A DNA stretch of 64,000 nt, taken from NCBI GenBank assembly GCA_003021705.1, contig PXRJ01000002.1, positions 1 through 64,000 on the forward strand. Reading direction: 5' to 3'. Made by a program: the position numbers and the translations under genes. The notes under the pieces were generated by a model. That model was not told the DNA's origin. It saw only the letters and a program-made list of their open reading frames with translations, and did no database searches. Below are positions 1 to 64,000 of the stretch, piece after piece; the stretch's first letter is position 1; the number at the start of each line of letters is the position of its first letter. The stretch comes from Halobacteriales archaeon QS_3_64_16 (GTDB taxonomy: Archaea; Halobacteriota; Halobacteria; Halobacteriales; Halococcaceae).

Positions 1-1
1 C

Positions 2-1063
2 CAGGTGATCGTCGGCCGGACGAACATGCCCGAGTACAAAGACAAGAAGGGCGACGAGAAGATGGAGGCGTTCAACGATCGCACCAAGCGGATCGACTTT
101 CCCTATGTGCTCCAGTACGAGGAGGAAGGCGAGATCTACCGGAAGATGCTTCGGACCGCCGATCTGCCCGACATCCACGTCGAGCCCCACACCTTGGAGA
201 TGGCCGGCCTTTTTGGGGTGCTTACCCGGATCGAAGAACCCTCGGGCGGACAGGTAGACCTGCTCCAGAAGGCAAAAGCCTACAACGGCGAGATCGACGA
301 TGCCGACGACGTCGACGTGAAGAAACTTCGCGAGGAGGCCCGCGAGACCGCCGAGATCGGCGAAGGGATGGAAGGCGTCTCGCCTCGCTTCATCGGCGAC
401 GAAATAGCGGAGGCGATCATGGACTCGATGCATCGCAGTAGGGAGTTCCTCTCGCCGCTGACGACGTTCAATCACCTGGAGGGTAACCTCGAGAATCACG
501 GCTCGATTCCCGAGGACCGCTTCGAGACCTACTACCGCTATCTCGAAGTCGTCCGCGGGGAGTACAAGGAACGAGCCATCGAGGACGTCCGTCACGCCCT
601 GGCCTACGATTTGGACGAGATCCAACGGCAGGGCGAGAAGTACATGGATCACGTCATGGCCTACATCGACGACGACACCGTCGAGGACGAGATCACTGGC
701 CGCGAACAGGGCCCCGACGAGACGTTCCTGCGCTCGGTCGAGAAACGCCTCGACGTCCCCGAGGACCGGAAGGACGACTTCCGTCAGGAGGTATCGAACT
801 GGGTCTCCCGGCGCGCACGCGAGGGCCAGGCCTTCGATCCCCAGGACAACGACCGCCTTCGAAGAGCCCTCGAGCGCAAGCTCTGGGAGGACAAGAAACA
901 CAACATCAACTTCTCGGCGCTGGTCTCCTCGGGCGAGATGGACGACGAGGAGCGAAACTCCTGGGTCGAGGCACTGATCGAACAGGGCTACTCCCGCGAG
1001 GGCGCGAAGGAAGTACTGGAGTTCGCCGGTGCGGAGGTAGCCAAAGCCGAGATCGAGACCTGA
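2..1063 (+). CDS. prkA: PrkA-family serine protein kinase, C-terminal part (5' end outside window)
   Basis: This is the C-terminal portion of a PrkA-type protein: an AAA+ ATPase coupled to a kinase-like region, associated in bacteria and archaea with starvation and stress signalling in the cytoplasm. The open frame runs in from the window edge with no credible start, and it opens with the sequence VIGRTNMPEYKDK-like (here VGRTNMPEYKDK), which lies well inside the family. The ATPase core is therefore outside. The remainder is helical and charged, and ends in the conserved region NINFSALVSSGEMDD. It is followed after 16 bases by a second prkA, then by yeaH and spoVR, the standard haloarchaeal gene order. 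The family assignment is firm; the cellular substrate is unknown. Confidence 0.9.
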   Translation, partial: QVIVGRTNMPEYKDKKGDEKMEAFNDRTKRIDFPYVLQYEEEGEIYRKMLRTADLPDIHVEPHTLEMAGLFGVLTRIEEPSGGQVDLLQKAKAYNGEIDDADDVDVKKLREEARETAEIGEGMEGVSPRFIGDEIAEAIMDSMHRSREFLSPLTTFNHLEGNLENHGSIPEDRFETYYRYLEVVRGEYKERAIEDVRHALAYDLDEIQRQGEKYMDHVMAYIDDDTVEDEITGREQGPDETFLRSVEKRLDVPEDRKDDFRQEVSNWVSRRAREGQAFDPQDNDRLRRALERKLWEDKKHNINFSALVSSGEMDDEERNSWVEALIEQGYSREGAKEVLEFAGAEVAKAEIET

Positions 1064-1079
1064 TTCAACTACCACCACT

Positions 1080-3455
1080 ATGTCCCAACCCGACCACACA
1101 GGGACCGACCCCGACGGCGACGGTGAAGTCGAACGCAACCGCGACGCGGGTGAACAGTCGATGCCCGCCCGCCGAAGCGGCGCGGAGTACGTCACGGCCG
1201 CCGACCGCGAGTTAGAGGCGACCTACGAGGAGCCGATCGGCCTCGGGGAGTACGTCGATCGGATCTTCGAGCACCCCCATACCGCCTCGCACGCCTCGAA
1301 GTACCTCTTAGAGGCGATCGAGGCCGCCGGTACCAGGACGGTGATCGAGGAAGGCGAGGAGAAACGCCGCTTCGAGTTCTTCGACGACCCTCACAATGAC
1401 GGCGAGCACGCGATCCTCGGCAATACGGACGTGCTCAATCGGTTCGTCGACGATCTGCGATCGATCGCCGCTCGCCGCGGGAAAGAGGAGAAGATCGTCT
1501 GGCTCGAAGGCCCAACTGCCACCGGCAAGTCGGAACTCAAACGCTGTCTAATCAACGGGCTGCGCGAGTACTCGAAGACCGAGAAGGGGCGACGCTATAC
1601 CATCGAGTGGAACGTCGCCGGGGCGGATGCCTCGGGCTCGGGGCTCACCTACGGCACCGAGCGCGTCGAAAGCGAGGACGACTGGTACGAAAGCCCCGTC
1701 CAGTCCCACCCTCTTTCGGTGTTCCCACCGGACGTCCGCAGGGAGTTGCTCCGTGCGCTGAACGCCGACATCGACGAACACATCGACGTCGTGGTCGAGA
1801 ACCGCCTCGATCCCTTCTGTCGAGAGGCCTACGAATTCCTCGAAGAGCGCTATCGCCGCCAGGGCGTTACGGACCTGTTCTCGACGATCACCGACCCCGA
1901 GCACCTCCGGGTCAAGAACTTCGTCGTTGACGTCGGCCAGGGGATCGGCGTGCTTCACTCCGAGGACGACGGCACCCCCAAAGAGCGCCTGGTAGGATCC
2001 TGGATAGCGGGTATGCTGCGGGAACTGGGCTCTCGGGGTCGGAAGAACCCCCAGGCATTCTCGTACGACGGCGTGCTCTCCCAGGGCAACGGACTGCTCA
2101 CGATCGTCGAGGACGCTGCCCAGCACGCCGACCTCCTCCAGAAACTGCTGAACGTGCCCGACGAGGGCTCGGTGAAACTGGACAAAGGCATCGGAATGGG
2201 CGTCGACACCCAACTGGTCATTATCTCGAACCCCGATCTGGAAGCCCGATTGAACCAACACGCCGACCGGCAAGGCCAGGACCCCCTCAAGGCCCTGAAA
2301 CGCCGGCTCGACAAACACGAGTTCACCTATCTCACGAACCTCTCGCTGGAGTCAGAACTCATCCGCCGGGAACTCACGAACGAGACGGCGATATGGCGCG
2401 CCGAGTCGGCGACGGAACTCGAAGAGTGGATCGCCGACCCTCTCACGATCCGCGTCCGTGACTCCGAATACGAGATCGCCGATCGGGAGCTGGCCCCACA
2501 CGCGATCGAGGCCGCGGCGCTCTTTGCGGTCGTTACCCGACTCAACGGCGAGGACGTCCCGCCGGGATTGGACCTGGTGGATAAGGCCTTGCTCTTCGAT
2601 CGGGGCTATCTCCAGGACGGTGACGACCGCCTGGAGACCGAGGACTTCGAGTTCGACAGCGATGCCGAAGACGGTGAGGGCGGTATCCCCGTCACCTACA
2701 CGCGGGACACCGTCGCCGACCTGCTCAACACCGATACCGACCGGCACCACCCCGAGTTGGCGGTGCAGAACGTCGTAATGCCACGGGACGTTCTCGATCG
2801 GATGGCCGCCGGGCTCGCCGACGCGCCGGTGTTTTCGGGCGCAGAGCGATCGGAGTTCGAGAACCGGATCGTACCGGTGAAGAACTACATCTATCAGCAA
2901 CAGGAATCGGACGTCTTAGAGGCGATCATGCACGAGAAACGCGTCGAGGAAGAAACCGTCGAGGAGTACATCGAGCACGTCTACGCGTGGGCGAACGACG
3001 AGCCCATCGAGAACGATCGGGGCGAACTCGTTGCCCCCGACCCGCTTTTGATGAAGGTCTTCGAGGTCGAGCACCTCGGCCGGTTCGGTGCCGAGGACTA
3101 CGAGGGCAACGAGCCCTCGCCCGCCGTCCGGCAGTTCCGCACTGAGAAGATCATCACCGCCCTCAATCGCCACGCCTGGCGCAATCGCGACGAGGAATTC
3201 AGGGTCGAGGACGTCCGGACGAAGGAGATCCCCGTGATTCAGTCGGTACTCGGCAGCCACGACTGGGAGGACGTCAAGCGCGCGTTCGAGGATTTCGACC
3301 CGCGGCGCTGGGACGACCCCCCCGAGGGCACCCAGACGGCGACCGTCAAAGAGCGGACGATCAAGACGCTGTGTGAGAACTTCGAGTACACCGAGGCGTC
3401 GGCGGAGCTGACGAGCCGACACGTCATGAGTCAGGTGAGCTACCGATGGGACTGA
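1080..3455 (+). CDS. prkA: PrkA-family serine protein kinase (second copy)
   Basis: This is a full-length PrkA-type ATPase/kinase of 791 residues. A Walker A motif, GPTATGKS, lies at residues 144-151 within the AAA domain; the C-terminal half is the helical kinase-like region. It is longer than typical bacterial PrkA (about 640 residues), partly because of an acidic, low-complexity N-terminus of about 35 residues, as is usual in halophiles. It sits between another prkA and yeaH; its stop lies inside the start of yeaH (a 10-base overlap), so translation is probably coupled. In bacteria PrkA/YeaG works with YeaH and SpoVR in sustained-starvation responses. A similar joint role here is inferred from gene order, not shown. 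Two tandem prkA copies suggest a hetero-oligomer. Confidence 0.93.
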
Positions 3456-4783
3456 GAGAAGATCTCGAACGATACAAAGCCGTCGGCGAACGGCAGCGAC
3501 AGGACTTAGCCGAGTTCATCCAGTACGGCGATCTCGGCCAGTCCCTGCCCGGCGAGGTCAGGGTCCCGATCAAGATCGTCTCCTTGCCCGAGTTCGAGTA
3601 CGACCAGCGCGATCAGGGCGGTGTCGGCAAGGGCCAGGACGGGACGCCAGACGTCGGCGATCCAGTAGGGCAACCCCAACCCCAGCCCGGCGACGACGGC
3701 GAGGAGGGTGATCCCGGCGAGGAAGGAGCCGATCACGAGTACTACCAGATGGATCCTGAAGAGTTCGCCGCCGAACTCGACGAGGAGCTCGGCCTTGATC
3801 TCGAACCAAAGGGCAAGAAAGTCATCGAGGAGACCGAGGGCGATTTCACCGACGTCACTCGGACTGGGCCGACGAGCACCTTGAATTTCGAGGCACTGTT
3901 CAAGAAGGGTCTCAAGCGCAAGCTCGCGATGGATTTCGACCGGGAGTTCGTCCGCGAAGCCCTGAAAGTAGAGGACATGGGCCCGGCCGGGGTCTTCGAG
4001 TGGGCTCGGCGCGAGGGGATCCCCGTCTCGCGAGCCTGGCTGGAGGACGCCTACGAGGACCTTTCGAGCGACGATCAGACGACCTGGGAGAGCTTCGAGG
4101 AAATGGAAGCGGAGGTCGAACGCACCTCGACTGCCGACCGAATCAGGCGGGAGGGTATCGATCACGTCCCCTTCCGCCGGGAAGACGAGCGCTATCGCTA
4201 CCCCGAGATCGTAGAGGAGAAGGAGAAGAACGTCGTCGTCGTGAACATCCGTGATGTCTCGGGGTCGATGCGCGAGAAGAAACGCGAACTCGTCGAACGG
4301 ACCTTTACGCCGCTGGACTGGTACTTGACTGGTAAATACGACCACGCCGAGTTCGTCTACATTGCACACGACGCGGAAGCCTGGGAAGTCGAACGCGAGG
4401 ACTTCTTCGGCATCCGGTCGGGTGGCGGGACGAAGATCTCCAGTGCCTACGAACTCGCGAAGGCGGTCCTAGAAGAACAGTACCCCTGGAGCGACTGGAA
4501 CCGGTACGTCTTCGCCGCCGGTGACTCGGAGAACTCGAGTAACGATACTGACGAGCGCGTGATCCCGCTGATGGAGGAAATCCCGGCGAACCTCCATTCC
4601 TACGTCGAGACCCAGCCCTCGGGCAACGCGATCAACGCGACTCACGCAGAAGAAGTCGAACGCCACTTCGGGGATCGGGAGAACGTCGCCGTCGCCTACG
4701 TGAGCGACCCCGAGGACGTCGTCGAGGCGATCTACACCGTTCTCAGCACCGAGGACTCGACCGAGGAGGAAGTCCCCGCATGA
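3446..4783 (+). CDS. yeaH: YeaH/YhbH family protein (DUF444, VWA-like)
   Basis: This is a DUF444 protein of 445 residues, the usual partner of PrkA. A von Willebrand A-type metal site is visible near residue 270 (NIRDVSGSM, the DxSxS MIDAS signature), so it probably binds a divalent metal and mediates protein contacts. An acidic, Gly/Pro-rich low-complexity stretch occupies about residues 60-100. The start overlaps the end of prkA by 10 bases, and the stop overlaps the spoVR start in an ATGA arrangement, so the four genes form one tightly coupled operon. The biochemical role is unknown; co-function with PrkA and SpoVR is inferred from conserved order. Confidence 0.92.
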
Positions 4784-6786
4784 GCAAAGTCAACCGCGAT
4801 ACCGACCGCATCGAGGCGAAACGACAGGCTACCTCCCTGGAGGAACCAGCAACCGAGGCGGGCGCTCTCGCCCGGAAACTCGGGCTCGATCCCTACGAGG
4901 TCAAGTACTGGATCGTCGACTACGACGAGATGAACCAGCTGATCGCGTATGGGGGCTTCCAGGAACGCTATCCCCACTGGCGCTGGGGGATGGCCTACGA
5001 CCGCCAGCGGAAACAGAACCAGTTCCTGGGCGGCAAGGCCTTCGAGATCGTTAATAATGACGACCCGGCACACGCCTTCCTCCAGGAGTCGAACGACGTA
5101 GCCGATCAGAAGGCCGTCATCACCCACGTCGAGGCCCATGCCGATTTCTTCGCGAACAACGAGTGGTTCGGGATGTTCGGCGACCGCCCGGAGGCCGCCG
5201 CGATGCTCGCGCGCCACGCCGAGCGCATCGGAGAGTACATGACGGATCCCGATATCAGTCGGGCGGACGTCGAGAAGTGGATCGATCACGTACTCTGTCT
5301 GGAGGACAACGTCGATCAACACACCGCATTCGGGAAGTCGAGCGTCGGCGAGGACGGCGAGTCGATAGATCCCGAAGCCATCGCCGACCGGCTGGGCGAT
5401 CTCGATCTCTCCGAAGACGTCGTTCGAGAAGTCTTCGACGAGGAGTGGCTCGATGCCCAAGACGACGAGGGCGAGGCCGTCTCCATTCCGGCCGAACCCG
5501 AAAAAGATCTCTTAGGATTCCTCTGGCGTCACGGAATGGCCTACGACGAGGAGGCCGAGAAGGCGACCGACTACGAGAGCTGGCAGCGCGACGTCCTCGA
5601 ACTCCTCCGGCGGGAGGCGTACTACTTCGCTCCCCAAAAGATGACGAAGGTGATGAACGAGGGCTGGGCGGCCTACTGGGAGTCGATGATGATGGGTGAG
5701 GAGAACTTCGCCGGTGCGAACGAGTTCTTACACTACGCCGACCACCAGGCCCGAGTACTCGCCTCTCCGGGGCTCAATCCATACAAGCTCGGCAAGGAGC
5801 TCTGGGAGTACATCGAGAACAGTACCAATCGCCGAGAGGTCCTAGAGCGTCTGCTCCGCGTCGAGGGGATCACCTGGCGCAACCTAAAGGAGGTCGTCGA
5901 CTTCGAGGCAGTGGGCGAGATATTAGAGTCCGCTCCCGAAGTGAACTCGATTTCGGCCGAGACGCTCGATGAGTTCGATCCCGAGGACCCGCGGGTCGAC
6001 AGCGAGGCCCTCGAGCGGGCAAAGGCGGGCGAGGTAGACATCGAGGCCTACCCCTGGAAGGTACTGACCTACGAGGGGCTGGCCGAGCGACACTACTCGC
6101 TCGCGAAACCCCAGAACCGGGGCTTTCTCGCGCGGACGACCTTCGAGGAGATCGAGCGGATCTCCAGGTATCTCTTCGACGACGCACGGTATCCGGACGT
6201 CGAGACGGCTCTGGCCGACGTCGAGTACACTGCGGGTTGGGAGCGCATGACCGAAATCAGGGAAAGTCATAATGACGTGACCTTCCTCGACGAGTTCCTC
6301 ACCGCGGAGTTCATCGAGGCCAACGACTACTTCACCTACGAGTACACCCGCGCGACCGGCGACTACCGGGTGACGAGCGACGACTACGAGGACGTCAAAA
6401 AGAAGCTGATGTTGCAGTTCACGAACTTCGGCAAGCCGACCATCGCGGTGTATGACGGCAACTACAATAATCGCAACGAGTTGCTGTTGGGCCACCAGTA
6501 CAACGGTGTTGCCTTAGACCTCGAAACGGCTCGCGATACCCTACAGCGGGTGTTCTCGCTCTGGGGGCGGCCGGTCAATCTCATGACGATCATCAAGGAG
6601 GTCAACGAACACGACGTCGAGGTCGCGAAACGACGCAGCCGCGAACCCGAGCCCGAAGAGCGGGGCAAACTCCTCCGGTACGATGGCGAGGAGATCACGA
6701 TCGAGGACCTCGCCTGGGAGGAAGTCGAGGACATCGCCGCTACGGACGTCGATTACGACACCAAGCCCGACGAGTGGCTCGCTTGA
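4780..6786 (+). CDS. spoVR: SpoVR family protein
   Basis: This SpoVR-like protein of 668 residues closes the prkA-prkA-yeaH-spoVR operon. It starts inside the end of yeaH (ATGA overlap). SpoVR is named from Bacillus, where it affects the spore cortex, but it is widespread in non-sporulating bacteria and in haloarchaea, always linked to PrkA/YeaH. Family-like blocks are seen, such as [10 protein letters not shown]-type sequence (here [13 protein letters not shown]), [11 protein letters not shown] and [15 protein letters not shown]. The length exceeds typical bacterial SpoVR (about 500) because of acidic halophile insertions around residues 185-240. It has no membrane segment or signal peptide, so it is cytoplasmic. 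The molecular function is unknown. Confidence 0.93.
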
Positions 6787-7100
6787 GCTAATCCAGTCCT
6801 CGATTCCGGTCTCGGCTGCTAGTATCGACTTGATCGCTGTGCCCCCCGAGCTATACGCTGGGTTAAGACAGTTCGATCACGGTTAACCACGCCTTTATTC
6901 GGCTGGATCGAACGGTTATTCCTGCTACCACCCTCGGATGGTCACTCCTCTTCTCTCGGGACCGGATACGCCTTCGGACTCGCTGTGGTCCGCTCTACCG
7001 ACTCATCAAGAGCGGCCGACATAGGTTAAATAACCAATTACATTTTTATACGTTCACCATACCTACCCACTAGTGACGCACAATAGATGTCGATCACACG
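6787..7100. promoter_or_regulatory. Intergenic region with promoter for the DUF7344 gene
   Basis: No gene is seen in this 314-base stretch after the spoVR operon. Towards its right end there is an AT-rich box, TTTTTATA at about 7043-7050, preceded by TTAAATAACC; this fits an archaeal TATA element, with transcription starting around 7075 just ahead of the regulator gene. Three GGTTAA/TTAACC-like words occur (about 6863, 6883 and 7025), which could be binding sites, but the case is weak. Confidence 0.45.
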
Positions 7101-7121
7101 GTGGAACCCCCGGAGCGCCCC

Positions 7122-7670
7122 ATGACCGACCAGCGGGCGCTCGACGAAGGAGCGATCCACGACGTCCTTCGCAACGAACGCCGCCGCTTCGTGCTCGAAG
7201 AGCTACGCGAGAACGGAAACGCCCTCAGCGTTCGCGAACTCTCCGAACGGGTCGCCGTACTCGAGACCGGCGAGTCCCCGGCCCCGAGGAACATCCGCCA
7301 AAGCGTCTACGTCTCGCTCCATCAGACCCATCTCCCGAAACTCGACGAGTTGGGCATCGTCGAGTACGACGCTGACGCCAAGACGGTCGCACTCACCCGT
7401 CGCGTTCGGGAGCTCGAAGCGTACACGAGTCTCGCGTCGCTGGAGGGAGCGGAATCGGGTTCGGCGTCGACTCTCCCGGCGTGGTACTACCTCTCGATCT
7501 CGCTGGTCGGCTTGCTCGGGCTGGGAGCTGCTACGCTGGGCGTACCGATCGTTACCGAGGTCGGACCGGTGGCGATCGCGGCCGTTCTCTTCGCTTCGAC
7601 GCTCGTACTCGCGGCCCGTCAGCTCCGGTCGGAGCAAAGCAGGGAGAACTCGGATCGGGAGCACGATTAG
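7122..7670 (+). CDS. DUF7344-type winged-helix regulator with C-terminal membrane segments
   Basis: This is a haloarchaeal regulator of about 182 residues. The N-terminal half reads as the DUF7344 winged helix, with the family motif LRNERRRFVLEELRENG followed by VSLHQTHLPKLDELGIVEYD. The C-terminal part has two hydrophobic helices (about residues 120-165), so the DNA-binding domain may be tethered to the membrane. I prefer the ATG at 7122; a GTG at 7101 would add seven residues. A paralog of the same architecture lies at 27198-27767. The target genes are unknown. It stands alone between spoVR and the photolyase gene. Confidence 0.8.
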   Translation: MTDQRALDEGAIHDVLRNERRRFVLEELRENGNALSVRELSERVAVLETGESPAPRNIRQSVYVSLHQTHLPKLDELGIVEYDADAKTVALTRRVRELEAYTSLASLEGAESGSASTLPAWYYLSISLVGLLGLGAATLGVPIVTEVGPVAIAAVLFASTLVLAARQLRSEQSRENSDREHD

Positions 7671-7825
7671 GGGTTCGATCGTGACGGATCCTGAACCACG
7701 TTCTCCACGCCGCTCCGCTTTCCGTTCCCGGCCTCGATCCCGCAGGCACGACCGGTTCCCGGGAAGCCATGTCCGTCGAGACCGTCCAGTGATCACTGGC
7801 CGTATTGTACGGCACGACCCGAATC

Positions 7826-9259
7826 ATGTCCAATACTACCACGCTCGTCTGGTTCCGTGAGGACCTGCGCGTACACGACAACCGAGCGCTCCTCGATGCT
7901 CTCGAGACGGGCGAGGACGTCCTCCCGGTCTATTCCTTCGACCCCCGCGAGTTCGATACCGGGATGTTCGACCTCCCGAAGATCGGTCCCTACCGGGCAC
8001 GCTTTCTCGTCGAAAGCGTCGCCGACCTGCGCGAATCGCTGCGCGAGCGCGGCGGCGACCTGCTCGTCCGGGAGGGCAAACCCGAGGACGTCCTGCCGGC
8101 CCTCGCCGCCGCACACGACGTCGAGACGGTCTTCTATCACACGGAGCCCGCGACCGAGGAGCGGGAAGTCGAGACGGCGGTCACCGACGCGCTCGAAGCC
8201 GAGGGAATCGAGACCCGTTCGGTCTGGGGCAAGACCCTCTATCACATCGAGGACCTGCCGACGTCGGTCTACAGTATGGACGATACCTTTACCCCCTGGC
8301 GGAAGTCCGTCGAGCGGAACGCCTCGATCCGCGATGGGGCCCCGACACCTGATGCCGTCCCCACGCCCGAGGCCGATGCCGGTGAGATGCCCTCCCTCAC
8401 CGATCTCGGCGTCGAACCGCGAGAGCCCGACGAACGGGGTGTCCTTCCCTTCGAGGGTGGCGAGACCGCAGGACGGGAGCGAATCGCGAGGTACTTCTGG
8501 GAGGAAGACCGCCTGCGCGAATACAAAGAAACCCGCAACGGGCTACTGGGTCCCGATTTCTCCTCGAAGCTCTCGGCGTGGCTGACCCATGGCTGCCTGT
8601 CGCCCCGGTACGTCTTCGAGGAGGTGAAACGCTACGAGGCAGAACGCGTCTCGAACGAGTCGACCTACTGGCTGCTCTTCGAGCTCATCTGGCGAGACTT
8701 CCATACCTTCCAGTTCGAGAAGTACGGTGCTGACTTTTTCGTCCCGGGTGGTATCCAGGGCGGAAACCCCGAGTGGCGCGAGGACCGGGCGGCCTTCGAA
8801 CGGTGGGCAAACGGCAAGACCGGAGTGCCCTTCGTGGACGCGAACATGCGCGAGCTCAACGAAACGGGCTATATGTCCAATCGCGGCCGTCAGAACGTCG
8901 CTTCCTTTCTCGCCGACTGGCTGGAGCTCGACTGGCGTATGGGCGCGGCGTACTTCGAGGGAAAACTCGTCGATTACGACGTCTGTTCGAACTGGGGCAA
9001 TTGGGCCTACCAGGCCGGCGTCGGCAACGACTCGCGGAACAACTACTTCAATGTCGTGAAACAGGGCAAGCGCTACGATCCCGAGGGTGAGTACGTCCGT
9101 CACTGGATCCCCGAACTCGCCGATTTGGACGCCTCGATCCACGACCCCTGGACCCTCCGCGAGGACGAGCAGGCGACGCTCGGTGCCGAGCCCGGTAGCG
9201 AGTACCCGAATCCGATGATCGATATGGACGCTGCCCACGAACGGCTCCGTAACCGGTAG
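7826..9259 (+). CDS. DASH-family cryptochrome/photolyase
   Basis: This is a flavoprotein of about 477 residues in the cryptochrome/photolyase family. The N-terminal alpha/beta antenna domain opens with [15 protein letters not shown]; the C-terminal FAD domain contains [34 protein letters not shown], and [27 protein letters not shown]-like residues (here [20 protein letters not shown]). The spacing and the ending around [19 protein letters not shown] match the DASH clade, which repairs cyclobutane dimers (best in single-stranded DNA) and may also sense light. The ATG at 7826 gives [13 protein letters not shown]; an upstream TTG would add only seven residues. A second, unrelated photolyase is encoded at 21367-22911. 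Confidence 0.92.
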   Translation: [477 protein letters not shown]

Positions 9260-9441
9260 GATCCGCTCGACTCAACTCTTCTTCTCGCGTGGGTCGGCGA
9301 ACGGTCTCGAAGATTCCGGCGGCTCGGGGGGAACTACACCGCGAAACGTGTGCGGTCAGTAGCCTGCCCACGCTCCAATTTCATCTTAGTATAGTATGAA
9401 ATAAACCTTGTGCCCCTTCCTTTTCTCTTCCGAACCGATCG

Positions 9442-10892
9442 CTACTGGCGAGCCGAAGGCAATCGGAGGCGGGTGGGGACGACCGGTCGGGTAGCTGGCG
9501 TGCCAGTTCTCGCTACCGACTCCCGCGGTGGCGACGGGCGATCAGGCCATCGACGTCGATTCGCGGTCGTAGATCGCTCAATGTGATCGTCGAGCCGGGA
9601 GCGCAGGTTGTGACGCTTCTTCATCGAATGCGTCAACAGGTCGTTCTCGCGGGTCCACTCAATCGAAACGAGTTCGAAGCGCTTGATTCGCTCGTGGCTC
9701 GCGAGGTCTTCGTTCACCCGCTTTACTTCCTCCCGCACCCACTCGCGAGCCCGCTCGTCCCGACAGATCGCCGCCCGATCGGCCGGCAGGTCGATGCCCT
9801 CCTCGGCTGCCCAGTTCCGGAGCGCGGAGAAGTTCGGGACGATCAGTGCGCCGATGAACCTCCGGTCGTTTCCGACCACCATACACTGATCGACCCGTCG
9901 GCTCGTCGCGAAGCGGCCTTCGATGGGTTCGGGGGCGACGTTCTTACCCGTCGAGAGGACGAGTAGCTGCTTGAGCCGGTCCCAGTAGACCAGATAGCCG
10001 TCGGGCCGGCGCTCGATCAGGTCACCGGTTCGGAACCAATCGTGATCGGTAAAGGCCCGCTCGGTCGCCTCCGGTTGATTCCAGTAGCCATTGGAGACGT
10101 TCGGTCCCCGGACGAGCAACTCGCCCCGTTCGGTGCTGTCGGCGGTGCCGGCGGTATCGGTAGTCTCGGCGGTGGTAGTAGTCTCCTCCTCCTCCTCAGC
10201 GGTAGCCGACCCTTCGCCGAGTGCTGCCTCGTCCAGTCGCGCGTCGTCGAGGGTCACCTCGACGTTCTCGAGGGGTGGGCTGATCGTCCCCGACTGAGGG
10301 GCTTCCGGAGGGTTGACCGAGACGACCGGCGCGGTCTCGGTCAGTTCATACCCTTCGAAGATCGGCAGGCCCCTCCCGGCGAACAGCTCGGCGAGCTCCG
10401 GCGAAAGGGTCCCCCCACCGCTGATGAAGCAGTCGCTCCGCCCTCCCCGAGGTTCTCTCACTTGCTCGAAGACCAGTCGATCGGCGACGGCGCGCCGGGC
10501 ACGAAGGGAGGCGCTCGGATCGTCGCTGCGTTGGTAGGCCCGGCCCACGTCGAGGGCCCACTCGAAGATTCGTTTTGGGGGCCATCGCCTGCCTTCTCGA
10601 GCATCGAATCGAAGATCCGCTCGTAGACCCGCGGGACGCTCGTCGCGGTGGTCGGTCGCACGAGTTCGATGTCCGCGCCGATCGTATCGGCGCTCTCGGC
10701 GTAGGCGACGGTCGCCCCCGCGGCGAACATGGTGAAGTGTCCCGAAGTCCGCTCGAAGACGTGGGCGAGCGGGAGAAAAGAGAGGCTTCGGGTGTGCTCG
10801 TCGAGGTCGGGAGAGCTTCGTTCGCGTGTCACTAGAGGGCTAATCTCGCGTTCGTTCTCGCCGCTACGAACGGATAGATAGCGCACAAACAT
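9442..10892 (-). pseudogene. Long-chain acyl-CoA synthetase, truncated and frameshifted
   Basis: These are remains of an AMP-binding long-chain fatty acid-CoA ligase. The N-terminal part visible (from 10892) contains LSFLPLAHVFERTSGHF and RPTTATSVPRVYERIF; the reading frame then changes and continues as RAYQRSDDP...ISGGGTLSPELAELF, EGYELTETAPVVSVN and the motif YWDRLKQLLVLSTGKN. The frame change lies near 10573-10581, at a run of four T and five G. Roughly the first 200 residues, including the ATP-binding P-loop, are missing, and the start region does not resemble the family. An acidic insert rich in Glu and Thr interrupts the adenylation domain (about 10160-10230). The C-terminus also diverges. 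This is a dead gene unless several assembly errors coincide. Confidence 0.88.
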
Positions 10893-11106
10893 TGCTGCCG
10901 TTCTCGATGGTGAGTGGCGGATCTAGAAAAGGGGGTCTCCGGTGTCAATTCACGTCTGTCGCCTACTCGAAATCACGCCTGGTTGCACGAACGGGCAGTC
11001 CTGAGATGACCCAAACGAACGAGATCCATCGCCGAGTGAACTCAGTTACGAGCGACCCTCATCCTTCTCAACTGCGGTGGCTCTTTCGATCGCTTCACTC
11101 GGAAAA

Positions 11107-11181
11107 TGCTCGGTCGGGGATTCGAACCCCGGTCGTGGGCTCGAAAGGCCCGCATGATTGGCCGGACTACACCAACCGAGC
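11107..11181 (-). tRNA. tRNA-Glu (anticodon TTC)
   Basis: The minus strand folds as a 75-nt tRNA. The 7-bp acceptor GCTCGGT pairs with ACCGAGC followed by A73; the T arm is CGGGG-TTCGAAT-CCCCG, and the D arm carries the GG of the loop. The anticodon loop is C-T-TTC-G-A, giving anticodon TTC for glutamate. The CCA end is not encoded. The closing pair of the anticodon stem (27-43) is C and A, a mismatch, while 26-44 is G-C. A TATA-like TTATGTG lies upstream on the minus strand near 11205-11213. The neighbour is a decayed homing-type nuclease. Confidence 0.93.
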
Positions 11182-11248
11182 GGCATCTACATCTCTGCGG
11201 TATCGACACATAAGCGCTGTCCTTCGTCGTCGGTCTACCCCTCTCCCG

Positions 11249-11764
11249 TCACTCCAATGGGTGGGCGATCCCAGCCTCGAACTCGATCAGTCCGTGTTCG
11301 GCTCGAACGTGACACCCTCGGCAGAGGAGCATGAGGTTGCCCTCGCGGTGTGCGTCGGATAGTTCTGCACTGCTTGTCTCGCGAAAACACCGCACCAGGA
11401 TGATATGGTGAACCTCTAAGCGACGTTCCGACCCATCGTGATTACAGTGCCGACACGTCTTTTAATGCATACGCACCCGTCTACGCGCCGCTGTCCACCC
11501 TGATCCGTACCGTCGACTATATCCTCCCCGCCAGTTCGGGTTGTTCGGGCCAGTCGTCGACTCGCTCATCTTCCGACGGGTCGTCTCGGATCGCGTAATC
11601 CCGGTTAACGATGTCGAGGTTCGTCGACGAATCTCCGTTGAAAGCGTCTGTCCGGTCCGAGCTCGCGACATCCGTGCTCGTGTCTCAGCGGAGAGTTCGC
11701 GATCGGTGAGCGTTGCCGATATCTTCCGTTTCGTCTCATCGGAAGGATAAATATCAATGTCACA
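11249..11764 (-). pseudogene. NUMOD3/HNH homing-type endonuclease, interrupted by a TAA codon
   Basis: Read on the minus strand, the N-terminal part shows tandem NUMOD3-like DNA-binding repeats (DETKRKISATLTDRELS, ETRARMSRARTGQTLS, TRSETTRRKMSESTTG), then PNNPNWRGG and a WTAARRRVR segment. A TAA codon at 11462-11464 follows residues RMH; in the same frame the HNH domain resumes at once with KTCRHCN, RRLEVHHI, GNLMLLCRGCH, and ends at TGA 11249-11251. The zinc ligands (CxxC...CxxC) and the HH catalytic pair are intact, so the stop is a recent nonsense change. No start codon is found for the upstream repeats; the first ATG is at 11671. Such nucleases move with tRNA or intron sites, and the adjacent tRNA-Glu fits this. 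Confidence 0.8.
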
Positions 11765-11856
11765 AGCTGAAACTGAAACTGGTCACAAAAATCTACTATT
11801 TCTCGTGCCGCTCCTTCTCAGCTCTATCGATACAACTGGATCATGCTTACTCCTGC

Positions 11857-12207
11857 TTAGATATAGCCGAACTCGAAGACGATCACGAGTCCTGCGAGCA
11901 CGAACGCGCCGTACAACAGGAGGTTTGCCCGGATCAGTCCCAGTGCACCACTCAGGCTCGCTTGCTCGCGGCCGCGTTCCCGGGCCTCGGCGACGCGACG
12001 ATGGAGCGTCACGTGAGCAGCGACGTAGCCGAGCAGCGCAACGGTGAACAACCCGACTGTCGCCAGGACGATGATCGCGACGCCGAGTGCAACGCCGGCT
12101 GCGACGGTGACCACAGCCAAGAGTAACGTAAGGTTCATACCGATCGTCAGGTACTGGGCGGTCTGGAGCTCGGAATCGACGCTTCCCGATCGCGTCTCGC
12201 TCGCCAT
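11857..12207 (-). CDS. Small integral membrane protein, function unknown
   Basis: This 116-residue protein has three hydrophobic stretches: about residues 23-45 (IGMNLTLLLAVVTVAAGVAL), 46-67 (IIVLATVGLFTVALLGYVAA) and 93-113 (NLLLYGAFVLAGLVIVFEFG). A basic, polar linker (HRRVAEARERGREQAS) separates the second and third. It has no recognised enzymatic motif. Codon use is typical for the genome. It lies between the HNH pseudogene and the fatty-acid oxidation fusion gene on the same strand, 110 bases downstream of the latter. It is a haloarchaeal conserved-type membrane protein by appearance only. Confidence 0.65.
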   Translation of the reverse strand: MASETRSGSVDSELQTAQYLTIGMNLTLLLAVVTVAAGVALGVAIIVLATVGLFTVALLGYVAAHVTLHRRVAEARERGREQASLSGALGLIRANLLLYGAFVLAGLVIVFEFGYI

Positions 12208-12316
12208 ACGTCTCGATACGCCGCGAGATAAAAAGCCTCTCCGGAGTCGCTTCGCCCCGACTCGCTTCAGTTGACTGGCACACTCCGGGTAGCGGGTGAG
12301 TTTCCGATTCGATCGA

Positions 12317-14281
12317 TTACTCCCCTTCGAACTCGGGGTCCCGATCGCTCACGAAGGCGTCGATGCCCTCCATCAGGTCCTCGGTGTGCATGACGTGACC
12401 GAAGCCCTGGGATTCGATCTCCAGACCGGCCTCGGTGCTCTCCCAGCCCCGCAGCATGGCCCGCTTGATGAACTCCTGGGGGATCGGCGGGCCAGAAGCG
12501 AGATCCGCTGCCAGCTCCTGTGCCTGGTCGTCGAACTCGTCGTTCTCTACGACTCGGTTCACGAAGCCAAACTCCTCCATTTCCGCAGTGTCGTAGCGCT
12601 CGCCGGTGAGGATGATCTCCTTTGCCCGCCCCTCGCTGACGACGTGCTGGAGACGTTGGGTCCCACCCCATCCGGGTAGCAATCCGAGATTCACCTCGGG
12701 CTGGCCGAAGGTCGAACGCTCGGTCGCGACTCTGAGATCCGCACACGTCGCCAGTTCCATCCCGCCACCCAGACAGTAGCCGTCGATCGCCGCTACTACC
12801 GGTTTCCCACACGACTCCAATTTCCCGAAGGTCTCCTGGCCCTTCCGCGAGAGCGAGATACCATCGAGCGGGCTCGCGCTGCCGGCCATTCCCTGCACGT
12901 CCGCACCTGCCGAGAAGGCCCGATCGCCCGCGCCGGAGAGCAGGAGACACCGGACCTCTTCGTCGGCCTCGAGGTACTCGATCGCTTCAGCCAGTTCGTC
13001 GAGCATCGTCGGGCTGACCGTGTTCATTCGCTGGGGCCGGTCGAGCACGATCTTCCCGACCTTCTCACCCGGATACTCGACACGGATCGTCTCGAAGCTC
13101 CTCTCCTCACCGTCCTCGTCGCTATCGTAGAAGCCCTCACCGGCGCGTTCTTCGAGGTAGGCAGCCGGCTCGTAACGCGGTGCGCCGGTCTCTTCCCGTA
13201 GCTCGACCAGCGTCTCGTGCAGCGTATCGAGGCCGACCGAATCGGCCATTTTCGCCGGGCCTTCCGGGAAGCCCCCGCCGAGCAACACGGCCTGATCGAC
13301 GTCGCCCGCGGGCGCGACCTCTTCGCCCACTAACTTCGCGGTCTCGTTCGCCATCACCGCGAGCAGCCGATGTTCGATGGCCTCGCTCACCTCGTCGGTC
13401 GGAACGTCGACGCCGCCGTTCTCGTAGTCGTAAAAGCCCGCGCCGCTCTTCCGGCCCAACTGGTCGTTCTCGACCTTCCGTTCGAGCAGCGGAGAAGGCT
13501 CGTAGGCCTCGCCCAAGGTCTCGTTGAGATATTCGAGCACATCGAGAGTGACGTCGTTGCCGACCTGGTCGGCGAGTTCGAACGCGCCCATCGGCAGACC
13601 CATCCCGAACTTCGTGGTGCTATCGATTTCGGCGATCGTCGCCGCGTCAGTCTCTACCATCCAGGCCGCCTCGTTCAGTAAGGGAACGAGAATGCGGTTA
13701 ACGATGAAGCCCGGGCTGTCCTTTCGCACGCGGACGGGCGTCTTCTCGAAGCTCTCGGCGAGACCCTCTGCGGTCTCAAGGGTCTCTTCTGCGGTGTGAG
13801 CGCCCGTAATCACCTCGACGAGGGGCATCCTGACGGCGGGATTGAAGAAATGCATCCCGCAGAACTTCTCCGGTCGGTCGGTCGCCTCTGAGAGGTCGGT
13901 GATCGACAGCGAGGAGGTGTTCGAAGCGACGATCGCCCTGTCGGGGAGGTGGGCTTCGAGGTCCGCGTAGACTTCGCGTTTGATGTCCATCCGTTCGGGA
14001 ACCGCCTCGATAACGAAATCGGCCTCCGAGACGGCTTCTTCCATGTCGACCAGGGACGTAACTCGATCGGCGGCCGCCTCGGCTTCCTCTTCGGAGAGCT
14101 GGCCGCTCTCGGCGAGTTTGCCTAAGCTCCATTCGATATCGTCGTAGCCGCTCTCGACGAACTCCTCCTCGATATCGCGCATGTTGACTTCGTAGCCCGC
14201 TAATGCGGCGACCTCGGTGATGCCATGGCCCATGTTGCCCGCACCGAGCACCGCTATCGTATCGATATCTTCCAGTTCCAT
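12317..14281 (-). CDS. 3-hydroxyacyl-CoA dehydrogenase/enoyl-CoA hydratase fusion
   Basis: This bifunctional beta-oxidation enzyme has 654 residues. The N-terminal 3-hydroxyacyl-CoA dehydrogenase (about 1-380) shows the NAD-binding motif VLGAGNMGHGITEVAALAGY and the substrate region NTSSLSITDLSE...GMHFFNPAVRMPLVEV. The C-terminal crotonase domain (about 395-654) has AFSAGADVQGMAG (oxyanion loop) and GGGMELATCADLRVA...FGQPEVNLGLLPGWGGTQR. The order is dehydrogenase first, as in the archaeal type, the reverse of bacterial FadB. It would hydrate enoyl-CoA and oxidise the 3-hydroxyacyl-CoA in fatty-acid or amino-acid breakdown. Acyl-CoA ligase genes (one dead, one intact at 19267) are nearby. Confidence 0.94.
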   Translation of the reverse strand: MELEDIDTIAVLGAGNMGHGITEVAALAGYEVNMRDIEEEFVESGYDDIEWSLGKLAESGQLSEEEAEAAADRVTSLVDMEEAVSEADFVIEAVPERMDIKREVYADLEAHLPDRAIVASNTSSLSITDLSEATDRPEKFCGMHFFNPAVRMPLVEVITGAHTAEETLETAEGLAESFEKTPVRVRKDSPGFIVNRILVPLLNEAAWMVETDAATIAEIDSTTKFGMGLPMGAFELADQVGNDVTLDVLEYLNETLGEAYEPSPLLERKVENDQLGRKSGAGFYDYENGGVDVPTDEVSEAIEHRLLAVMANETAKLVGEEVAPAGDVDQAVLLGGGFPEGPAKMADSVGLDTLHETLVELREETGAPRYEPAAYLEERAGEGFYDSDEDGEERSFETIRVEYPGEKVGKIVLDRPQRMNTVSPTMLDELAEAIEYLEADEEVRCLLLSGAGDRAFSAGADVQGMAGSASPLDGISLSRKGQETFGKLESCGKPVVAAIDGYCLGGGMELATCADLRVATERSTFGQPEVNLGLLPGWGGTQRLQHVVSEGRAKEIILTGERYDTAEMEEFGFVNRVVENDEFDDQAQELAADLASGPPIPQEFIKRAMLRGWESTEAGLEIESQGFGHVMHTEDLMEGIDAFVSDRDPEFEGE

Positions 14282-14377
14282 ATGTCACTCTCATACTCTT
14301 TCCCCGCCGGTTTCAACCGTTCGATACTGACGTTCCGAGCGGAACCCGCGGCCTCGTCCGCCGCGCCGGCCGGTCGC

Positions 14378-15484
14378 TCACGTCTCGGCGAGCGCGATCT
14401 CTGGGAACAGCCGATCGAGATCCGGGTCGCCTTCGAGCAGTCGATACTGCACTCGCTCGTTGCCCGTCTCGTCCTCGTCGCCCGGCTCCCGCTCGACGGC
14501 CTCGCCGGTCAGGTGATCGAGGTGGGCGAAAGCTTCACCCGGCCCGTGGAGGATGTGGATCGCAGAGAGGTCGCCGAAGAGATGTTCGCTCACCGTCCAG
14601 GCGTCGGCCGGCCCGTGCTCGCGGAGCACGTCGAGTACGTTTTCGGTGCGCTCGCGGTGATGTGTCGCGATCTCGATCGCCCTGTCGGTCGGTTCGGCGA
14701 TCGGGTCCCGATGGCCGGGCCAGGCGATCGAAAAGTCCTGATCGGCGATCCGCGAGAGCGTCTCCAAGTACTTCTCAAGGGCCCGATCGACTCGGACGTC
14801 AGCCCCGCCGACGTTCGGCGTGTAGTGGGGTAGTAGGGCGTCACCGCTGAACAGCTCCGCGTTCCCGCGACTCGTCCCGTCTCCCGGAACCCCTTCCTCC
14901 GTCGAGTCGCCTTCGAGACCGCTCGTTCCGGCGACCGCAAACCCCGACAATCCCCTCGCATGACCCGGCAGGTGGAGGACTTCGAGGTCGTGCTCGCCGG
15001 CTCGGAAGCGATCGCTGTCCTCGAAGGTACTCACCTCGGCCGGGTCGCCCCGCGCGTCGTCGAACCCCGACATGAACTCGAGCAGTTCCTCCTGTGGGCC
15101 GGCGGGCATTCCCCACTGCTCGAAGCGCTCGCGCTGGCGGTCTTCCATCCCTTCGTGGGCCTCCCGATCCCCCTCGATCAGCGGCGCGTCGGCCGTGTGG
15201 GCCCGGACCGTCGCGTCGCTCTCTTTCTGGATCCAGCCGGCCAGCCCGGCGTGGTCTTCGTGCCAATGAGTCAGAAGCACCTGCTCGATCTCACCGACCC
15301 CGACTCCGGCATTCTCGAGGCCAGCAACGAGTTCCTCGCGGGTGTCGGGGGTCGCAACCCCGGTGTCGACGAGCGTCAGCGGGCCGTCCGATTTTTCTCC
15401 GCCTCCACCGTCGCTATCGGCTCCCAGCAAATAGGCGTCGTTCAGTCCCTCGAAGACCGTATTTCCCAGCCTGATTCGATGCAC
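14378..15484 (-). CDS. Metallo-beta-lactamase-fold hydrolase
   Basis: This 368-residue protein has the complete metallo-beta-lactamase zinc-site pattern: LTHWHEDHAGL (HxHxDH), a later LHLPGHARG histidine, FSGDALLP (bridging Asp) and WPGHRDP (last His). A C-terminal region of about 100 residues (HHRERTENVLDVL..., LDHLTGEAVERE) resembles the winged-helix tail seen in LACTB2/glyoxalase II-like hydrolases. The substrate may be a thioester or a small metabolite; it cannot be told from sequence. A Gly/Glu-rich insert near residues 180-210 is halophile-type. It is located 97 bases upstream of, and on the same strand as, the beta-oxidation fusion, so a thioesterase role is possible. Confidence 0.85.
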   Translation of the reverse strand: MHRIRLGNTVFEGLNDAYLLGADSDGGGGEKSDGPLTLVDTGVATPDTREELVAGLENAGVGVGEIEQVLLTHWHEDHAGLAGWIQKESDATVRAHTADAPLIEGDREAHEGMEDRQRERFEQWGMPAGPQEELLEFMSGFDDARGDPAEVSTFEDSDRFRAGEHDLEVLHLPGHARGLSGFAVAGTSGLEGDSTEEGVPGDGTSRGNAELFSGDALLPHYTPNVGGADVRVDRALEKYLETLSRIADQDFSIAWPGHRDPIAEPTDRAIEIATHHRERTENVLDVLREHGPADAWTVSEHLFGDLSAIHILHGPGEAFAHLDHLTGEAVEREPGDEDETGNERVQYRLLEGDPDLDRLFPEIALAET

Positions 15485-15600
15485 GGTCGCTCTCGGAGCG
15501 GTGGTGGCATGTGAATTGCGCCCGCTGGCGCGATACAGGGAGAAAAGCGATCGATCACCGTGATCGGGTATCCGGTCGTTCGACTATCGGCTATTAGCTC

Positions 15601-16665
15601 TCAGTCGTCGCCTGCCGCCTCGCTGGTGCCGGCCTCGCCGGCCTTTCCGGCGTGCTCGCGTGCCTGCGTGCGAAGCTCCTCGGCCATCGCCGGCACGTCT
15701 TCGGTACTGATCTCCCCACCCGCCGCTTCGATCTCCTCTCTGGACATCGGGAACGTGCGAATATCGTAGTGGATCGCAATACCTGCCTTCGCGCCCTCGC
15801 CCATCGCGACGGGGATCTGGTTGTGCCCGTCGATGAGATCACCGACCGCATAGACCCCATCGACCGATGTGCGGCCGTGGTCGTCGACGGCGACCGTGCC
15901 GTCGTCATTGGTATCACAGCCCAGCGACGCGGCAAGTTCGTTGTTGTAATCCGAGCCGTACATCGGGAACCCACCCCTGTACTCCCGTCGGGTGTCGTCC
16001 TCGAAGGTCATCGCTTCGAGCCAGCCATCGTCGCCCCGCTCGATGCCCGAGACCTCCTCGGTGACGATGTCGATCGGGTGGGCACGGACCTGCTGGTCGG
16101 TTTCTTCCGACCACTCGATCTCCTGCCCGCGAGTGAGGATATCGACCTCGGGCGTGAAGTTCAGCATGATCATCGCGACGTGGGCACTCGCCTCGCCCGT
16201 ACCCATCACGAACACCGGCTCGTCGACGAACATGTATGCATCGCAGTGCAGACACCAGTGCAGGCCACGACCGGTGCGGGGGAGCGGCGGGTCCGGGCGC
16301 ACGTCCGAAAAGCCGGTCGCGAAGATCACCTGTTTGGCAAGCACCTCGGTATCGCCCGCCGTGAGGTGGAACAGGCCCTCCTCACCGTTCTCGCCCTCGA
16401 CGCGCTCGACGGCTTCGACCTTGCCGCGCTCGTAGTCCGCGCCGTAGCTCTGGATCTGCTCGATCGCCGTCGAGAGGAACTCGTTGCCGCTCACGTCCTC
16501 GGTGACGCCGATGACGTTGTGGGTATCTACCATCATCGCCGCGCGGCCGCCGCCGCGATTGATCACTTTCGTATCGTGGCCCAGTCGCGTCGTATACAGC
16601 GCCGCGGTCAAGCCGGCCGGACCGCCGCCAACGACCGTTACGTCGTACTCCGGGAGATCACTCAT
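15601..16665 (-). CDS. Thioredoxin reductase-like FAD/NAD(P) oxidoreductase
   Basis: This flavoprotein has 354 residues. The start at 16665 gives MSDLPEYDVTVVGGGPAGLTAAL, placing the FAD-binding GxGxxG at the N-terminus as in the family; the longer upstream frame is not convincing. A CLHC motif occupies the position of the redox CxxC of thioredoxin reductases, followed by the NAD(P)-binding segment FVMGTGEASAHVAM. The C-terminal FAD motif is GVYAVGDLIDGHNQIPVAMGEGAKAGI. It therefore probably transfers electrons from NAD(P)H through FAD to a disulfide; the partner is unknown. The flanks of CLHC differ from the classical CATC-D, so it may be a specialised paralog. Confidence 0.85.
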   Translation of the reverse strand: MSDLPEYDVTVVGGGPAGLTAALYTTRLGHDTKVINRGGGRAAMMVDTHNVIGVTEDVSGNEFLSTAIEQIQSYGADYERGKVEAVERVEGENGEEGLFHLTAGDTEVLAKQVIFATGFSDVRPDPPLPRTGRGLHWCLHCDAYMFVDEPVFVMGTGEASAHVAMIMLNFTPEVDILTRGQEIEWSEETDQQVRAHPIDIVTEEVSGIERGDDGWLEAMTFEDDTRREYRGGFPMYGSDYNNELAASLGCDTNDDGTVAVDDHGRTSVDGVYAVGDLIDGHNQIPVAMGEGAKAGIAIHYDIRTFPMSREEIEAAGGEISTEDVPAMAEELRTQAREHAGKAGEAGTSEAAGDD

Positions 16666-16814
16666 TGTCGAACTATAGTAGGGGAGCGAGGAATATAACC
16701 ACTGGGCCCGTTCGGCGCGCCGGACGCACGACCGCCCCTCGATCACATCGAATCGCCGATCGGAGTAGCGGAAACGGCTGCCGAGTATCGGTTGGGGGGT
16801 TCGAAGAGCCGTCC

Positions 16815-18287
16815 TCAGTTATCGAGCGCCGGGTACGTCTCGGCCCAGGGTCGGGCTTTTTCGAGAACTGTGGCGACCGACAGCGCCGCGCGCTCGTCGT
16901 ATCGCTTGGTGACGATCTGTATGCCGACCGGCAGTCCCTTAGCAATACCTGCCGGCACTGTGAGAACCGGGTGACCGGTCATATTAAAAGGCCAGGAGAG
17001 CGCCCAGTCCATCGGCAGCCCCGAAACCGATTCGCCGTCGATCTCGGTCGGGAGAGGTTCCTCGTGGGTGAGAGGTAGGGTCGCTAGTGCCGGACAGACG
17101 AGCGCGTCGTAGTTCTCCAGGGATTCTTCGATCGCGTCGTAGAGACGCGTGCGGACGGTATCGGCCGTCGTATAGTCCAAAGCGTCGTGGCCCTGCCCCA
17201 TCTCGACAGTCCGGACGAACGAATCGGAGAGGGAAGCGGCGTGATCGTCCAGCAAGTTCATCTCGTGGGCCTCGTTCAGTTCTGCGACGCTCGTGGCGAA
17301 CAGTACCGTCGCCTGGACGCCGAAGGCTGCGGCCGCCTCACCTTTTTCGGGCCCGTTGACCGTGATTTCCTCGACGGTCGGGCCGGCAGCAGCGAGGTCC
17401 TCTATCGCTTCATCTATCGTCTCGCGGACGGCGGGTTCGACCGCGAACCAGTCGAGATCGGGGCTGTAGCCGACGTCGAGACTCCCGGCCCCTTCGGTCG
17501 TGTCGATCGCTTCGGTGTAGCTCCCGCCGTCCGCACCGCTCGGCCGCGGGACGCTGTAGGGATCGGCGTCGTCCGGGCCGGCAAGCACCTCCAAGGCGAG
17601 CGCGAGGTCCTCGCTCGTGCGGGCCATCGGGCCGATCACGCCGAAGGGCGAGTGCGCGCGGAAGGCGTCGGGCCGGGCATCCCGTGGGATCACTCCGAAC
17701 GAGGGTTTGATCGAGGTGATCCCACAGCAAGCGGCAGGCGTTCGGAGCGACCCGCCGACGTCAGAGCCCATGGCGAGGGCACACAGCCCATCGGCGAGGG
17801 CGGCGGCCGACCCGCCGGAGGAGCCGCCAGCGTTGCGCTCGGCGTCGAAGGGCGTCGCCGTCGGACCCTGTAGTTCGTTGTCCGTTCGAACCGTGTGGCC
17901 GAGTGCTGGGGTGTTGGTCGTCCCGAGGACGATCGCCCCGGCGTCCTCCAAGCGCTTCACGGCGACGGTCGTCCGGTTGGCGACGTTCTCGGCGAGAGGT
18001 GCCATGCCATATGTATGGCGAACGCCGGCTTTCGAATCCGAGAGATCCTTGATGGCGACCGGGACACCTGCCAGTGGGCCGGGATCCTCGCCGCGCTCGA
18101 TCGCCGCTTCGATCTCACGGGCGCGCTCGCGGGCCTCCTCGGCAAGCACGGTGACGAAGGCGTTCGTCCGGTCGCCGCGCTCGTCGATGCGATCGAGGTG
18201 GGTCTCGAGAACGTCGACCGGCGAGCGCTCGCTGCCGCGGATCGCCGCCGCGAGGTCGGTCGCCGATGTGAAGGTATTACCTGCCAT
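16815..18287 (-). CDS. Amidase signature family amidase
   Basis: This amidase has 490 residues, starting with MAGNTFTSATDLAAAIRGSE at 18287. The Ser-cisSer-Lys triad region is clear: Lys in VPVAIKDLSD, and the Gly/Ser-rich block AGGSSGGSAAALADG...GSDVGGSLRTPAACCG. The C-terminus (MDWALSWPFNMTGHPVLTVPAG, LPVGIQIVTKRYDE) is typical. It would hydrolyse a carboxamide to acid and ammonia; the same fold also includes GatA, but no gatC or gatB neighbour is present and the sequence reads as a general amidase. The reading frame is open far upstream (to 19097), but that part lies antisense to the dehalogenase gene and is rejected. Confidence 0.9.
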   Translation of the reverse strand: MAGNTFTSATDLAAAIRGSERSPVDVLETHLDRIDERGDRTNAFVTVLAEEARERAREIEAAIERGEDPGPLAGVPVAIKDLSDSKAGVRHTYGMAPLAENVANRTTVAVKRLEDAGAIVLGTTNTPALGHTVRTDNELQGPTATPFDAERNAGGSSGGSAAALADGLCALAMGSDVGGSLRTPAACCGITSIKPSFGVIPRDARPDAFRAHSPFGVIGPMARTSEDLALALEVLAGPDDADPYSVPRPSGADGGSYTEAIDTTEGAGSLDVGYSPDLDWFAVEPAVRETIDEAIEDLAAAGPTVEEITVNGPEKGEAAAAFGVQATVLFATSVAELNEAHEMNLLDDHAASLSDSFVRTVEMGQGHDALDYTTADTVRTRLYDAIEESLENYDALVCPALATLPLTHEEPLPTEIDGESVSGLPMDWALSWPFNMTGHPVLTVPAGIAKGLPVGIQIVTKRYDERAALSVATVLEKARPWAETYPALDN

Positions 18288-18455
18288 ACCGATCGGTCGC
18301 GCGGGCGTGCCAAGTACCTCGGGGTCGAGCGGGTAGCCGTCCCGTCGATAGGTAGCTGTGGCTGGCGCCACTGAGGTAGCCACGCATCCGAGTCCGCATA
18401 CGGAAGCCGCTTGGATCACCGCCGTCCCGGGAGCTAAGCCCGTGGCGATCGACCG

Positions 18456-19184
18456 GTGGGTGTGTCCGATCCGACCGATGTCGAAGCCCTCTGCTTCGAT
18501 ATGTACTGTACGACGCATGATACCCACAGCGTAAAAAGGGCGCTTCGGGAGGTCACCGACCGGCCCGATGCGGTACTCGACGAGGTATCCTACCTCTGGC
18601 GCGAGACGAAGATCGACCTCTCGCGGAAGGTCGCGCTGATGGACGAAACTGAAGGGTCCGAACGGGCGAACTACGTCACCTGGTGGGAGCTCATGACCCG
18701 TGCGCTCGATTACGCGCTCGAGTACTACGGGATCGACCTCGACGAGGACGCTCGCGAGGACGTGATCGAGGCGTACGATCACCTCGAGCCCTACGAGCCG
18801 AGCTGGGATTCCTTCGAACGACTGCAGGAGGCCGGCTACGATCTCTACGTGCTCTCGAATGGCAACTACGATATGCTCGATCGGCTGGCGAGCAATACCG
18901 GCCAAGAGGAGTACTTGGATGGCCTCATCAGCGGCGAGGAAGTAGAGGTGTTCAAGCCCCACCCCGCGATCTACGAACACGCCATGGACCGCCTCGATCG
19001 CGACCCCGAGGAGCTCCTGATGGTCGCCTCCCATTCCTGGGACACCGCAGGGGCGGCGAACGTCGGGATGCGATCGGCGTTCGTCAACCGCCGACACCTC
19101 CCGGTCGAACCCCTCGGCGTCGAGAACACCGAATTCGACCTCACCGTCGAGTCCTTCGAAGAGTTAGCCGACGACCTCTGCTAA
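18456..19184 (+). CDS. Haloacid dehalogenase type II-like hydrolase
   Basis: This HAD-superfamily hydrolase has 242 residues, starting at GTG 18456. The motifs are: I, CFDMYCTTHDTHSV, with the nucleophile Asp but Cys-Thr where Gly-Thr is usual; II, VLSNGNYDML (Ser/Thr); III, EVFKPHPAIYEHA (Lys); IV, VASHSWDTAGAANVG (Asp). The NGN and SHSWDTAGA sequences are signatures of L-2-haloacid dehalogenases. Natural substrates in haloarchaea are not established, and it may act as a phosphatase-like or dehalogenating enzyme. It is divergent from the amidase gene, with 168 bases shared upstream. Confidence 0.85.
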   Translation: MGVSDPTDVEALCFDMYCTTHDTHSVKRALREVTDRPDAVLDEVSYLWRETKIDLSRKVALMDETEGSERANYVTWWELMTRALDYALEYYGIDLDEDAREDVIEAYDHLEPYEPSWDSFERLQEAGYDLYVLSNGNYDMLDRLASNTGQEEYLDGLISGEEVEVFKPHPAIYEHAMDRLDRDPEELLMVASHSWDTAGAANVGMRSAFVNRRHLPVEPLGVENTEFDLTVESFEELADDLC

Positions 19185-19266
19185 TCGACGCCCAGACCAC
19201 GTTCGAGGTGTGAACGAGCACCGCGGCGACCCGAAAGGATAACTGCCGATCCAGTGATGGGACGCT

Positions 19267-20943
19267 ATGGCGATCGACTACGACGAGGCGGTCGAGGACT
19301 TCGAGTGGGACATTCCTGCTGACTACGACCTCCCCTCGGTGATCGAATCCCACGCCGCCGAGTTCGGCGATCGAGTGGCGATCAAGTTCCTCAGTGCGAC
19401 CGGCGGGCGCAACGAGCGCACCTACGCCGATCTCCACGAGGACGCGAGTCGCTTCGCGAACGCACTGACCGATCTGGGCGTCGAGAAGGGCGATCGCGTC
19501 CTGCATCTGCTCCCCCGGCACCCCGACGTCTTTTCGATCCAGATCGGCGCGCTCGCCGCGGGCGCGATCCTCGTCCCCTGTTCGTCGATGCTCACCGCCG
19601 AGGACATCACCTTCCGAGCGGAGGACTGTGAAGCGAGAACGATCGTCTGTCACGATTCCCTTGTCGATATGGTCGAGCCCGTCTTAGAGGACTCGCCGAT
19701 CGAGCGGGTGATCGTGCTGGGTGGGGCGCGCCGACCGCCCGAGAACCGCCCGGACAGCGTTGTAGATCGGGCCGACACCGATTCGGGTGCGTGGCATTCC
19801 TATTCGGATCTGCTCGCCGACCAGCCCACCGAGTTCAACGGGCCGGCCCTCGACAGCGAGGATTACATGACGATCAACTACACTAGCGGGACGACCGGCC
19901 AACCGAAACCCGTTGCCCACCGCCACCGCTGGATGTACTGCTTCGATCGCGTCAACGGTCCCTACTGGTGGGGCATCGACGAGGAGACCGACCTGGATTC
20001 CGAACTCCTGTGGGCCACCACGGGCACGGGGTGGGCCAAGTGGTTCTGGAGCCCCGTGGGGGTGGCACTCACCACGGGGGCGACCCAACTGATCTACAGT
20101 GGCGAGTTCGAGCCCGAGCGCTTTCTCACCCTCTTGGAGCAGGAAGAAGTCACGAAACTCTGTGCGGTGCCGACCCAGTATCGGATGTTCGCCCAGCGCG
20201 ATCTCTCGGCATACGACCTCTCGCTCACGGACGCGCTCTCGGCGGGCGAACCCCTGAATCGCGAACCCCTCGAGGCGATACAGGAGGCCTTCGAACTCTC
20301 GCCGAGAGACGGTTACGGCCAGACCGAAACGATTGGGTTAGTCCTCAATTACCCCGGCATCGACGTGAAACCGGGTAGCATGGGCCGGCCCGCGCCAGGT
20401 ACCGGCACGACGATCGTCGACGACGCGGGCGAGGAAGTCGAGAACGACGAGATCGGCGAGATCGCCGTCCCAGTAGAGTGTCCCGGCCTGTTCGACGGCT
20501 ACTACGAACGCCCGGATCTGGACGAGGAGACCTTCTCGGGGGATCTCTATCGGACGGGCGACCTGGCGAGTCGCGACGAAGAGGGACATTTCTTCTTCGA
20601 GGGGCGGGCGGACGACATCATCATCTCGGCGGGCTACCGGATCGGTCCCTTCGAGGTCGAGGACGCCCTCGTGGACCACGAGGCGGTCGCGGAGGCTGCG
20701 GCGGTCGCGAGCCCGCAGGAGGAGCGCGGCCAGGTCGTCAAGGCCTATATCGTGCTCGCGGATGACTACGAGGGCTCGGAGGAGCTGACCGAGGAGATCC
20801 AAGAGTACACAAAAGAACGGACGGCACCTTACAAGTACCCCCGACGGATCGAGTACGTCGCGGAACTCCCCAAAACGTCCAGCGGGAAGATCCGTCGGAT
20901 CGAACTGCGTGAGCAGGAAGAAGAGCAGTACGGCGAGAACTGA
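19267..20943 (+). CDS. Acyl-CoA ligase (medium-chain/acetyl-CoA synthetase-like)
   Basis: This complete ANL-superfamily adenylating enzyme has 558 residues. The P-loop is TINYTSGTTGQPKPVAH; the A5 motif YGQTETIGLV; the hinge region LYRTGDLASRDEEGHFFFEGRADD; and the C-terminal catalytic Lys lies in KTSSGKIRRIELRE. The overall pattern (WATTGTGWAKWFWSP, AEIAVPVECPGLF-type) resembles ACSM/medium-chain acyl-CoA ligases more than long-chain FadD. It activates a carboxylic acid to its CoA thioester with ATP, feeding beta-oxidation such as the fusion enzyme at 12317-14281. It follows the dehalogenase by 82 bases. Confidence 0.9.
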   Translation: MAIDYDEAVEDFEWDIPADYDLPSVIESHAAEFGDRVAIKFLSATGGRNERTYADLHEDASRFANALTDLGVEKGDRVLHLLPRHPDVFSIQIGALAAGAILVPCSSMLTAEDITFRAEDCEARTIVCHDSLVDMVEPVLEDSPIERVIVLGGARRPPENRPDSVVDRADTDSGAWHSYSDLLADQPTEFNGPALDSEDYMTINYTSGTTGQPKPVAHRHRWMYCFDRVNGPYWWGIDEETDLDSELLWATTGTGWAKWFWSPVGVALTTGATQLIYSGEFEPERFLTLLEQEEVTKLCAVPTQYRMFAQRDLSAYDLSLTDALSAGEPLNREPLEAIQEAFELSPRDGYGQTETIGLVLNYPGIDVKPGSMGRPAPGTGTTIVDDAGEEVENDEIGEIAVPVECPGLFDGYYERPDLDEETFSGDLYRTGDLASRDEEGHFFFEGRADDIIISAGYRIGPFEVEDALVDHEAVAEAAAVASPQEERGQVVKAYIVLADDYEGSEELTEEIQEYTKERTAPYKYPRRIEYVAELPKTSSGKIRRIELREQEEEQYGEN

Positions 20944-21366
20944 GACCGAGGGCCTCGCGGACTCGGAGGCTCGACAGCGGTCGGCATACTCGACTCCTTT
21001 CTCCGAACGTCCATATACCGAAGCGACCGACCGTAATCCATGCGAGAACGGAACCGACGAACGGCTGCTCGTCCTCACGCACTGACCGGTCTTTTAGCCG
21101 TCCGCTCCTCGCGTTTCGGTCAGTTGCTCCCCTTGCCCGTTCCGTTCGCCCTCCTGCCGATACAGCCGGCGAGTGCTCCGATCGCTGCCACCGATCCCGC
21201 CCCTCGCAGGAAGCGTCGTCGCCCGTCTCCTTCGCCATCAGTCATTGGCCGAGAGCAGCTTCGATCGACGAATAAGCGGCCGGCTCGAATCGTCCAGCCG
21301 GACCGCGAACCGGCAAGGGAAGCACGGACCCACTCCCTTTCTTGCGTTCGTAACCGACGATCGATA
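20944..21366. other. Intergenic region between acyl-CoA ligase and photolyase
   Basis: Apart from the short Tat-lipoprotein-like ORF on the minus strand (21120-21245), I see no gene here. The plus-strand frame of the photolyase stays open across the region, but the translated product (MRERNRRTAARPHALTG...) lacks any similarity to the family and is Arg/Pro rich. No convincing TATA box for the photolyase stands out. Confidence 0.4.
21120..21245 (-). CDS. Short Tat-lipoprotein-like ORF (possibly a truncated lipoprotein)
   Basis: A 41-residue ORF begins MTDGEGDGRRRFLRGAGSVA and continues with IGALAGCIGRRANGTG, ending six residues later. This is a textbook haloarchaeal Tat signal (RRRFLRG), a hydrophobic stretch and a lipobox (LAGC). 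Almost nothing follows the cysteine, so the mature protein would be about 13 residues; the gene may be a relic whose body has been lost, or a true short lipopeptide. It lies in the 423-base gap between the acyl-CoA ligase and photolyase genes, antisense to both. Confidence 0.45.
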   Translation of the reverse strand: MTDGEGDGRRRFLRGAGSVAAIGALAGCIGRRANGTGKGSN

Positions 21367-22911
21367 ATGACTCTCTGGGTGCTCGGCGACCAGCTCACAC
21401 GCACGGCCGGCCCCCTCGCGCGGGCCAACAGTGACGAGCGCGTGCTCATGATCGAGGCCCACGACTTCGCCCGCCGCCACGCCTACCATCCCCACAAGCT
21501 CGTCTCGCTGTTCAGCGCGATGCGTCACTTCCGCGGGGAGCTACGCGAGGCCGGCTACGACGTCGCTTACTACGAAGCCGATACCTTCGCCGAGGGCCTG
21601 GCTGCACATTTTGGGGCCGTTCCCGACGATACTCTCAGGGTCATGCAACCCGCGAGTCACGGGGCGGCCGATCGACTCGTCGATCTCGTCGAAAGGGAGG
21701 GCGGCTCGCTCGATGTCCTCGACAACGAGACCTTTCTCTGCTCGGACGAGCGCTTCGAAGCCTTCGCCGAGAGTGAGGAGGATGGCAAAGACGGGTTCGA
21801 TCACGAGTCCTTTTACCGCATGATGCGCCGCGAGACGGGCTACCTGATGGACGGCGAGGAGCCGGTCGGCGGCGAATGGAACTTCGACGACCGGAACCAG
21901 GAGTTCCCCGGCGAGGAGTACGACCCGCCCGATCCGCCGCGATTCGAGCCCGACGACATCACTGAGGAAGTGATCGAGTGGGTCAGCGAGGAGTTCGACG
22001 ACGGGTACGAGAATTACCCCTACGGCGGCGCGTGGGCCGATCCCGAGGAGTTCTTCTGGCCGGTCACGCGCGATGAGGCCCAGGATGCCTTGGAGTCCTT
22101 CGTCGAGGACCGAATCGGGGAGTTCGGACCCTACCAGGACGCGATGCTCGAGAAGGAGTGGTCGCTCAACCACGCGTTGCTCTCGGTCGCGATCAATCTC
22201 GGGCTCCTCGGTCCCGCCGAGGTCGTCGAGCGGGTCATCGAAGCCTACGAACAGCGGGACCTCCCTCTCAATAGCGTCGAGGGGTTCGTCCGGCAGGTGA
22301 TCGGGTGGCGCGAGTTCATGCGCCATACCTACCGGAAGGACATGCCCGGCCTCGCCGAGGCCAACCAACTGGGCGCTACCGAGGACCTACCTGACTTCTA
22401 CTGGACCGGTGAGACGGAGATGGCCTGTCTGTCCGACGTCATCGAGGGCGTTCGGAAGCGGGGCTACTCCCACCACATCGAGCGACTGATGATCCTCTCG
22501 AATTTCGCGCTCGTCTACGGCGCCGAGCCACAACAGCTCAACGAGTGGTTCCATGCCGCCTACGTCGACGCCTATCACTGGGTGACGACCCCGAACGTGA
22601 TCGAGATGGGTTCATATGGTTCGGGCGTCTTCGCGACGAAGCCGTATGCCGCCTCGGCGAACTATGTCAACAAGATGAGCGACCACTGCTCGGGGTGTGC
22701 CTACGCCCATACGAAGACAATGGGCGAGAACGCCTGTCCGTTCAACGCGCTCTACTGGGATTTCTTGGGGCGCAACGAGGATCGACTCCGGGATAACCAC
22801 CGCATGGGGCTGGTCTATAACCACTGGGATGACAAGGACGAGAACGAACGCGAAGCGATCGCCGATCGAGCCGAAGAGATCCGCGAGCGGGCCGCCGACG
22901 GGGACCTCTGA
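21367..22911 (+). CDS. Iron-sulfur photolyase / cryptochrome (FeS-BCP, PhrB-like)
   Basis: This 514-residue protein belongs to the iron-sulfur bacterial cryptochrome/photolyase group. The N-terminal domain starts LWVLGDQLTRTAGPL, and continues HPHKLVSLFSAMRHF. The C-terminal FAD domain includes VEGFVRQVIGWREFMRHTYR and GYSHHIERLMILSNFAL. The four cysteines expected to bind a [4Fe-4S] cluster are seen: one in TEMACLSDV, then CSGCAY and ENACPFNALYWDFL. Relatives such as PhrB repair (6-4) photoproducts. The start chosen (ATG 21367) gives MTLWVLGDQL, the family N-terminus. With the DASH enzyme at 7826 the window encodes two photolyases of different classes, useful for a sun-exposed halophile. Confidence 0.93.
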   Translation: MTLWVLGDQLTRTAGPLARANSDERVLMIEAHDFARRHAYHPHKLVSLFSAMRHFRGELREAGYDVAYYEADTFAEGLAAHFGAVPDDTLRVMQPASHGAADRLVDLVEREGGSLDVLDNETFLCSDERFEAFAESEEDGKDGFDHESFYRMMRRETGYLMDGEEPVGGEWNFDDRNQEFPGEEYDPPDPPRFEPDDITEEVIEWVSEEFDDGYENYPYGGAWADPEEFFWPVTRDEAQDALESFVEDRIGEFGPYQDAMLEKEWSLNHALLSVAINLGLLGPAEVVERVIEAYEQRDLPLNSVEGFVRQVIGWREFMRHTYRKDMPGLAEANQLGATEDLPDFYWTGETEMACLSDVIEGVRKRGYSHHIERLMILSNFALVYGAEPQQLNEWFHAAYVDAYHWVTTPNVIEMGSYGSGVFATKPYAASANYVNKMSDHCSGCAYAHTKTMGENACPFNALYWDFLGRNEDRLRDNHRMGLVYNHWDDKDENEREAIADRAEEIRERAADGDL

Positions 22912-23086
22912 GAGATCGCACCGGCTCCGCTCGCCTACCGCTGCGCTCACGATACTCCGGATTGCTATCTCAACCCGGCTCCCTATCCGTGAGGGATAGA
23001 AAAATCGATAGAAGCGACGCTACCGTAGCCCGGTTCCGCTCGCCACAACCGTTAGATAGCTACGGACGGAAGAACTACATTCGACA

Positions 23087-24211
23087 GTGCCCCTCGACTC
23101 CAACCGTACTCGATCGCCTCCCGTGAATCCGGCTACGACCGACGACGACAGCGACGGGAGTGTCGCCGACGACGCTGATAAGGGCCAGAGCGGGGGCGAG
23201 CGGTGGCTGGTTCTCAACCCCGTGAGCGGGGACGGCACGCACGTCGATCAGGTCCATCGCCTCGCCGCCGATCGAGGGGTTCGCGTCCTAGAGACCGAGG
23301 GCGACGGCGACGCCGCGGCCTTCGCTCGGGAGGCAGTCGCCGAGGGTGTCGACGAACTCGCGGTCTGTGGGGGCGACGGCACGCTCCAGGAAGTGCTGGT
23401 CGGCCTCCATTCGGTCGGCGCGATCCGGTCGCGATCGGAGGACGCGATCGATCGCGTGGCGGCGATTCACGGGGCTACCGGCAGCGCCAAAGACGGTATC
23501 GACTTAGAGACTACTGACCCGGAAGCAACCGACCCGCCGGTACTCTGTGTGATCCCGGCCGGGACGGCGAACATCTTCGCGACGGACATGGGAGTCGAGA
23601 GCATCGAGGCGGGCTTTTCAGTGTTCGATAGCGGCGAGGTGCGCCGCCTCGACGTCGGCGTAGCCGATGGCGAGCCGTTCATGAAGTCCTGTATCGCCGG
23701 GCTGACCGCCGATACGAGTTCGGCGACCTCCGACGAACTCAAGGAACGCTTCGGCTCGCTTGCCTTCGTCATCACGGGCGTCGAACGCGCTTCGCAGTTC
23801 GAGCCCCTTGACGTCGCGATCGAGGTCAGCGGTGCGGAGGGCAAGTGGTCCTACAGCGGCGAGACGCTCTGTCTGGTCATCGGGAACGCTCGGCGCTATG
23901 CCGGTCGGCTCGGCCAGGCGAACGTCGAGGACGGCCTGTTAGACGTCACGCTCGTCGAGGAGATGCCCCCCGGGGACGTGGTCGCCGAAGCTATCGAGCG
24001 TCAGTTGCTCGGCCGCGAGACCGATAACGTCACTCGCCTCCAAGCCCGCCGTATCGGCATCGAGGCGACCAGTGAGAACCCCATCGAGTTCAGCCTTGAC
24101 GGCGAGATCGCCAGCCACGACCGTCTCGATATCACCGTTCGTCACCAAGCGATTCCGGTTCGCGTTGGCCCGGCCTACGATCCCGACCCGGAGGACCCGG
24201 ACCACCCCTAA
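23087..24211 (+). CDS. Diacylglycerol kinase-catalytic family protein (YegS/BmrU-like)
   Basis: This protein, up to 374 residues with a GTG start, carries a DAGK catalytic domain. The motifs are LVLNPVSGDG at the beginning of the domain, AVCGGDGTLQEVLVGLHS (ATP-binding GGDGT), and CVIPAGTANIFATDMGV. The N-terminal 35 residues are a polar acidic extension, and an in-frame GTG near 23123 is an alternative start. It would phosphorylate a lipid or sphingoid-like diacyl/ether glycerol, or a related NAD kinase-fold substrate; haloarchaeal lipids being ether-linked, the actual substrate is unclear. It stands alone. Confidence 0.85.
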   Translation: MPLDSNRTRSPPVNPATTDDDSDGSVADDADKGQSGGERWLVLNPVSGDGTHVDQVHRLAADRGVRVLETEGDGDAAAFAREAVAEGVDELAVCGGDGTLQEVLVGLHSVGAIRSRSEDAIDRVAAIHGATGSAKDGIDLETTDPEATDPPVLCVIPAGTANIFATDMGVESIEAGFSVFDSGEVRRLDVGVADGEPFMKSCIAGLTADTSSATSDELKERFGSLAFVITGVERASQFEPLDVAIEVSGAEGKWSYSGETLCLVIGNARRYAGRLGQANVEDGLLDVTLVEEMPPGDVVAEAIERQLLGRETDNVTRLQARRIGIEATSENPIEFSLDGEIASHDRLDITVRHQAIPVRVGPAYDPDPEDPDHP

Positions 24212-24379
24212 GCGGATCGACTCGTTCGCTGGTTCGATCGTTTCCCGTCGGACCCGGATGGTTCCGGCATCGATTTCAGGAAATTTGTCGTACGAGCCGA
24301 CGATACTATGCCTTTTGTTGTCCCCCGTCGATCTCCTCTACTCGATTCGTTATGAGCGTTCCTCGCGTAGAGTAAGTCC

Positions 24380-24955
24380 ATGACCGACGTTCGAGACAGC
24401 GTTATCGAGGAGTTGACCCACCGCGGACGGAACTTGCTTCTGACCGAGTTGCTGCGCTCGATCGAGCGCAAGCACCCGAGCGACGGGCCAGGGGTCACTC
24501 GAGAGACGATCGCGGCCTACGGCGATCAATTGGCCGCCGAACCGGACTTCGCGTTCGATACCGAGGATCTGTTAGAGACGATCGACGAGGCACGCATCGA
24601 CGCCGAGACCTGGGTCGGCGACGACGTTCTCTACCAGGTCGGCGACGGGGACGAGGATCGTCTCAGCGCGTATCCACGCGGGTGGCACGATCGCCTCGGC
24701 GGTGAGACTGACGTCCGGGAGTACGTCGAGTACTTGGAGAGCGACGAGTCGGGCTTTGCCGACGATAGTCCCCGGGGCGGGCGCGGGAGCGGGATCGATC
24801 AGCCGACGCTACTCGAAGTCGTCTCGGTGCTCGGAAACATCGAACGGGAGACTGTTAGAGCCCAGATCGCAGACCGACGCGCCGAGGGCCAAATCGAGCA
24901 ATCCGCCGACCAGCACCCCGACGCACGGGTCGAACTCGATCGCTCGAGTACGTAG
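24380..24955 (+). CDS. Hypothetical haloarchaeal protein (helical, acidic)
   Basis: This 191-residue protein was not recognised. It is soluble, strongly acidic and predominantly helical by appearance; the start MTDVRDSVIEELTHRGRN is preceded by an AT-richer stretch (about 24295-24360). The C-terminal part (about 135-180, LLEVVSVLGNIERETVRAQIADRRAEGQIEQ) resembles a small winged-helix or helical bundle. Codon use is typical of the genome, which supports expression. It is convergent with the Lrp/TRASH gene, 41 bases apart. Confidence 0.7.
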   Translation: MTDVRDSVIEELTHRGRNLLLTELLRSIERKHPSDGPGVTRETIAAYGDQLAAEPDFAFDTEDLLETIDEARIDAETWVGDDVLYQVGDGDEDRLSAYPRGWHDRLGGETDVREYVEYLESDESGFADDSPRGGRGSGIDQPTLLEVVSVLGNIERETVRAQIADRRAEGQIEQSADQHPDARVELDRSST

Positions 24956-24996
24956 TTCCTTCTTCGACCACCGATAGAGACGCTCGATCGGAAGCG

Positions 24997-25590
24997 TCAG
25001 CCGGCGGCGTCGGCGTGGTCGGCGTATCGGTCCTCGAACCGCGTCTCACAGGAGGGACAACAGAAGCGATAACGCGTCCCATCGATGCGCGTCGCGGTTC
25101 CTTCGCTCGTCACGGTGTTGCCACACTCCGCACACGAGAGCGCGAAGTCAGTCTCGCCGATCGCGGGGGTAAAGTCCGCGTCGGCGAGCAAGGAGACGTC
25201 GTACTCGCGGACCTCTTCCATCGGCACGGTCGCGAGCAGCCACTCCCGGACGTCCTCGGTGGGAACGGTCGCGTGAAAGACCAGCTGGGAGTCGGCCGTC
25301 ACGAAGAGCTCTTCGACCGCCCCGGCGTCCCGAAGGGCCTCCCGGACGTCTTCGAGTGCCGTCGGAGCGACGTCTAGGGTGAGGAGTACCGGGACGCCCC
25401 CGCGCAACTGCGAGCGATCGACGTCGAGGGTAAAGCGCCGTATCACGCCGGCCTCGCGCAGTCGATCGATCCGGTTCGAGACCGCCGGCGGGGAGAGAGA
25501 CACCGCCGCGGCGATCTCGCTGTAGGGCCGGCGGGCGTCCTCTACGAGCAAACGGAGCACCTCCATGTCGGTCTCGTCGAGTTCCTCCAT
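24997..25590 (-). CDS. Lrp/AsnC-family regulator with C-terminal TRASH metal-binding domain
   Basis: This transcription regulator has 197 residues. The AsnC-type winged helix comes first (LDETDMEVLRLLVEDARRPY, SLSPPAVSNRIDRLREAGVI), followed by the ligand-sensing RAM-like middle (GGVPVLLTLDVAP...). The C-terminal TRASH motif is CAECGNTV...YRFCCPSCETRFEDRY, a cysteine pattern proposed to sense heavy metals such as copper. In haloarchaea this architecture is commonly linked to copper homeostasis, but no copper ATPase or chaperone gene is adjacent here. The gene starts with ATG 25590. Confidence 0.9.
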   Translation of the reverse strand: MEELDETDMEVLRLLVEDARRPYSEIAAAVSLSPPAVSNRIDRLREAGVIRRFTLDVDRSQLRGGVPVLLTLDVAPTALEDVREALRDAGAVEELFVTADSQLVFHATVPTEDVREWLLATVPMEEVREYDVSLLADADFTPAIGETDFALSCAECGNTVTSEGTATRIDGTRYRFCCPSCETRFEDRYADHADAAG

Positions 25591-25903
25591 AGGTTACACT
25601 TGACGCGAACCGGTAATACGGCTTCGGCTACGAACCACGATCACCGAACCCGAGCGTCGCTCACCGCTTGTGTTCTTCGGTACTTCGTCCCGAACGCTTT
25701 CGAACCCGAAATTCGGGTGGGTTCGACGTAGTACCACGAACCGACGACTCTATTCGACCGAGCGCCCGTAGTATGTCTATGACTAAGACGCCAGTCACCG
25801 CCACGCGCCGTATGGGCCGCGTGACGGCCGCCAGGAGGAGGGTTCGAGAGCCCGAGGGCTCCTCGGCAGCTACCGATTCCGGGGTCCTCACGGCACCTAT
25901 CCG
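25591..25903. promoter_or_regulatory. Intergenic region with a perfect 13-base palindrome
   Basis: This region separates the minus-strand Lrp/TRASH gene from the plus-strand methyltransferase. A palindrome CCCGAAATTCGGG lies at 25705-25717, with outer GAACCC/GGGTTC-like flanks that extend partial symmetry. It could be an operator for the divergent genes. A candidate small ORF (25773-25907) is listed separately. Nothing else is seen. Confidence 0.4.
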
Positions 25904-25907
25904 GTGA
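25773..25907 (+). CDS. Candidate 44-residue basic ORF overlapping the methyltransferase start
   Basis: A short ORF, beginning MSMTKTPVTATRRMGRVTA, ends at TGA 25905-25907, which overlaps the GTG start of the methyltransferase (GTGA). Third positions are mostly G or C. The overlap is typical of coupled genes. However, the peptide is Arg-rich and unlike the acidic haloarchaeal norm, no family is recognised, and the start could instead belong to non-coding leader. It is only weakly supported. Confidence 0.25.
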   Translation: MSMTKTPVTATRRMGRVTAARRRVREPEGSSAATDSGVLTAPIR

Positions 25908-26659
25908 CCCGAACCCGACGGCCCCTCTCGTCGCTACTGAAACAACTGGCTACGACGCCGGTGTCTGACGCCCGATCGCTCCTGTCCCGCTTTCCGTCCG
26001 GTTTCGCGTCCGACGACCGAAGTGAGCACGGCCGCCGGGTCTATGACTTCTGGAGCGAACACCGCGGACTCTACGATGCCTTCCTCGATCTGGCGCTCTT
26101 CGGGCGCGAGGGGAGAGCGCGCCGACGAGCCCTCTCGGTACTCGATCTCGATGCCGGCAAGCGCGTTCTCGACCTCGGGTGTGGTCCTGGGGTCAACTTT
26201 GACGCGCTCGCCGAGCGGGTCGGTCCTGCGGGCAGGGTCGTCGGCCTCGATTCCAGCCGCGGGATGGTCCGGGCGGCACGCAAGCGGGCAGCGCGGGCGC
26301 CCGCGCCGACGGCCGTTCTGTGGGGTGACGCGACGACCCTGCCGACGCGGAAGAACTCCTTTGACGCCGCTTACGCGACGCTCTCGCTCAGTGCCATGCC
26401 CGATCCCGAGTCCGCCATCGAGAACCTACACGAAGTCCTTCGTCCGGGCGGTCGGCTGGTCGTCTTGGACGCTCGCCCTTTTCGGACAGGGGCCTGGCGC
26501 GCGCTGAACCCGATCGTCGTCCCGCCCGCGACCTACGCGACGAACTGGTATCCCGAAGCCGACATTCCAGGAGCGATCCGCCGGACGTTCGCGGACGCGG
26601 CGTGTTGGAGGACGAACGCGGGGTCGCTCTACGTCGCGACCGGCCGGAAAAGCGAGTAG
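25904..26659 (+). CDS. Class I SAM-dependent methyltransferase
   Basis: This methyltransferase has 251 residues. The SAM-binding motif I, KRVLDLGCGPGVNFDALAER, is followed by VVGLDSSRGMVRAARKRAA (motif II region), WGDATTLPTRKNSFDAAYAT (motif III) and HEVLRPGGRLVVLD, as in UbiE/Coq5-like enzymes. The N-terminal 45 residues are basic/polar and lie ahead of RRVYDFWSEHRGLYDAFLDLA. The GTG start at 25904 is the only one available near the upstream stop; a start further in is possible. The substrate is unknown; it may be a quinone, lipid or small molecule. Confidence 0.85.
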   Translation: MTRTRRPLSSLLKQLATTPVSDARSLLSRFPSGFASDDRSEHGRRVYDFWSEHRGLYDAFLDLALFGREGRARRRALSVLDLDAGKRVLDLGCGPGVNFDALAERVGPAGRVVGLDSSRGMVRAARKRAARAPAPTAVLWGDATTLPTRKNSFDAAYATLSLSAMPDPESAIENLHEVLRPGGRLVVLDARPFRTGAWRALNPIVVPPATYATNWYPEADIPGAIRRTFADAACWRTNAGSLYVATGRKSE

Positions 26660-26760
26660 TCCGACTCGCTACCGAACCCACCGAGGCGCTCGACGCTGAC
26701 CGCGATACTCCCGACTGGGCCGGCGGGGCCGACGCCCGGACCGACACCGAAGTACGCCAT
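26629..26760 (-). CDS. Candidate 43-residue ORF with own TATA box
   Basis: An ORF beginning MAYFGVGPGVGPAGPVGSIA has strong G/C in third positions throughout. A TATA-like TATATATAG is found on the minus strand at about 26864-26872, roughly 105 bases upstream of the ATG. The C-terminal 11 codons overlap the methyltransferase end in antisense. No family is recognised. Length and composition do not allow a firm call. Confidence 0.3.
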   Translation of the reverse strand: MAYFGVGPGVGPAGPVGSIAVSVERLGGFGSESDYSLFRPVAT

Positions 26761-27197
26761 GTTCGAGGTGTGCTCGCGCGATCGGCGAGCGCGGGCGGGC
26801 GGCCCTCCGACCCGGCAGGTGCGGCCGGCGTCGAGCGCATATCGACGGACGTCCGGTAGCCCCCTATATATACGGACCCCGACCGATCGCCGACGACGCC
26901 TTCCCACCGAGCAGACGGACCCGAACGCTACCATCTCCGCTTCTATCCCACCCGACATCGTCCCGCCCGTGCTCACCTCACTCGGACCGGGTTTTAATTG
27001 CTGGTTAAGCGGACTACCGACCCCGTTCAGTTGCGTTCGGCTGCGCGAACCGGAAGGAGCTCTCTCGGCGGTGCTAATCGCTCGTGGAACTTCGCTTCCA
27101 GCTCTCCTCGGAGCTATTAGACAAGTGACTGTACGGTCTCTATACTAGCGTCCATGATCGCATCGAGCGAACTCACGAGACCGGCGAGGTCGGTTCG
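26660..27197. other. 538-base gap, mostly non-coding
   Basis: Besides the doubtful minus-strand small ORF (26629-26760), no gene is found. A symmetric TATATATA element at about 26864-26871 could drive either strand. A second AT-rich word, TTTTAATTGCTGGTTAA, at about 26992-27008, is the most likely promoter region for a plus-strand transcript reaching the DUF7344 gene at 27198, though it is about 190 bases away. Confidence 0.4.
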
Positions 27198-27767
27198 ATG
27201 AGCGTTCCCTCGATGGGTACCGAGGGCACGGAGTCTACCCTCTCGCGCGAGGCCACCTTCGAGATCCTGAGCAGCGAGCGCCGCCGGCGCGTGCTCCAAT
27301 ACCTGCTCGACGTCGCCGACCAGGCGACCCTGCGGGACCTCTCGCGGACGCTCGCCGCCTGGGAGAACGACGTCAGTACCGCCGCCGTTACCGGCCAGCA
27401 GCGAAAGCGCGTCTACACCGCGCTCAAGCAGTTCCACCTGCCGAAGATGGATCGAGTAGATGTAATCGAGTACGACGACGACCGCGGGACGGTCAAACTC
27501 GCCGAGGCCGCCCAGAATCTCCGGGTCTATCTCGAGGTCGTCCCTGAGAAAGAGATCCCCTGGAGCGAGTACTATCTGGGGTTGGGCGCGGTCTCCTCGG
27601 CGGCCGTCGCCGCCGCCTGGATGGGCGCGCTCCCCCTCGGCGTCGCCCCGGGTCTCTTCTTGGCGGGGCTGATCGCACTCGCCCTCACGGTCTCGAGTGC
27701 CGTACACGTCTACAACAATCGCCAGCATCGTCTCGAAGACCGACGCCCACTGATCGAGAGTGGCTGA
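27198..27767 (+). CDS. DUF7344-type winged-helix regulator with C-terminal membrane segments (second copy)
   Basis: This regulator has 189 residues and the same design as the protein at 7122: an N-terminal winged helix with ILSSERRRRVLQYLLDVADQ and KRVYTALKQFHLPKMDRVDV, then two hydrophobic C-terminal helices (about residues 125-170: YLGLGAVSSAAVAAAWMGA, GLFLAGLIALALTVSSAV). A membrane-tethered DNA-binding role is inferred. Targets are unknown. It is a solitary gene, convergent with the AhpD-like gene. Confidence 0.8.
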   Translation: MSVPSMGTEGTESTLSREATFEILSSERRRRVLQYLLDVADQATLRDLSRTLAAWENDVSTAAVTGQQRKRVYTALKQFHLPKMDRVDVIEYDDDRGTVKLAEAAQNLRVYLEVVPEKEIPWSEYYLGLGAVSSAAVAAAWMGALPLGVAPGLFLAGLIALALTVSSAVHVYNNRQHRLEDRRPLIESG

Positions 27768-27852
27768 GGCGAGTTAGGCCGGCTCTCGGTCGTTCGCCGA
27801 TCGGGAGCGGATCGACCACTGTGAAGTGCGATGCCCCCCTCGCCTTTCGCCC

Positions 27853-28437
27853 TCACTCGTCTCCCGGCTCCGGTCGGCCCAGCGTGTGGAACTCCTCGTT
27901 GGGTCGGATATCGGCGAAGCTCGCCATCCGGTTCGAGAGATTGTAGTAGGCGGTGACGCTCGCGATATCCCAGATCTGCTCGTCGGAAAAGCCCACCTCG
28001 CGCAGGCGCTCGAGGTCGGCCGAGTCGACCGTGCCGGGCGCGTCGGTTAGTTTCTCGACGACGTCTAACATGGCTCGGTGGCGTTCGGAGAGATCCGCCG
28101 CGCGGTGGTTCGCCGCGAGCTGATCGGCCAAGAGGGGGTCCTCGCCGTAGATCCGCAGTAGTGCGCCGTGGGCGACGATACAGTAATAACAGTCGTTGAC
28201 CCCGCTGGCCGTGACGACGATCATCTCGATCTCCTCGCGTGCGAGCGCGCTGTCCTCGACGAGTGCGTCGTGATAGTCGAAAAACGCTCGGAAGTGACTC
28301 GGTTTGTACCCAAAGGCTTCGAAGACGTTCGGTGTGAAGCCTGCCTGCTCGGTCTCCTCGGCGATGCGTTCCTGGATGTCCTCCGGAAGCTCCTCTCGGT
28401 CGGGCACGTCGAACTCGGTCATGGGCTCGTCTGCCAT
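27853..28437 (-). CDS. AhpD-like / carboxymuconolactone decarboxylase family protein
   Basis: This protein of 194 residues is of the peroxidase-related AhpD fold. The redox motif CYYCIVAHG (CxxCxxxH) is present at about residues 83-91, as in alkylhydroperoxidase D. The N-terminal part (TPNVFEAFGYKPSHFRAFF) and the C-terminal WDIASVTAYYNLSNRMA region follow the peroxidase-related subfamily. It is likely to reduce peroxides using a dithiol partner, although some members have other roles. Cytoplasmic. The start MADEPMTEFDVPD is supported by the downstream homology. Confidence 0.87.
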   Translation of the reverse strand: MADEPMTEFDVPDREELPEDIQERIAEETEQAGFTPNVFEAFGYKPSHFRAFFDYHDALVEDSALAREEIEMIVVTASGVNDCYYCIVAHGALLRIYGEDPLLADQLAANHRAADLSERHRAMLDVVEKLTDAPGTVDSADLERLREVGFSDEQIWDIASVTAYYNLSNRMASFADIRPNEEFHTLGRPEPGDE

Positions 28438-28515
28438 ACCGTAGGGTCTACCCTCTATCGTTTAGCCCTTCGCCTGATCGGCTCACGCTTTCCTCGATTC
28501 CGACCCCGATCCCGA

Positions 28516-28764
28516 TCAGATCTCGTTCTGTTCTTTGAGTTGGGCGATGACGTCGTCGACGAAGCTCTCGGGGTTCTCGTAGGGGAAATCCCCGTCTAGC
28601 TTGGTGTTCAGCTCCATTGCGGTCATCGAGAAATCGCCCGACTCGAACTTCGTCGAGGGGCCGTTGGGCAGCGCCGGAACGAGGTCCATCGGACTTGAGA
28701 TCGGGTAGCCAGCATCTCCGAACGCCTCGATCATCTGTTCGCGGAGTTCGGCTTCGTCTGCCAT
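28516..28764 (-). CDS. MTH865-like family protein
   Basis: This small acidic protein of 82 residues matches the MTH865 family (an EF-hand-like helical fold known from a Methanothermobacter structure). The matching block is GYPISSPMDLVPALPNGPST, where the family has FPI-SPEEL-ALPNGPET. Function is unknown. A TATA-like element (GGTATTTAGG on the minus strand, about 28788-28797) sits about 25-30 bases before the ATG, so the transcript is probably leaderless or nearly so. Confidence 0.85.
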   Translation of the reverse strand: MADEAELREQMIEAFGDAGYPISSPMDLVPALPNGPSTKFESGDFSMTAMELNTKLDGDFPYENPESFVDDVIAQLKEQNEI

Positions 28765-28893
28765 ACTGTATACCCAGAGATACAGTCCCTAAATACCATT
28801 CGAGATTCGACCGACAGCAAGCGAAGCGTGCTCTCCCGTCCGACTCACTCTCTCGAACAGGGACTTTTTGAGCGACCGGCGAGCACTCGGGGT

Positions 28894-29460
28894 GTGCCCG
28901 AGTACCCACGCGTGCAGGTCGATGAGTTGTCCGATACGCCCAATCCCACGGCACACAAGAGGGAAGTCGACGAGGCCCTCGGCGCGAGTGCCGTCGGGTT
29001 CAATGTGTATGTCGCTCGACCGGGCGAACGCCTCCCCTGGGGGTATCACTACCATCCCGACCACGAGGAACTGCTCTACGTTCTCGAGGGTGAACTCGAA
29101 GTCGAGACCGCCGAAACGCCCGAAACCCATCCGGAGAACGTCGAGGCCGACGAACCGGCGGAGGAGGACGAATGGCCCAATCGCGAGCCGTCCTTCCGCG
29201 TCGGAGCCGGGGAAGCACTCCTGATCCCGGCGGGCGCGCCCCAGTGTGCCCGTGCAGTCGACGAGAGTTCGACTAAAGTGATCGCGGTCGGCGCGCCCAA
29301 AGACGCCGATAGTGCAGTGATCGAGGAGTACTGTCCAGCCTGCGAGAAACGGACCGATCGGACCTACGAATCGCGCGACGAAGACGGTGAGCCGACCTAT
29401 GTGCTCTCCTGTGTGGCGTGTGGCACCGAAACCGATCGGTTCGGTGCCGGCCCGGACTGA
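28894..29460 (+). CDS. Cupin-domain protein with C-terminal zinc ribbon
   Basis: This protein has about 188 residues from GTG 28894. The cupin core shows PWGYHYHPDHEELLYVLEGELEVE (metal-ligand histidines and Glu) and later FRVGAGEALLIPAGAPQCARA. A C-terminal zinc-ribbon-like part has CPACEKRT...YVLSCVACGTET (two CxxC). An acidic insert (about residues 70-90) splits the cupin strands. A longer frame from 28828 exists but adds a basic leader with no similarity. The ligand is unknown. The gene is convergent with the acetyltransferase, 19 bases apart. Confidence 0.85.
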   Translation: MPEYPRVQVDELSDTPNPTAHKREVDEALGASAVGFNVYVARPGERLPWGYHYHPDHEELLYVLEGELEVETAETPETHPENVEADEPAEEDEWPNREPSFRVGAGEALLIPAGAPQCARAVDESSTKVIAVGAPKDADSAVIEEYCPACEKRTDRTYESRDEDGEPTYVLSCVACGTETDRFGAGPD

Positions 29461-29479
29461 TTGCCCTCGTCGGCCCGTC

Positions 29480-30034
29480 TTAGCTCTCGGCTCGCCACTC
29501 CTCGCGGAGCAGCCCGTACCACAGCATATCGTGATACGCGCCGCGGAACCACGCCGCTTCCCGCAGTGTGCCCTCGTGCTCGAAGCCGAGCGACTCGAGC
29601 AGGCCGATCGAGGCGTCGTTGAAACCCCCACAGCGGGCGCTTACCCGCCGGAGATTTCGATCCTCGAAGGCGTACTGAACCAGTCGGCCGGCGGCGTCGG
29701 AGCCATACCCCTGCCCCTGGTGATCCGGTGCGAACCAGTAGGCCAGTTCCGCAGCGCGCGACCGGGCGGTTTCGTCCGGGCCGTACTCGGTCCCCGTAAG
29801 CGAGAGAACGCCCAGTGGCTCCCTGTCGTTGCAGGCGAGACAGTGAACTCCATCGGAACCACTGATCACCTCCTCGAAAAAGTCCGAGCACTGCTCGTGG
29901 TTCATGGGGTCAACGTCGAGTGCGGGACGCCATACCCGTGGGTCGTTCATGCAGCGCCGAAGGAACTCGGTGTCCTCTTCTTCTATCGGCCGGAGAGTGA
30001 TTACCTCACCCTCTATGAAGATCGGTCCCGGCAT
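29480..30034 (-). CDS. GNAT-family N-acetyltransferase (RimJ/RimL-like)
   Basis: This acetyltransferase has 184 residues. It begins with the characteristic ITLRPIEEEDTEFLRRCMND; the acetyl-CoA binding segment is LAYWFAPDHQGQGYGSDAAG (QGQGYG, motif A), followed by NLRRVSARCGGFNDASIGLLESLGF, the RimJ/RimL hallmark. It would acetylate an amino group on a protein N-terminus or small molecule. It faces the thermosome gene across a 196-base divergent region. Confidence 0.9.
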   Translation of the reverse strand: MPGPIFIEGEVITLRPIEEEDTEFLRRCMNDPRVWRPALDVDPMNHEQCSDFFEEVISGSDGVHCLACNDREPLGVLSLTGTEYGPDETARSRAAELAYWFAPDHQGQGYGSDAAGRLVQYAFEDRNLRRVSARCGGFNDASIGLLESLGFEHEGTLREAAWFRGAYHDMLWYGLLREEWRAES

Positions 30035-30193
30035 ACCCCATCGTTCAATCCCGAGGTCCTAAGACTGCCGGCACCCTTCACCGTCGACCTGCGCTCCGAC
30101 AGAAACACCCGACCTGATATAAGTCGGCCTCGACAGTAATTGACATACTGGAAGCGACGCTCGCCACCGTCGTTCGGCGATCCGTCACCGGTG

Positions 30194-30203
30194 CTTTTAT
30201 ATA
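30194..30203 (+). promoter_or_regulatory. TATA box of the thermosome gene
   Basis: CTTTTATATA lies 28-37 bases before the ATG at 30231, the expected archaeal position for a leaderless or almost leaderless message. The upstream ACCGG-rich bases could serve as a BRE. No heat-shock operator is obvious. Confidence 0.7.
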
Positions 30204-30230
30204 GAATCACATTCAATCGACCAGTTGACT

Positions 30231-31925
30231 ATGGCACAGCAGATGGGCGGACAGCCCCTTCTCGTACTCTCGGAGGACAGCCAGCGTACCTCCGGTCAGG
30301 ACGCACAGTCGATGAACATCACGGCGGGCCAGGCCGTCGCCGAGGCGGTTCGGACTACCCTCGGTCCGAAGGGCATGGACAAGATGCTCGTCTCCGATTC
30401 GGGCGACGTCGTCGTCACGAACGACGGCGTCACGATCCTCAAGGAGATGGACATCGAGCACCCCGCCGCGAACATGATCGTCGAAGTCGCCGAGACCCAA
30501 GAAGACGAGGTCGGCGACGGCACGACGACCGCGGTCGTCATCACCGGCGAGCTGCTCGACAAGGCCGAGGACCTCCTCGAGCAGGACATCCACCCCACCA
30601 CGCTCGCCCAGGGGTATCGGCAGGCCGCAGAACGCGCCACCGAGATCCTCGAAGAGAACGCCATCAGTGTCGATGCCTCCGATACCGAGACGCTCGAATC
30701 GATCGCCTCGACGGCGATGACGGGCAAAGGTGCGGAGAGTTCCCGGGACGAACTCGCCGAACTCGTCGTCGGCGCGGTGCAGTCGATCGGCGACGAGGAT
30801 GGCTTCGATACGGACAACATCAAAGTCGAGAAAGTCGTCGGCGGCTCGATCGGCGAGTCCGAACTCGTCGAGGGCGTCATCCTCGACAAGGAGCGCGTCC
30901 ACGACAACATGCCCTACTTCAAGGAGGACGCAAACGTCGCCGTCATCGATACCGCGATCGAGGTCCAGGAAACCGAGATCGACGCCGAGGTCAACGTCAC
31001 CGATCCCGACCAGCTCCAGAACTTCCTCGACCAGGAAGAGGACCAGCTTCGGGAGATGGTCGATGGGCTCGTCGACGTCGGCGCCGACGTCGTCTTCTGT
31101 GAGGAGGGCATCGACGACATGGCCCAGCACTTCCTCGCTCAGGAAGGTATCCTCGCAGTTCGGCGCGCGAAGGACTCGGATACCAATCGCCTCTCACGGG
31201 CGACGGGCGCTCGCGTCGTCTCGAACATCGACGACATCACCGAGGACGATCTCGGCTACGCCGGTAGCGTCGCCCAGCGCGACGTCGGTGGCGACGAGCG
31301 CATTTTCGTCGAGGACGTCGAGGACGCGCGCGCGGTGACGCTTATCCTCCGTGGTGGCACCGAACACGTCGTCGACGAGGTCGAACGCGCCGTCCAGGAT
31401 TCGATGGAAGTCGTCCGCGTCACCTTGGAGGACGGCCAGGTGCTCCCCGGCGGCGGTGCCCCCGAGACCCAGCTCTCACTGGGGCTTCGCGATCACGCCG
31501 ACTCGGTCGGCGGGCGCGAACAGCTCGCCGTCGAGGCCTTCGCGGACGCGATCGACGTGATTCCTCGGACCCTCGCGGAGAACGCTGGCCTCGACCCGAT
31601 CGACTCGCTCGTGAATCTCCGTAGCCAGCACGACGGCGGCGACAGCACGACTGGACTGGACGCCTACAGCGGCGACATCGTCGACATGGAAGAGGATGGC
31701 GTCGTCGAACCGCTTCGCGTCAAGACCCAGGCCATCGAGAGCGCCACCGAGGCGGCCGTGATGATCCTGCGGATCGACGACGTGATCGCCGCGGGCGATC
31801 TCAAGGGCGGCGGCACGGACGACGACGACGACGGCCCACCCGCTGGCGGCCCCGGCGGCGGCATGGGTGGCATGGGCGGAATGGGCGGCATGGGTGGTAT
31901 GGGCGGAATGGGCGGGATGACGTAG
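30231..31925 (+). CDS. Thermosome subunit (group II chaperonin)
   Basis: This chaperonin subunit has 564 residues, starting [20 protein letters not shown]. Group II signatures are seen: [21 protein letters not shown] and [17 protein letters not shown] (nucleotide site), the Asp-containing [11 protein letters not shown] in the apical domain, and [20 protein letters not shown] near the C-terminal equatorial domain. The tail is a Gly-Gly-Met repeat (about seven units), typical of haloarchaeal thermosomes, which lines the ring cavity. It folds cytosolic proteins with ATP. Other subunits are presumably elsewhere in the genome. A stem-loop terminator follows the stop. Confidence 0.97.
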
Positions 31926-31932
31926 ACGGACC

Positions 31933-31981
31933 TTTTTGCTGGGGTCCTTGCTCGCTTCGCTCGCTGCGGGCCCAGCAAAAA
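31933..31981 (+). terminator. Stem-loop after the thermosome gene
   Basis: An 11-bp perfect stem, TTTTTGCTGGG pairing with CCCAGCAAAAA, flanks a 27-base loop that itself contains GCTCGCTTCGCTCGCTGC low-complexity repeats. It begins seven bases after the stop codon. A second short hairpin, ACCACC-TGC-GGTGGT, lies at 32004-32018. These may end the strong thermosome transcript, although archaeal termination usually relies on T-runs. Confidence 0.5.
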
Positions 31982-32114
31982 TCTCCACCAAAAACGCTCG
32001 CTCACCACCTGCGGTGGTTCGCTCGCGCTGAGCGTGCGTGTCCGCCACCGCCTACCCCGAACCGCTCGCAAACAATGATTCGTTCTTCTTTATCGTACTC
32101 GCATAGCTAACCAG

Positions 32115-32633
32115 TCATTCGTCGTCTGCGGGAGTCCTCAACATCGCCATCGCAGCTTCGTATTCGTCTCTGACCTCCTCGCGGGCCCGCGGATGGATCT
32201 TTCCCCAACTCCGCTGTACCTTTTCTCTGACCCACGCTGTACCTTTGTCGATGTCCATATCATGCTGGACGTACGCAAGGTATTGCAACGATGGTACTTC
32301 TTGAATATGTGTCATCGCGTCCGCGCTCGCGATTGCTTCGGAACTTTAACGCTCTATGTCCGTGCTCGCACGATGAGCGGCGATGCACCCTCTGACCTGC
32401 TTGATCCAATCCGGTGGGTACTCGAACTCGCTTAGTACCTGCTCGGCTTCTCGCGGCGCATGAACGTGATAGTTCTCGTTGAGAGTTTCGTCTATGATAC
32501 TTATGTAGTCGTGTAGCAACGCTACGATCTTGATGGTCCCCGGATTAGTACTGGATGAGGAGTAGACATTACTACTGGATCGTATCGAGAGTCTGGGGCA
32601 AAACCAAACAATTCTATTATGATATAAGCACAT
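32115..32633 (-). pseudogene. HD-domain phosphohydrolase, 5'-truncated and stop-interrupted
   Basis: Minus-strand reading gives the core of an HD-domain hydrolase: TIKIVALLHDYISIID (the HD pair), VLSEFEYPPDWIKQVRGCIAAHRASTDIER, then a TAA at 32346-32348, then in the same frame SSEAIASADAMTHIQEVPSL (the late metal-binding Asp) and a C-terminal helix KVQRSWGKIHPRAREEV. The first about 40 residues that should hold the first metal histidine are absent; sequence upstream of about 32570 becomes unrelated and AT-rich. So the gene lost its start and acquired a nonsense codon. The shorter piece (32115-32315, starting at an internal ATG) could be mis-annotated as a gene. Confidence 0.8.
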
Positions 32634-32753
32634 TTGATTAAGCCGCTATAAGATCGCTAACAATCCCAAAAACTTGGAAATATTCCGATGATGAATGAGA
32701 CAGTGAATTCTGAGTAGGGGTGCTTCGCTTCATACACAATGTAATAGTGGTGG

Positions 32754-33570
32754 TTATGGGTCTCTTGAGTTGGCTCCCTCCGAATTGCGGAGAGCTAAGG
32801 AATCAGTGATAATATACTGCACGTACAGTATTTTGTACCTTAGCATACCTGTCATGAAAACATAGAATCCAAACCCGGAAATAAGGAGCGCGATTACAGT
32901 GGTTAACTCAATCGGAAGGCCTACACTCGAAATTTTGGCAGTGTATGTGAAACTTGTCAATGGGGCTCCAACAAATCTAAATAAGAGGTCAATAGCTGCC
33001 ACTGAATATATTACAAACAGGGCCGCCATGACCAACCAGGTGCTTCGATGGAACGCATAAATCGCCTGGAAATTCTCTGAAGGTCCCTGCGAGCCGATAT
33101 GGGTATAACTTCTCACACACATGTATAATGAATCAAGGATTTGATCATCTTTATCTTCGTCATCATTGCCGCCGCTTCCCTCATCACTATACTCTCGACG
33201 AGAAATGCAGACCGATTCCGTAGAACGTGCGTCGGCACTCGCGGTAAAATCTACTCACTAACCGTTCAGGCAGGTGGCTCGAATCTTGTATCTCTAGAGT
33301 AAAATCCTCCCGGTGAGTTGTGATATTAAAGTATCTAGAATCACTCATCCGTTGATGGAGGCTAGTAGCAATAGTATGAATGACTCTTCCGATAACAAAT
33401 CTTATTACTAATAACGAGAGTGCCGCACTGAGCGAAGTGAGTGTAAAACTTACAGGCAGTATAGGATATATTCCAAATAGAAATGTGAGGCCAGGAAGAA
33501 GCACGCTGAAGAAATCATAGAGATTAATCCTCCTGACCGTCTGCTGTGGCACTGTTTGGTAGCGAACCAT
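32754..33570 (-). pseudogene. Polytopic membrane protein, split by a frameshift
   Basis: Two minus-strand frames appear to be one protein. The first (33570 to 33187) begins MVRYQTVPQQTVRRINLYDF, has two hydrophobic helices (SVLLPGLTFLFGIYPILP and ALSLLVIRFVIGRVIHTIA) and ends early after YRECRRTFYGIG. In the +1 frame, starting within the same stretch, the sequence goes on as REYSDEGSGGNDDEDKDDQI, then FQAIYAFHRSTWLVMAAL and two to three further membrane helices to 32754. The NLYDF...LLPG opening and FQAIYAFHRS element recall uncharacterised prokaryotic membrane proteins with the same layout. A one-base change near 33190-33205 would restore about 275 residues. The codon use is AT-rich and foreign to the genome. 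Function is unknown. Confidence 0.6.
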
Positions 33571-33630
33571 TCAGAGCACTTGTGATTACGGGTTGGCTAC
33601 TTGCTTTACAAGGTTAAATACAAATAGTAG

Positions 33631-33639
33631 TTTTATATC
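33631..33639 (+). promoter_or_regulatory. TATA box for the small membrane protein
   Basis: TTTTATATC lies 24-32 bases before the ATG at 33663, good spacing for a leaderless archaeal transcript. It suggests that this small gene inside the AT-rich island is expressed. Confidence 0.5.
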
Positions 33640-33662
33640 ATTGATTACGGTATATTGAACTG

Positions 33663-33887
33663 ATGCCCCCGTTGAGTGATGATGAAGAGGAAGCAACCAT
33701 GAGCAGCAAAAACCATAATGTGGGGAGAGAACTCAATCAGGGTTTCAAACTATTCTTATTAGTGTTAGCAATAGTCATCGCCGTCTCCATTGTGGTTAAT
33801 TTCTTACAGTCAAATATCCTATTCTTGTTTCTACTTCCGGTTGTCGTGAGCGTTATCTACGTCCTCTACTTGTACCATACACCTTAA
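33663..33887 (+). CDS. Small two-helix membrane protein in AT-rich island
   Basis: This 74-residue protein starts MPPLSDDEEEATMSSKNHNV, then has two hydrophobic helices (about residues 28-48, FKLFLLVLAIVIAVSIVVNF, and 51-70, ILFLFLLPVVVSVIYVLYLY). No family is recognised. Third positions are A/T rich, unlike the genome norm. It is divergent from the split membrane protein gene, 92 bases away, and may be its partner in an acquired module. An internal ATG (33699) is an alternative start. Confidence 0.55.
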   Translation: MPPLSDDEEEATMSSKNHNVGRELNQGFKLFLLVLAIVIAVSIVVNFLQSNILFLFLLPVVVSVIYVLYLYHTP

Positions 33888-34162
33888 TTAATTGAGTTCG
33901 ATTAATCCAATCTATGATATACTAGATGATTTAATATGATACTCAACTATTTCGTGAAGAAAACAGATGGCGAAATAGGACCTTCTTCAATTACTCTCCA
34001 AATTTGGACTCTCCCGGTCGCTGTCCTCTTGCCATAGACTATTGCGCTTCGAGACAGGCCCGACTTTCGCAACAAAGCCGGCAACCGTATCTTCAGAGAG
34101 CGGACTTTTGATCGTGAATTGTCCGCTAGCAACTGGCTGACCGGTGTACTGACACTACTGGA
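33888..34162. other. AT-rich gap with a possible gene remnant on the minus strand
   Basis: There is no complete gene. One minus-strand frame, open from about 34155 to 33990, reads QYTGQPVASGQFTIKSPLSE and continues DTVAGFVAKVGPVSKRN, which looks like protein but has no start and abuts a stop directly downstream of the Gfo/Idh gene. The annotated-length alternative ORF in another frame (33947-34132) is Arg/Ser-rich and less protein-like. This may be the decayed end of a gene. Confidence 0.35.
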
Positions 34163-35137
34163 CTACGATCCTGATATCGCGTGGGAGATCTCTACTGCGC
34201 GCAGACCGTCGTAGACGGTTACCGGAGGACTCCTGTCGGCAGAGAGGCTCTCGATGAACGCGTCGGTCTCTCCACTATACCCCATCCCGGTCGCCGTCTC
34301 CGCGTCGAAGGCGATCGTTCTCGGATAGTCGTCGGTCTCCGTCGCGTAGGTGAGTCGATCGAGACGCCACCATTCGTCACCTTCGACGAGGACGGCTCCC
34401 TCGGTGCCGATCACCCCGTGGCGCAGATACTCCACGCGGGAGGTCCAACTGTTCTGGAGGAGGCCGATCGCCCCCTGCTCGAAGGTCACTGTCGCGAGCA
34501 TGTTGTCGTCGAACGATTCGATCTCCGGGTGGGTCGCGTTCGCCGTCCGACCCGAGACCGATTCTATCTCGCCGCCGAGCCACCGCAGCATGTCGATATT
34601 GTGCGAGGCCGATTCGATCGACACGCCACAAGCCTGCTCGGGATCGAGTCGCCAGTCCTCCTCTTCCGGCTCCCCGTGTCCGGCCCGAGTACTGAAGACC
34701 GTGATCGGGTCGCCGATATCGCCGTCGGCGAGGAACTCACGCATCCGCCGACAGGGCTCGGCGAACCGAGAGGGAAAGCCCATCATGAACGGCACGTCCT
34801 GGTCCTCGATGACCTCCCTGATCGCCTGTCCGTTCGCGACCGTCCGCGCTAAGGGTTTCTCACAGAAGATCGCGATGCCGTTGTGTGCTGCTGCTCGGAC
34901 GATATCGAGATGTATCCCTGGCGGTGTCGCGATGTAGACAGCGTCTAACCCCCCTTCCCGAAACAGCGTCCGGTAGTCGGTGTAGGACTCCGCCTCGGCC
35001 GCGGTCGCGAGGGCTCGTGCTCGCTGGGTATGAACGTCACAGATGGCTTCTAAGGCGATCGCCTCGTGATCGTAGAGGACCTCCGCGTGTACTCGGGCGA
35101 TCCGCCCGGCCCCAACGATACCGGCTACGATCGTCAT
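34163..35137 (-). CDS. Gfo/Idh/MocA-family oxidoreductase
   Basis: This NAD(P)-dependent sugar-type oxidoreductase has 324 residues. The start at ATG 35137 gives MTIVAGIVGAGRIARVHAEV (Rossmann GxGxxG). The catalytic-region motif IAIFCEKPLARTVANGQAI (EKP) is present, followed by the C-terminal alpha/beta domain (CGVSIESASHNIDMLRWLGG). Substrates of this family are sugars, inositols or their derivatives. The open frame extends to 35293 but the added residues are unlike the family. It diverges from a sulfatase-like gene. Confidence 0.9.
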   Translation of the reverse strand: MTIVAGIVGAGRIARVHAEVLYDHEAIALEAICDVHTQRARALATAAEAESYTDYRTLFREGGLDAVYIATPPGIHLDIVRAAAHNGIAIFCEKPLARTVANGQAIREVIEDQDVPFMMGFPSRFAEPCRRMREFLADGDIGDPITVFSTRAGHGEPEEEDWRLDPEQACGVSIESASHNIDMLRWLGGEIESVSGRTANATHPEIESFDDNMLATVTFEQGAIGLLQNSWTSRVEYLRHGVIGTEGAVLVEGDEWWRLDRLTYATETDDYPRTIAFDAETATGMGYSGETDAFIESLSADRSPPVTVYDGLRAVEISHAISGS

Positions 35138-35283
35138 ACCGGGATGGCGTCCATGAGCCGGTAAGCGCTGTCGGTTCGGCTCCTCGTCGGGTGGGTAGCA
35201 CGACGGCGTGATTACCGTAAATAGGTGGTTATATTCGAGTAATGGGAGGTAGGGGGTGATTGCTTTTGTACATATGGAGAAAC

Positions 35284-36279
35284 ATGGAATCAATGCCGAT
35301 CGACTTCGCGCGGTGGACCGAGGAGTTTCGAGCGAACTGGGCCGACTCGCCGAAACGCGCCGTACTGGAGGGGGCGTACTACGCGTATCTCGGTGGGTGG
35401 CTCACGGTGAGTTCGCGATACGACGTCGGGACGAACGTCTACGATCGGGAGTGGGATCTGTTGATCGTACTGGATGCCTGTCGGGTCGACGCTTTACAGG
35501 CGGTCGCGCCGGAGTACGACTTCCTCGACGCTGCTTCGATCGGGTCGATGTGGTCGCTTGGCTCCGCCTCGGCCGAGTGGATGTGCAAGACCTTCACGAC
35601 CGACTATCGCGAAGAAATCGGCGAGACCTGCTATCTCTCGGCGAATCCCTACGTGACGAAGACCTTCGTCGATGGGGTCTACGCGCCCCCGAAGGCCGCG
35701 CCGATTGGTTCGGCGGGCAAGGGAGTGGTCGACGCCGATGATTTCGGCGAGCTACGGAATCTCTACCAGGAACGCCGGTCCGATCGCTTCGGCATCGTCA
35801 CGCCCGAAGACCTGACCGACGCGGCGATCTACGCCGGTCGGGTAATGGACGCCGAGCGCACGATCGTCCACTACATGCAGCCCCACACTCCCTACTTCAC
35901 CGCCGCGCTCCGGGAGGACCGCGAGCTCGCCGCCGCCGAGCACAAGCCCTGGTCGGCGCTACGCCGCGGGGAGATCGACTACAGGACCGTCTGGAGCTGG
36001 TATCTCGATACGCTTCGCTACGCGCTCGATTCGGTGGAAGTCCTGCTCGGCAACACCGACGCCGAGGAAGTGGTGATCACCGCCGATCACGGCGAGGCCT
36101 TCGGCGAGTGGCGCGCACACAACCACTTGACCGGCTTTCCCCACCCGGCGGTCAAGCGGGTGCCCTGGGCTGTGACGAGTGCGGTCGATGCCGGCGGGTA
36201 CGAGCCGACCAACTACAGGCACTCGGCTACGTCTGAGGCCTCCTTCCGTTCTTGTTCCCGAGCGCGCCGCTCGTATTGA
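35284..36279 (+). CDS. Sulfatase/alkaline-phosphatase-fold protein, C-terminus frameshifted
   Basis: This protein of about 331 residues has the alkaline phosphatase superfamily layout: EWDLLIVLDACRVDALQAVA (metal Asp and, in place of the usual Ser/Cys nucleophile region, DACR), IVHYMQPHTPYF, and VVITADHGEAFGEW (Asp-His metal ligands). Haloarchaeal relatives are sulfatase-like proteins often near surface-glycan genes. The expected family ending, a short helix like QALGYV, is found in the next frame (LQALGYV then TGA at 36234-36236), so the printed C-terminal tail (HSATSEASFRS...) is probably out of frame after PTN. The catalytic core is intact. Confidence 0.75.
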   Translation: MESMPIDFARWTEEFRANWADSPKRAVLEGAYYAYLGGWLTVSSRYDVGTNVYDREWDLLIVLDACRVDALQAVAPEYDFLDAASIGSMWSLGSASAEWMCKTFTTDYREEIGETCYLSANPYVTKTFVDGVYAPPKAAPIGSAGKGVVDADDFGELRNLYQERRSDRFGIVTPEDLTDAAIYAGRVMDAERTIVHYMQPHTPYFTAALREDRELAAAEHKPWSALRRGEIDYRTVWSWYLDTLRYALDSVEVLLGNTDAEEVVITADHGEAFGEWRAHNHLTGFPHPAVKRVPWAVTSAVDAGGYEPTNYRHSATSEASFRSCSRARRSY

Positions 36280-36319
36280 TGCCCGAGGGCGTTTTGTCCG
36301 TGGCCGCCTGAAGCCTTCT

Positions 36320-37012
36320 ATGCAGGTCGCGATCGTCACCGTTGGCGACGAGATCCTCGCCGGTGAAACCGTCAATACGAACGCCGCCTGGCTCGGCGAA
36401 CGCCTCACCGAGCGGGGCGTCACCGTCTCCCGCGTCGTTACCCTCCCCGACCGGGTCGATGCCCTCGCCCACACTATCAACGAGTACCGCGCGGCCTACG
36501 ACGCCGTCCTCGTCACCGGAGGACTGGGCCCAACCCACGACGACCTGACGATGGAGGGCGTCGCCGCGGCCGTCGGCCGGGACCTCGAAGCGAGCGAGGA
36601 CGCCCTCGCGTGGCTCGAAGACCACGGGGGTTATGCCGCCGAGGACCTGGCGGCGGGCACGGTCCACCTCCCGGCCGGCGCGCGCGTGCTGCACAATGAG
36701 GCCGGCGTCGCGCCCGGCTGTGTGATCGAGTCGGTCTACGTTTTACCGGGTGTGCCCGAGGAGATGCAAGCGATGTTCGAACGGATCGAAGAGGAGTTTG
36801 CCGGTGAACCCCGCTACGTCGAGTCGATCGTCACCACCGAACCCGAGAGCGCGCTGCTCGATCGTTTCGAGGGGGTTCAGGAGGCCTTCGACGTTAAGAT
36901 CGGTAGCTACCCCGGCGAGAACGTCCGAATCCGAGTCGAGAGCGACGAGGAGAGAGAAGTCGAGAACGCCATCGCCTGGCTCCGCGAGCGAGTCGATCTC
37001 GCCGACGGCTGA
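36320..37012 (+). CDS. MoaB/CinA-type molybdopterin-binding domain protein
   Basis: This 230-residue protein begins at ATG 36320 with MQVAIVTVGDEILAGETVNTN, followed by WLGERLTERGVTVSRVVTLPD and DAVLVTGGLGPTHDDLTMEG, the MoCF/MoaB-domain signature also found at the N-terminus of CinA. The later PGVPEEMQAMFERIEEEF is typical of CinA-like proteins. The C-terminal amidase domain of full CinA is absent. Roles could be in molybdopterin metabolism or pyridine nucleotide salvage (ADP-ribose pyrophosphatase-like activity is reported for CinA). The frame is open upstream to 36179, but that sequence overlaps the sulfatase gene. Confidence 0.87.
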   Translation: MQVAIVTVGDEILAGETVNTNAAWLGERLTERGVTVSRVVTLPDRVDALAHTINEYRAAYDAVLVTGGLGPTHDDLTMEGVAAAVGRDLEASEDALAWLEDHGGYAAEDLAAGTVHLPAGARVLHNEAGVAPGCVIESVYVLPGVPEEMQAMFERIEEEFAGEPRYVESIVTTEPESALLDRFEGVQEAFDVKIGSYPGENVRIRVESDEEREVENAIAWLRERVDLADG

Positions 37013-37151
37013 CCTCCATTTCCTGACCACCTATCGAAAGAGGTACCTTCCGCGTGGTGACGCGAACCCGTCGCTGCTTTTCTCATCAGAATCCGTGTTT
37101 CTACCCGGAAAGACGCGAAGCTCCACACGCGTCGGTCGGCTACTCTCGTTT

Positions 37152-37427
37152 ATGCCGATCGTGCGTGAGGAGTCGGTACTCGATGGCGACCCCCGGATCG
37201 ATGGGACGAGGATCGGCGTGCATCACGTCTACGAACTCGCTATCGACGGCGACCACGCTCTCGCCGACGTGGCGGATCAACTCGACTGCTCGCTCGGGGA
37301 GATACACGAAGCACTCGCGTACTACTACAATCATCCCGATGAGATGCGCGAGGTCGAGCGCGAGCACGCAAAGACGCAGGAGTTACTCGCTCGACGAGCG
37401 TTGACACCGCCGGAATCGATCGAGTGA
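37152..37427 (+). CDS. DUF433-family antitoxin-like protein
   Basis: This protein of 91 residues is of the DUF433 type: VREESVLDGDPRIDGTRIGVHHVYEL and DVADQLDCSLGEIHEALAYYYNHPDEM match the family helix-turn-helix pattern. DUF433 proteins usually pair with DUF5615 PIN-like toxins and probably act as antitoxin and DNA-binding repressor. The stop TGA (37425-37427) overlaps the GTG start of the downstream toxin gene, the standard arrangement. Confidence 0.85.
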   Translation: MPIVREESVLDGDPRIDGTRIGVHHVYELAIDGDHALADVADQLDCSLGEIHEALAYYYNHPDEMREVEREHAKTQELLARRALTPPESIE

Positions 37428-37778
37428 CACATCTCCTCACCGACAAACACGTCTCCGAGCGTGTTCGTTACGACGCTGCGTTCGAAGGGCCACGACGTTC
37501 GTAGGGCGATCGAGGAACTCGGAGAGGGAACCGACGACTACGAACTGCTCAGCTACTGTGTGGAGAACGAAGCCACTCTGCTAACCCACGATAAGAAGGA
37601 TTTCGCAGGCGAAACCGAAACTACAGTGGATCACGATGGGATCGTGATCTACACGGACGCGAACTTCCTCCGCGATCGGCCCGAAGAAGCGGTTCGGACG
37701 CTCGAACGAGCGTTCGATCACTACCCTGCCCCCGAGCGACGGAACGAAATCGTCTGGCTCGACCAGTGGCGGGAATGA
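37424..37778 (+). pseudogene. DUF5615 PIN-like toxin, frameshifted near its start
   Basis: This is the partner of the DUF433 gene. Frame one, from the overlapping GTG at 37424, reads MTHLLTDKHVSERV, the expected DUF5615 start with the first acidic catalytic residue. It then needs a one-base shift near 37460 to continue as FVTTLRSKGHDVRRAIEELG, ENEATLLTHDKKDFAG and on to 37778. Unshifted, the first frame stops after about 25 residues. If the second frame is translated alone from its GTG (37461), the catalytic N-terminal Asp is lost. Either the toxin is inactivated or there is a sequencing error. Confidence 0.8.
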
Positions 37779-37864
37779 CGGGGTTCGGTGAGTCGCGATG
37801 ACGGTGCCGTATCCGAACTACGACGGTGCTATTCCCGCTGCTCTCGTTGGCCTCTCCGGCTCGC

Positions 37865-38002
37865 TCATCGGAAGAGGTAGGCCCACCACGCGAGGACGAT
37901 CGCGATGCCCGCAAGCGAGACGACGATCCCGGCACCGTTGATTACGCTTGGCACTACCTCTCCGGCCGACTGTAACAGTACGTCCCCGACGACTGCGTTC
38001 AT
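37865..38002 (-). CDS. Small single-helix membrane protein
   Basis: This 45-residue ORF begins MNAVVGDVLLQSAGEVVPSV and ends with a hydrophobic helix (about residues 21-43, INGAGIVVSLAGIAIVLAWW). The start at 38002 is chosen because residues upstream are Arg-rich and unlike a protein N-terminus. No family is recognised. It lies in a 365-base stretch between the toxin remnant and NAD kinase gene. Confidence 0.5.
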   Translation of the reverse strand: MNAVVGDVLLQSAGEVVPSVINGAGIVVSLAGIAIVLAWWAYLFR

Positions 38003-38143
38003 ACCCGGTCGTTTTCGGGGTACGCGCTTAACCCACACGATCGTCGGTTCCCGCTCGACCGCTCGACCCGCATGGATCAGTGCCCCACTGGCCCGATACC
38101 ACTCACCCGACAACGGTTTTCACCGCGGGGTTCTGGTATACCC

Positions 38144-39137
38144 ATGCGACGTATCGGCCTCGTGCTCAACCCGATCGCGGGCATGGGTGGACGGGTTGGG
38201 CTCAAGGGCACCGACGGCCAACTCGAAGCCGCCCGGGAGCGCGGCGCGACGCCCCGTGCGCCCGACCGCGCTCGCGAGGCGCTCGCTACTCTCCAGGATC
38301 GAGCGTCCGAATCGCTCGAAGTGTTCGCCTACGGCGACCCGATGGGCGCGACGGAGGCCCGCGAGGCGGGCTTCGACCCCGCAATCGTCGGCCACCCCGA
38401 AGGCAAAGAAAGTACCGCCGCCGACACCCAGGCGGCCGTCGAAGCGTTCGTCGCGGAGGACATCGATCTGCTGCTCTTCGTCGGCGGGGACGGCACCGCC
38501 GTCGATGTCGCCGAAGCGCTCGACGCGCTCGACGCCGACCTCCCGGTCCTGGGCGTGCCCGCCGGCGTGAAGGTCTACTCGGCGATATTTGCCGTCTCGC
38601 CCGCCGCGGCCGGCCGGATCGCCGCCGACTTCGATAGCACCGAGAAACGAGAAGTCTCCGATCTCGACGAAGAGGCTTACCGCGCCGGCGAAGTGAAGAG
38701 CGAACTCCGGGGCGTCGTTTCGGTCCCGGTGGCCGCCGAACTCCAATCGAGCAAGCAACTCGCCGGCGGCACGGTCGAAACCCTCGCCGCGGCTCGAGAT
38801 CGAGGGCTCGCCGCTGGGCGTCGATGTCTGGCGAAACGGCGAAGTGCTCGCGCTCGACGCGGCGGAAGCGGGGATTCTAAAACACTTAGGCGGGGAGAGC
38901 GTCGTCGTGGTCTCGCCGATCGGCGGCCAGGGGTTCGTCTTCGGACGCGGGAACGATCAGCTCTCCCCGGCTATCCTCGATCGTTCCGAAGTCGAGATCG
39001 TCGCCTCCCGGCCCAAGTTAGACGACATCGGCGTCCTTCGGGTAGATACCGGCGATCCCGATACTGATGAGAGTCTCCGGGGCTGGCACCGCGTTCGGGT
39101 CGGTCGGTTCGAACACCGCCTCGTCCAGGTAGTCTGA
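38144..39137 (+). pseudogene. ATP-NAD kinase-like protein, frameshifted
   Basis: This resembles the ATP-NAD kinase family of COG3199 type. The beginning MRRIGLVLNPIAGMGGRVGL and the nucleotide motif LLLFVGGDGTAVDVAEALDA, plus VLGVPAGVKVYSAIFAVSP, are intact. Near 38790-38800 the frame shifts by one base: the family continues in another frame as LEIEGSPLGVDVWRNGEVLA, ILKHLGGESVVVVSPIGGQG, GRGNDQLSPAIL, to TGA at 39135-39137. The unshifted frame runs on to 39067 as Arg-rich nonsense. The full product would be about 330 residues. A second, PpnK-type NAD kinase probably exists elsewhere in the genome and would compensate. Confidence 0.82.
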
Positions 39138-39233
39138 GCTACTCGGCCGCCTCGCCCGCATATTAATAGCCGACCAGTCGAGTATAAGGTGTCATAGCTA
39201 AGACTAAGGTCATTCCCGCCTATAGGCGAGCCA

Positions 39234-40268
39234 ATGGAAACCAGAAAGGTCCAGCGGCTGGGTCCCTCCACGCTGGCGATGACCCTGCCCGCCGAGTGGG
39301 CAAAGGCCCACGATGTCGAGAAGGGCGACGAGGTCTCGATCCGGACGAGCGGCAAAGGTACGTTGACTGTGATGCCCGAGTCCGCACGCACCGAGGAGTC
39401 CGAAGCGGTCATCCACGCCGACGGCCTCGACGCGGGGGCGGTCGAGCGCGCGATCGTCGCTCAGTACGTGCTCGGCCGGCGGGTGATCTACGTCGAGGCG
39501 GGCGAGGGCGCGACGCTCGGCAGCGAGCACATCAACGCTGTCTACAACGCAGAAACCCAGCTCATGGGACTGGGCGTGATCGAGGAGGCCCCCGAGCGCA
39601 TCGCGATCCGGTGTTCGGTCGATCCCGAGGATTTCACGCTAAATAACCTCCTCGAGCGGCTCGAACGCACCGGTTCCACGATGCGCAACGAGGCAATCAA
39701 GGCCCTGGCCCATGGCAATCCCGACCTCGCTCAGCGAGCCTTGAATCGCGAGCGCCAGGCGAACAAGATCTTCGTCCTCTTACTCCGGTTGATTTTCACC
39801 GCCTACCGGAACCCGAACCTCGCGCGGGCGGTCGGCCTCACCGACGGCTTCCCCCTCATCGGGTATCGCTCGATCGTGAAGAACCTGGAACTCACTGCCG
39901 ACAACGCAGAGGACATCGCAGAAACCGTCATAGAAACCAGGGGCCATACGCTCGACGTCGACGAGAAGACGATGCGCCGTATCAGAGAGTTCACCGACCA
40001 GGTCGACGAGATCTGTGAACTCGCGGTGAGCGCGGCCGTCGAGCGCGATTACGACCGGGCGACCCAGGTCAGAGAAACCTTCGCCGAAATCGCCGAGTGC
40101 GAACAGGAAATCCTCGCGGATCTCCCGGAGATGGACAACGTAGCCCTACTGCAGGTCAGGGAGGTCCTCGTGAGTCTCCAGCAAACGGCCCAGTACGCGG
40201 TTCGGAACGCCGAGATCGCGGCGAACTTAGCGCTCAACGAGGAGTCCGAACACGTCACGATCCGGTAA
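39234..40268 (+). CDS. PhoU-domain protein with N-terminal AbrB/SpoVT domain
   Basis: This archaeal phosphate uptake regulator-like protein has 344 residues. The N-terminal swapped-hairpin AbrB domain is METRKVQRLGPSTLAMTLPA...GDEVSIRTSGKGTLTVMPE (DNA-binding); two PhoU helical repeats follow (RNEAIKALAHGNPDLAQRAL and IREFTDQVDEICELAVSAAV). It may couple a phosphate or metal signal to transcription. No pst transporter genes are adjacent. A TATA-like AGTATAAGG lies at about 39180-39188. Confidence 0.88.
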   Translation: METRKVQRLGPSTLAMTLPAEWAKAHDVEKGDEVSIRTSGKGTLTVMPESARTEESEAVIHADGLDAGAVERAIVAQYVLGRRVIYVEAGEGATLGSEHINAVYNAETQLMGLGVIEEAPERIAIRCSVDPEDFTLNNLLERLERTGSTMRNEAIKALAHGNPDLAQRALNRERQANKIFVLLLRLIFTAYRNPNLARAVGLTDGFPLIGYRSIVKNLELTADNAEDIAETVIETRGHTLDVDEKTMRRIREFTDQVDEICELAVSAAVERDYDRATQVRETFAEIAECEQEILADLPEMDNVALLQVREVLVSLQQTAQYAVRNAEIAANLALNEESEHVTIR

Positions 40269-40347
40269 TCGCGTCGGTTCTCTCATTCCCTTTCCCCCTT
40301 CTCGATTAGTGCTCGATTCTCGGTTCTCGCGGCTTGTTGCGTGTCGC

Positions 40348-40593
40348 TTAGATGTCCCCCACTTCCGGGAGGATCCAGAGCGTCCCCTCCTCGGTCTCCC
40401 GGTGGGTCATCGCGTCCTCCTCTTCGAGCGTCCCCAGTGCTCGCTCGGCGGTTCGGTCCTCACAGCCAACGTGGTCTGCGATCTCGCCGGTGTAGGCCGT
40501 TCCATCGAGGTCCCGCATCGCTTCGAGGACGGTCTCGGGCGTAGCGCTCTCGTCCTCGCTGCTCGTGCTCTCCGTGCTCTCGTCGTCGGTCAT
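40348..40593 (-). CDS. Small winged-helix DNA-binding protein
   Basis: This 81-residue protein has an acidic Ser/Glu-rich N-terminus (MTDDESTESTSSEDESATPE) and then a compact winged helix: VLEAMRDLDGTAYTGEIADH followed by VGCEDRTAERALGTLEEEDA and a wing ending TLWILPEVGDI. It is a plausible small transcription factor. The start at 40593 avoids a basic upstream extension. Convergent with the PhoU-like gene. Confidence 0.7.
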   Translation of the reverse strand: MTDDESTESTSSEDESATPETVLEAMRDLDGTAYTGEIADHVGCEDRTAERALGTLEEEDAMTHRETEEGTLWILPEVGDI

Positions 40594-40739
40594 ACTCGCC
40601 CTAAACCCGGCCCGTGCATAGAAGTAGCGCCGTCGAGTCCGTGCCAACCGGGTTCCTATCAGGGAGCCAGCGTTCACGGCAGGAGGGCCGGCGGGGGAGG
40701 GCCCCAATCGACTTTAGGCTCCGGGCACTACTAGTAGGT

Positions 40740-41033
40740 ATGCCAACGTGGGTCGCACTCGTCGAGGTGACCGACGCCGAGTTCCAGAACCTCCAGGAAC
40801 TCACCTCGATTTGGGGTGACGTCCGACTGGAAGTCGAGGAGCTGAACTCCGAGATCGAGATCATCGACACCTACGCGTTGCTCGGTCGATACGACTTCCT
40901 GCTCGTCTTCGAGGCGCCCGACCGCGACGCGGTGTTCGAACTCTCCCTGGCCGTCGAACGCCAGGGACTGGACATGACGACGATGGAAGGCGTTCCGATC
41001 GATCACTTCGCGGAACTCGTCGCCGATCAGTAG
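40740..41033 (+). CDS. GYD-domain protein
   Basis: This 97-residue protein has the GYD-domain (dimeric ferredoxin-like) pattern: MPTWVALVEVTDAEFQNLQE, then IDTYALLGRYDFLLVFEAPD (the GxYD element) and a final VPIDHFAELVADQ. Function is unknown; the fold resembles small-ligand or stress proteins. The ATG at 40740 is preceded by an archaeal TATA-poor region; the frame upstream is not protein-like. Confidence 0.85.
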   Translation: MPTWVALVEVTDAEFQNLQELTSIWGDVRLEVEELNSEIEIIDTYALLGRYDFLLVFEAPDRDAVFELSLAVERQGLDMTTMEGVPIDHFAELVADQ

Positions 41034-41434
41034 TCCCTTTGGGATCGAACGGACTCCGCACGGGAGGACTGTTCTCACGCGCTCGAGATCACTGACCGGA
41101 GATGTGGCGCGCCGTGGCGATCGTTTACGATCGGTTCCGACGAGCCGTTGCTATCGATTACCCGGGTCCGCTAGACCAGCCGTTAGCGGGGAGCGATGGG
41201 GAATTCTCGGCCATCGTCGCTGTTTCGAGCGGAAACGAGCGGAACGGTGCCCCGGGACTATTACGGTCCCCCTCGCTGTACCGGACGGCGGGGCACCGGA
41301 CATTGCACCTGAGGGTCGCCCCGCCACCCTAACCCACGTACCGACGTATCGTCAGCGTATGGCAAGGAAACTCGCGAGCAACGGCTGGGCCGATCGTTTC
41401 GGTGCCCGGTTTCGACGTTCGTTTGCCGTCTCTC
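41034..41434. other. 401-base gap, no gene seen
   Basis: No supported gene is found. A small inverted repeat CGATCG-TTTA-CGATCG lies at 41118-41133, too generic (CGATCG is frequent here) to call an operator. The open frames crossing it are Arg/Pro-rich shadows. Confidence 0.4.
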
Positions 41435-41827
41435 TCATCGCGACGCGAGCATCGGCGGGACCGTCCGGCGATCGTCCTCAGGAGGATCGAGCGATCCGGA
41501 GCCATCGACAGCTCGGTCGCCCTGCCCGGGGTCGGCCGGCGGGCGGACCCCGAACTCCTCGAGAGTATGGTTTGGACCGGGACACGGTCCGCCGGGACAG
41601 CCGGGATCGAGGATGACCACCCCACAGTACCGACAACGATCGACCGCCATCGGCGCGCCCTCGACGTCGATCTCGTCGGGCACCGGGTCGTGACTGCGCG
41701 ATCGGCGCGAACGACCGGTCTTTTGCCCTCTCTTCCCAGCGCGGCCGTCGAACGGTTCGGGTCGGCCATCCTGCCCGCGCTCTTCGGGCGTCGCCGCGTC
41801 TCGACGCCGGCTCGTGAGTTCGTTCAT
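41435..41827 (-). CDS. Small cysteine-containing protein, possible zinc site
   Basis: This ORF of about 130 residues has a short zinc-finger-like core, MAVDRCRYCGVVILDPGCPG followed by GPCPGPNHTLEEF (CxxC...C...C...H). The rest is low-complexity: a basic N-terminal half and a Pro/Asp-rich C-terminus. Third positions around the core favour G/C, which supports coding, but the flanks are doubtful; the true gene may start at the internal ATG around 41650. No family is recognised. Confidence 0.45.
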   Translation of the reverse strand: MNELTSRRRDAATPEERGQDGRPEPFDGRAGKRGQKTGRSRRSRSHDPVPDEIDVEGAPMAVDRCRYCGVVILDPGCPGGPCPGPNHTLEEFGVRPPADPGQGDRAVDGSGSLDPPEDDRRTVPPMLASR

Positions 41828-41980
41828 GGACGGTTTCACCCCCGTCGGGAGGAGACGGGACCGCTCCCCCGGGCGTGCCTATTCGAAGGCGTTACGGAGG
41901 TATGAATGAGTGTATACAGGGCAGCGAAAGTGAAACTGATCGGTCGAGATCCTCTACGTCCGAATCCGACGCCGCCGCTC

Positions 41981-43054
41981 TCACCGCACGGCCGGCGCGA
42001 CCGGACTCTCCTCTCGGTCGGTGGAATCGAGGGCAGGGCTGGCTGGCGCTCCAATCCTCGTTTCGATCCCGCGGTCGTTCGTTCCCCCGCCGGACGCGTT
42101 TTTCGTCCCGAGCAGGTCGGTCTCCAGTTGGGTTTGGTAGGTCAGGACGTCGATCGGGAGTTGCACCGTGCCGACGACCGGGAGGTCGGCCTGGAGTCGG
42201 AAAGTCACCCGGACGGTCGTCTCCTGGTTCTGCCGGAGGTGGGTGACCCACCACTCGTCGAGCCGGGTCGCATCGATCGTGATCGTCGTGTTGACCGGCG
42301 TCACCTGCCCGGAATCGAGCACGCGAACACTCTCGGTAGAACCGTTGCCGACGCGGACGCCGTTCATCGAGACGGTGTAGCCCAGTTCCGTGATCGGGAC
42401 TGCCACGGGAAGCGGGTTGTAGACCCCGAAGGTCGCCTCGATCGGCGTTTCGGTCTCGCTCACCTCTCCCCACCCTGCGCTCGTCCGGTTGACGAACAGT
42501 ATCGGGCCCTCTCGGAAGGGAACGTCGGCGTTCACCGGCCGCGCCTCGTTCGAGTCGAAGGCGGCGAGTACGTCGGTCTCGATCGTCCGCCCGCCCGGGA
42601 TCGCGAAGGACTCGGCGAGCGCGGGCGAGTAGACCCGGGTGGCGATCGACACCTGCGTTCGTTCGCCCCGTCGAATGTGGCTCACCCACCACTCGGGGAT
42701 CTTCCCGTTGTCCATATGGGTCGTGATCGTTCGCGTCGAGGTTCCCGAGGGAAGCGAGACGCCGCGTCTGGTGCCCTGAGCCATCAAAACCCCGTTCATC
42801 TGGATAACGTGGGTGATCGTCGCGTTCGAGCGGTCGAGCCCGATCGGGTTGGGGTTCTCGACGAGTACTTCGGTTCGGATCGTCGTCGTGCTCTCGTTCA
42901 CCTCGGCGAAACGGCTCTCGCTCGAGACGACGCTTGGCACGCCGAGAAGTCCGAGCGCGAAGGCCCCGGCGACGCTCGCCACGAGGACCAGGGTCACGAC
43001 GAGGAGGGCTATCGCCACATTGGTATACCGACCGGTCTCAGGCCCGGGCGTCAT
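41981..43054 (-). CDS. Membrane-anchored protein with two WHy/LEA14-like domains
   Basis: This protein of 357 residues starts with one transmembrane helix (about residues 12-34, VAIALLVVTLVLVASVAGAF) and then two WHy-type (LEA14, water stress and hypersensitive response) beta domains. The first is marked by TIRTEVLVENPNPIGLDRSN and the second by PIEATFGVYNPLPVAVPITE; each has the NPxP element. Each domain also has a WWVSHIR/WWVTHLR motif, so the pair looks like an internal duplication. Outside-facing, N-terminally anchored. Desiccation-type protection is a family-based inference. An ATG at 43081 is an alternative start. Confidence 0.85.
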   Translation of the reverse strand: MTPGPETGRYTNVAIALLVVTLVLVASVAGAFALGLLGVPSVVSSESRFAEVNESTTTIRTEVLVENPNPIGLDRSNATITHVIQMNGVLMAQGTRRGVSLPSGTSTRTITTHMDNGKIPEWWVSHIRRGERTQVSIATRVYSPALAESFAIPGGRTIETDVLAAFDSNEARPVNADVPFREGPILFVNRTSAGWGEVSETETPIEATFGVYNPLPVAVPITELGYTVSMNGVRVGNGSTESVRVLDSGQVTPVNTTITIDATRLDEWWVTHLRQNQETTVRVTFRLQADLPVVGTVQLPIDVLTYQTQLETDLLGTKNASGGGTNDRGIETRIGAPASPALDSTDREESPVAPAVR

Positions 43055-43192
43055 CGCACCTTCTCGTGGGCCCGCGGTCATAACCCTTGCACACGGGGAC
43101 GGCCACGCTCCCCGGGCGAGCGGACGCGTTCGCTCGTTTCCGACCGAGGAGTTTACCTGTAGCTTTATTCCGTCGGTGTGCTATGTCGGCGT

Positions 43193-45268
43193 ATGCGGCG
43201 ACGGCAGTTCCTCTCTGCAGCCACGGTGAGCGCCTCGATCGGCATCGCTGGCTGTGCCGATCGCACGGAGACCGCCGAGGAGGGAACAGCCACCGATCGT
43301 CCAGCGACTACCGGTCGAACGGCCACGACCGACACCGCCGAACCCAGCGTCGAAGACGATCTCGAGGACCGACGGACGGATTTCCTCTGGGCCGAACGAC
43401 CGCTCTGGACGGACGAGACGGTTCGCCGGAACCTCTTCGCGTTCGCTTCTCGCCACGACCTCGCCGTGCTCCTCGCGAAGCCGGCACCGAGTGATGCCTC
43501 CCTCGCCACCCTCGAGGCGGCGCTCGCGACCGCGGCCGAAGCGGGAATCGAAGCGTGGCTCAACGTCGGCGTACTAAGCGAGGTGCCTGCCCCGGCGTTC
43601 GTCGCCGACCGGAGCCGGCGGGAGACCCACCTGCGGCGGCTCGAAGACATCGTAACCCGCTATCGGGACTTCTTCCCCGCCGGCCGAGTCGTGCTCTGGC
43701 AGGAAGCGCCGGTCGGCGGCGCGTGGGTCGAGGGCGGGTACTGGAACGACGACGCCGTTAGCAATCTCGAACGATTGGGTCCCGAGATATTCGCCGCCCA
43801 GCAGCGCACGATCAGGGCGGTCGCGCCCGAGGTAGATGTCGGGATCTTCGTTCACTTCCCCTACATCATTTCCTCCCGCCAGCCCGAGACGTTCGCAACC
43901 CTGACGGAGGAGCTTGCCCGCGTCGGGGCGCGGCCGGACTTCGCGTTCGTCGACTTCTATCGGGGCTGGTACGAGAAGGACGTCGGCCCGGAGCCAGCTA
44001 ACAACGCGATCCGGAGTCTCATCACCACTGCCAGTGAACACCTCGGCGGTCGGGAGGTCCTCTATCTCGGCGAGAGCCACACCATCAACCCCCAGTACAC
44101 GCCGAGCAGACAAGCGATCGAGATGGATCTGCGAGCCTCCCAAGCCGCCGACGGCCGGGGCTGGTACGCCCGCACGCGCTATCTGGCGACCGAACGCGGC
44201 TTCGATCCGTTCGTCCCGAACGTCGAGTCCGCTACCGGCCTTCGAGAGGAGTCCCGTGCCAGTACGTTCACCTTCGCCCGGGATCGGTACTGCTACGCCT
44301 ACGCGTCGCTGCTCACGCGGCGGGCGGACTATGGTCCACGCGAGCGCTTCGACCTCTGGATTCATGGTGCCGATCTCGACTTCTACGATCACGAACTCTC
44401 CGTGCGGACGGTCGATGGCGACTGGGAATTTCTCGCCGATATCAGTGGCTACCTGGACGGCGCGTACCCCTACAGCGGCGAGACGGGTGAGCACGTCGCG
44501 ATCGTCCACGCGCTCGATTGCGATCGGTTCGTCGGGAAAAATGGAGCTCTCGATCTCCGGATCGATACGAGTTCGACGGCCGACGGCGCGGAGCTGCTAT
44601 CGGTTGCCGCAGTGCCCTTCGACGTCGGGACCTATCGCTCGGAGAAGGGCGCGCTCGCACTGACCGAGGATTCACGACTCCCGTCCTCCTGTCTCGGTTA
44701 CACGGCTTTGGATACCTCGCTCGAACCGGGCGGCTCCCATCGCGTTCGCCTGCCGATCGCAGGCCCCGACGAACCGGACGAACCTGACAGCGCTACCGTG
44801 TCCGAGAACCCCGATGGTCCAAACGGCCTCGGTGCGCTCCTCTTTCCGGAGCACCGTTCCCAGCGACGCCAACTACAGGCTATCGAGGCCGACGACGACT
44901 TCCGACCTGGAGACCTTCTCGATCTCTGGATCGCCACGAACGGGGCCGCCGGAACGGAGCTCGCGGACTCGCTATCCGTTTCGAGCGAGGACGGCACCGA
45001 TCGTCGATTCCTCGCCGAGGCGAGCGTCGCGGCCTCCGCGACCGACGATGGAATCGTTTACTACGGTCTCGATCGCTCCTCTTTTCTGGATCGAACCAGT
45101 GGGGGACTCGCTATCGACATCGAGAGCGCGGACTCCCAGGCAGCGATCGAGGCCATGTATGCGATGCCGTACTTCGGCAGTGACACCTTCGTGACTGCTT
45201 CCCGGGCCGTTTCACTGCTGAGCGATACTCCTGCCGACGTCCGAACGCTCAGCCTGGCACATAGCTAG
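43193..45268 (+). CDS. Large Tat-exported lipoprotein with duplicated C-terminal beta module, function unknown
   Basis: This secreted protein has about 691 residues. The N-terminus MRRRQFLSAATVSASIGIAG and the following Cys form a Tat signal and lipobox; a Ser/Thr/Glu linker follows. Residues about 65-350 read as an alpha/beta (TIM-barrel-like) domain with VVLWQEAPVGGAWVEGGYWN, VGIFVHFPYIISSRQPE and FVDFYRGWYEK, containing acids that could be catalytic. The C-terminal half contains a repeat: FDLWIHGADLDFYDHELSVR (about 390) is echoed by LLDLWIATNGAAGTELADSL (about 580), each about 100 residues and ending AVPF/AMPYF. It may bind or hydrolyse extracellular glycans, but no family was recognised. 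Confidence 0.75.
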   Translation: MRRRQFLSAATVSASIGIAGCADRTETAEEGTATDRPATTGRTATTDTAEPSVEDDLEDRRTDFLWAERPLWTDETVRRNLFAFASRHDLAVLLAKPAPSDASLATLEAALATAAEAGIEAWLNVGVLSEVPAPAFVADRSRRETHLRRLEDIVTRYRDFFPAGRVVLWQEAPVGGAWVEGGYWNDDAVSNLERLGPEIFAAQQRTIRAVAPEVDVGIFVHFPYIISSRQPETFATLTEELARVGARPDFAFVDFYRGWYEKDVGPEPANNAIRSLITTASEHLGGREVLYLGESHTINPQYTPSRQAIEMDLRASQAADGRGWYARTRYLATERGFDPFVPNVESATGLREESRASTFTFARDRYCYAYASLLTRRADYGPRERFDLWIHGADLDFYDHELSVRTVDGDWEFLADISGYLDGAYPYSGETGEHVAIVHALDCDRFVGKNGALDLRIDTSSTADGAELLSVAAVPFDVGTYRSEKGALALTEDSRLPSSCLGYTALDTSLEPGGSHRVRLPIAGPDEPDEPDSATVSENPDGPNGLGALLFPEHRSQRRQLQAIEADDDFRPGDLLDLWIATNGAAGTELADSLSVSSEDGTDRRFLAEASVAASATDDGIVYYGLDRSSFLDRTSGGLAIDIESADSQAAIEAMYAMPYFGSDTFVTASRAVSLLSDTPADVRTLSLAHS

Positions 45269-45395
45269 GAGTAGCCCTCTCTCGACGTCCCGACACGTGC
45301 GTTCTCCGAAGGCCGTCCCGGTGCTCCAGTGCTCCGATCGGTTCCGGTCGGGTCGGTTCCACATGACCTATATCCCGGGCGGATCGACCCTCGGT

Positions 45396-45590
45396 ATGGC
45401 AGGAGTCACGACCGGGTCGGACAAGTCCGTCGGATTCGCCGTTCTCTTCGGTGCGCTCGGTTTGCTGGGCGCGCTCGGGATGTTCGTCGGCGCTACCACC
45501 GGCAGCCAGGTGACCGCCGCCTGGGGGTTCGCCGGGGCGATGCTCGCGGCCTCGATTCTCGTCACGGCGATTCACGCGTATGGCTCGTGA
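45396..45590 (+). CDS. Small two-helix membrane protein
   Basis: This 64-residue protein, beginning MAGVTTGSDKSVGFAVLFGA, has two hydrophobic helices (about residues 11-31 and 40-60, with the loop ATTGSQVTAAWG). The ATG at 45396 is preferred; ATG 45363 would add 11 residues. No family is recognised. Confidence 0.6.
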   Translation: MAGVTTGSDKSVGFAVLFGALGLLGALGMFVGATTGSQVTAAWGFAGAMLAASILVTAIHAYGS

Positions 45591-45760
45591 GGGCTGCTCG
45601 CGGGTCACTGCAAGCTAGCGAGGGCGAGGACCGAAGCGGACCGGTCGATGCCCCGACGGGCTGACACCGGAACTGAAAACGAAGCGGATAGTAGGTCGGG
45701 GCGACCGACGGGTGCTCTGCCGGCAAAAGCGATTAACCCTCGCGGTTCCTTTGAGACACA

Positions 45761-45985
45761 ATGACTGACCTCACTGACGACGAAGAACGAATCCTCGATC
45801 ACCTCTCTGAGGGTCTCTCGAGGGGCCAGCAATACTTCCGCTCGAAGACCATCGCCGAGAACCTCGGACTGTCGGCCAAGCAGGTCGGCGTCCGGCTCTC
45901 GGGGCTCGCCGACAAATCCGAAGACGTCGACATCGAAAAGTGGGGGCGGGCGCGCTCGACGACCTGGCGAGTCACCTCCGGCTGA
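45761..45985 (+). CDS. DUF7123-like small winged-helix protein
   Basis: This 74-residue protein starts MTDLTDDEERILDHLSEGLS and contains a compact helix-turn-helix: YFRSKTIAENLGLSAKQVGV and RLSGLADKSEDVDIEKWG with a basic wing RARSTTWRVTSG. It resembles a haloarchaeal family of small DNA-binding proteins. A TATA-like GCGATTAACC lies about 30 bases upstream. Likely a transcription factor; the target is unknown. Confidence 0.8.
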   Translation: MTDLTDDEERILDHLSEGLSRGQQYFRSKTIAENLGLSAKQVGVRLSGLADKSEDVDIEKWGRARSTTWRVTSG

Positions 45986-46075
45986 GAACGCGAGTGCGTG
46001 AGTGAGCACGTAGGTGCCAGGTGAGTCGATCCCCGGGAGGACGAGCTTTTTATTCGGTGAGCGCAGGTATCGAGT

Positions 46076-46549
46076 ATGACGGTTCGCGTCGAACGGACCT
46101 TCGAGGTAAGCGCCCCGCCCAAGCGCGTCTGGGGGTTTATTGCCGATCACGAGAAACGCGCCGGGGCGATCAGCGTCGTTGAGAGTTTCGACGCGGCGGA
46201 CGATCGCCACGCTACCTGGCACGTTTCGCTTCCGATCCCGGTCATCAACCGCACCGTGCCGGTCGAGACCGAGGACACCGATCGCGAGGAACCGCGCTAC
46301 GCCCGTTTCGTTGGCCGGTCGCAGGCGATGCGCGTGATCGGCGAACACGAACTCCAGGGACTGGATGCCAACGGCAACGAGGTCGACGATCCCGACAGCG
46401 CCGAGCGCACGCGACTCACGAATCGCTTTCTCGTCGACGGCAATCTACCAGGAGTCGAGCGCTTCTTCAAGCGCAATCTCGACGACGAATTGGAGAACTT
46501 ACAGCACGCGATCGGCCGCGATCTCGGCGTCGAGACGACATCGCGCTGA
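46076..46549 (+). CDS. SRPBCC-fold (polyketide cyclase/START-like) protein
   Basis: This 157-residue protein begins MTVRVERTFEVSAPPKRVWG, with FIADHEKRAGAI, the SRPBCC hallmark beginning, and ends in a long amphipathic helix VERFFKRNLDDELENLQHAI. These proteins bind small hydrophobic ligands. A TTTTTATTC element at about 46048-46056 suits a TATA box, giving a nearly leaderless transcript. Confidence 0.85.
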   Translation: MTVRVERTFEVSAPPKRVWGFIADHEKRAGAISVVESFDAADDRHATWHVSLPIPVINRTVPVETEDTDREEPRYARFVGRSQAMRVIGEHELQGLDANGNEVDDPDSAERTRLTNRFLVDGNLPGVERFFKRNLDDELENLQHAIGRDLGVETTSR

Positions 46550-46625
46550 TCGGTAGTTCGCGGGCCGTAGGCTACCGAGCAGCACCCGCCTTGACTGTGC
46601 GTCTCGACCTCTCCCCCCTCGTCTC

Positions 46626-46991
46626 TTACTCCGCTCCGGCCTCGCCCGGTGTCTCGTCTCGCATGTCGGCGTCCTCGATCTCGATCTCGACAGCGTTGCT
46701 ACTCACCCCGATGCGGGCGAACTGCGTCCGGAGGTGGTCTTCCGCGGCGGCGACGGCCGCTTCCCGGGTGTCGAACCCGCGGGGCATCGGCGACTCGAAG
46801 GCAATGTTCATCTCCTCGCCGTCGACCGTCTGTACTGCGCCGCCGCTATCGACGGCGTAGAACTCATCACAGACCCAGACGTACGCGGCGTCCTCGTCGG
46901 GCGCGCCCTTGAAGGAGGGCACCCGGTCGCCGCGCTCGTAGAGCGTGCCGGTCAGGGCCGTCCCGCCGGCACGACCGCGGATCAGAAGCAT
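46626..46991 (-). CDS. Conserved hypothetical haloarchaeal protein (121 residues)
   Basis: This soluble protein starts MLLIRGRAGGTALTGTLYER and has a beta-rich middle (AYVWVCDEFYAVDSGGAVQT), then RGFDTREAAVAAAEDHLRTQ and an acidic tail. It looks like a haloarchaeal domain family of unknown function. Convergent with the SRPBCC gene and about 85 bases from the start of no other gene. Confidence 0.65.
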   Translation of the reverse strand: MLLIRGRAGGTALTGTLYERGDRVPSFKGAPDEDAAYVWVCDEFYAVDSGGAVQTVDGEEMNIAFESPMPRGFDTREAAVAAAEDHLRTQFARIGVSSNAVEIEIEDADMRDETPGEAGAE

Positions 46992-47076
46992 AGCGCAGAT
47001 AGTCCCCGCCGGAAGTTAACCTCCCCGGCCGAGATGCCGAGCACGAGCGAGGTCGTTTTCGCCGGCTCGATCGGCT

Positions 47077-48225
47077 TTACCGGTCGATCACGGTGTGGTC
47101 CGTCCGCCGCTCCCCGATGAACTCCCAGTCGATCTCGACGCCCAGTCCCGGACCGTCGGGCACACGCATTGCCCCGTCGTCGGCGATCGATTCGGGTTCG
47201 CCCTCGTAGCCCTGATCGAGGAGCCACCGGCTCTCGGGGTGTAGCAGCCCGTGCTCGAAGTAGTTGGTATTTCGGAGCGCGCTCATCGCGTGCATATGGG
47301 CTGGTCCCCCTAACAGGAGTTCGGTATCGAGCCCGAAGGCCTCGACGGCGTTCGCGGTCTTCAGCAGGCCGGTGATCCCGCCGTCGAGGTGGGCGCTCGC
47401 TCGGATGAAATCGGCCGCTTCTTCGGCGAGATGACTCACAGTACCGTAGGGACCGGTCCGGACGTGTTCGAGTCCCAGTACTGGCGTGTCGAGCGTCGCG
47501 ACTAGTTTCCGGAGCATCGGTGCGCTCTCCCCACCGTCCCACAGAGGGTCTTCGTACCAGAAGAACTCGAGTTCGTCGATCGCTCGCCCGACTTCCAGTG
47601 TGTCGGCGTAGGTCCGATAGAGACTAGAGGAATCGATCATCAGATCCATCTCATTCCCGATGCGCTCGGCGAGGGCCTCACAGATCGCGATGTCGAACTC
47701 CGGTCGGGAGTCGGGATGGCCGTGGAACTTGAATCCCTCGTACCCGCGATCGAGACAGGCCTCCGCATAGTCGGCGAAGGCCTCGGGGCTATCGAGCCCT
47801 CCTGCATCGTCGACGAACATGGTCGAGGCATACGTCGGCAGCCGGTCGCGATACCCGCCCAAGAGCTTCGAGACGCTCTCTTCGTAGTGCTCGCCAGCGA
47901 GATCCCACAGCGCGATGTCTATCGGGCCGACCCCCAGGTGATCGGTGTGGCGCAGCGCCCGCCAGAGGTCATTCCAGATTCCCTTACGTTCAAGCGGGTC
48001 ACGCCCCAGGAGGTCGGCGGCGACCATCTCGATCTGGGCGACGGCCGGCGGGGTAAAGGCAAAGCCCCGCGCGTGGCCCTCGGTGCCATCCGCGGTCCGG
48101 ATCGTGAGCACGAAGCCGGGTGGTTCGAGCGTCGAATCGGGGTCGTAGGCCCAGTTGCCGTCGATCGTCCCGACGTTTTCGATCTCGTAGTCGAACTCGT
48201 CGATCTCGACCTCACTGATACGCAT
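47077..48225 (-). CDS. Enolase-superfamily (mandelate racemase/muconate lactonizing-like) enzyme
   Basis: This enzyme has 382 residues. The N-terminal capping domain is followed by a barrel with metal ligands Asp198 (LMIDSSS), Glu225 (FFWYEDPL) and Glu253 (LGLEHVR). Where mandelate racemase has KxK, this protein has Lys166-Phe-His168 (GFKFHGHPD), and a His pair follows at 310/312 (GGPAHMHAMSA). It would abstract an alpha-proton from a carboxylate sugar acid to racemise or dehydrate it; the substrate is not predictable. Divergent from gpmI with a 100-base gap. Confidence 0.87.
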   Translation of the reverse strand: MRISEVEIDEFDYEIENVGTIDGNWAYDPDSTLEPPGFVLTIRTADGTEGHARGFAFTPPAVAQIEMVAADLLGRDPLERKGIWNDLWRALRHTDHLGVGPIDIALWDLAGEHYEESVSKLLGGYRDRLPTYASTMFVDDAGGLDSPEAFADYAEACLDRGYEGFKFHGHPDSRPEFDIAICEALAERIGNEMDLMIDSSSLYRTYADTLEVGRAIDELEFFWYEDPLWDGGESAPMLRKLVATLDTPVLGLEHVRTGPYGTVSHLAEEAADFIRASAHLDGGITGLLKTANAVEAFGLDTELLLGGPAHMHAMSALRNTNYFEHGLLHPESRWLLDQGYEGEPESIADDGAMRVPDGPGLGVEIDWEFIGERRTDHTVIDR

Positions 48226-48325
48226 CGCTTCGCCGGTCGACGCCGAGAAGGAAAACGGTTCGCCACGAACCCGCGAGCCCGCGAGCGGACGGCGCGCTTT
48301 TGCCTGGTCGCCCCGACGCCCCGGT

Positions 48326-49942
48326 ATGCAAGCCGCACTGGTGATTCTCGATGGGTGGGGACTGGGCGATCATCCCAGACGAAACGCCGTCGAAGCGGCC
48401 GATACATCCACCTTCGACCGACTGGCCGAGGCCGGAGCGTACGGTACGCTAGTGACTTCGGGCCGACGGGTTGGCCTTCCTAATGGCCAGATGGGAAACA
48501 GCGAGGTCGGCCACCTCACGATCGGTGCCGGCCGGGTCGTCTCCCAGGAGTACACCCGGATCACCGATGCGGTCAGCGAGGGCGAACTCGCCGAGAACGA
48601 GGCGATCACCGCCGCGTTCGAGCATGCCCGAGAGCACGACGGCCGCGTCCACTTCCTGGGGCTGGTGAGCGACGGTGGCGTCCACTCCGATCAGGCCCAC
48701 CTTCACGCTCTTATTTCCCTCGCCGCCGATCGCGGGATCGAGGCGGTGACCCATGCCTTCACCGACGGCCGGGACACCGCCCCGAAGGCAGGAATCGACT
48801 TCCTCACCGACCTCGAAGGAGTGATCGAACGGGAGGGCACTGGTGAGGTCGCGACGGTCGCGGGCAGGTACTACGCAATGGACCGGGACGAGCGCTGGGA
48901 ACGGACGAGACGAGCCTACGACGCGATCGTGAATCGCGAGGCCGACCACGAGGCCGCCTCGGCGACCGAAGCCGTTCGCGCCTCTTACGAGCGCGGCGAA
49001 ACCGACGAGTTCGTCGAGCCGACGCTGATCGAGGGCGAGGCGCGACGTCGTCCGAGAGCCGAAGGTTCTCGTGATGACGAGACGCGAAGCGTCTCGAACC
49101 ACGCCTCGGAAAGCGAACGGCGGAGCCGTGAGCAGGGTAGGCCTGCCCTGGAGGCGGGCGACGCGGCCTACTTTTTTAACTTCCGGGCGGACCGCGCACG
49201 CCAGCTCACCCGGCTGCTCAGTGACATCCGCCCGGAGTGGGACTTCGAGACTTCCCCGCCCGAGATCCGCTTCACCACGATGACCGAGTACGACACAACG
49301 TTCGACCTGCCGGTGGCCTTCCCGCCCCACCGGCCTGCCGAAGTCCTCGGGGAAGTCCTCGCCGGGAGCGGGCGAACACAGCTCCGGATCGCCGAATCGG
49401 AGAAGTACGCCCACGTCACTTACTTCCTGAACGGTGGCCGAGAGGTCGCGTTCGAGGGCGAGACGAGGGCGATAATCGATAGTCCGGACGTCCCGACCTA
49501 CGACCACCGGCCCGCGATGAGCGCGCCGGCGGTCACCGAGACCGCTATCGAGGCTATCGAGACGGACGATCCCGACGTGCTGGTGCTGAACTACGCGAAC
49601 CCCGACATGGTGGGTCACACTGGCGACTACGAGGCGGCGATCGCGGCCTGTGAGGCCGTCGATTCCTGCTTAAGAGATCTCGTTCCGGCGATCCGGGATG
49701 CGGGCGGGGACGTCCTGATCACCGCCGATCACGGCAACGCCGACGACATGGGCACCGCCGAGAACCCCCATACCGCCCACACGCTCGATCCGGTACCCTT
49801 CGTCTATCTCGATTCCGAGGGCGGGGACGGCGGCCACACGGTACGAACGGGCGGGGGCCTGGCGGATATCGCGCCGACGATCTGTGCACTGACCGGCCTC
49901 GACGTGCCCTCGGCGATGGACGGCCAGTCGCTACTGGAGTAG
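48326..49942 (+). CDS. gpmI: 2,3-bisphosphoglycerate-independent phosphoglycerate mutase
   Basis: This glycolytic/gluconeogenic enzyme (3- to 2-phosphoglycerate, two metal ions) has 538 residues. The N-terminus ALVILDGWGLGDHP carries the first metal Asp, and the catalytic Ser lies in GQMGNSEVGHLTIG; SDGGVHSDQAHLHALI, VAGRYYAMDRDERW, FFNFRADRARQ and LITADHGNADDM complete the family pattern. Residues about 239-273 are an Arg/Ser-rich insert with three DNA hairpins, absent from the family at this place (usual: ...VEG followed directly by PALE/GDSVIFFNFR). The reading frame is kept. See finding on 49040-49141. Confidence 0.95.
   Translation: MQAALVILDGWGLGDHPRRNAVEAADTSTFDRLAEAGAYGTLVTSGRRVGLPNGQMGNSEVGHLTIGAGRVVSQEYTRITDAVSEGELAENEAITAAFEHAREHDGRVHFLGLVSDGGVHSDQAHLHALISLAADRGIEAVTHAFTDGRDTAPKAGIDFLTDLEGVIEREGTGEVATVAGRYYAMDRDERWERTRRAYDAIVNREADHEAASATEAVRASYERGETDEFVEPTLIEGEARRRPRAEGSRDDETRSVSNHASESERRSREQGRPALEAGDAAYFFNFRADRARQLTRLLSDIRPEWDFETSPPEIRFTTMTEYDTTFDLPVAFPPHRPAEVLGEVLAGSGRTQLRIAESEKYAHVTYFLNGGREVAFEGETRAIIDSPDVPTYDHRPAMSAPAVTETAIEAIETDDPDVLVLNYANPDMVGHTGDYEAAIAACEAVDSCLRDLVPAIRDAGGDVLITADHGNADDMGTAENPHTAHTLDPVPFVYLDSEGGDGGHTVRTGGGLADIAPTICALTGLDVPSAMDGQSLLE
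49040..49141 (+). repeat. Palindromic insert within gpmI (three tandem hairpins)
   Basis: Three small inverted repeats follow in sequence. 49053-49071: CGAGAGCC-GAA-GGTTCTCG, 8 bp with one wobble. 49078-49096: CGAGACGC-GAA-GCGTCTCG, 8 bp perfect. 49117-49129: ACGGC-GGA-GCCGT, 5 bp. All have purine triloops. The unit, about 100 bases, is in frame with the surrounding gene, and the encoded residues (RRRPRAEGSRDDETRSVSNH and on) are surplus to the family. This looks like a small mobile palindromic element. Confidence 0.65.
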
Positions 49943-50053
49943 GCGTCCGGCGGGCGAGTTCTCCGTTGCTCACCGTCAGTCGAGGACCGCACGACGACCG
50001 ACGGTGGACGGCGGGGAACGCTTAATAGCCGTCGGCGGGCGGTATCTATTGTC

Positions 50054-51061
50054 ATGAGAAAACTGATCAACGATCCCGACGAGTACGTTGACGAGATGCT
50101 CCAGGGGATGGTCGCCGCCTACCCCGAGCGAACCCGCCGGCTAGAGGACACCGAGATTCTCGTTCGCGCCGACGCCCCGATCGAGGGGAAAGTGGGGGTC
50201 GTGAGCGGCGGTGGCAGCGGCCACGAGCCGACGCATGCGGGCTATCTGGGACCGGGAATGTTAGACGGCGCGGCCGCCGGTGAGGTCTTCACCTCGCCGA
50301 CTGCTGACCAACTCTCGGAGCTGCTCACGGCCTGTGAGGGCGGTGCAGGTGTGCTCGCGGTCGTGAAGAACTACGAGGGCGACGTGATGAACTTCGAGAC
50401 CGCCGCCGAGATGGCCGGGATGGAGCGAGAGGACCTCGAAGTCGCCCAGGTCGTCGTAGACGACGACGTCGCCGTCGAGGACTCGCTGTACACCTCGGGC
50501 CGCCGGGGGGTCTGTGGGACGGTCTTCGTTCACAAAGTCGCGGGTGCGGCCGCGAGGCGGGGCGACGACCTCGAGGAGGTGCAGAGGGTGGCTCAAAACG
50601 TGGTCGAGAACGTCGGGACGATGGGGATGGCCCTTACCTCCTGTGTCACGCCCGCGAAGGGCGAGCCGACCTTCGACCTGGACGAGGACGAAATCGAACT
50701 CGGCATCGGCATCCACGGCGAGCCGGGCACCGAGCGCATCGAGGCGATGAGCGCCGATCGGGTGGCCGAGCACCTCACCGAGGCGGTACTGGAGGACGTC
50801 GACCCTGCCGAAGGTGCGGAGGTCGCGACGATCGTCAACGGAATGGGCGGGACGCCGCTTTCCGAGTTGTTCATGGTCAACCGGCGGGTACAGGAGCTGC
50901 TCGCCGATCGCGGGTTCGATACCTGGAACGGTCGGGTCGGGGAGTACATGACCTCGCTCGACATGCGTGGCTGTTCGGTCACGGTGCTCGAACTCGACGA
51001 GGAGACGAAGGAGTTGCTCGCCGCCCCGGCCGAGACGCCTGCGCTGACCGTCACCGACTGA
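50054..51061 (+). CDS. dhaK: Dihydroxyacetone kinase subunit DhaK
   Basis: This subunit has 335 residues and binds dihydroxyacetone covalently. Substrate loop GGGSGHEPTHAGYLGPGML and the histidine that forms the hemiaminal link lie in GIGIHGEPGTERIE. The C-terminal EVATIVNGMGGTPLSELFMV is typical. With DhaL and DhaM downstream it forms the PEP-dependent kinase, producing dihydroxyacetone phosphate. It heads the operon; a TATA-like TTAATAGCC is seen about 30 bases before the start. Confidence 0.95.
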   Translation: MRKLINDPDEYVDEMLQGMVAAYPERTRRLEDTEILVRADAPIEGKVGVVSGGGSGHEPTHAGYLGPGMLDGAAAGEVFTSPTADQLSELLTACEGGAGVLAVVKNYEGDVMNFETAAEMAGMEREDLEVAQVVVDDDVAVEDSLYTSGRRGVCGTVFVHKVAGAAARRGDDLEEVQRVAQNVVENVGTMGMALTSCVTPAKGEPTFDLDEDEIELGIGIHGEPGTERIEAMSADRVAEHLTEAVLEDVDPAEGAEVATIVNGMGGTPLSELFMVNRRVQELLADRGFDTWNGRVGEYMTSLDMRGCSVTVLELDEETKELLAAPAETPALTVTD

Positions 51062-51190
51062 ATCCTGGTCCGAATTCGTTTTCGACCGCCCCCGGTGTGG
51101 TCATCGGGTCCTCCTCGCGGTCGTCGGTGACCTGCCACCAGGGGAGCAAAGCGGGAAAAGGCCTTAGCGAACCCGGGCGATGGCTCGCAC

Positions 51191-51949
51191 ATGGTCGATT
51201 CCGAGACCGAGCGGGAGGCACTACTGGCCGCGATCTCGAACGTCGCCGATCGGTTGACCGAGGAGCGCGAATACCTCACCGATCTGGATTCGGCGATCGG
51301 CGACGCCGATCACGGCGCGAACATGGATCGCGGGTTCGAAGCCGCCCTCGATCGGGCCGAATCGACCGACGGTGACGCTGCGGAGATGATTAAGACCGTC
51401 GGCACGGCGCTGGTCTCCGCGGTCGGCGGGGCCTCCGGTCCGCTATACGGCGGCTCGATCATGAGCGCCAGCGCCGAGTTAGAGGAGGGAATTACCCCCG
51501 AGACGACCGTCGCGTTCGCCGAGGCCTATCTCGAGAAAGTCAGGGATCGAGGCGACGCTCCGGTTGGTGCGAAGACGATGGTTGATGCCCTCGTGCCCGC
51601 GGTCCACACCTACAAGAAGTCCATCGAGGCCGACGACCTCCCGCCGCTCGAAGCACTTCGGAAGGCCGTCGACGCGGCCGAACGCGGGGTCGAGTTCACT
51701 GTCCCGCTGCGCGCGAAGAAGGGCCGGGCTTCCTATCTGGGCTGGCGCTCGGTGGGCCATCAGGACCCCGGCGCGACGAGCACGCTCCTGATACTCGAAG
51801 AACTACTGCAAACGACCGAGCAGTACGTCGACAGCGAGGCCGATGGCGATAGCGACGCTCGCGACGCAACGGCCCCGGCCGAACCCGCTATCGATCCCGA
51901 CGACGCCGAGACCGAAAACGGCGACGCGGTAGACGGGGAGGGCGAGTGA
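51191..51949 (+). CDS. dhaL: Dihydroxyacetone kinase subunit DhaL
   Basis: This ADP-binding subunit has 252 residues. The Mg/ADP site is LDSAIGDADHGANMDRGFEA (three Asp), followed by GGASGPLYGGSIMSASAEL. The ending GAKTMVDALVPAVHTYKKSI and KGRASYLGWRSVGHQDPGAT are family features. The last about 40 residues are an acidic, Ala-rich tail not found in bacterial DhaL (about 210 residues). Its stop is immediately before the dhaM start (no spacing). Confidence 0.95.
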   Translation: MVDSETEREALLAAISNVADRLTEEREYLTDLDSAIGDADHGANMDRGFEAALDRAESTDGDAAEMIKTVGTALVSAVGGASGPLYGGSIMSASAELEEGITPETTVAFAEAYLEKVRDRGDAPVGAKTMVDALVPAVHTYKKSIEADDLPPLEALRKAVDAAERGVEFTVPLRAKKGRASYLGWRSVGHQDPGATSTLLILEELLQTTEQYVDSEADGDSDARDATAPAEPAIDPDDAETENGDAVDGEGE

Positions 51950-52339
51950 ATGGTCGGGGTGGTCGTCGTCTCCCATAGCGAGCGCGCGGCCGAGGGTATC
52001 GTCGAAGTCGCCGCGGAGATGGGCGGCGATGCCCGGATCGAGGCCGTCGGCGGCGACCGGGATGGTGGGATCGGCACGTCGATGGACGCAATCCGTGCCG
52101 GTATCGAGGCCGCTGCCGACGACGGTGGGGGTGTCGTGGTCCTCGTCGATCTGGGCAGTGCCGTGATGAACGCCGAGATCGCCATCGAGAAAGCAAGCAT
52201 CGAGGGTGACGTCGAGATCGCCGACGCGCCGGTGCTCGAAGGGGCACTCAACGCCGCGGTCGAGGCCACGAACCCGAATGCGACCGTCGAGTCGGTCCTC
52301 GAGGCCGCGACCGACGCCCGGGAGTACCGGAAACTGTAG
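51950..52339 (+). CDS. dhaM: Dihydroxyacetone kinase phosphoryl donor DhaM (EIIA domain only)
   Basis: This 129-residue protein is the EIIA(Man)-like domain of DhaM. The phosphorylatable His9 is in GVVVVSHSERAAEGIVEVA, and the family VLVDLGSAVMNAEIAIEKA is present. In Escherichia coli DhaM also carries HPr and EI-like domains; here they are absent, so separate PtsH and PtsI proteins must supply the phosphate from PEP. Adjoins dhaL with no spacing (coupled translation). Confidence 0.93.
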   Translation: MVGVVVVSHSERAAEGIVEVAAEMGGDARIEAVGGDRDGGIGTSMDAIRAGIEAAADDGGGVVVLVDLGSAVMNAEIAIEKASIEGDVEIADAPVLEGALNAAVEATNPNATVESVLEAATDAREYRKL

Positions 52340-52547
52340 CGATCGCGCTGGCCTGTCGCCTTCCTATTAAGAGCGTCGCGCGACGACAATCACGAATGAG
52401 ACGGTTCGACAGGAAGCCACACGGGAGCAAAGCGGCTCCGAACGAGAGAGCCGGTGCTATCGCTGGCCGGGTCCGGACGGCGAACGAACGCGAGTTCAGT
52501 GGTCGAGATAAACGCGGAGCGGACGCGTCCTGCGCGGGAGTGAGCGA

Positions 52548-53708
52548 ATGACGCGGATTACTGACTACGAACTGTTCTCGGTGCCGCCGCGATGGCTCTT
52601 CTTGCGCGTCGAGACCAGCAACGGGCTCGTCGGGTGGGGCGAGCCGATCGTCGAGGGGCGCTCGCGAACCGTCGCCGCGGCGGTCCGGGAACTAATGGAG
52701 ACGTACCTGCTCGGCGAAAATCCAGCCAGAATCGAGGACCACTGGCAGACGATGTATCGCGGCGGGTTCTATCGGGGCGGGCCGATCCTTATGAGCGCGA
52801 TCGCCGGCATCGACCAGGCGCTCTGGGAGATCAAGGGTCGATCGTTCGACGCCCCGATCTACGAGCTGCTTGGCGGGCGAGCCCGCGAGCGCGTCCGGGT
52901 CTACCAATGGATCGGCGGCGACCGTCCCGAAAGGGTCGCACGAGCGGCCGAGGAGAAAGTCGAGGCGGGCTTCGATGCGCTCAAGATGAACGCCACGGCC
53001 GAACTCCGACGGATCGACTCGCCAGAAACGGTCGCGGCTGCCGTCGAACGCGTCGCGAGCGTCCGGGAGGCGGTCGGTCCCGAGGTTAATGTCGGCGTCG
53101 ACTTCCACGGTCGGGCGTCGAAGTCGATGGCCAGACGCCTCGCGAGCGCGCTCGAACCCTACGACCCCCTCTTTATCGAGGAACCGGTCCTCCCCGAACA
53201 GGCAGACGCGCTGCCGGGGATCGCTGCCCACACGACGATCCCGATCGCGGCCGGCGAGCGACTCTTCTCGCGCTGGGATTACAAGCCACTCTTCGAACAG
53301 GGCGCCCTTGACGTCATCCAGCCCGATCTCTCCCACGCCGGGGGGATCACCGAGGTGAAAAAGATCGCGAGCATGGCCGAAGCCTACGACGTGGCACTCG
53401 CGCCACACTGCCCGCTCGGGCCGATCGCACTCGCCAGTTGCATCCAGGTCGATGCCTGCTCGCCGAACGCCCTCATCCAGGAACAGAGCCTCGACATCCA
53501 CTACAACGAGGGCAGCGACGTTCTCGACTATCTCGCCGACCCCTCCGTGTTCGAGTTCGAGGACGGCTACGTCTCCCTGCCTGACGGGCCAGGACTGGGC
53601 ATCGAGGTAGACGAAGAGCACGTCCGCGCGCAGGCCCGCGAGGCCGGCGAGATCGACTGGCACAACCCCGTGTGGCGCCACCCGGACGGATCGGTCGCGG
53701 AGTGGTAA
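52548..53708 (+). CDS. D-galactonate/D-gluconate dehydratase (enolase superfamily)
   Basis: This 386-residue dehydratase reads MTRITDYELFSVPPRWLFLR, GGFYRGGPILMSAIAGIDQA, FDALKMNATAELRRIDSPE (the KMNAT element of DgoD), LFIEEPVLPEQ and the catalytic-site AYDVALAPHCPLGPIALAS. It dehydrates a sugar acid to a 2-keto-3-deoxy acid in the Entner-Doudoroff-type route. Haloarchaeal relatives accept gluconate and galactonate. The nearby polyol dehydrogenase-like gene and the DHA kinase operon fit sugar-acid catabolism. Convergent with the dehydrogenase. Confidence 0.9.
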   Translation: MTRITDYELFSVPPRWLFLRVETSNGLVGWGEPIVEGRSRTVAAAVRELMETYLLGENPARIEDHWQTMYRGGFYRGGPILMSAIAGIDQALWEIKGRSFDAPIYELLGGRARERVRVYQWIGGDRPERVARAAEEKVEAGFDALKMNATAELRRIDSPETVAAAVERVASVREAVGPEVNVGVDFHGRASKSMARRLASALEPYDPLFIEEPVLPEQADALPGIAAHTTIPIAAGERLFSRWDYKPLFEQGALDVIQPDLSHAGGITEVKKIASMAEAYDVALAPHCPLGPIALASCIQVDACSPNALIQEQSLDIHYNEGSDVLDYLADPSVFEFEDGYVSLPDGPGLGIEVDEEHVRAQAREAGEIDWHNPVWRHPDGSVAEW

Positions 53709-53751
53709 GGGATCGATCGCGGAGCGGTGAGACCGGTCGTGGCCTGGGCGG

Positions 53752-54783
53752 TCAGTCGCCGATCGCTATCATGCCTTTCACTGTCTCCTCGTCCATTGCG
53801 CGCCCGAAGGCGTCCTCGACCTCAGAAAGCCCCGCCTCGAAGTCGATCACCCCTTCGACGTCGATGGCCCCGCTTTCGAGCAGCGCGATAGCGGCCGGGT
53901 AGGTGTTCGCGTAGCGAAAGGACCCGTGGATGTCGAGTTCGTTGTCGATGATATCGAGTACGTCGATCGGAATCTCACCGTCGCCCGGCAGACCGATCAG
54001 TACGACATCGCCGCCGCGCCGCACTACCTCGACGCTCGATCGGATCGCTGAGGGCGCACCGGAGGCTTCGATGACGGTATCGACCCCGTGGCCGTCGGTG
54101 GCGGTCGCGACCGTCTCGGCGAGGTCTTCCTCGCGAGCGTCGACCACCCGGTCAGCACCCCGTTCGGCCGCGAATTCGAGTTTTCGGTCGACGACGTCGC
54201 TGAGTAGGATTTCGCTCGTCCCCGCCGCGCGGGCCGCTGCCATCGCGAGCAGGCCGATCGGTCCCCCGCCCGAAACGAGGACGCTGTCGCCGACCCCGAC
54301 CGACCCGCGCCGGCAGGCCTGAATCCCGACGCTAAGCGGCTCACACAGCGCCCCGGCCCGCGTCGAGACGGTCTCGGGGAGCGTATAGGCGAAGTCGGCG
54401 GGCCAGGCGAGATACTCGGCGAAGGCGCCGTCGTCCGGTGGGGTGGCCATGAAGGTGACCTCGGGACAAAGGTTGTACTCCCCGCGCTTGCAGTACTTAC
54501 ACCGCCGACAGGGAACGCCGGGTTCGAGGGTGACGCAATCGCCGGGGTCGTGTTCGGTGACGTGCTCGCCGACCGCGATCACCTCGCCTGCGCTCTCGTG
54601 GCCGAGGACGAGTGGTGCTTCGACGACGTACTCGCCGATCCGGCCGTGGCGGTAGTAATGTACGTCCGAGCCACAGATTCCTACTGACTCGATCGCGACG
54701 AGGACTTCCTCGGGACCCGGGTCGGGGCGCTCGCGCTCTTCGAACTCGAACTCCAAGGAATCGGTGAGGACGGCTGTCTGCAT
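53752..54783 (-). CDS. Zinc-dependent polyol (sorbitol/xylitol-type) dehydrogenase
   Basis: This medium-chain dehydrogenase has 343 residues. SVGICGSDVHYYRHGRIGEY (zinc Cys and the sorbitol dehydrogenase-type HYY element) and LVLGHESAGEVIAVGEHV (His-Glu) are followed by the structural zinc cysteines in CRRCKYCKRGEYNLC. The NAD motif is VLVSGGGPIGLLAMA. It would oxidise a polyol such as sorbitol, xylitol or a related sugar alcohol. Its promoter lies towards the AT-rich protease region. Confidence 0.9.
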   Translation of the reverse strand: MQTAVLTDSLEFEFEERERPDPGPEEVLVAIESVGICGSDVHYYRHGRIGEYVVEAPLVLGHESAGEVIAVGEHVTEHDPGDCVTLEPGVPCRRCKYCKRGEYNLCPEVTFMATPPDDGAFAEYLAWPADFAYTLPETVSTRAGALCEPLSVGIQACRRGSVGVGDSVLVSGGGPIGLLAMAAARAAGTSEILLSDVVDRKLEFAAERGADRVVDAREEDLAETVATATDGHGVDTVIEASGAPSAIRSSVEVVRRGGDVVLIGLPGDGEIPIDVLDIIDNELDIHGSFRYANTYPAAIALLESGAIDVEGVIDFEAGLSEVEDAFGRAMDEETVKGMIAIGD

Positions 54784-54906
54784 GATCTGGATGTACTATG
54801 TTGTCTCGCTTGTAAGTATTCTCTCGGAACAAGATTCGAGGAAGCACTGACTGGTTGCGATCGAATGTGGGGAAGAATCGTCTTAGGCCGATGTAGATGT
54901 TCACGA

Positions 54907-54924
54907 CGGTGTTTTAAAACATCG
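54907..54924 (+). promoter_or_regulatory. Palindrome overlapping the protease TATA box
   Basis: CGGTGTTTTAAAACATCG is an 18-base near-perfect palindrome (one mismatched pair). Its AT centre lies about 21-28 bases before the ATG at 54940, where a TATA box of a leaderless message would be, so a protein bound here could block transcription. Confidence 0.45.
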
Positions 54925-54939
54925 GGTGATGTGTAGGGC

Positions 54940-55770
54940 ATGTCCCAGAGACAAATCGATCCAGTGTTTGCTACTACTACTGCTATTGGATATCGAGATG
55001 CAGACGGCGGAGGAACCGGATTTTTCATTAATCATAATGAAAGAACATTTATTGTTACTAACCGTCACGTTGTGAATCCAGAAGAAGAGGACTGTAACCC
55101 TACAGAAGCGCACGTATGGTTTAGAAACGCAACAAACATAGGACAAGCGAATCGAAACCCTATTCGGCTCGTGAAGGACGGGTCACCAACCTGGTATGAT
55201 CACCCGGCGGCACCTGAAGCGGTGGATCTAGCTCTGATTCCTATCAACCCGCGCCTTAGTAGTCTTGACGTGCTAGATGATGATTCTCAACAAGTCCAAT
55301 CTGGAAACTTAGCGTTTACCCTGGATCATATAATTCACGAGAACATTCGTGCTGACCAACGTGTATCGATTATCGGCTATCCAGGAGATTTCATGGACCG
55401 TACGACTCGACTCCCGATTCGACGTAATGCGCTAATCGCTAGTCCCTATGGATATGGTTTTGAGGATAATCCCTACTTTCTCACCGATGCACGAATGCAT
55501 CCTGGGACAAGTGGAAGTCCAGTCGTGATGGACGTAGGCGCGATGCAAACAACACACGGCGAGGTGCCAAGTCATCGAAATAAAAGTCTTTATTTGATCG
55601 GCATTCACTCAGCCACTTTCTATGGTACTTCATTTGACGAGCAACGTCTAGAAGAAAGGACTGAGGCGGATAGAGAAATCGAAGAGGAAGCTGATATTCA
55701 ACTTGATCTAAATGTGGCTTGGTATCCCCAACTGCTGACCGATATCTTAGAAAGCATCGACTGGGGTTAG
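54940..55770 (+). CDS. Intracellular trypsin-like serine protease
   Basis: This 276-residue protein has the trypsin-fold triad: His43 in FIVTNRHVVNP, Asp96 in AVDLALIPINP, and Ser191 in MHPGTSGSPVV. It lacks a Sec or Tat signal, so it should be cytoplasmic. Base composition and codon use (frequent A/T in third positions) are unlike neighbouring genes, which indicates recent gain. It stands alone, with a palindrome over the promoter. Stand-alone trypsin-like proteases occur in stress and defence settings; the target here is unknown. Confidence 0.85.
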   Translation: MSQRQIDPVFATTTAIGYRDADGGGTGFFINHNERTFIVTNRHVVNPEEEDCNPTEAHVWFRNATNIGQANRNPIRLVKDGSPTWYDHPAAPEAVDLALIPINPRLSSLDVLDDDSQQVQSGNLAFTLDHIIHENIRADQRVSIIGYPGDFMDRTTRLPIRRNALIASPYGYGFEDNPYFLTDARMHPGTSGSPVVMDVGAMQTTHGEVPSHRNKSLYLIGIHSATFYGTSFDEQRLEERTEADREIEEEADIQLDLNVAWYPQLLTDILESIDWG

Positions 55771-55862
55771 CTGTACGACTACCTTTGTTATCGGGCACAT
55801 TGATTGTGCTCTCTCACAAAAATAGTGGATTCTACTGTTGACTGATAGACCACGAGAACCGC

Positions 55863-57005
55863 TCAGAGTAGCCCGAGCGTAGGAACGTACGACGAGCCGG
55901 GGAATATGCCGAGAATGGCCAGCACGGCGATGAGGAAGGAGCCGAAGGCGATCGCCGCCGCTGGGGGATCCCAGTGAGTGTCGCCGTGGGAATAGAAGAT
56001 CCGTTGGAAGAGTTCGCCGAACAGACCGGCGATCAGGCCGAAGAGCCCGCCCATGAGGATCGCAAGCGCCGCCCCACCGGCGATCAAGCCACTCCCGTCG
56101 GCGGTGACCGCGGCGGCCGCGGCACTACCGACGAGTGCCATGTGGTGGGTAACGGGGACGTTCTCGATCCCACAGTTGAGAAAGACCAGCGAGGCGGCGC
56201 TGATCCCGAACATCAGAAAGACCGACCCGGTCTGGACGGTGATGAACGCGCCGAGCAGGCCGACGGCGAGGCCGGTCGTCGCGACGTTCGGCCACTTGTA
56301 CTGGTGGGGGAGCCAGGGCTCGACGAGGAAGCGATTCGAATTCGCCCCGCCGTCGGTCGCGGTCTCCTGGTCCTCGCCCCCGTCAGTCGCGGCCTCGCCC
56401 ATCACGCGCATCTCCTCGTTCTCGAAGGGGCTCATGTCGAGCAGGCCATACCCCTGGGTGTCCCCGATGATATCGTAGCCGAAGACGAGTCGGTGGACGA
56501 GCGCCGAGAGGGTCACGCCCATCGCGATCCCATCGAAAGGGAAATTGAGCGTCCCGAAGAAGGTCTGAAACCAGTATCCAAGCACGCCAAAGGCCGCCCC
56601 GACCGCGAGCACGTCCGGCTTGGTCCCGAGCGCGTAGGGGATGTGTTTGGCGTTATGGAAGTCGAAGCCGCTTTGCATGTAACCCCGGTCGGCCGCGTAG
56701 GCCGTGGCTGCCGCGCCGCCGGCGAAGCTGATCGCCGGCGAGAACGGCGGCCCGAACGCCACGGTCCCGGTGATCCCGAGTGACCCCAGAGTACTGGGAT
56801 CGCCGGCACCGGCCTGGGCGAGTGCCCGCCCCGCCAGGTTCGCGGCTTCACCCCCGATGATGACGAAGCCCATGATGATGAAGGCTGGCAGCGCTCCGAG
56901 TGCGGCACCGAACGCGCCGCCGGCGAGCGCTCCGAGAAGCGCCTCCGGGGAGAGAAGACTCCCGAGCAGCTGGGTAACGACGACCGTTCCGATCGTCGTC
57001 ACCAT
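55863..57005 (-). CDS. Polytopic membrane protein coupled to glycerol kinase
   Basis: This 380-residue protein has about 10 hydrophobic segments rich in Gly and Ala (for example LLGALAGGAFGAALGALPAFI at the N-terminus and AAAIAFGSFLIAVLAILGIF near the end). An acidic cytoplasmic loop (about 195-220) bears a Glu/Thr/Asp-rich patch. It starts at the base right after the glpK stop, so the two are translated together. In other haloarchaea a membrane protein at this location is thought to be the glycerol uptake facilitator; that assignment is by context, as the sequence does not match GlpF. Confidence 0.8.
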   Translation of the reverse strand: MVTTIGTVVVTQLLGSLLSPEALLGALAGGAFGAALGALPAFIIMGFVIIGGEAANLAGRALAQAGAGDPSTLGSLGITGTVAFGPPFSPAISFAGGAAATAYAADRGYMQSGFDFHNAKHIPYALGTKPDVLAVGAAFGVLGYWFQTFFGTLNFPFDGIAMGVTLSALVHRLVFGYDIIGDTQGYGLLDMSPFENEEMRVMGEAATDGGEDQETATDGGANSNRFLVEPWLPHQYKWPNVATTGLAVGLLGAFITVQTGSVFLMFGISAASLVFLNCGIENVPVTHHMALVGSAAAAAVTADGSGLIAGGAALAILMGGLFGLIAGLFGELFQRIFYSHGDTHWDPPAAAIAFGSFLIAVLAILGIFPGSSYVPTLGLL

Positions 57006-58547
57006 CTATGCGCCCTCCTCGGCCCAGCCGAGCGAGCGCTCGACCGCCCGAAGCCACTGGTCGTACTGCTCGTCGAGCCCATCCCTGGTTTCGGGCTCGA
57101 AGGTCCGATCGACCTGCCAGTTCTCCCGGAGTTCATCGAGATCCGACCAGTAGCCCACGGCCAGCCCGGCCGCATACGCCGAGCCCAGCGCCGTGGTCTC
57201 GTCGACCTCCGGGCGGGCGATCGCCGCGCCGACGATGTCGGCCTGTTGCTGACACAGGAAGTTGTTCTTCACCGCGCCGCCGTCGACTTTCAGGCTCGAG
57301 ATCTCCAGTCCCGTATCGGCCTCCATCGCCTCGGCGACGTCCCTCGTCTGGAAGGCGATCGATTCCAGTGCCGCGCGGATGATGTGCTCGCGACTCGTCC
57401 CCCGAGTCATCCCGACGATCGTCCCTCGCGCCCGGCCGTCCCAGTGGGGCGCTCCGAGGCCAGTAAACGCCGGCACGAGATAGACGCCGTCGGTCGAGTC
57501 GACGCTCCGGGCGAGTTCTTCGGTCTCCATGGCGTCATCGATCAGTGAGACGTCCTCGAGCCACTCGATCGCCGCGCCCGTGACGAAGATTGACCCTTCC
57601 AGAGCATATTGGACGGGCTCGCCCGAGCGCTGGAAGCCGATCGTCGTGAGCAAGCCGTTCTCGCTTTCGGCGGCGCTCTCCCCGGTGTTCGTGAGGAAGA
57701 AGGATCCGGTACCGTAGGTGTTCTTGGCTTCGCCTTCCTCGAAACAGGCCTGGCCGAACAGGGCGGCCTGCTGATCGCCAAAGGCCCCGGCGATCGGTAC
57801 GTCCGCACCGAGAAAGCCCTCCGGGTCGGTGTGGCCATAGAAGTCCTCGTCGCTGGAGGGCCGGACTTCCGGTAGCATCGCTTCGGGCACCGAGAACTCC
57901 TCGAGTAGCTCTTGGTCCCACTCTAACTCGTGGATATCGTAGAGCATCGTCCGCGAGGCGTTCGTGACCTCAGTGATGTGATTGCCGGTGAGATTGTAGA
58001 TCAGCCAGGCGTCGATCGTCCCGAAACAGAGTTCGCCGTCAGCGGCCCGTTCCCTGAGGTCGGCGGGCCGAGCCCGTTGGGTCTTGATGGGATCTGCGTT
58101 GTCGAGCAGCCACTCCGCCTTGGTCGCCGAGAAATAGGCGTCGGCCTCCAGGCCGGTTTTCGCGCGGATCTCGTCGACCAGACCGTCTTCCTCGAGTTTC
58201 TCGACCCGGTCGGTCGTCCGGCGGTCCTGCCAGACGATCGCGTTATGTACTGGGGTACCCGATTCGCGATCCCAGATCAGCGTCGTCTCGCGCTGGTTGG
58301 TGACGCCGATCGCTTCCAACTGGTCGGCGTCGAGCCCCTCGCTTTCGAGGGCCGCTGTAATCACTTGCTGGGTCTTCTCCCAGATCTCGATGGGGTCGTG
58401 TTCGACCCGCCCCGGTTCAGGATAGATCTGTTCGTGTTGTTCGTAGGCACTGGCGATCACCTGCCCGCCGTGGTCGAAGATCATGAATCGCGTGCCCGTC
58501 GTTCCCTGATCGATCGCCCCGACGTACGTGTTCTGTGAGTCTGCCAT
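57006..58547 (-). CDS. glpK: Glycerol kinase
   Basis: This FGGY-family kinase has 513 residues, from ATG 58547: MADSQNTYVGAIDQGTTGTR (phosphate-binding). Signatures FGTIDAWLIYNLTGNHITEV, GVYLVPAFTGLGAPHWDGRA and SLKVDGGAVKNNFLCQQQAD are clear. It phosphorylates glycerol to glycerol-3-phosphate with ATP. Glycerol is a main carbon source in hypersaline water because the alga Dunaliella makes it. A TTTATGTGCC element on the minus strand (about 58627-58640) may be the TATA box; the frame is open to 58631, but the added residues do not belong to the family. Confidence 0.96.
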   Translation of the reverse strand: MADSQNTYVGAIDQGTTGTRFMIFDHGGQVIASAYEQHEQIYPEPGRVEHDPIEIWEKTQQVITAALESEGLDADQLEAIGVTNQRETTLIWDRESGTPVHNAIVWQDRRTTDRVEKLEEDGLVDEIRAKTGLEADAYFSATKAEWLLDNADPIKTQRARPADLRERAADGELCFGTIDAWLIYNLTGNHITEVTNASRTMLYDIHELEWDQELLEEFSVPEAMLPEVRPSSDEDFYGHTDPEGFLGADVPIAGAFGDQQAALFGQACFEEGEAKNTYGTGSFFLTNTGESAAESENGLLTTIGFQRSGEPVQYALEGSIFVTGAAIEWLEDVSLIDDAMETEELARSVDSTDGVYLVPAFTGLGAPHWDGRARGTIVGMTRGTSREHIIRAALESIAFQTRDVAEAMEADTGLEISSLKVDGGAVKNNFLCQQQADIVGAAIARPEVDETTALGSAYAAGLAVGYWSDLDELRENWQVDRTFEPETRDGLDEQYDQWLRAVERSLGWAEEGA

Positions 58548-58758
58548 CGGTGTACTCCCGTGTCCGAACCCGGCCCGAGTTTCGCGACCTCCGGCCGTGT
58601 GGTACGTCAGGACACCTCCTAGATGGCACATAAACGTTTCTATCGATCGTGTTATACGATTGGATAGCGACCGGCCGACAGCGGATCGACTGGTGAACTA
58701 CTCCCGCCGTCGTCGGTCGGTCGTCTCTCCGGCGAGCGATCGGAGTTCCGCTCCTCGA

Positions 58759-60570
58759 TTACTCTACTTGCTCGACGTGTCTGACCGAGACGGCAATGCC
58801 CCGTGTACTCGTCTCCATCTCCCGGCCGCACATCGCCGCGCGGCCGATGCCGAAGGCCTCCGGTCCGTCGATAACGACCTCGTCGCCGACCCGGATCTCG
58901 CCCTCTACACCCGTGATCCCCGGCGCGAGCACGCTTCCCCGGGGAACGAACTCGTCGATCGCCACTCGCCTGGTCGGCATCTCGCTGTTAGCCCACCGAC
59001 GAGCCCCCGCCAGCGTCAGCGCGAGCACGCCGTACTGGGGGACCATCGTCGCCAGTTGCTCGCCCCCTGCTCCGGTTCCCGCAAGCACCCGCAGTTTCGG
59101 GACGCGGCTCTCGACCTCGATGTCCTCGAACAGTGCCGCGCCCGCGCCGGCCCCGAACTGGTAGTCGGCGATCGCTCGTATTGTACGATGCTCGCGTTCG
59201 CGCTTTCCGTACCGGGGTTCGCCCGCCAGGGTTTCGGCGAGATTCGTCAGTGACTCCTCGGTCGTCGGGTGGTCGGGAACGGTGAACTCCATCTCGGTCT
59301 CGGTAGCCTCGGCGGCCCGTTCACAGACCTCCCGGTAACCCTCGGGGGGAACGTGAGCGATCACCCGGGGGTAGTCGTTCCGCTCGAGATAGCGGGTGAG
59401 GACGCTCGCGACGAACTCGATCTCCTCGGCGGACCACCGGCCCGTGACGGCCGAATCGTAGTGCTGGGCCGGGTAGGTGTGTTCGAGTTCCTGGGGGACG
59501 ACGCCGATGGGTGAGGTCATCGAGACGACGTGGCCCCGGAACTGGATGGCGTCGTTGAACTGGCCGTGGCTTTGCGAGTCGCTGTAGGGTTTCCGGGCCG
59601 AGCAGGGTACTAATACTAGGGGCGCGTCGAACCGGGAGCGATACCTGGAGGTGACCCGATCGGCGAAGCGTTGGATCTCGACGCGCCGCATGGAATCCTC
59701 GGTCGTCGCGAGCATCTCGGTATTTCGCAGGATCGGCGTTCGTTCCTCTAAGTAGTTGTACTGGCTATCGAAGCGCCGCAGCGCCGCCGCGAGCCAGGGA
59801 TCGTGGCGGACCTGCCCCTCGAGGTAGTCCCGTAGCCGGCCCCCGCGGATTCGCTCACGGACGGTCGCCAGTTCGGCGACGAGGGCACGGACGTTGTGTT
59901 CGACACAGTTCTCACGATCGAACTCCTCGATGGACGTCGAACACGCCGGACAGGGACAGGGCAGTTCGGTGAGATCCGAGAGGAAGCACTCGCCCTCGCT
60001 CGTGAGATACTTGCCCCGAGTGCCTTTCACGATCGCGCGGGCGGGGTCTACGAGGTCGACGCCGGCGTAGACGAGCAACGGGGCGTTCGCCGGGAGCGCG
60101 ACACCGGAGAGATAGAGGGCGGTGTCGGCCGGGATCGTCTCCCGCACCTCGATCAGTCCTTCGACGAACGCGCGGGCGTGGCCGACGAGTCCTTGGGTGT
60201 CGGAGAGCGCGTAGGCGTCTGTGCCATGATCGGCGGCGGTATCCGTCGAGAGCACCGCGGCACTCGGGAACTCGACGTTGGGATACTCGCTCGCGAAGGC
60301 CTCGCCCACCTCTGCGGGCGTGCCGGCCGGCAGCCCGCGATGCGGGAGGATCGTCAGTGCCGAGTCGCCGCCTGCCGGTTGCTCTCGGTCAGCCGGCCAG
60401 AGGCTACCAGCGTCGCGGAGCAGGTGATGAGAGAAATCCTTGACACCCGCGGTCGGCGGCTCGGTGTTCTCTCGATCCACTAGTGCAGGCGTCGTCACTG
60501 ACTCGGCGAGCCGGAGCTCCCCGACCCTCGCCGCGCCGTCGTGCTCGTGGACCTCGAAGCACTCGGTCAT
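58759..60570 (-). CDS. arcS: Archaeosine synthase ArcS (TgtA2)
   Basis: This enzyme of 603 residues converts preQ0 at position 15 of tRNA to archaeosine, after TgtA has inserted preQ0. The TGT-like N-terminal domain (LYLSGVALPANAPLLVYAGV, zinc-like CPCPACSTSIEEFDRENC) lacks some catalytic residues of Tgt, and the middle contains the ArcS segment LVLVPCSARKPYSDSQSHGQ. A C-terminal PUA domain ends ...EAFGIGRAAMCGREM. The ATG at 60570 is preferred over a GTG at 60597. Its partner gene tgtA lies at 62502-63992. Confidence 0.93.
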   Translation of the reverse strand: MTECFEVHEHDGAARVGELRLAESVTTPALVDRENTEPPTAGVKDFSHHLLRDAGSLWPADREQPAGGDSALTILPHRGLPAGTPAEVGEAFASEYPNVEFPSAAVLSTDTAADHGTDAYALSDTQGLVGHARAFVEGLIEVRETIPADTALYLSGVALPANAPLLVYAGVDLVDPARAIVKGTRGKYLTSEGECFLSDLTELPCPCPACSTSIEEFDRENCVEHNVRALVAELATVRERIRGGRLRDYLEGQVRHDPWLAAALRRFDSQYNYLEERTPILRNTEMLATTEDSMRRVEIQRFADRVTSRYRSRFDAPLVLVPCSARKPYSDSQSHGQFNDAIQFRGHVVSMTSPIGVVPQELEHTYPAQHYDSAVTGRWSAEEIEFVASVLTRYLERNDYPRVIAHVPPEGYREVCERAAEATETEMEFTVPDHPTTEESLTNLAETLAGEPRYGKREREHRTIRAIADYQFGAGAGAALFEDIEVESRVPKLRVLAGTGAGGEQLATMVPQYGVLALTLAGARRWANSEMPTRRVAIDEFVPRGSVLAPGITGVEGEIRVGDEVVIDGPEAFGIGRAAMCGREMETSTRGIAVSVRHVEQVE

Positions 60571-60823
60571 GCCCGAAGTCGAGCGGGGCGCATACATGAG
60601 CTACCCGCTCGCGAGCGACCCATCGGTTCGATAGACCGCACCACAGCCCACTCGGAACGAAGCCACGAGGGAAGCCCTCCCTACCAGAGTCCTCACGACG
60701 ATCGCCGGCCCTCGGTAGAGTAGTTGAGGAGGACGTCGGCCGACTCGTCGTGATATTCACTCAGAATCTCACAACAGGTTGTAGTGCATAGATGGCGTGT
60801 GAAATGTGGGGGGAAGAGACAGG

Positions 60824-60982
60824 ATGAGTACCGTCCACCAGCCATGCCCGTTCTGTGAACAGGTCTTCGAGGTTGGGTCCGACGAGTACGAACCGATGAA
60901 GTTGCACATCCGGGTTGCCCATATAGGGGAGCAAAGGAAGAGAGGCGAAAGACGGCGGCGCGAGCGTCGATTAGAGCCCTAA
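60824..60982 (+). CDS. Small C2H2-type zinc-finger protein (52 residues)
   Basis: This 52-residue ORF begins MSTVHQPCPFCEQVFEVGSD. It has Cys8-x2-Cys11 and, sixteen residues on, His28-x4-His33 (KLHIRVAH), a C2H2 finger, followed by a basic tail (EQRKRGERRRRERRL) that suits nucleic-acid binding. Small zinc-finger proteins of this kind are numerous in haloarchaea and affect stress and biofilm phenotypes. It is preceded by GGGGGAAGAGACAGG, a purine-rich stretch. Confidence 0.7.
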   Translation: MSTVHQPCPFCEQVFEVGSDEYEPMKLHIRVAHIGEQRKRGERRRRERRLEP

Positions 60983-61617
60983 ACAGCACTTCCCGCAAAG
61001 TCGTCTCTCACCAGCGATCGAGGCGAACCGCGGGCCTAACTCTCGACCATGCTGGTTATCCCGCTCCCTACCAGCGAAAGGTGGTCGAGTCGGCTCTGTA
61101 AATTGCATACGAGAGCGTATAGAAGCACTGAAACAAGCGAGACGAGCGGTGAGTGGCTTATATAGTTTAACTCAGTGGCTCTCCCCTCGCTGGCGAGCGG
61201 GCCCGACAGCGGCCGATTCCTCGGTAGAGCTGCATACGTGATAATTAGTCAAATGACACTTCAGGAGCTTCGGTGTATGCAGAACGAGGGTCGCGAGTCT
61301 CAGGTTGTGGAACTCCATGCGGTAGCAGGGAAGACCCCTTCCATGAGATCCCGACTTCTAATGCGTGAGCCTCGATTGATTGCGCGTGTTATCTCGCGGA
61401 GTGCAGTTAATTAGTGTGTTATTCACAATCGTGGGTTACCGTACCACGAACTTTCGGTTTCTGGTCTCACCACATGCAACACTCGTCGGGAAGCAATGTC
61501 CACCCCCCGGGGTTCTCAGGAAGACCCCTCTGCACAGTTCCGGTCGACGAGATAGCACACCAACTCCCGAATGAGACCGATCCGCCAGCCCTCCAAGAAG
61601 GGATCATCGAGGCGTTT
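60983..61617. other. 635-base sparse region in the arcS-tgtA gap
   Basis: No firm gene is found. A TATA-like TTATATAG lies at about 61157-61164. A plus-strand frame ending at TAG 61624-61626 has a protein-like last part (VDEIAHQLPNETDPPALQEG and about nine residues more) that may be the remains of a HalOD1-like small protein, but it lacks a credible start. Composition is slightly AT-richer than the neighbours. Confidence 0.35.
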
Positions 61618-61773
61618 CTACAGTAGGCGATTCTCGGGAACCTCGCTCTCGATGTCGTGGCCGTGCTCGACTGCGTGTTCGATGGCGAGCCGGCTCAGTT
61701 CTCGGTTACTGTAGGTCTCCGTACTCGCTGCCCACTCACAGTCCTCACAGTAATTCCTGAGGGGACGGGTCAT
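61618..61773 (-). CDS. Small CxxC/HxxxH protein (51 residues)
   Basis: This ORF gives MTRPLRNYCEDCEWAASTET followed by YSNRELSRLAIEHAVEHGHD and an acidic end. Cys9-x2-Cys12 and later His34-x3-His38 could bind zinc; the form resembles haloarchaeal micro-zinc-finger proteins. The start at ATG 61773 is chosen because upstream residues are Arg/Gly-rich and not family-like. Confidence 0.6.
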   Translation of the reverse strand: MTRPLRNYCEDCEWAASTETYSNRELSRLAIEHAVEHGHDIESEVPENRLL

Positions 61774-61890
61774 ACCTGGAAATCTCCCCTCAATCCGTCT
61801 AATTGCTCGGGGTACACCTGCAAGGCCCCCCTCGATCATGAGGCTAAAAGTTACAAACTATACTCCCCTTGTGAGGGATGAGCGAAAGCC

Positions 61891-62184
61891 ATGACGGTCG
61901 TCGCACAGTTGGCTATCGAAGCTGAACAGTCCGAGTTCGACCGCGTGCTCGCTGAACTCCCCGAGGATGGCTTCGTAGCGGCACAGAAGACGGAGTTATC
62001 GTCGGCTGATCAGCGGATCGTCGAACTCCGAGTCGACGACGGAGAAACCCTGGTGCGGTTGCATGAGGCGTGCGCCAACCAGGAACTACTGTTCGACGTG
62101 CAGCGCATCGCCCAAGAGCCGACAGAGACCGCCGACCGGCAGAGACTGGCCTCAGATGATGGGCGCGGCGGCGCTAAAGGCTAA
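61891..62184 (+). CDS. Hypothetical acidic protein (97 residues)
   Basis: This protein begins MTVVAQLAIEAEQSEFDRVL and then VAAQKTELSSADQRIVELRV; it recalls, loosely, the N-terminal sensor segment of bacterio-opsin activator-type regulators, which begin with a similar beta-strand, but has no helix-turn-helix of its own. The last 20 residues are polar. A GTGAGGGATGAG purine-rich sequence precedes the start. Confidence 0.5.
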   Translation: MTVVAQLAIEAEQSEFDRVLAELPEDGFVAAQKTELSSADQRIVELRVDDGETLVRLHEACANQELLFDVQRIAQEPTETADRQRLASDDGRGGAKG

Positions 62185-62268
62185 CTCCGTCCCGAACCCG
62201 TAGCTCGATCAGCCTGGTAGTTATCGGAGTCGTGGTACAGTAAGGGTTGTTCCGCGCTAGCGAGGGAG

Positions 62269-62478
62269 CTAATCGACAGCGGTGAGTGAGATGTCGTCCC
62301 CGGTCGATCCCTCGCCAGCATCCAGGTCGCCGTCGAGACGGACCCCGGTGTGGCTGCTCCTCCCGACCGCGAGACAGGCCGGCGCGGGGCAGGATAAGAA
62401 CAAACAGCACCGACTCCCCACCGCGACCGCCCCGCCGAGAGGGGTTCCGGCGATCGAGACCGGGAAATGGCTCCTCAT
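62269..62478 (-). CDS. Candidate 69-residue ORF downstream of tgtA
   Basis: This ORF begins MRSHFPVSIAGTPLGGAVAV, has a Cys-rich middle (SRCCLFLSCPAPACLAV) and ends in an acidic part GDLDAGEGSTGDDISLTAVD. Third positions are almost all G or C, which supports coding, and it lies on the tgtA strand 23 bases after the tgtA stop. No family is recognised. Confidence 0.35.
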   Translation of the reverse strand: MRSHFPVSIAGTPLGGAVAVGSRCCLFLSCPAPACLAVGRSSHTGVRLDGDLDAGEGSTGDDISLTAVD

Positions 62479-62501
62479 GCGAGGCCTCCGGCAGTAGGTG
62501 G

Positions 62502-63992
62502 TTACGATCGATCCGCTACGGTCTCGTCGAGATGGGTGATAGTTACCGAGGGGGGAACTCGTGCTAGCGCTTCGTTCGGCCACCCGCGATGGGCGAGCGT
62601 GAATTCGGTCTCGGGATTCGCTTCGACCAATCGAGTGATGCCGATCGCCGCTCCCTCGTAGGCCTCGCGGTCGGTTCGCTCGGGAGGGGGGACTTCCGCG
62701 TTGAGCGGGTAGGTCTCCGAGAGCGCGCGCGGGAACGGACCGAAGGGCGGAACCACTCTCCAGGATTCGTCGTACTCCCGGTTCGTGCCGCCCTCGGTGA
62801 GCAAGACCTCTCCTTCGGGCGCGAGCCGTGCGAGCCGGCCGTGATGGCGTTTCACCTCGGGTCGGCGGGCGCTCTCGCTTGAGAGGTAGAAGAACGTCCC
62901 TTTCGAAGCCGGATCGGAGCGTTCGAGTTCCGTCGAGTGGTCGAGCAGCGCCCGGTAGCCGGCGAGCATCGCCGGATGGCCCCGAGCCCGGGCTTCGACG
63001 AGTTCGAGGAGGTTCCCGCTCGCGATGGCTCCTTTGATCCGGCGGAGTTCCCCGAAACTCACATATAGGTTGTGCTCGGCGAGCGTGCGGTGACAATCGT
63101 CTTCGGCCATCCCGCGGAGTTCGTTGGGGGTATGTTCGACACAGACCGGACACTCACACGGGAAATACTCGAGATCAGCGAGGCGTTCGGTGCCCCGGAC
63201 GGTGAGATACCGATCGTCGCGCGCGTAGAGGGCATACGCCGCCGAATCGAACAGATCACAGCCTAGTGCCACCGCGAGCGCGAAGACCATCGGGTGACCC
63301 GCGCCGAAGAGATGCACTGGGCAATCAGCACCCAAGCCACGCTTCGCGGCGGCGACTACCTCGACCGTCTCGGCGAAGCGATAGTTGTTCATCAACGGCA
63401 CCACCGCGCCGATCGGGAAGCAGTCGAGATCCGTCCCGTCGGCGTGCCGGGCGGCCCGCTCGCGCAGATCGAGGTGGGTCGAGCCCTGGATCGGCGCGTT
63501 CACGAGCATCTCGCCCACGTCGGCGGCTTCGGCTGCGGCGAGGCGTTCCTGGGTGGCCTCGAGATCGCGTTCGGCTTTTTGACAGGAGGCGTCGGGCGGG
63601 GTGGGGATGTCGATCGGGGTTCCGATGTCCGCGCCGATCCGATGCTGGAAGTCGAGTATTTCGGGCGTACTCGTATCAATGTCGCCGTATTCGGCGAGCT
63701 GAAAGGAGCCCGAGTCGGTCATGATCGCACCCGAGAAGTCGAGAAAGTCGTGTAAGCCCTCCTTCAGAACCCTCTCGCGCAGCTCCTCGCTTTTCTGGAG
63801 GATGTAGCCGTTCGTGATGAGGATCTCCGCACCGAAGTCGGCTTCGAGCCGCCCGGGCGAGATCGTCTGGACATGGGGGTTCACCACCGGCATGAATGCC
63901 GGCGTCTCGATTGTGAGCCCCGCTCGTGGGACGTCGAGTTCGCCGATCCGGCCCGCGGTGTCGGTAGCCCGCACCTCGAAAGCCTCGCGCAT
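62502..63992 (-). CDS. tgtA: tRNA-guanine(15) transglycosylase TgtA
   Basis: This enzyme of 496 residues exchanges guanine-15 of tRNA for preQ0, the first step of archaeosine. The N-terminal TIM barrel shows [20 protein letters not shown], the catalytic Asp in [15 protein letters not shown], the substrate region [16 protein letters not shown] and the zinc site [17 protein letters not shown]. The C-terminal archaeal-specific part follows. The ATG at 63992 gives [20 protein letters not shown], the family start. The gene begins near the window end, on the same strand as arcS. Confidence 0.95.
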
Positions 63993-64000
63993 GTGATCGT

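Follow-up and report, generated by a model that had tools for sequence, protein, structure and literature searches.

A horizontally acquired haloarchaeal serine protease of the candidate phage-defence family PDC-S45

Introduction

What could a small trypsin-like protease be doing inside the cell of a haloarchaeon, encoded by an AT-rich gene that sits between genes of ordinary metabolism? The question is raised by a locus of Halobacteriales archaeon QS_3_64_16 (contig PXRJ01000002.1), in a stretch of 64,000 nucleotides that was analysed as a whole and is called the window in the following. A preliminary description of this DNA had proposed that the gene was acquired horizontally, that a palindromic operator covers its TATA box, and that the protease serves in conflict, abortive infection or the response to stress. 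The reading at which we arrive, and to which we assign a probability of about 0.6, is that of a single gene which was taken up horizontally and belongs to the candidate antiviral family PDC-S45; its product is a soluble cytoplasmic chymotrypsin-fold protease, which would be triggered by infection, and its promoter is an ordinary leaderless one. The case has a wider relevance, since little is charted of the immunity of archaea and tests are lacking for the majority of PDC families.

Results and discussion

The gene product and its promoter

The features of the locus are collected in Table 1. The protein contains a Trypsin_2 domain (Pfam PF13365, 9.5e-14), and in an alignment of 26 sequences (the window protein and 25 haloarchaeal homologs) the H43/D96/S191 triad and the G-x-S-G-S-P motif show no variation; residues P159, R162, D183, G221, H223 and N258 are invariant as well. 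The AlphaFold2 model that was built from this alignment is confident (pLDDT 86.5, pTM 0.87) and its fold matches are chymotrypsin-fold proteases, e.g. SplA, DegS, DegP and V8. The N-terminus is short and hydrophilic, with a best 18-residue Kyte-Doolittle mean of 0.07 within the first 50 residues, i.e. without a hydrophobic segment, and the protein is acidic (pI 4.67), a combination that fits the expectation for a haloarchaeal cytoplasmic protein. The domain, the complete triad, the predicted fold and the lack of an export signal thus bear out the earlier view of a cytoplasmic trypsin-like protease, as far as sequence and model can tell, and the AT-rich character of the coding stretch between its metabolic neighbours was confirmed (46% GC, versus around 65% in the surroundings).

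Table 1. Features of the protease locus and its flanks (positions in the window)
Feature	Position	Strand	Basis
Left neighbour, zinc-binding alcohol dehydrogenase family gene, outside the system	53752..54783	-	Pfam ADH_N and ADH_zinc_N
Stretch that lacks a counterpart in sister genome G002 and contains the gained segment	54785..55869		DNA comparison
Near-perfect 18-bp palindrome CGGTGTTTTAAAACATCG, one mismatched pair (9+9 bp)	54907..54924		Flanking pairs beyond the TATA box probably match by chance
Probable TATA box TTTTAAAA (leaderless transcript)	54912..54919	+	Location relative to the ATG (-28 to -21), read from the sequence
276-aa cytoplasmic trypsin-like (chymotrypsin-fold) serine protease, candidate defence family PDC-S45	54940..55770	+	ORF, Pfam Trypsin_2, PADLOC profile, predicted model and fold matches
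Catalytic His43 codon	55066..55068	+	Invariant in the 26-sequence alignment
Catalytic Asp96 codon	55225..55227	+	Invariant in the 26-sequence alignment
Catalytic Ser191 codon, inside GTSGSP	55510..55512	+	Invariant in the 26-sequence alignment
Right neighbour, predicted membrane protein beside glpK, outside the system	55863..57005	-	No Pfam match; beside glpK across the family

Assignment to the HtrA proteases was considered and rejected, because the score of 17.8 bits is far below the model cut-off of 470 and the protein has no PDZ match and no hydrophobic N-terminus. The window protein shares the chymotrypsin fold and the G-x-S-G motif with the HtrA/Deg proteins; it differs from them by having neither a PDZ domain nor a signal peptide, and by the patchy distribution that is described below.

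The element TTTTAAAA is probably the TATA box of an ordinary leaderless haloarchaeal promoter, at a position that was read from the sequence; leaderless transcripts make up 72% of the protein-coding transcripts of Hfx. volcanii (PMC4983044). The palindrome that had been noticed over the place of the TATA box is indeed present at 54907-54924, with a single mismatch in its 9+9 bp and its centre at the TATA position; a pattern search of the 2.83 Mb assembly returned the 12-bp core just once. As a true operator it could bind a repressor that is released only when the cell is infected or stressed, so that the protease is not made before. However, palindromes as long and as good as this one occur in the window at chance level (21 observed versus 16.6 expected under a first-order model), TTTTAAAA is already palindromic on its own, and given this core the chance that at least four of the five flanking pairs match is about 1.6%. 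No regulator gene lies next to the protease in the window, and nothing like the palindrome was found in any of the 26 regions upstream of homologs, including that of the Saliphagus copy with its 64% identical protein. This lack of conservation is the very observation that the preliminary description had named as speaking against its operator, which is hence refuted on its own terms; the palindrome counts, the conditional chance and the upstream regions led us to reject the hypothesis, and we regard a repressor-controlled protease as very improbable, and nothing speaks for an operator confined to this lineage. Probably the pairs that flank the TATA box match by chance and the palindrome does not represent a conserved operator. 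A neat palindrome over a haloarchaeal TATA box is therefore weak evidence for an operator.

Local gain and patchy distribution

A genome of the same genus (G002, locus L069) carries the same gene block (glpK, the membrane gene, the zinc dehydrogenase gene, dhaM, dhaL and dhaK), in which the dehydrogenase and membrane genes are adjacent, about 466 bp apart and without a protease gene between them. DNA similarity between the two genomes ends at position 54784 of the window and restarts at 55870. Because this congener has both flanking metabolic genes side by side without the protease, the comparison supports a local gain of the protease gene at this site, loss in G002 being the formal alternative. 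The interval of about 466 bp in G002 is unrelated in sequence to that of the window, so that exact insertion points are not definable, and neither attachment-site repeats nor a flanking tRNA were found when looked for at the site. Another genome of the genus (G003) holds a copy of its own, on a different contig and only 33% identical, and the most similar copies that were found belong to other genera: Saliphagus infecundisoli (64%) and a plasmid of Natronorubrum aibiense (46%). The predicted membrane protein on the right-hand side (55863-57005), which has no Pfam match, is kept beside glpK across the family and is perhaps a glycerol-related transporter.

The family model separated clear members in the genomes (6e-17 or below) by a gap from weak, partial N-terminal matches (1.8e-8 or above). 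Within the class the family is patchy, with a match in 26 of 394 genomes, and the GC content is lower than that of the surroundings in 24 of the 26 haloarchaeal copies. Integrase-like genes lie near six of 27 loci (four of these were checked with Pfam); clustering of 385 neighbouring proteins identified them as the sole neighbour group present in more than three of the 27 loci, and no conserved partner gene besides them. The horizontal acquisition that had been suggested for the gene is thus supported by the empty site in G002, the patchy spread, the AT-rich homologs, the nearby integrases and the divergent, differently placed copy in G003.

These data also bear on the possibility that the protein is a general intracellular quality-control or stress protease, in essence an HtrA/Deg catalytic domain without PDZ that became mobile by chance. 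A weak similarity to HtrA/Deg proteins (0.0017 at best), the fold matches to DegS and DegP and the ordinary chromosomal surroundings of many homologs agree with such a role. However, the protein has neither a PDZ domain nor an export signal, the gene occurs in only that small part of the class, close relatives lack it, which is not what a housekeeping gene would show, and members of the family are carried by prophages; we consider a quality-control function unlikely.

Some copies appear to be damaged. In the nearest homolog (Saliphagus infecundisoli, L089:8001-8894, 64%) the similarity is lost near the 3' end, where the sequence becomes GC-rich, and the conserved C-terminal N-x-x-W-Y stretch is lacking, so this may be a broken copy. 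Two other haloarchaeal copies look decayed: one has no in-frame start before the domain (L046:9601-10305), and the other is a short remnant that contains a stop (L006). Such decay points to a family that turns over rapidly.

Membership in PDC-S45

The protein matches the PADLOC profile PDC-S45 (PADLOC-DB PDLC05022) over its full length (2.8e-33, residues 6-257 on profile positions 17-267 of 293). The same profile is matched by all 26 aligned haloarchaeal proteins (that of the window included). Ten more relatives match it too, of which seven come from plasmids, one from an E. coli prophage and one from a planctomycete MAG, the tenth being the Saliphagus copy. By profile, the protease is a further member of this existing, widespread, mobile and uncharacterised candidate family of single-gene phage-defence proteins. 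It resembles the family in the full-length match, in size, triad and single-gene occurrence, and in its mobile and prophage contexts; the window copy differs in being haloarchaeal and acidic, and in having metabolic genes, not a defence system, around it. A guilt-by-embedding screen gave rise to the PDC families, the majority of which await experimental validation (PMC12988326). PADLOC gives no functional description of PDC-S45, we found no demonstrated activity of any member in the literature, and the sole paper found to use the name applies it to a gene in a Sinorhizobium prophage (PMC12429752).

Genomic neighbourhoods of the homologs

A search of contigs with the single protease sequence gave no match, and one with an alignment of seven sequences recovered 48 loci, mostly bacterial, among which no convincing partner gene was found (the gene calls there were crude and mechanical). 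Restriction genes occur near several homologs: a type IIG gene and a DUF262/type IV-like gene at L031, type I genes at L040, L041 and L045, and the set on the Natronorubrum plasmid that is described below. Many other homologs sit amid ordinary genes, and no defence gene adjoins the protease in the window. We compared these neighbourhoods with about 15 control loci, chosen arbitrarily in the same genomes, which yielded TnpB-like, Csx1-like and UvrD-like hits and no restriction genes among the matches listed (25 of 51 families). Restriction genes were thus found at roughly five of 25 homolog loci versus none of 15 control loci, a suggestive difference that is not significant (p = 0.14) in an under-powered comparison. 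For the proposal that homologs would keep company with defence genes the outcome is divided: restriction genes lie near several of them, but many are found in ordinary contexts and the enrichment falls short of significance. The caspase-like or effector partners that had been anticipated did not turn up in the neighbourhood comparison.

The copy on the 431-kb plasmid of Natronorubrum aibiense (L077:11962-23050) lies amid a TIR-domain gene, an HNH nuclease gene and genes for a DUF262 protein and a Dam methylase, in what resembles a defence region. An Exiguobacterium plasmid carries two PDC-S45 genes in tandem (L084:7977-9680).

Among the nearest described systems are the nuclease-protease pairs of Hachiman and AVAST, in which a trypsin-like protease fused to a sensor activates a pro-nuclease encoded by the adjacent gene (PMC12799240). 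With these pairs, which also include those of Lamassu and DRT, the window protein shares an intracellular trypsin-like protease domain and an immune setting, and its profile shows a weak similarity to LmuA and RT-Protease; it differs in standing alone, without sensor fusion and without an adjacent metallo-beta-lactamase pro-nuclease. A Hachiman/AVAST-type pair was rejected for the window itself, as the protein has a single domain in its 276 residues and is flanked by a dehydrogenase and a membrane protein. The protease could still belong to a proteolytically activated effector system whose pro-enzyme is encoded elsewhere in the genome, a scheme to which the Hachiman and AVAST precedent (PMC12799240) and the low-scoring PADLOC hits for domains of LmuA and RT-Protease would lend themselves. 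Since the known proteases of this kind are fused to a sensor and have the nuclease gene next to them, neither of which is true here, and since no convincing neighbour of the metallo-beta-lactamase type (HxHxDH) was found at the homologs, we give this scheme very little credence.

Phage relatives and a possible antiviral function

The most telling indication of function comes from outside the window. The viral contig L081 represents a P2-like phage of Aeromonas, which in its replication and portal proteins shares 83-93% identity with the phages phiO18P, P05B and A051. Between its replication and portal genes it encodes a relative of the protease, which is tied to the family by profile comparison with the family alignment (hhalign 4e-24) and not by the PADLOC model. 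The flanking DNA is 85-94% identical to that of the three sister phages up to about position 7776 and again from about 8957; the variable block of about 1.2 kb in between has the protease relative (7962-8879) as its sole sizeable ORF, and at this position each of the sister phages holds unrelated genes. The block is the variable part of the interval between gpA and gpQ, which in P2-like phages has been described as a hotspot for anti-phage systems (PMC9122126). Haloarchaeal and phage members are only distantly linked (around 26% identity). Because the relative is the only sizeable cargo at a known site of antivirus genes in one phage, an antiviral role of the window gene is probable, and this placement independently supports a role in conflict with viruses, whatever the mechanism. 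The conflict function that had been conjectured for the protease is in this way indirectly strengthened, by its membership in PDC-S45, by the relative that stands alone in the hotspot and by the restriction genes near several homologs.

A PDC-S45 member is also found in an E. coli prophage, between the lysis genes and the HNH/terminase genes. The presence of copies in this prophage, on plasmids and in the P2-like and SfII phages would agree with a function of benefit to the mobile element and not to the cell, for instance superinfection exclusion, anti-defence or plasmid maintenance. Against this, the copy of the window and many other haloarchaeal copies are solitary chromosomal genes without a surrounding element, and no antitoxin-like partner recurs; service to an element is in our judgement improbable.

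For the preferred antiviral reading, the following course of events can be envisaged. In healthy cells the protease would be inactive or would have no substrate; upon infection a viral component may activate it or may itself serve as the substrate; and cleavage of an essential viral protein or of a host protein would stop virus production, the target being presumably a viral or a conserved housekeeping protein. No partner gene travels with the protease, and sensing and execution should therefore reside in one protein. The Lit-type exclusion proteases of E. coli prophages offer a precedent, in which one cytoplasmic protease blocks infection by cleaving a host protein; the likeness would be one of mode of action, by analogy only, the protease families being unrelated. 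That a stand-alone cytoplasmic serine protease both senses and aborts infection, and does so in archaea, bacteria and their viruses alike, is a tentative and rather doubtful generalisation. If true, it would describe a one-protein proteolytic immune system, without a nuclease, an NLR-like sensor or a gasdermin partner. PDC-S45 is cheap to test, as it comprises a directly assayable class of enzyme with an obvious catalytic null (Ser191Ala), haloarchaeal members and a relative that forms the sole sizeable cargo of a phage defence hotspot.

In the Shigella phage SfII (L076:4937-6663), IS911 genes directly precede a shortened PDC-S45 copy, SfII_57, and an intact gene, annotated as an S1 family peptidase, is present in three E. 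coli genomes. The small genes that occupy the block equivalent to that of L081 in the three sister phages may themselves be defence candidates.
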